DNA of 19,283 nucleotides from Akkermansiaceae bacterium (GTDB lineage: Bacteria; Verrucomicrobiota; Verrucomicrobiia; Verrucomicrobiales; Akkermansiaceae). Positions 1 through 19,283 of the stretch are shown in pieces. The translations under genes and the position numbers were made by a program. The DNA is taken from positions 1-19,283 of the forward strand of contig JALZVD010000219.1 of assembly GCA_023300205.1 (NCBI GenBank), written 5' to 3'. The stretch's first letter is position 1. Each line of letters starts with the position of its first letter. The notes under the pieces were generated by a model that had not been told where the DNA came from, made no database searches, and saw only the letters and a list, made by a program, of their open reading frames with translations.

Positions 1-488
1 AGAACAGGCACCTTAGCCTGTAAAATTACAGGCCCTGTATCCATTCCTGCATCCACGTAATGCACCGTACACCCACTCTCAGAAGCCCCATCTTCGACTG
101 CCTGCTTCCAAGCCATTAGCCCCGGATATGCTGGCAACAACGATGGATGGATATTAATAATCCGGTTTGGATAGATCTCTAATAACGGCTTTTTAACCAA
201 ACGCATAAAGCCAGCCAAACAAACAATATCCACCCCAGCTTCTTTCAGTAAACCACCCACAGCCCTCTGACTCTCATCAGAAAACTTCGTCTTAAACCCT
301 CCACAATCAATTACCTCAGCCCTCAGCCCCGCTTTTCTAGCTCGCTCCAGAATATAAGCATCTGGAAAGTCAGACATCACCAACACAATCTCTGCATTCA
401 AATCACCCGCTTCAATAGCATCCATGATTGCCTGCATATTTGAACCTGATCCAGAACCAAGAACCCCTAGCTTTAGCTTATTTTGCAT
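1..488 (-). CDS. purN: Phosphoribosylglycinamide formyltransferase (GAR transformylase), C-terminus cut by window edge
   Basis: PurN transfers a formyl group from 10-formyl-tetrahydrofolate to GAR in de novo purine synthesis, in the cytoplasm. About 162 codons are visible from the ATG at 488. The start reads MQNKLKLGVLGSGSGSN, the usual PurN N-terminal strand and glycine loop. The catalytic triad of the family is present: Asn112 and His114 in the NIHPSLLPAYPG motif, and Asp150 in HYVDAGMDTGPV. The family is usually about 190-210 residues, so some 30-45 residues lie beyond the left edge. The start is only 6 bases downstream of the ccsA stop, so it is probably the last visible gene of the resB-ccsA transcript, although the functions are unrelated. 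The identification is secure. Confidence 0.95.
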   Translation of the reverse strand, partial: MQNKLKLGVLGSGSGSNMQAIMDAIEAGDLNAEIVLVMSDFPDAYILERARKAGLRAEVIDCGGFKTKFSDESQRAVGGLLKEAGVDIVCLAGFMRLVKKPLLEIYPNRIINIHPSLLPAYPGLMAWKQAVEDGASESGCTVHYVDAGMDTGPVILQAKVPV

Positions 489-494
489 TGTTAT

Positions 495-2645
495 CTATAA
501 ATTCGTATTCTCCACCTCACTCAACTTACTCGTATTCTTCTTAGCGCGCTTCTGCTCGATAACCACCAAAGCCATTGCCATGCCAATAATCATTATAAAG
601 AACTCCATCCCATAGAACACCCATATATTAGTCATCGCCTTAGCACTGGTGAATCCATAATTATGCAGCCCGACTCCCAAGAAATTCACATGCCACCATG
701 AGAACACAATCACCATGAATCCAAAAATACTACAAACATGAGTCCCTATCTCTTTAATGTAACCACCCACCCTCGCATGCAGAATCACCAACATCCAGAT
801 CACGATCAATAAAGCCCCGTTCTCCTTAGGATCCCAGCCCCAAAACCGCCCCCATGAATCCGCCGCCCAGATCCCCCCAAGAATAGTTCCAACCAAACTA
901 AACAGTAACGTAAACGCCACCATACCATAAACGATCTTCGTTAAATACTGTCTCGTCTCCTTATCATCGACCACCCCAAAGGCCCTACCGATAATATAAA
1001 AATGTGAAATACAAGCAGCCACAATACCACCCATATATCCAAGCGTAATAATAACCACATGAGTAGAAAGCCAGTAGTTAGACTTCAACACCGCAACCAG
1101 TGGATCCATCTGATCTCGGGCATCACTAATCTCAAAACTCTTTGCAAGAAATAACACAGCGACTCCAAAACAAATCGCCACACCTAGCATAATACCCTTC
1201 TTCCGTATCCATTCGATCAAAAGCAGCAAGAACAATCCAGCCCCCACTATAAATGGCATCGTATCATAAAGAGTCCCTATCGGTGACCGATCCATGATCC
1301 ATGAACGATGCACAATACCTGCAATCGTAAATAAACAAGCCAAACTCGTTAACCCAAATACACACCAATACAAAATACCTCCAACTCTAGTTCCTATGCT
1401 AAGACACATCGCTATAAGAAGAACCCCTGCAAAAATAAGTAACGCTATCCCATTATTAAAATAGCTCATCTTGTTTAAAAGAATCTCACCAGAAATACTT
1501 CCACCCTCATCACCGAAATCCACATGGTTCTCATATTTCTTCTTAAATGCACCAAGAGTATCTAACTGCTTCCCTGCATCACCAGAACTAAACGCCATTT
1601 GTAGCTTCTCCAGCTCAATCACTTCATTCATTAAACTCTCAGAATACTGCACATCTTTTAACGGCGAAGTATAAGCCTGAAAAACAGGCAAATAATCAGC
1701 AAAAAATCCATCTCCATTTTCACCAGATAATTTCCCATACTTCTTTTTAAGAGCTCCTATTTTATCCGCATAAATATCATACGCCTCCAAAGTAGGCCTC
1801 GCTACTTTCGCGAACCTAGAACCAATCGAAGACCAAGCCTCCTCTCCCTCTGTGGGATTGATGATCAACTTAGAAAACTCCCCTAAATCACTAATCCCAC
1901 TCAGAAAAATAGCATCAGAAACAATCTTACCATCCAAAACCCCAATCACCTGTAAAGTATCACTACCCGCCTGTTTCACCCTCGCAATCTGATTGTCCCT
2001 ATTATTACTCACAAAGAAACTCTCTAAACTATAAAAGCCTGACGCCTTCTTCACCTCATCATCAATCAGAAACGGATTCTTTAAAGAATGATAACTCTGC
2101 AACAACCTAGCAAAAGCGTACATCTGCTCCTGTTCCTTATCGAGGCTCTTCTCTCCACTATCTTTAATCTGCTTATGTATGGCCTCATAAGCATTCTGAA
2201 GTTTACCTAAATACGGTTTGATCTGGCTAAAGCTATAGCGGTCTCGCAGCGTCTTCACACCCATTCCCACCTGCTCTAAAATATCAGAATTATCAACTCT
2301 GAAAGTAGGCAACTGATCCGCCATTTCAGGGCGAAACATCACATCCATCAACCACTCAGTCGGCGTCAGTTTTTCCTTCTCTCCGTCTACGATAACCTTC
2401 ATCCCACGGTCACCATGCATCGAATACATGTAGCGCCTTGCAAGAGTCTGAAACGGCTTAATTCTACCTCCATCCTGCACGGGCAAGCTACGCATCTCTT
2501 CCACCACACGCTCATCCCACTTAGTATATCCATTCACCTCCTTCGGCTTAGAAGGCACAATCAAACTTCTTATCCCCATCCCAGCTACCGCGAGGATAAT
2601 AAGCATCGTTAATGAGAACCCTAAAAACCTAACTTTTTTATTCAT
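495..2645 (-). CDS. ccsA: Cytochrome c maturation protein CcsA/ResC with long N-terminal periplasmic domain
   Basis: CcsA, with ResB, exports heme and ligates it to apocytochrome c on the outer side of the membrane (System II). The 716-residue protein has an N-terminal membrane anchor (about 8-30), a large extracytoplasmic region (about 31-390) and then a polytopic CcsA domain (about 395-695). The tryptophan-rich heme-handling WWD motif is at about 596-612 (WGRFWGWDPKENGAL). Candidate heme-ligand histidines are His447, His529, His652 and His661. The GGRIKPFQTLAR stretch near 59-70 recalls a motif in the long CcsA forms of Bacteroidetes and Planctomycetes (from memory). Plain CcsA is about 320 residues, so the first half is an extra module. 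The start codon overlaps the resB end by 8 bases, which suggests translational coupling. The stop is TAG. Confidence 0.92.
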   Translation of the reverse strand: MNKKVRFLGFSLTMLIILAVAGMGIRSLIVPSKPKEVNGYTKWDERVVEEMRSLPVQDGGRIKPFQTLARRYMYSMHGDRGMKVIVDGEKEKLTPTEWLMDVMFRPEMADQLPTFRVDNSDILEQVGMGVKTLRDRYSFSQIKPYLGKLQNAYEAIHKQIKDSGEKSLDKEQEQMYAFARLLQSYHSLKNPFLIDDEVKKASGFYSLESFFVSNNRDNQIARVKQAGSDTLQVIGVLDGKIVSDAIFLSGISDLGEFSKLIINPTEGEEAWSSIGSRFAKVARPTLEAYDIYADKIGALKKKYGKLSGENGDGFFADYLPVFQAYTSPLKDVQYSESLMNEVIELEKLQMAFSSGDAGKQLDTLGAFKKKYENHVDFGDEGGSISGEILLNKMSYFNNGIALLIFAGVLLIAMCLSIGTRVGGILYWCVFGLTSLACLFTIAGIVHRSWIMDRSPIGTLYDTMPFIVGAGLFLLLLIEWIRKKGIMLGVAICFGVAVLFLAKSFEISDARDQMDPLVAVLKSNYWLSTHVVIITLGYMGGIVAACISHFYIIGRAFGVVDDKETRQYLTKIVYGMVAFTLLFSLVGTILGGIWAADSWGRFWGWDPKENGALLIVIWMLVILHARVGGYIKEIGTHVCSIFGFMVIVFSWWHVNFLGVGLHNYGFTSAKAMTNIWVFYGMEFFIMIIGMAMALVVIEQKRAKKNTSKLSEVENTNL

Positions 2646-3855
2646 CTGCTTGTTTATTTCCCTTCTCTTTTCTAGTTTCTCTTTCTAAATACTTACCTAA
2701 TTTCAATGAAAAATGCACCAATAACCCAATCGCTGAAATCCACATACACACCTTAGGCCATTGATCAGCCGGATTAGTCACAATCTCAAAACCTGAAAAC
2801 TCCAGTCCATTGATAGGCTCATTCCAGTTCGCTTGATACAACGTAAAACCCTTATAACGCATCGGATGATTCATCTTAATCGTCTGCACTTTCTCCCGCT
2901 CTTCGTCCTCCCCCGTCCAAGCTATCGTGCTCTGGAATTTACTCGGCCTCCGCGTCCCCGGATAATATTCACCTACTGAATTGATCAAATCCACCGAAAA
3001 TGGCATCTTCCAGATCTCATTCGGCATCTCTATCCCATAAAGCTTACCCCCCACGGAAAATGTCTGCGGAAACCCCACTGATCTACACAAAAGCAACTTC
3101 CTACTAGGCTCCCCATTCTTTGGTTTTACCAGCACATAACAACCATAATTAAAATAATCCTTACTAGGATCCATCTTTGCCGGATGTAGGAAAAACCCAT
3201 CCACTATCTCGCCAGAATCATTTCCCCGCGCCCTTGAACTTGCATTCACAACCACCACATTTTCACGGAAATGCCTAACCTCCAAATCAAATGGTAATGC
3301 CTTAAAAGTAAAGCGCCTCATCCTATCGCCAAGATCAGCTACCTGATCATGCTTGATCACATAAGGACGCTGCTTAACACCAGACTCATCAAACTCTGAC
3401 AATTCAATCGAGGTATAATCAAACTTTGTCGCATAATCATAAGTCTCCCCCTGGAAAACCTCCATCTTACCATGAATAGACTGATGGTGATCCACAAACC
3501 CTACCACTAAAAGCGACACAATCCCAAAATGAGAAATAACCACACCTATATTTCTCCAGCCCTTACGTAGTCTAATAATACCTCCAAGCAACATATTAAC
3601 AAACAACACGCAACAAACCCAATAAGCTCCCGGTAGCGGAATATAAGTCGACTTCCCCCCATTAATTTCAGGGATAACAATAAAATTCTTATGGCTGTAA
3701 TACTTATCTAATGCCTTAGATAAGCCAATATCCTGCATCTCAAGCGTACTAAACCACACCAACAATCCCAATAAAACTAAACTCACCACACAAAGTAAAT
3801 AACTAGAAAAGAAATCTACGAGATACTGAAGGATATTTTTTCTCTTTTTAATCAT
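2638..3855 (-). CDS. resB: Cytochrome c maturation protein ResB/CcsB
   Basis: ResB is the partner of CcsA in System II cytochrome c assembly. The 405-residue protein shows the family layout: membrane segments near 15-32, 72-92 and 103-121, a large periplasmic beta-rich domain (about 125-365) and a last membrane segment near 370-390. The motif MNHPMRYKGFTLYQANW near 325-345 is characteristic of ResB proteins, which typically carry NHPLRYKGYTFYQ. The gene lies 1 base after the lipoprotein-like gene and overlaps ccsA by 8 bases, so all three are almost certainly one transcript. The short Lys/Arg/Glu-rich cytoplasmic tail ends GNKQADE. Confidence 0.9.
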   Translation of the reverse strand: MIKKRKNILQYLVDFFSSYLLCVVSLVLLGLLVWFSTLEMQDIGLSKALDKYYSHKNFIVIPEINGGKSTYIPLPGAYWVCCVLFVNMLLGGIIRLRKGWRNIGVVISHFGIVSLLVVGFVDHHQSIHGKMEVFQGETYDYATKFDYTSIELSEFDESGVKQRPYVIKHDQVADLGDRMRRFTFKALPFDLEVRHFRENVVVVNASSRARGNDSGEIVDGFFLHPAKMDPSKDYFNYGCYVLVKPKNGEPSRKLLLCRSVGFPQTFSVGGKLYGIEMPNEIWKMPFSVDLINSVGEYYPGTRRPSKFQSTIAWTGEDEEREKVQTIKMNHPMRYKGFTLYQANWNEPINGLEFSGFEIVTNPADQWPKVCMWISAIGLLVHFSLKLGKYLERETRKEKGNKQADE

Positions 3856-3856
3856 C

Positions 3857-4504
3857 TTAATAGCCTCCCTTCTTAGATTGATTCACTCCATCTACTTTCT
3901 TGGAACGTTCTTTCACTCTCTGGAGACTATTGATACGTATACTCTTCGCAAAATCCATCAGACTTTCTTGCTCTGCTTTCACCTCATCCTCAGGCCCCAT
4001 CATCTTCACAGTCACTAAACTTCCATTACCAATATCACAAATAATCCCAGTCACCGCCCATCCCTCAGCTTTAACAGGCATTCCAGACATCTTTTTCTGA
4101 AACAGCCCCTTTAGCTGAATCACATAAGCATCTCTCTCTCCAAACATTTTTATCGTTGCCAGTCCACTAAGATCCTCCATTACATCTTGACCAAACTCCC
4201 TCTCCCAGCGGTTCAAGTTAGCTAAGACTCCCCCTCCATCCACTTGGCCAACCGCAACCTCAGTAGCATTACCAACCGCATAGTTGAGTAATCTAAAATC
4301 TGTACGATTCACCCTTCGCCAGCTCAAAGGCTGAGTCCCCAAAATAGTCTCATAGCTGTTCTTAAATATATTAGGGTCATCATACTGGCACAACTCCCTG
4401 CGCTCATCTACTTCCATCTCTTTTGGCTGCTCTTTACAGCACACCAAAATAGCTGAATAGCATGACAACCATATAAACTTGGTTCTGAGTGATCTAAATT
4501 TCAT
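3857..4504 (-). CDS. Putative lipoprotein of unknown function, first gene of the resB-ccsA operon
   Basis: A 215-residue protein with a basic N-terminus, a short hydrophobic stretch and a Cys-Cys pair (SAILVCCKEQ, about residues 18-27). This resembles a lipoprotein signal, but the lipobox has Cys rather than Gly/Ala/Ser at -1. The mature part is soluble. The segment GGGVLANLNRWEREFGQ (about 90-106) resembles an NRW-containing motif I associate with small conserved planctomycete/verrucomicrobial proteins of unknown function. That comparison is from memory. The start is the ATG at 4504. It is the promoter-proximal gene, separated from resB by 1 base, so a role in envelope or cytochrome biogenesis is possible but not shown by the sequence. 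The C-terminal tail is Lys/Ser-rich. Confidence 0.7.
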   Translation of the reverse strand: MKFRSLRTKFIWLSCYSAILVCCKEQPKEMEVDERRELCQYDDPNIFKNSYETILGTQPLSWRRVNRTDFRLLNYAVGNATEVAVGQVDGGGVLANLNRWEREFGQDVMEDLSGLATIKMFGERDAYVIQLKGLFQKKMSGMPVKAEGWAVTGIICDIGNGSLVTVKMMGPEDEVKAEQESLMDFAKSIRINSLQRVKERSKKVDGVNQSKKGGY

Positions 4505-4685
4505 CGCTTATGCCCTCTAAACCTATTTCCTACCTTTTGCAAGCGCTTCCAGAGTTTCCTAAAAAGATAAATTAATTCTATTTTTCTCTAAGAAAAGGTT
4601 TGTCGGATACGTTCTCAATTATAACAATACAATATATATACAGATTAACACCTCTGATATCATTTACTTAAAATAAACCAAAAGC
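4505..4685. promoter_or_regulatory. Divergent intergenic region between the resB-ccsA operon and the vWA genes
   Basis: About 180 AT-rich bases separate two divergent genes, so promoters in both directions must lie here. An inverted repeat TTTTCT-CTA-AGAAAA sits at 4582-4596, about 90 bases before the first vWA start. A similar element lies about 87 bases before the second vWA start. The ATACAATATATATAC stretch near 4627-4641 could hold a -10 box, but I cannot pick one hexamer pair. No Shine-Dalgarno sequence precedes either start. Confidence 0.45.
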
Positions 4686-5768
4686 ATGAGCACACACGCA
4701 CAACTAACTCCAGAGGCGGAACAGCAACTCCGAAATCAGAAAAGGAACTCCACCATTTCCGCTATCATTATTTCGCTCCTATCATGCGCACTGCTTGTAG
4801 CCGTCCTTTTCTACATAGCCTTGGCATCCTTCTCTAAAAACCAAGAAGAACTAGTAACCTATAGCTCAGGCGCTGAATCTGACGAGAAAATCACCAAACC
4901 TGAGATGTCAAACGAAGTCGCCAAAAAACCATCATCGCCAACATCGTCAATGTCTAAAGTGATCACCTCAAGTACTCCATCACCTACAGCCGTGCCCGTC
5001 CCAGATGTTACCATCGATGAACCATCCCTAGACTTTGGAGATGGAAATGACTTCGGAGACGGCTGGGGAAGTGGCTCCGGTAAGGGTAGCGGTGGCGGCG
5101 GCATATCATTCTTTAAGCAAAGTGTAAAAGCCGAGCGTATTGCATACGTCATTGACTACTCCTTATCCATGAGAGGCAATAACAAGTTTGAGCTCATGAA
5201 AAAGGAACTCTCTAAATCTGTCAAAGCATTACCAGACAACGTAGACTATCAGCTCATCTTCTTCGCTGGACCTGCATGGGTAGCAGGTGATAAGGTCATT
5301 AGTGGAAAAGGCGGCCACAAAAACTTCACGATCAACAGTGCTGGTACAAAATACGAGTGGTCAACTACAAGCGACGCTCATGGATACCGCCCAAAGGTCA
5401 AATCAAAGATGCAACAACCAAAATGGATAAAATCTAGCGAAGGTAAGCGCAAGCAAAGCCTCAAAATCATCAAAGACACACCCATGGTCTACGGCACCGT
5501 CTGGGAATACCCCCTAGAAATGGCTCTTAACATGGAACCTCAACCTGATGTCATCTTCTTCATGACTGATGGATCTGCTGGACCAAAAAGTGAATCCGTT
5601 GCCAGAAAACTTGGCGCTGAAGCTAAAAGAGATGGAATCATCATCAACAGTGTGGCTCTCATGGAACCAAAAGCGAAAAAAGCCATGAGCGATATGGCCA
5701 AGCGTAGCGGTGGTCTCTTCACCGAGGTCCAGGCAAACGGTAAAATCATCCAACACGATTTAAAATAA
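4686..5768 (+). CDS. Membrane-anchored von Willebrand factor A domain protein, copy 1
   Basis: A 360-residue protein with a short basic cytoplasmic N-terminus (1-22), one membrane segment (about 24-46), a Ser/Pro-rich stalk with a Gly-rich end (about 55-140), and a vWA domain (about 150-355). By the positive-inside rule the vWA domain is extracytoplasmic. The metal-binding MIDAS motif is complete: Asp157-x-Ser159-x-Ser161, Thr271 (YGT) and Asp295 (FMTDG). It should therefore bind a divalent ion and a protein or peptide ligand; the ligand is unknown. The two paralogues match almost residue for residue over the anchor and stalk, but differ strongly over about 200-255, near the MIDAS face. There is no recognisable Shine-Dalgarno sequence. 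The start is chosen because MSTHAQLTPEAEQQ is shared with copy 2. Confidence 0.85.
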   Translation: MSTHAQLTPEAEQQLRNQKRNSTISAIIISLLSCALLVAVLFYIALASFSKNQEELVTYSSGAESDEKITKPEMSNEVAKKPSSPTSSMSKVITSSTPSPTAVPVPDVTIDEPSLDFGDGNDFGDGWGSGSGKGSGGGGISFFKQSVKAERIAYVIDYSLSMRGNNKFELMKKELSKSVKALPDNVDYQLIFFAGPAWVAGDKVISGKGGHKNFTINSAGTKYEWSTTSDAHGYRPKVKSKMQQPKWIKSSEGKRKQSLKIIKDTPMVYGTVWEYPLEMALNMEPQPDVIFFMTDGSAGPKSESVARKLGAEAKRDGIIINSVALMEPKAKKAMSDMAKRSGGLFTEVQANGKIIQHDLK

Positions 5769-6099
5769 TAGAGCCTATGGCTCACTCCACACACCAACCT
5801 GCTAGATCCACTACTAACAAACAAAGGTCTAGCAGGCCGCATTCTATTTTAAATACCTTCTAAATAAGGCATAACGCCTACCAACTCTTTACCTTCCATA
5901 CAAAATCATCTTCCCGCCTAGTTTTTTAGTATCTAAATACTTAAATCCTTTACAGTAAGGTCATCTATAGAAAATTTGATCTATTCAAAAAAATATTATT
6001 TTCTTCTAAGAAATAACAAGTCATTTTCGTTATTGATGTAATCAAACTAATCGATTAAATTAAATCGTAATCTATAAGACCAAACTAGAACAATTCATC
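5769..6099 (+). other. Intergenic region between the two vWA genes
   Basis: This 331-base stretch without a gene holds the presumed terminator of the first vWA gene (5798-5836, then a T-rich run), a small perfect hairpin GAGCC-TAT-GGCTC at 5771-5783, the shared duplication tail at 5851-5867, about 130 bases of unique AT-rich sequence, and the second copy of the upstream dyad (TTTCT-TCTA-AGAAA, 6000-6013). I see no coding potential here. Confidence 0.6.
5798..5850 (+). terminator. Possible terminator after the first vWA gene
   Basis: A 9-bp perfect stem, CCTGCTAGA (5798-5806) with TCTAGCAGG (5828-5836), has a 21-base loop and is followed by CCGCATTCTATTTT. The loop is long and the T run is short, so termination strength is uncertain. 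A related hairpin occurs at the same place after the second copy. Confidence 0.5.
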
Positions 6100-7149
6100 A
6101 TGAGCACACACGCACAACTAACTCCAGAAGCAGAACAGCAACTCCGAAATCAAAAAAGAAATTCTACCATTTCTGCCATCATCATCTCGCTTCTCTCATG
6201 TGCTCTTCTTGTCGCCATTCTCTTTTACATAGCTCTTGCCTCATTCTCTAAAAACCAAGAAGAACTAGTGACTTATAGCTCCGGTGTTGAATCAGATGAG
6301 AAAATCACCAAGCCAGAGATGACAAACGAAGTAGCTAAAAAGCCATCCTCTCCATCATCTTCCATGTCTAAAGTCATCGCTTCCAGCACTCCTTCACCTA
6401 CCGCAGTTCCAGTCCCAGATATCACCATAGAGGAACCATCCCTTGACTTTGGAGATGGAAATGACTTTGGAGACGGTTGGGGCAGCGGTTCAGGCACTGG
6501 CAGCGGTGGAGGGGGCGTATCATTCTTTAAACAAAGTATTAAAGCTGAGCGTATCGCCTACGTCATTGACTACTCAGCATCAATGAGAGGCAAGAAATTT
6601 GAACTCATGAAGAAAGAACTCGCTAAGTCTGTTAAAGCCTTACCAGACTCTGTAGACTACCAGCTCATCTTCTTCGCAGGTCCAGTATGGGTCGGAGGTG
6701 ACGAGATTCATGGAGGCGGTAAAGGAGAAACCGTCTCATTCACACGTGATGGTAAACCATACTCTTGGAGAGGTAAAGATGCAGCTGACGTCCCACGCGC
6801 AGAATGGCTTAAATCTGATAAAGAACAGCGTAAAAAAAGCTTACAGATCATCAAAGATACTCCTATGATCTTCGGCACTAGATGGGATCTCCCCATCCAA
6901 TACGCTCTCGATATGACCCCAAAACCAGACGTCATCTTCTTCATGACTGATGGCACCGCAGGCAAGGACACTGGCTCCACTGCTAAAAAAATAGGTAAAA
7001 ATGCTAAAAGAAAAGGAGTAATCATCAATTGCGTGGCCCTTATGGAACCTAAAGCAAAAGACGCCATGGCTGATATAGCCAAGCAAACCGGTGGCATCTT
7101 CACTGAAGTCAAAGAAAACGGTCGAACAATACAGCACGACTTAGAATAG
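6100..7149 (+). CDS. Membrane-anchored von Willebrand factor A domain protein, copy 2
   Basis: A 349-residue paralogue of the preceding gene with the same plan: basic N-terminus, membrane segment (about 24-46), Ser/Pro and Gly-rich stalk (55-140), vWA domain (150-345). The MIDAS residues are intact: Asp157-x-Ser159-x-Ser161, Thr270 (FGT) and Asp294 (FMTDG). Residues 1-62 differ from copy 1 only at position 40 (Ile for Val). The region 196-245 is rewritten and about 10 residues shorter, with Gly- and charge-rich sequence (for example GDEIHGGGKGE). Conserved anchor plus divergent ligand face suggests two receptors or scaffold subunits that share one partner in the membrane but bind different targets; this is inference. 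The stop is TAG. The next gene starts 86 bases downstream. Confidence 0.85.
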   Translation: MSTHAQLTPEAEQQLRNQKRNSTISAIIISLLSCALLVAILFYIALASFSKNQEELVTYSSGVESDEKITKPEMTNEVAKKPSSPSSSMSKVIASSTPSPTAVPVPDITIEEPSLDFGDGNDFGDGWGSGSGTGSGGGGVSFFKQSIKAERIAYVIDYSASMRGKKFELMKKELAKSVKALPDSVDYQLIFFAGPVWVGGDEIHGGGKGETVSFTRDGKPYSWRGKDAADVPRAEWLKSDKEQRKKSLQIIKDTPMIFGTRWDLPIQYALDMTPKPDVIFFMTDGTAGKDTGSTAKKIGKNAKRKGVIINCVALMEPKAKDAMADIAKQTGGIFTEVKENGRTIQHDLE

Positions 7150-7166
7150 GAATTTCACCTTACATC

Positions 7167-7197
7167 CCAGATCCTTAAACCTCAAATACGGATCTGG
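7167..7197 (+). terminator. Hairpin after the second vWA gene
   Basis: A perfect 8-bp stem, CCAGATCC (7167-7174) with GGATCTGG (7190-7197), has a 15-base loop. It lies where the copy A hairpin lies relative to its gene. No real T run follows, so it may be an attenuator, an RNA-stabilising 3' end or a decayed terminator. Confidence 0.4.
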
Positions 7198-7235
7198 CAG
7201 ATTGCATCCTGCTCAAAATACCTTATAAATAACTC

Positions 7236-8135
7236 ATGAGCACCTTGCAGATCCCAAAAAAAATCACCACTTACCTCCTCCCTTTACTCACACTCTTCTC
7301 ATTTTCAGGAGTGGCCCTAGCCTCTGAGAAGCTCCCCCAGTCACTCACCTTCATAGGCAAAAGTAAATTTCAACAAATCAGCCAGAAAGCCATTGCCAAC
7401 AACTGGCGCGCACTACCCATCGGTGACCGTATGGTTGCCATCGCCCTAGAATTAGAAGGCATCCCCTACAAGGCCTACACCTTGGAGATTCATAACAATA
7501 TAGAATCTCCTTCCGTCAATTTTGATGGACTAGACTGCTGGACATTCTTTGAAACCGTCCAAGGTATGGCCAAAATGTTAGAAACTCCTAAAAAAAGTTA
7601 CACCCCTAGCGACCTCCTCGCCCAGATAGAACACACCCGCTACCGGGGCGGCGTCTGCAAAGGAAATTACCTAGACCGCATCCACTACCTTGCTGAGTGG
7701 TACACAGACAATGATAAGCGTAACAACATTGACGACATAACCAGAAAATTCCCCACCGTCACCATGCCTAATCAATGTAACGAAATGTCTAAGCTCTGGA
7801 AATACTACCGTTACCTCAAGCTCAACCCTGAGCTTCGTCCTCTCATGGCTCAATCAGAGCAAAAGATGACAGCCATGAAGGTAAAGATGGTTCCAAAATC
7901 CAAAGTAGCAAACATTGAAAAACATCTTAAAAATGGTGACATCATCGGCATCGCCAGACACGGAGATGGAAGTTACTGCTCACACGTAGGCATCATCATC
8001 AAGGACCAGCAAGGGCGCGCTCGTTTCATGCACGCTTCCTCTACCTACAAAAAAGTAGTCGTAGATAGCACCATCTCAGAATACCTACATAAATTTAAAA
8101 AACACGCAGGTATACTCATCGCTAGACCCAAATAA
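7236..8135 (+). CDS. Secreted DUF1460 / NlpC-P60-like cysteine amidase
   Basis: A 299-residue protein with a signal peptide (hydrophobic core about 10-28, likely cleavage after VALA at 29). It matches the DUF1460 family, described as N-acetylmuramoyl-L-alanine amidase-like and related to NlpC/P60 enzymes. The likely catalytic cysteine is Cys101 in FDGLDCWTFFET. RYRGGVCKGNYLDRIHYLAEW (131-155) matches the family's RY-G-R-HY-W region. His250 (CSHVGIII) and His266 (FMHASS) are candidate catalytic histidines. The expected role is cleavage of peptidoglycan stem peptides in the periplasm; the exact bond is unknown. It follows the vWA pair on the same strand but has 128 bases before dsbD, so operon membership is possible, not proven. 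Confidence 0.82.
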   Translation: MSTLQIPKKITTYLLPLLTLFSFSGVALASEKLPQSLTFIGKSKFQQISQKAIANNWRALPIGDRMVAIALELEGIPYKAYTLEIHNNIESPSVNFDGLDCWTFFETVQGMAKMLETPKKSYTPSDLLAQIEHTRYRGGVCKGNYLDRIHYLAEWYTDNDKRNNIDDITRKFPTVTMPNQCNEMSKLWKYYRYLKLNPELRPLMAQSEQKMTAMKVKMVPKSKVANIEKHLKNGDIIGIARHGDGSYCSHVGIIIKDQQGRARFMHASSTYKKVVVDSTISEYLHKFKKHAGILIARPK

Positions 8136-8263
8136 CAACAGCATCCAGACTCTATTTCCATACCTTTCAGGAATAAATATCTCTCCAGATACTTATACCA
8201 ATAGCCAAAGTGAGATCAAATGAACCAGTTCATCACTCACCCCTAGCATCGCACATCTCACCT

Positions 8264-10690
8264 ATGAAAAAATCACTCACTAGCCTCATCTACCTAACCT
8301 GCATCGTTCTAGTCTGTATGATTCCGGCTACCTCTGCACAAATCGGAGGATCGCCTAACCCTTTTGGCTCAGGACACAGTGCTAACTCATCCACATCATC
8401 CATCATCAGTAGCGCTAGCTCCATCAAGCCGGGTGAGAAATTCAAAATAGCACTCAAGCTCAGCCACCCTCATCAATGGCACTCCTACTTCCATAATGAC
8501 GGCATAGGCATCTCTAAAGCACCAGCAGTAACGTGGACACTCCCAGAGCGCCTCAATGCATCACCTCTATCATTCCCTACCCCACACTCCATAGACTCCT
8601 TTGGGCTAAATTCATACGGATACAACGGCACAAACTACTTCATCACCGAAATCACCCTCCCCAAAGAACTCACCATCGGTCAATCATATCAAATCACCGC
8701 AGACGCATCATGGCAGATCTGTAAAGAAAGCTGCATTCAAGAAAAAGCAAAACACACCATCACAATCACCGCCTCAGAAACCACCGTTACAAATCCCCTC
8801 TACAACCAAGAACTCAAAGACTATCAGCCAAAATACATTCCCTCACAAACACCACCCGCTGATTGGAAAATCACTGCCACTGAAAGCAACAAAGACATCG
8901 AAATCACCATCTCATCGAATACCAAATTCCCAGAAGACATCAAATTCTACGAATACAATGGCCAACTCGATGCTCAGAAACCCATCAACATCACCAATCA
9001 AGAAAACACACTCACCATCTCAGCTAAGTTCAACGAAGGAAATGACTTCTCCTCAACACCTGCAGAAAAATTAGACCACATCAGCGGCATCCTCCACAGT
9101 CCTTCCACCCCCTTATCTGCCAAAAGCCACAGCATATTCATCAACACCGCTTGGCTAAAGAAATCTAATGAAACTCCAATCACTCAAAGTCAACCTGCTA
9201 AAGTAATATCAGAAACTCCAGAACAGACAGATCCAGAAAGCAACGCCAAAGAAATAGCCACTAAATATGACCTAGACTCTAAAATCAGCATCATCACACT
9301 CGACCGCTTAGACGATGAAGGTAACGCCATCGATGACGCAGGTAACATCATCGAGAAAGAAGAACTCTTCACTGATGCAGAAGGAAATATCACCGATGCA
9401 GAAGGAAACATCATAGGTAAAATAGAAAAAACCACCTTCCTCTTCGCCACTGTCCTCATCTTCTTCGGCGGACTCATTCTCAACCTCATGCCATGCGTGT
9501 TCCCAGTTCTTGGAGTAAAAGTCCTAGGCTTCGTTCAGCTCTCAGGAAATGACCCTAAGAAAATCAAAATACACGGCATCGTCTTCACCCTCGGAGTCAT
9601 CATCTCCATGTGGATACTCGCCGCCGTCATCCTCACTATTCGTGAAACACCTGGCCAGTCAGTAGCTTGGGGTAATCAGATGAAAGAACCTAAATTCGTA
9701 GGATCTATGATCATCCTGATGACCATGTTTGCCTTAAATCTCTACGGCGTCTTCGAAGTAGGAACCTCTCTCACCAGTGCAGGAGGCAAGCTGCACGCCA
9801 AGAAAGGCTACGAAGGATCATTCTTCAGCGGTATCCTCACCACCCTCATCGCCACACCTTGTGGAGCGCCCCTCCTCGCCACCGCCATGACTTACACCCT
9901 TCAGCAGACCATTCTCCTCGCTATGATACTGTTCACAGTTTTTGCCCTTGGCGTAGCAGCACCTTACCTCGTGCTGTCATTCTTCCCAGCACTCATCAAT
10001 AAACTACCTCGCCCAGGAAACTGGATGGTCACCTTCAAGAAATCCATGGCATTCCCTCTCATGGCTACCGTCGTTTTCCTCATGACTGCATTCATTTCTC
10101 AGACCGGTAAAGAAGGCATCATCCTCATGCTCTGGTCACTCGTAATACTAGCAACCGCTGCATTCATCTATGGCACATGGTCACCACCATTTATAGCCAA
10201 GACTAAACGCTACATCCTCGGCTTCGGACTCTCCATCATCATCGCCGCTTGGGGCGGACACCTCGGCTACCAAGCCATGAATACCACTCCAGAAAAACAG
10301 CAACCTTCCATCGTTACAAACCCAGATGACATCCATAGCTGGACACCCTGGAAACCAGCACTAGTAGACCAAGAACGATCCAAAAAACGCATCGTCTGGA
10401 TAGACTATACCGCAGATTGGTGACTTACCTGCCTAGCAAATGAGAAGCGTGTCTTCTCAAACAAAGAAGTAGTTAACCTCACTCTTTCAAGCAACGTCAG
10501 CAAAATCAAGCTAGACCTCACTGATGATAAAGAAGCTGAAGACAAAGAACTACAAAGAACCAAAAAAGGCGGAATCCCACTCATGATCATCTACCCAGCT
10601 AACCCAGATCGTCCAGGCGTATTCCTTGATGGCACCGTATCACCTGCAGATGCTCTAAAAGCACTCAAATACGCCATCAAATACTCCTAA
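8264..10690 (+). CDS. dsbD: Thiol:disulfide interchange protein DsbD with in-frame UGA, probable selenocysteine (Sec720)
   Basis: DsbD carries electrons from cytoplasmic thioredoxin across the membrane to periplasmic thiol proteins. The start is taken at ATG 8264, which gives a clean signal peptide (MKKSLTSLIYLTCIVLVC, cleavage near TSA-Q25); an in-frame ATG at 8210 gives an unlikely leader. The order is: DsbD N-terminal domain with Cys153-x3-Cys157 in WQICKESC; a less conserved periplasmic part; acidic GN-type repeats (about 346-384); a membrane domain from about 392 with Cys411 (NLMPCVFP) and Cys533 (TPCGAP); and a C-terminal thioredoxin domain (about 700-808). The TGA at 10421 replaces the first cysteine of that domain (TADW-U720-LT-C723). 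The frame continues 88 codons with normal thioredoxin features (GGIPLMIIYP, FLDGTVSPADAL) to TAA. A SECIS-like hairpin follows the TGA. Without recoding, the redox centre would be lost. Confidence 0.88.
10421..10423 (+). other. In-frame UGA codon read as selenocysteine (predicted)
   Basis: This TGA is codon 720 counted from ATG 8264, between TADW and LTC. DsbD proteins normally have TADWCLTC here, so the UGA replaces the nucleophilic first cysteine and leaves the resolving Cys723 intact. A redox-active U-x-x-C in place of C-x-x-C is the classic setting for bacterial selenocysteine. Confidence 0.85.
10441..10459 (+). promoter_or_regulatory. Candidate bacterial SECIS hairpin inside the dsbD coding region
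   Basis: TGAGAAG (10441-10447) pairs perfectly with CTTCTCA (10453-10459) around the loop CGTGT. The stem begins 17 bases, and the loop 24 bases, after the TGA. The loop has G in its second position, followed by U. This fits the published bacterial SECIS pattern: loop about 16-37 bases downstream, a small loop, and G among its first two bases. A weaker basal helix can be drawn between 10422-10428 and 10469-10474 with one bulged U, which would put the UGA at the base of the structure as in E. coli fdhF. SelB would be the loop-binding partner. Confidence 0.75.
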
Positions 10691-10704
10691 TAATCCCTCA
10701 AAGA

Positions 10705-11610
10705 CTAAAGCCCTAACACCTCAGCAATCAGCGCCATTCGCACAGGCACCCCATTCTGAGCCTGCTCAAAATAACGCGCTTGAGGTAACCCATCTACAGC
10801 CTGCTGAATCTCATTCACTCTAGGCAATGGATGCATTAGCGTCGCATCACCCTTCATCATAGCCACTACCTCTGGACTAAATATAAACGCATTTCTTACT
10901 TGCTGATATTCATCTAAATCATCAAACCTCTCCTTCTGCATCCGCGTATCATAAATCACATCAGATTGCGCTACCACCTCTTCAGTAAGTTCGTGATAAA
11001 CCCCATCACCATCCTTTACATAATCACTAGGCATCTGAATCACCTCTGGAGCTACAAAAGAGATTTCAACCCCTTCATAATTTCTCAAAATCTTCGCCAA
11101 CGAATGCACCGTACGCCCATACTTTAAATCCCCCACAAAGGAAACTTTCAGCCTCTCTTCACCTATCCGATGATGCTTAGCAATAGTAAACAAATCTAAT
11201 AAACTCTGAGTAGGATGCTCTCCTGCCCCATCCCCACCATTTAAAACTGGCACAGGTGAATAATGCGCAGCCAACTTAGCCTCCCCCTTCACCTTCGTCC
11301 TGATCGCAATCACATCAGCATACCCACCTACTATCCTAATAGTATCCTCCATTACCTCCCCCTTAGTCTGTGAAGAAAACGTAACGTCAGTCTCAGAAAC
11401 CACATTCCCACCCAGTCGCATCATCGCCACTTCAAAAGAAAGTCTTGTCCTCGTTGACGGCTCATAAAACAGCGCTCCTAGAATTTTCCCATCACACATC
11501 CCAGAGCCACCAGATGCAATCACCGACTCCATCTCCAAACTCCGCGCCATAATGGCATCTAGGTCAGCACGAGTGAACTGATCCGCCGTAAGAACATGCT
11601 TTATCTCCAT
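10705..11610 (-). CDS. pyrB: Aspartate carbamoyltransferase catalytic subunit
   Basis: PyrB condenses carbamoyl phosphate and aspartate to carbamoyl aspartate, the committed pyrimidine step. The 301-residue protein carries the carbamoyl-phosphate motif FYEPSTRTRLSF (STRTR at about 52-56), the HPTQSLLDLFT motif (about 132-142) and the C-terminal MHPLPR loop. ATG 11610 is preferred over an in-frame GTG at 11619, because the protein from ATG (MEIKHVLTADQF) matches the family's usual N-terminus. It converges on dsbD, whose predicted true stop lies only 14 bases away. The three minus-strand genes upstream read in the same direction after an 86-95 base gap; they have no evident link to pyrimidines. 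No pyrI is visible beside it. Confidence 0.96.
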   Translation of the reverse strand: MEIKHVLTADQFTRADLDAIMARSLEMESVIASGGSGMCDGKILGALFYEPSTRTRLSFEVAMMRLGGNVVSETDVTFSSQTKGEVMEDTIRIVGGYADVIAIRTKVKGEAKLAAHYSPVPVLNGGDGAGEHPTQSLLDLFTIAKHHRIGEERLKVSFVGDLKYGRTVHSLAKILRNYEGVEISFVAPEVIQMPSDYVKDGDGVYHELTEEVVAQSDVIYDTRMQKERFDDLDEYQQVRNAFIFSPEVVAMMKGDATLMHPLPRVNEIQQAVDGLPQARYFEQAQNGVPVRMALIAEVLGL

Positions 11611-11705
11611 AAAGCCCACTTTAGATCATCACACCCTTATGTCAGTAAAAATGATTCCTCTAGCCTCTCAAAATCAAACTCCTCCGCTATTCAACCAAAG
11701 TCTTA

Positions 11706-12584
11706 TTACAAACCTAAAGGCAGTTCAGAAAGATTATGAATTTTACTGCGCAAATCCTGCTGCTTCTCGGGGTCATACACTGTAGAGTTCATCACTCCTA
11801 CCACTCCATTATCCGTCGTGATCAACTTAGGGACCACTCCTCCAGCACCTTTCTTATGGTACTGTCTTCGAACCGTCTTACCTGATGCATCGATCACACT
11901 ATGGCTATAAATAGTCGGCGTAGTCAAAAACAGCACATGCATGCGGTTTTTATTATCTAAAGTCGCTGAGTAATTTCTGAATGCAAGATTTCGCCCCATT
12001 GAATACGTTGCAAGTATTTTACCGCGTTTCACATCCTCCACCTGCACAAATAACTCTGTATTCTCATTAGAAGTAACATTCATAATCCTATACTCCCGCG
12101 TATCTCCAGGAGCACCAGGCACTCCTGCACGTTGCTTCCAAGTAACATGTCCATTAATCACAGTAAAATGAACCTTCTTTGAGCGAGTCCCCTGCTGCGG
12201 AGTCTCACCAGGCATCCTTACGATCGCATATGCTGTATAATTTCCAGATGCACTGAGGTCATAACTATTATTCAGCCTAAAGCTCGATGTCTGCGTTTCT
12301 CCTGTCTTCAATTTCATCGGGGTATAAACTGAATCTTGAATAGCAAATACTGGATGACCATTACCTCTCTCAACCACAAACTCTATCCATTTATTTCTAT
12401 GCTTATTAGAAAATGCTATCGGCTGCCCCGCTCTATTCGTCATTGTCACAGACATCTTTACATCCTCGTAAGCCACATACTGGCCTTTGCCGATCTTAGC
12501 CATGACCCCAAGCTGGCCATAAGCTGTCTGTATCTGGAATAGCACCAGCATAGAAATGGAGAAAATAGTCAGTATCTGTTTCAT
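11706..12584 (-). CDS. Secreted beta-rich protein of unknown function
   Basis: A 292-residue protein with a clear signal peptide (MKQILTIFSISMLVLFQIQ, cleavage near AYG-Q24). The mature part has no membrane segments and reads as beta-sandwich-like sequence: alternating hydrophobic strands such as DVKMSVTMTNRAG and an extension-type segment SASGNYTAYAIVRMPGE. That layout suggests an Ig-like first domain (about 25-145) and a second part rich in short strands (about 150-290) that could be repeat or propeller-like. I recognise no catalytic motif. It starts 15 bases after the end of the pseudokinase-FGE gene, so the two are likely co-transcribed, and it may act with that protein in the envelope. 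This is inferred from position only. Confidence 0.7.
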   Translation of the reverse strand: MKQILTIFSISMLVLFQIQTAYGQLGVMAKIGKGQYVAYEDVKMSVTMTNRAGQPIAFSNKHRNKWIEFVVERGNGHPVFAIQDSVYTPMKLKTGETQTSSFRLNNSYDLSASGNYTAYAIVRMPGETPQQGTRSKKVHFTVINGHVTWKQRAGVPGAPGDTREYRIMNVTSNENTELFVQVEDVKRGKILATYSMGRNLAFRNYSATLDNKNRMHVLFLTTPTIYSHSVIDASGKTVRRQYHKKGAGGVVPKLITTDNGVVGVMNSTVYDPEKQQDLRSKIHNLSELPLGL

Positions 12585-12599
12585 AGTAGTATTGTATCG

Positions 12600-14162
12600 T
12601 TAATCTTCGTATTCAGGTTGCCCTACAGTTCTAAAACCAATGTATGGACGGCGTAAATCTCTAGCATCTTTATCATCCTCTGATGGCTCTAACCAGCGCC
12701 GAGAGGTGGCCTTTAAATCATCTGTGTAGGATCCCCCGCAAATCACCGGCTTTTTATCAGTAGCCATTGGATCAGTTTCTGGCTTACTGCGCTTCAGAGT
12801 CCACTCAGACACATTACCAGCCATACCATAGATTTTATTTACAGTGATATCCTCACTCTCTTGATCCACCGCTCCCCATGATGAAGCCTTCAAATCAATC
12901 AACTTAGACCCTGAGGTCAATAGCGCCGCACGCCATTCCATCTGTGTCGGCAACCTTCTTGAATAACACTCAGCATAAGCATACGCATCCCACCAGTCCA
13001 CTCCCACCACCGGACAGTTCACACTCATTTTTAAGCCGTTCCACTCTCTCCCGCTCCTTGCAGCAGCATACATTCCATCCCAGTCCTCTGGAATATAAGA
13101 TATTTTATAATCAGGCTGATTTTCATGCTGAATGATCTCTACCAAATCTGGAGTCAAATCCTTAAGAAATTTAGCATACTCACCAATCGTCACCTCATGC
13201 GCGTCAATCGTAAACTCTCTCAACCTCACATCCTTCTGCCCCTTCATAAACTCCTTCACATCCACCATCACCACATCGATTAAATCTCGCCTCTTAGGAG
13301 CCTTCTCACGTAGAGAAATCACCCCCACCAGACCTACAAGCACGAGTAAACCTGAAATAATACTCACATTCCTCAATTTCTGCTTACTTATACCTGCCTT
13401 CTTAATCAACATCGTCGAGCTCTTAATCGGAGATACTGCGATCGGCTCTACTAGCTGCCTCTCCACACTATCGGAAAGCTCTTTCACCTGCTCCCATGTG
13501 AGAGGAATTTCTCTCTCACTGTCAGCCATATAGCCCAGAAGTGATCTTGTACGTGTAGCCCCAGGCTCATCAGTCTTTAATACCTTCAGAAAACTCTGCC
13601 CAAGCATCACTTTATCTTGGGTAGACACAGCATGATCTCGCTCACCACCCACTGCCATATTCACAATTCGGCACATCCCTGTATCAGAAATAAATAACTG
13701 ATTCACCGCTAGTGGCAGAGATGCCAGCTTCTTAGACTCTAGATACAAATTCGCATCAGCCACCTGCTTAAGCAAATGCACAACCTCCTCCGGCTTCAGC
13801 TTCTCACGGGTTAGCACCTTCCCCTCAAGAGTATCCCCAGAGATCTTCTCTCGCACATAGAAACAAATACCCTCCTCCCTCACAGCCTCAAACACAGACC
13901 CTATAAGTGGATGATCCACCTGCGCCTTCGTCCGCACATCACTAAGATAAGCAGCGATCACCGCTTCATCATGATGCACCGCACGGTTGAGACTATCAAT
14001 AATCACCTCACGGTTCACAGACACCTGATTCGCCAACCATGTACGAGTCGACTCCCCCTCATACACTAGCTTTTGCAAGTAATAATCTCCCACCTGTATT
14101 CCAGGCATTAATCTCTGATCCATCTCTGACATATATTCTAATAACTCTCTATAAACTGCCAT
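12600..14162 (-). CDS. Membrane protein with degenerate kinase-like domain fused to a formylglycine-generating-enzyme-like domain
   Basis: A 520-residue protein in three parts. Residues about 19-195 follow the Ser/Thr kinase order (IQVGDYYLQKLVYEGEST, then DHPLIGSVFEAVREEGICFYVREKISGDTL) but lack catalytic signatures: the glycine loop is VYEGEST, the VAIK lysine is replaced in REVIIDSL, the HRD loop is replaced by ASLPLAVNQLF, and DFG by NMA. It is therefore a pseudokinase. A membrane segment follows at about 267-284. Residues about 295-514 form a sulfatase-modifying-factor (FGE) fold: FTIDAHEVTIGEYAKF, VVGVDWWDAYAYAECYSRRLPTQMEWRAA, GMAGNVSEWT, CGGSY and IGFRTVG. The paired cysteines of true FGE near the GGSY segment are absent, so it is probably a binding rather than an oxidase domain. 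The kinase-like part should be cytoplasmic and the FGE part periplasmic. Confidence 0.8.
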   Translation of the reverse strand: MAVYRELLEYMSEMDQRLMPGIQVGDYYLQKLVYEGESTRTWLANQVSVNREVIIDSLNRAVHHDEAVIAAYLSDVRTKAQVDHPLIGSVFEAVREEGICFYVREKISGDTLEGKVLTREKLKPEEVVHLLKQVADANLYLESKKLASLPLAVNQLFISDTGMCRIVNMAVGGERDHAVSTQDKVMLGQSFLKVLKTDEPGATRTRSLLGYMADSEREIPLTWEQVKELSDSVERQLVEPIAVSPIKSSTMLIKKAGISKQKLRNVSIISGLLVLVGLVGVISLREKAPKRRDLIDVVMVDVKEFMKGQKDVRLREFTIDAHEVTIGEYAKFLKDLTPDLVEIIQHENQPDYKISYIPEDWDGMYAAARSGREWNGLKMSVNCPVVGVDWWDAYAYAECYSRRLPTQMEWRAALLTSGSKLIDLKASSWGAVDQESEDITVNKIYGMAGNVSEWTLKRSKPETDPMATDKKPVICGGSYTDDLKATSRRWLEPSEDDKDARDLRRPYIGFRTVGQPEYED

Positions 14163-14195
14163 ACCTCATCGATTTGACAATCATAAGATAACCCT

Positions 14196-15416
14196 TTATT
14201 CTCTCAACGAAGGTAATAACATCCCTTCCCCATCCAGACCCTCAAGACCTGGTAAAGTGTAGGGGATCATCTCTAGATCTATCTGCTGCTTATACTGGTC
14301 CTTAGCATGTATCCCATGAAGCCTTCCAGGAAAGGCAAACTGATCCATCAACTCTCCCTTATAATATAACTCCACAACATACCCAAAGTAGCGCCGCTCA
14401 CCAAATAAATGCACATCTGCTAGCTCCAACCTAGGCAACTCATAAAAAGCCTCCGCACTCTCCTCCACCCCATTCACCCAGTCCGTAGGCTCAGTCACCC
14501 AGCGCTTCGCTATAGCCCGCTCTCTCTGTTTAGGCACTGGCTCTACCACTTTGTTATCCACTATATCATAAAAGAAAATCCTTAAATCAATCTGGGAAGG
14601 CTCTATCTCTCGCTTCGTTAATCTCCTAACAGGAATGATCACCTTAGCTGACAGTTGACCTTGACCCACTCTTTGCACCACACTACCTAGCTGAAAAGGC
14701 ACCACATCCGGCGCATCCTTCACACCATTCGCTATCTTATCAGTAGCGATCTCATAATATTGTCCCACCTCTGGGCCAAAAGAAAATAACTTATCATACT
14801 CATCACCAGCTCTCTCCCAGTTACGCATATCCTCAAAAATCAGCGCCCTTCGGTAAATAATCGCTGGTTCATTTGCATCCAAAATCTCCGCCTCATCTAA
14901 TTTCAAAACAGCCCGCACAACATCACCAGATAAGTGCAAACCCTTCGCCTCCTCTACTAACTTCTCAACACGGCTATTCTTAATTGGCATAAACACACCC
15001 TGATCAAATCTTTCAGCAGGTCTAAGACCAACACCAGCAGTCCTCATTCTAACCGTCGCTCCACTCTGAACAGACATCTTAAAATCTGCTCCATCATCAA
15101 CAATCCCCCCCCCTGCATTCCCATATGCCTTGAGAATATCATCATAGCTCCTAGGCTTCTGTTTCTCCACATCTGGCAGAGCATCAGCCAAAGTAGGAAT
15201 ATACACCACCTTCACATCACCTGCTTCTTTCACCTCCACCACTCTAATCTCGCCCACTCTACTTGCCAATGCCACTCCCACCATCACAATCTCGATCAAT
15301 CCAACTAATACCAAAACTCCACAAACAATCGTAAACGTAGGACGCCTAACCATCGTCGCCTTTATAGCAACATCAGCTGGATTACACTCTCCGTTTAATG
15401 GATCATTTTCTAACAT
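14196..15416 (-). CDS. Membrane-anchored TPR-like protein of unknown function
   Basis: A 406-residue protein with a cytoplasmic N-terminus (1-26), one membrane segment (about 27-51, FTIVCGVLVLVGLIEIVMVGVALA), and a linker with a Gly-rich patch encoded by a run of nine G (15105-15113 on the plus strand as C). Two TPR-like helical pairs follow (about 148-215, for example SGDVVRAVLKLDEAEILDANEPAIIYRRALIFEDMRNWERAGDEYD in outline), then a beta-rich C-terminal region (about 245-395). I recognise no enzyme motif. It lies 33 bases upstream of the pseudokinase-FGE gene on the same strand, so it is likely the first gene of a three-gene envelope operon. TPR domains bind proteins, so scaffolding is a reasonable guess. 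Confidence 0.7.
   Translation of the reverse strand: MLENDPLNGECNPADVAIKATMVRRPTFTIVCGVLVLVGLIEIVMVGVALASRVGEIRVVEVKEAGDVKVVYIPTLADALPDVEKQKPRSYDDILKAYGNAGGGIVDDGADFKMSVQSGATVRMRTAGVGLRPAERFDQGVFMPIKNSRVEKLVEEAKGLHLSGDVVRAVLKLDEAEILDANEPAIIYRRALIFEDMRNWERAGDEYDKLFSFGPEVGQYYEIATDKIANGVKDAPDVVPFQLGSVVQRVGQGQLSAKVIIPVRRLTKREIEPSQIDLRIFFYDIVDNKVVEPVPKQRERAIAKRWVTEPTDWVNGVEESAEAFYELPRLELADVHLFGERRYFGYVVELYYKGELMDQFAFPGRLHGIHAKDQYKQQIDLEMIPYTLPGLEGLDGEGMLLPSLRE
15105..15113 (-). repeat. Homopolymer of nine G within a coding region
   Basis: On the coding (minus) strand the codons read GCA GGG GGG GGG ATT at about residues 101-105 of the TPR-like protein. A tract of this length can slip, which would switch the frame. 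Confidence 0.85.
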
Positions 15417-15614
15417 AAACTATCAACTAACTCATATACCCTCGCCTGAAAAGGCACAAATACCAAACTTGTAAAATCTATGACTACCTCACGACAATAA
15501 AATAAACCAAATCATATTTACGAATGATCAAGATCCCCATTAACAACAAAAGCTCACTTCCATAACAGAAGAGAGCTTTTCGGTAAAATAAGTAAATAAC
15601 GATCTAGAAAAAGA
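15417..15614. other. Intergenic region between the TPR-protein gene and rpmJ
   Basis: About 200 AT-rich bases with no coding potential that I can see. It holds the rpmJ terminator (15548-15580) and presumably the promoter of the minus-strand TPR/pseudokinase operon between 15417 and 15547, where I cannot pick a convincing hexamer pair. Confidence 0.5.
15548..15580 (-). terminator. Rho-independent terminator after rpmJ
   Basis: AAAAGCTC (15548-15555) pairs perfectly with GAGCTTTT (15573-15580). An inner CTTC/GAAG helix continues the stem past one A-A mismatch, leaving a 7-base loop CATAACA. Read on the minus strand the hairpin is followed by TTTTGTTGTT, which serves as the U tract. It lies 35 bases past the rpmJ stop. 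Confidence 0.78.
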
Positions 15615-15779
15615 CTACTTAACGCCCTTCTTAGATAGCTTAGTGCCACGTGTTGTGCCCTGACGAGCCTTGAATTTAGGGTTCGTCTTGCAAATAACGT
15701 AAAGAGTACCCTTACGCTTTACAACTTGGCAATCTTCGTGGCGTCGCTTCATTGAAGCTAGTGATGATAAAACTTTCAT
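15615..15779 (-). CDS. rpmJ: Ribosomal protein L36, YkgO (zinc-free) type
   Basis: A 54-residue basic protein starting [18 protein letters not shown]. It matches the B-type L36 represented by E. coli YkgO (MKVLNSLRTAKERHPDCQ), including [23 protein letters not shown]. It keeps Cys17 and Cys30 but lacks the other two ligands of the classical C-C-C-H zinc site (Asn-Pro follows where the His would be), so it is the zinc-independent form. There is an 8-residue or so extension after ARQGTTRG, ending LSKKGVK. It stands alone rather than in a ribosomal-protein operon. Its own strong terminator lies 35 bases downstream. It may be the only L36 of the organism or a zinc-starvation spare; the window cannot say. 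Confidence 0.93.
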
Positions 15780-15868
15780 ATCTATAAAAAATCTGTGGTT
15801 GGAGGGCGAAAACTACCCACATTCCACAACATGTAAAGCCGATTCTGCAAAAAAAATCAAAAAAGAAA

Positions 15869-16579
15869 CTATCGCCGCCGCCTTAAGAGAAACCCAACAG
15901 ATCCAATTGCTAACATACAAGCCGATCCTGGCTCAGGAACACTAGCTCCCGCATCCACCGTAATTGAATGAATCTGGATGAAATCTGTAGCAACTAACTC
16001 TGTAGCATCCACAGGACCAGCACTACCATCCGCACGAGTTTCAACCACTGGAAGATCGCTAAAAACTCCACCAACATTGATAATATTCTGAGCCAGAATC
16101 TCGTCAACGACCGTAAAATCCTCCACCTCTCCAAATACGGTAAAACCACCATTTTGATTATCCAAGTTACTAGAATTATCGGCTAAGTTAATAAACCACT
16201 GAGAGGTCGCTGAATCAGGATCTCCTCCAAGCTTAGCCATCGCAAGTGTCCCCCTAGTATTTGAGATGCTAAATTCATTAACTATAGCCGGTTGCTCAAC
16301 TACTTCCGCAAGTAATGTAGGTCCTTGTGGACTCAGCTGAAATCCACCACTCTGCAGTACAAACCCCACTATCGCACGGTGAAAAATCGTATCCGTATAG
16401 TCACCATTATTAATATAAGAAAGAAAGTTTGCCACCGTATTAGGCGCCGCTTCATCAAATAAAACCACTGGAATCTCCCCAAAATTAGTATTGATACTCA
16501 CCTTAGTCTGCGCATCAGACTCCATCACTGTCGCAGAAATTGCCCCCACTAATATTGCTCCTAAATATCTGTTCATCAT
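15869..16579 (-). CDS. Secreted cyclophilin-type peptidyl-prolyl isomerase with PEP-CTERM sorting tail
   Basis: The protein has a signal peptide (MMNRYLGAILVGAISATVMESDAQT), a cyclophilin domain (about 27-200) and a PEP-CTERM tail ending VPEPGSACMLAIGSVGFLLRRRR. Cyclophilin signatures are visible: FGEIPVVLFDEAAPNTVANFLSY, the active-site segment FHRAIVGFVLQSGGF (Arg, Phe and Gln of the FHR-x4-F-x2-Q pattern), TLAMAKLGGDPDSATSQWFINL, and GGFTVFGEV. It should speed proline isomerisation outside the cytoplasm. The PEP-CTERM tail (motif, membrane segment, Arg cluster) is the signal for exosortase processing. Two adjacent ATGs at 16579 and 16576 are equally good; an upstream in-frame TTG at 16612 would spoil the signal peptide. 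No exosortase gene is in view. Confidence 0.88.
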   Translation of the reverse strand: MMNRYLGAILVGAISATVMESDAQTKVSINTNFGEIPVVLFDEAAPNTVANFLSYINNGDYTDTIFHRAIVGFVLQSGGFQLSPQGPTLLAEVVEQPAIVNEFSISNTRGTLAMAKLGGDPDSATSQWFINLADNSSNLDNQNGGFTVFGEVEDFTVVDEILAQNIINVGGVFSDLPVVETRADGSAGPVDATELVATDFIQIHSITVDAGASVPEPGSACMLAIGSVGFLLRRRR

Positions 16580-16715
16580 TAAATAAAGTAGAATTGATTG
16601 TCTAAGATTCAATTATAGTTAATTAAAGTTAATGAATCAAGCCTGAAATTTCATAGATTGACTATCATTTAAACCCCTCTTATTGCTTAGCTAGTTCAGA
16701 AAATAAACTTACCCC
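16580..16715. promoter_or_regulatory. Divergent promoter region, cyclophilin and patatin genes
   Basis: This 136-base AT-rich spacer must contain both promoters. For the patatin gene, TTGACT (16658-16663) is 17 bases from TATTGC (16681-16686), a possible sigma-70-type pair about 30 bases before the start codon; the -10 match is weak. Two nearby copies of AGTTAAT (16617-16623 and 16627-16633) are a possible binding-site repeat. Confidence 0.35.
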
Positions 16716-17744
16716 ATGAAACTACCCTCATTCATCAATAAAATTATCAAACCACAGCCAGCTATCCAAGAACCTGTCATGCGCCAACCTAAGATAGGGC
16801 TTGCCCTCGGCTGTGGAGGAGCAAAGGCACTCGTCCATATGGGTGTAATCAAGGCACTCGAAGACAACAACATCCCCATTCACGCCATCTCAGGTTGCAG
16901 CATGGGAGCCTACATCGGAGCTCTCTGGGCCTCAGGAATCTCTGCAGATAAAATGATCCACCTAGCAGCAGAAATGCGCGACAAGGACTCATTTAAAAAA
17001 CTCGCAGACCCAGCCGTCCCACCCATCAAAGGCCTCTTCTACGGCCACAAAATCAAGGATCACCTTAAAAAGACAATCGGCTCCCCTAAAATCCAAGACC
17101 TTGATAGGAAATTTATCGCCATCGCCGCTAATCTAGAAAACTACCAACGAGTCGTATTCAACTCCGGTGACCTCCTAGAAGCCGTCCACGCCAGCTGCGC
17201 CATGCCCGGCATCATCGTACCTGTTGAAGTAAACGGCGTCCGCTGTGTCGATGGAGGAGTCGTAGACCCCGTCCCCGTTAGCGCGCTCAAAAAATACACA
17301 GACGTAGACTACATCATCGCCGTATGCACCACCCCCACCCTCAATGACCTAGACTCAGATGAAGCAATAGAAGCCGTCGCCCCAGAACCAGAACTAGACG
17401 AAAACGAAAGCACCAGCGCCTGGCTCAAATCAAAGATCTCCTCATTCGGAAAAAAATACAACCCCGCTGCAAAAGGCAACATGCTAGACACACTAAGGCG
17501 TAGCCTCAAAGCATCACAAATCAGAATAGCACATGATGCCTGCAAAAAAGCAGACGTCGCCATTTACCCCATCTGCAGTGACTCCGCCTGGGATGAATAT
17601 GAGCGCTATGAACACTTCATCTCACTCGGCGCTAAAGAGGCACTCGCCGCTCTAGACCAAATAAAAGCACTAACTGCCCCCATTGCTAACCTAGCCACAG
17701 ACCCATCAGAACAACCTAAAAAGCAACCCTCGGAAAATTCTTAA
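16716..17744 (+). CDS. Patatin-like phospholipase / RssA-family serine hydrolase
   Basis: A 342-residue cytoplasmic protein of the bacterial patatin family. The oxyanion glycine segment is ALGCGGAKALVHMG (30-43). The nucleophile is Ser62 in the GCSMG box (60-64). The catalytic-dyad aspartate is Asp179 in VDGGVVDPVP. The fold therefore predicts a Ser-Asp lipid acyl hydrolase; the substrate is unknown. The C-terminal third (about 215-342) is charged and less conserved, and its last 9 codons overlap the end of the convergent deaminase gene by 29 bases. There is no signal peptide. The family also includes RssA/YchK-type proteins of unclear role, so the precise name is uncertain. Confidence 0.87.
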   Translation: MKLPSFINKIIKPQPAIQEPVMRQPKIGLALGCGGAKALVHMGVIKALEDNNIPIHAISGCSMGAYIGALWASGISADKMIHLAAEMRDKDSFKKLADPAVPPIKGLFYGHKIKDHLKKTIGSPKIQDLDRKFIAIAANLENYQRVVFNSGDLLEAVHASCAMPGIIVPVEVNGVRCVDGGVVDPVPVSALKKYTDVDYIIAVCTTPTLNDLDSDEAIEAVAPEPELDENESTSAWLKSKISSFGKKYNPAAKGNMLDTLRRSLKASQIRIAHDACKKADVAIYPICSDSAWDEYERYEHFISLGAKEALAALDQIKALTAPIANLATDPSEQPKKQPSENS

Positions 17745-18150
17745 CCTGCCCAAGCTTCACCCCATAAGTCGCCGCTATCTCCTCAGCATCTGACGCCTTA
17801 TAAGCTTCTTCATAATAAATCTCCTCCACCCCATAAGCACACAAAGTCTGCATACAAGAAGTACAAGGCATCGTAGTAGTAGCGATCACTCGCGCCTCAC
17901 CACGTTTAAAAAGACTACAGAGATTCACCTCCGCATGCAGCATATATTTCTGCCGCTTATCACGGTCATCCCAGAACCCCTCCGGAGCATCATACCCAGG
18001 AGCCAGTCCATTATAAGCAGTGCCTATCACCCTGTTATCATGATCAAGCGCAGCCGCCCCCACCTTTCGGTAAGGATCCTCACTACGCAGACTAGCCACA
18101 TGAGCCAGCGCCATCACATACTGAGGAATAGTTAGTCTCTCCTTACTCAT
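17716..18150 (-). CDS. Deoxycytidylate (dCMP) deaminase family protein
   Basis: A 144-residue zinc-dependent deaminase of the dCMP/ComEB type. The zinc site is complete: His72-Ala-Glu74 (LHAEVNLC) and Pro95-Cys96-x2-Cys99 (MPCTSCMQ). The early segment YRKVGAAALDHDNRVIGTAYNGLAPG matches the family's KVGA-YNG-P signature for the nucleotide pocket. It would convert dCMP to dUMP for dTMP synthesis. The residues after 110 are typical of the fold (YGVEEIYYEEAY). It follows the SPFH gene by 21 bases in the same direction, so the two may be co-transcribed, and it ends inside the patatin gene on the other strand. Confidence 0.88.
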   Translation of the reverse strand: MSKERLTIPQYVMALAHVASLRSEDPYRKVGAAALDHDNRVIGTAYNGLAPGYDAPEGFWDDRDKRQKYMLHAEVNLCSLFKRGEARVIATTTMPCTSCMQTLCAYGVEEIYYEEAYKASDAEEIAATYGVKLGQVKNFPRVAF

Positions 18151-18171
18151 ATCTCTTCTACAATTTAACCC

Positions 18172-19140
18172 CTACTCAGGAGCAAGCCCTGCCTCAGGCT
18201 TACCCTCAAGTCCCAAATCCCCCATATTGATCATAGGAGTAGCATTTCCCCCCATGGTAACACGGGGTAAAATTCCATTCCACCTCTCTACTGAGCGAAG
18301 CTTAATAATATCTGGATATTTTTTGAGTGCCTCACCTTTAATCGTTATCGCTTCAGCTTGAGCCTTTGCTTCGGCTGTGATTTCATAAGCCTTCGCATCT
18401 GCGAGTGCCACACGTTTCTCAGCTTCCTCAACAGCAGCCATTTTCTCAGCTTTCGCTAAAACCTGCTTTTGCTCCTGCTCGGTACTAAATCTCTTTAGCT
18501 CTTCAAGCTCCTTCTCCGCGAGCTGCTTTTGGCGTTTTTTATCCTCCACACCTTGGACAATCATACTCGGCAGATTAAACCCTCTGAGTAAGACCTCTTC
18601 AACAAGTATCCCTTTCGTCTGCAAAGCTCCTAAGCCTTCTAAAATCTTTACCTGCATCGAAACCTGAACATCAGCTCTATAAAATTCCTCTGCATTTTCT
18701 ATCTCTTTCCCCGCTTCACGGAGCACAGATCGCAACATCGGTCTAAGGTGTGTTCTCTCCAGAGCCTCAGCAACGCCGGTCTCTTTATAAGCCTCTGCTG
18801 CCTGGGTGCGGTCCACTCTCCACTTCACTGTCACATCCACCTGTGTTGTCAGCTGGTCCTGACTAGGAACACCTACATTATCGATGGTCAGCTCCTTATT
18901 ACGGCAGTCAATCTTCTGAACTTTCTTAAGAGGATTGATGAGGTGAAAACCTTCGTTAAGCTCTACTGCATCTACTTTACCGAAGAGAGAAGACACTCCC
19001 ACGTGCCCGGCAGGTATCGTGGTGAACGGTGAAAATATAAATAGCAAAAAGACGATCAACACAGGAATAAAAATCTTCGCCCCAGCGCTCTTCACTTTTC
19101 TTATCTGCTCCGCCTGAAATTCCTCATTAGTATAGCTCAT
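18172..19140 (-). CDS. SPFH / Band 7 (prohibitin-like) membrane protein
   Basis: A 322-residue protein with a cytoplasmic N-terminus, one membrane segment (about 23-43), an SPFH domain (about 45-205, TTIPAGHVGVSSLFGKV through KILEGLGALQTKGILVEEVLLRGFNLP) and a long charged coiled coil (about 205-275, rich in Ala/Glu/Lys). It ends with VERWNGILPRVTMGGNATPMINM, which resembles the WDGVLPKV-type end of prohibitins. Such proteins form large rings that organise membrane domains or guard proteases such as FtsH. ATG 19140 is preferred over an in-frame GTG at 19155. No NfeD or protease gene is beside it. Confidence 0.9.
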   Translation of the reverse strand: MSYTNEEFQAEQIRKVKSAGAKIFIPVLIVFLLFIFSPFTTIPAGHVGVSSLFGKVDAVELNEGFHLINPLKKVQKIDCRNKELTIDNVGVPSQDQLTTQVDVTVKWRVDRTQAAEAYKETGVAEALERTHLRPMLRSVLREAGKEIENAEEFYRADVQVSMQVKILEGLGALQTKGILVEEVLLRGFNLPSMIVQGVEDKKRQKQLAEKELEELKRFSTEQEQKQVLAKAEKMAAVEEAEKRVALADAKAYEITAEAKAQAEAITIKGEALKKYPDIIKLRSVERWNGILPRVTMGGNATPMINMGDLGLEGKPEAGLAPE

Positions 19141-19187
19141 CCCTGATTCTTGCACAAATCACACTAGAGACAACCCTTTTATCTACA

Positions 19188-19283
19188 CTAAAGGCTCACC
19201 CACCTACCATCATTCTTCGCACTCTCATAAATGGCACAAATCAGCGCCACAGCCTTCCTCGCCTCGTGACAATCAACTGACGA
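19188..19283 (-). CDS. C-terminal end of a probable Gfo/Idh/MocA-family oxidoreductase (partial)
   Basis: The last 31 codons of a minus-strand gene enter at the right edge and stop at TAG (19188-19190). They read SSVDCHEARKAVALICAIYESAKNDGRWVSL. The pattern of Glu-Ala-x4-Ala-x5-Ala-Ile-Tyr-Glu-Ser-Ala and a final hydrophobic Trp-Val is typical of the C-terminal helix and strand in NAD-dependent sugar dehydrogenases of this family. The match is short, so the family call is moderate. The SPFH gene starts about 47 bases downstream and may share a transcript. Confidence 0.6.
   Translation of the reverse strand, partial: SSVDCHEARKAVALICAIYESAKNDGRWVSL

Follow-up and report, generated by a model that had tools for sequence, protein, structure and literature searches.

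Does the in-frame TGA that interrupts a DsbD-type gene of an Akkermansiaceae bacterium end its protein, or is it read as selenocysteine (Sec)? We analysed the whole stretch of 19,283 nucleotides that carries the gene (contig JALZVD010000219.1, hereafter the window) together with related loci in other genomes. The single TGA falls at the position of the first cysteine of the C-terminal thioredoxin motif. Comparison with relatives argues for a selenoprotein form of an ScsB/DsbD-type membrane electron conductor, in which UGA 720 would be read as Sec; we put the probability of this reading at about 0.92. The coordinates of all features are given in Table 1.

Reading frame and domain architecture

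Inspection of the frame 8264-10690 confirmed what had been proposed from the letters alone, a single TGA at 10421 in an otherwise open DsbD frame, and the surroundings of the codon were reproduced as well: 88 codons follow it, the frame closes at TAA 10688-10690, and readthrough leaves 14 bases to the end of the convergent pyrB ORF at 10705, compared with 281 if the protein ended at the TGA. The motif at the TGA is U720-L-T-C723. Among the window's stop-to-stop frames of more than 100 codons, this is the only one that closes in TGA and continues beyond it without a stop for over 60 codons. Because it is unique in the window, and because both the codon and the frame after it are conserved in relatives, the interruption is more than a chance occurrence. 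Of 14 further window ORFs inspected, none ends in TGA. In a sample of the source genome (assembly 83% complete, 388 contigs) it is the stop of four of the 42 ORFs of at least 200 aa, one of them perhaps the Sec-DsbD gene itself, and it seems to serve there as an ordinary stop as well.

Pfam searches with the 808-aa product identified DsbD_N, DsbD_TM (60.6 bits against a cut-off of 27.1) and Thioredoxin_7, the last extending across the TGA (residues 693-779); the three DsbD domains were found in all ten proteins, nine of them Sec forms, that were run through Pfam. The sequence features by which a DsbD/ScsB-type protein is recognized are present, namely an N-terminal DsbD_N-type region with a Cys pair, a PF02683 domain with two Cys and a C-terminal UxxC thioredoxin fold. 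Residue 720 aligned to the first active-site Cys of the solved cDsbD structure 4ip1 in a single-sequence comparison (E 0.0081), and a profile comparison matched the same domain (E 1.6e-9). The predicted structure of the 808-aa product (mean pLDDT 84.8, pTM 0.62) has residue 720 immediately ahead of a helix formed by residues 721-731, and fold searches matched the domains of the model to cDsbD, nDsbD and ScsB. No solved match for the membrane domain is named among the matches listed (two fold searches, 50 matches each), which is uninformative either way.

Table 1. Features of the Sec-DsbD locus and related genes; positions refer to the window unless another stretch is named.
Feature	Position	Strand	Details
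CcsA/ResC-type cytochrome c assembly protein	495..2645	-	PF01578
ResB-type cytochrome c assembly protein	2638..3855	-	PF05140
Sec-DsbD frame, 808 aa with TGA as predicted Sec	8264..10690	+	single in-frame TGA, residue 720
N-terminal periplasmic region, ScsB-like, redox Cys153 and Cys157	8372..9163 (residues 37-300)	+	
DsbD_TM membrane domain, redox Cys411 and Cys533	9446..10090 (residues 395-609)	+	PF02683
C-terminal thioredoxin-fold gamma domain, mostly encoded after the TGA	10331..10687 (residues 690-808)	+	
Predicted Sec codon TGA, first position of gamma-domain UxxC	10421..10423	+	residue 720
Cys723, resolving cysteine of UxxC	10430..10432	+	Cys in 68/68 Sec rows and 18/18 Cys rows
Bacterial SECIS-like stem-loop inside the CDS	10441..10459	+	7-bp stem 10441-10447/10453-10459, loop CGUGU 10448-10452
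selD with in-frame TGA in N-terminal C-G-G-U motif	L009 1396-2439	-	source genome

Codon 720, selenocysteine machinery and the downstream hairpin

The genome set comprised 58 genomes, the window's own and 57 relatives, 53 of which have a match over residue 720. Read base by base in the window and 29 relatives, codon 720 is TGA in 11 of the 30 loci, TGC or TGT in 19, and nothing else; the remaining 23 genomes were taken from the match table, where no stop lies inside the match, the bases having been read in the 30 loci only. The Cys/Sec pairing at position 720, which the sequence-only reading had put forward as the result to look for in an alignment, is exact in these 30 loci. The other redox positions were followed in a full-length alignment of 86 rows (short frames dropped; the window is present twice, as are a few genomes). 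C411, C533 and C723 are retained in all 68 Sec rows and all 18 Cys rows, and C153 and C157 are each retained in 67 of the 68 Sec rows and in every one of the 18 Cys rows. Three Cys-type DsbD proteins (L035, L036 and L037) carry an N-E motif that is otherwise characteristic of Sec rows, and they are nested among such rows in the locus tree described below; they are possible former selenoproteins.

The Sec reading also called for selenocysteine genes in the genome. A selB gene scored above the cut-off in 30 of the 58 genomes, including all 11 with TGA. Where a genome has a DsbD that spans the site, TGA is found in 11 of the 28 selB carriers and in none of the 25 others (Fisher p = 3.4e-4, to be taken as a guide only since the relatives are not independent). 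These "others" are genomes in which selB is not above the cut-off, and one of them, G008, carries selA together with a tRNA-Sec; it probably uses Sec, its selB being incomplete. Overall, selA was found in 31 of the 58 genomes, and ARAGORN classified 13 of 15 fetched tRNA-Sec candidates as tRNA-SeC(tca). The source genome itself gave a mixed answer: selB and selD are present, whereas searches of the 83% complete assembly detected neither selA nor selC (tRNA-Sec). Neither a family search nor the SelA of a sister genome recovered selA, and the eight best covariance matches for tRNA-Sec proved to be ordinary Ser, Asp, Leu, Cys and Tyr tRNAs. These absences are a point against the Sec reading; we take them provisionally for sequence missing from an incomplete assembly, and selA is present in 11 of the 11 other genomes of the genus examined. 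In the sister genome G011, selA is followed by rpoN, while rpoN of the source genome has a different upstream gene and no selA alongside, and this synteny neither rescues nor excludes selA in the source genome. With its own in-frame TGA, selD of the source genome is a second predicted selenoprotein.

The bacterial SECIS (bSECIS) model set out in section 5 of PMC13188914 requires 4-16 bp in the stem and 3-9 nt in the loop, with a G within the first two loop positions, a UGA-to-loop distance of 16-37 nt and an MFE of at most -7.5 kcal/mol. The stem-loop of the window, which starts 17 nt past the TGA with a UGA-to-loop distance of 24 nt and an MFE of -9.0 over 53 nt, agrees with every one of these published values. 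The 90 Sec loci, some of which share a genome, reduce to 79 distinct stretches; the MFE fold conforms to the model in 54 of these and departs from it in 25, compared with one conforming fold in 19 Cys loci. When codons were replaced by synonymous ones, the observed hairpin arose in at most 5% of draws at 49 of the 79 loci and in more than 5% at the other 30; for the window it arose in none of 200 draws. Taken as a whole, the window's 61-nt fold has no exceptional stability (z 0.31), and Rfam returned nothing at gathering score on the window.

Imposing one common register on the 79 distinct Sec loci gave 348 paired cells of 553, and sliding it by -3 gave 350, a weak signal because the hairpin classes differ in register. 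The loci were then split by the protein motif after the TGA into classes of 38, 22 and 19 loci, a division made post hoc, after the first result; pair counts come from the window's class alone, the other two having been folded only. In that class (35 distinct rows), 91.8% of cells pair, compared with at most 62.4% in slid registers. Thirty-five cells are changed on both sides, with double changes at four pairs: one stem pair is G-C in 17 rows and C-G in 16, and another is C-G in 13 and U-A in 13. Further pair types are no more numerous than in shuffles, which ignore relatedness (399 of 500 reach the count). At the protein level, 76 of 79 Sec rows have Glu at +7, whereas 16 of 19 Cys rows have Lys there, a difference that a constraint of the stem on the protein would produce. 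Judged from these comparisons, a SECIS-type hairpin is present after the TGA, covaries and is under selection. The reading of the TGA as Sec at the first Cys of the thioredoxin motif, already supported by the pairing, by selB and by the conserved downstream frame, is further backed by this covarying element, which had no part in the sequence-only reading.

Distribution and alternative readings

We scanned GTDB species genomes with the pattern D[YF]TAxWUxxCxxN and obtained 97 stretches. The 80 of the 97 that were listed, in which two genomes appear twice, belong to Verrucomicrobiota (39), Planctomycetota (35), Kiritimatiellota (2) and Pseudomonadota (1), with three unassigned. Homology to the window protein was found in 79 of the 80, extending across the membrane and gamma domains in 68, the rest being cut or partial. 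The single pseudomonadotal stretch (L083, Litorilituus) is a chance match; the SECIS and tree counts exclude it. The pattern is close to the window's own motif, misses forms with another residue before Sec (L027 and L028, for example) and is no measure of absence from other phyla. In 387 genomes drawn evenly over the phylum the motif was present in two, one of them the window's own; Sec-DsbD is patchy across the phylum.

A locus tree of 103 rows was built without codon 720 and everything after it; its branches have SH-aLRT support only, and the tool issued a long-branch warning. Ten Planctomycetota rows are nested among Verrucomicrobiota Sec rows in this tree; another 20 branch deeply as a group that also takes in two unassigned rows. 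One way to read this topology is transfer between phyla. Seven Cys rows (L021, L025, L029, L032 and L035-L037) are nested in Sec groups, and selA is absent from five of the seven corresponding genomes. This has the look of a reversion to Cys once the Sec system had been lost, in a tree that cannot separate gain from loss. In a larger tree of 214 rows, in which proteins ending at the motif were labelled Sec from protein records alone, the Sec/Cys label changes 13 times, compared with 34-42 times in 60 shuffles. Short frames were dropped from both trees.

Two kinds of additional frame were seen next to Sec-DsbD genes elsewhere. A separate 202-codon thioredoxin-domain frame lies directly downstream in two genomes (G019:C41:124938-125378 and G031:C48:15996-16445). 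At L067 and eight other Sec loci, a small plus-strand ORF precedes Sec-DsbD about 2.1-2.7 kb upstream of the TGA, and by eye the ORF of these nine loci resembles a separate N-terminal DsbD-type domain.

Public predicted proteins gave 5004 matches. Among the best 120 of these, 87 end at the residue before the Sec position (85 recognized by script and two by eye), 32 have Cys and one has neither. No PF13899 is listed for the 87 shortened proteins, which are known from protein records and not from DNA. That 87 of the best 120 records are without the gamma domain indicates a systematic annotation error.

Taken literally, these gene calls would mean that the TGA is an ordinary stop, that the working protein has 719 residues and no gamma domain, and that the downstream frame is a remnant; conductors of the CcdA type without a gamma domain are indeed known. 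A remnant would decay, whereas in 79 of the 80 listed loci (three of them cut by a contig end) the frame stays open past the TGA with sequence that matches the gamma domain, the resolving Cys is retained in 68 of 68 rows and a covarying stem-loop follows the TGA, and we consider an ordinary stop very improbable. The sequence-only reading had held that a degraded downstream frame in close relatives would speak against Sec; the frame is conserved among them. The fragmented, 83% complete assembly from which the window comes invites the suspicion that a TGC/TGT codon was missequenced or misassembled, or that the gene is a recent pseudogene of one genome, but the identical TGA occupies the site in the loci of ten relatives and in 79 of the 80 listed pattern loci. 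Its carriers include the record of Persicirhabdus sediminis strain KCTC 22039 and Planctomycetes bacterium K23_9, the latter with a complete chromosome. The chance of an error or a recent pseudogene is negligible. Decoding of UGA as some other amino acid (Trp or Cys, by near-cognate reading), or a reassignment of the codon throughout the genome, would fit its rarity as a stop (0/14 and 4/42 in the ORF counts above). Against this, the window holds no second long TGA-interrupted frame, TGA alternates solely with the catalytic Cys codon in relatives, its carriers have selB, and the SECIS-type hairpin is under selection, all of which makes another amino acid extremely improbable.

One further proposal accepts Sec at the UGA and adds a second product: the Sec protein and a gamma-less form, made by termination at low selenium, would both be functional, and selenium supply would pick the transporter. 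The short product would retain the entire N-terminal and membrane domains, and the separate thioredoxin-domain frame just downstream in G019 and G031 could serve it. Partial termination at the UGA is normal for selenoprotein genes, however, whether or not the short form has a function, and we regard a dual-product gene as quite unlikely. A broader version, in which Sec-DsbD would be a distinct selenium-dependent class of Verrucomicrobiota, Planctomycetota and Kiritimatiellota, spread in part between phyla, with UGA acting as a selenium switch between the full and the gamma-less protein, is speculative and in our view unlikely. If the switch were real, envelope thiol reduction in these bacteria would follow selenium supply.

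Proposed mechanism, gene neighbourhood and known relatives

In E. coli DsbD, electrons pass from cytoplasmic thioredoxin to the Cys pair of the membrane domain, from there to the outer thioredoxin domain, then to the N-terminal domain and finally to clients. For the selenoprotein form favoured here, comparison of the loci strongly supports decoding of UGA 720 by the SelB/tRNA-Sec system, which the stem-loop just downstream would direct. By analogy with DsbD, electrons of cytoplasmic thioredoxin would be received by Cys411/Cys533 in the membrane domain, handed to U720-C723 in the outer thioredoxin domain and passed on to Cys153/Cys157 of the N-terminal domain, which would reduce client proteins of the envelope. 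Within the motif, the predicted Sec is the N-terminal, attacking residue; with its lower pKa and its faster exchange it might allow a quicker relay or less irreversible oxidation. Cytochrome c maturation would be a candidate client because ccsA and resB are on the same contig; envelope peroxide or methionine-sulfoxide repair may be another. Selenium would thereby be placed in the central membrane relay for envelope reducing power, and not just in soluble end-point enzymes, and periplasmic thiol reduction would be selenium-dependent in carriers. Natural Sec/Cys pairs are available for asking why a relay protein keeps Sec.

The adjacent CcsA/ResC-type and ResB genes (positions 495-3855 of the window, minus strand) correspond to system II cytochrome c maturation, and their products are possible consumers of the reductant. 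A dedicated operon was considered and rejected, the commonest neighbour family occurring in just 13 of 80 contexts, and for the same reason no client can be named from context. Elsewhere in the window, two tandem plus-strand ORFs (4686-5768, which contains a vWA domain, and 6100-7149) are nearly identical in their N-terminal parts, by eye a recent duplication, and a minus-strand ORF (12600-14162) combines a weak protein-kinase match with a C-terminal FGE-sulfatase domain.

No fitting NCBIfam model scored above its cut-off. The DsbD subfamily model NF001419 reached 129.1 bits against a cut-off of 330, and by this score the window protein is a relative, not a member, of that narrow subfamily. 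DsbD of the E. coli type (cDsbD/gamma structures 2fwe, 1vrs and 4ip1) has Cys where the window protein has its predicted Sec (UGA), and Sec likewise sets the window protein apart from ScsB (N-terminal domain of the Proteus mirabilis protein, 6c29); no scs-type neighbours were recognized among the scanned window ORFs.

The best NCBIfam match was the TsoB model NF045694, with 144.9 bits over residues 384-776, far under its cut-off of 805; the same model matches all 30 aligned DsbD homologues, Cys forms included, at E <= 0.001. Like the window protein, TsoB is a selenoprotein with a DsbD-like part. It is listed as rhodanese/DsbD fusion-like, with two Sec in UxxxxU (PMC13188914 Table 1). The window protein differs from TsoB as listed there in having one predicted Sec in UxxC and no rhodanese domain (none found by Pfam at E 0.001). 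Besides TsoB, no DsbD is named in Table 1 of a catalogue from 2026 that covers 119 families and subfamilies of prokaryotic selenoproteins (PMC13188914). Within the main-text passages searched, no description of a full-length Sec-DsbD, its hosts or its SECIS was found.

Two other groups of selenoproteins share the UxxC motif with the predicted Sec domain. The "Thiol:disulfide interchange protein" of Geobacter and Syntrophus is also a UxxC thioredoxin-fold oxidoreductase, with PF13098 in place of the PF13899 of the window protein. The other belongs to cd02953, which we take to be the DsbD-gamma class. The Global Ocean Sampling survey of 2008 reports 22 UxxC sequences under "Trx-like 2 (Thiol disulfide interchange protein)", cd02953 (PMC2398784 Table 2). 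These have the same UxxC as the window protein, and the available passages give them without membrane architecture, host or full-length protein. They are probably metagenomic fragments of the Sec-DsbD family, and the Sec domain itself was very likely already counted in that survey. Sec, which the sequence-only reading did not know as a common form of DsbD, has two precedents at the level of domains, the UxxC sequences of cd02953 and TsoB with its DsbD-like part.
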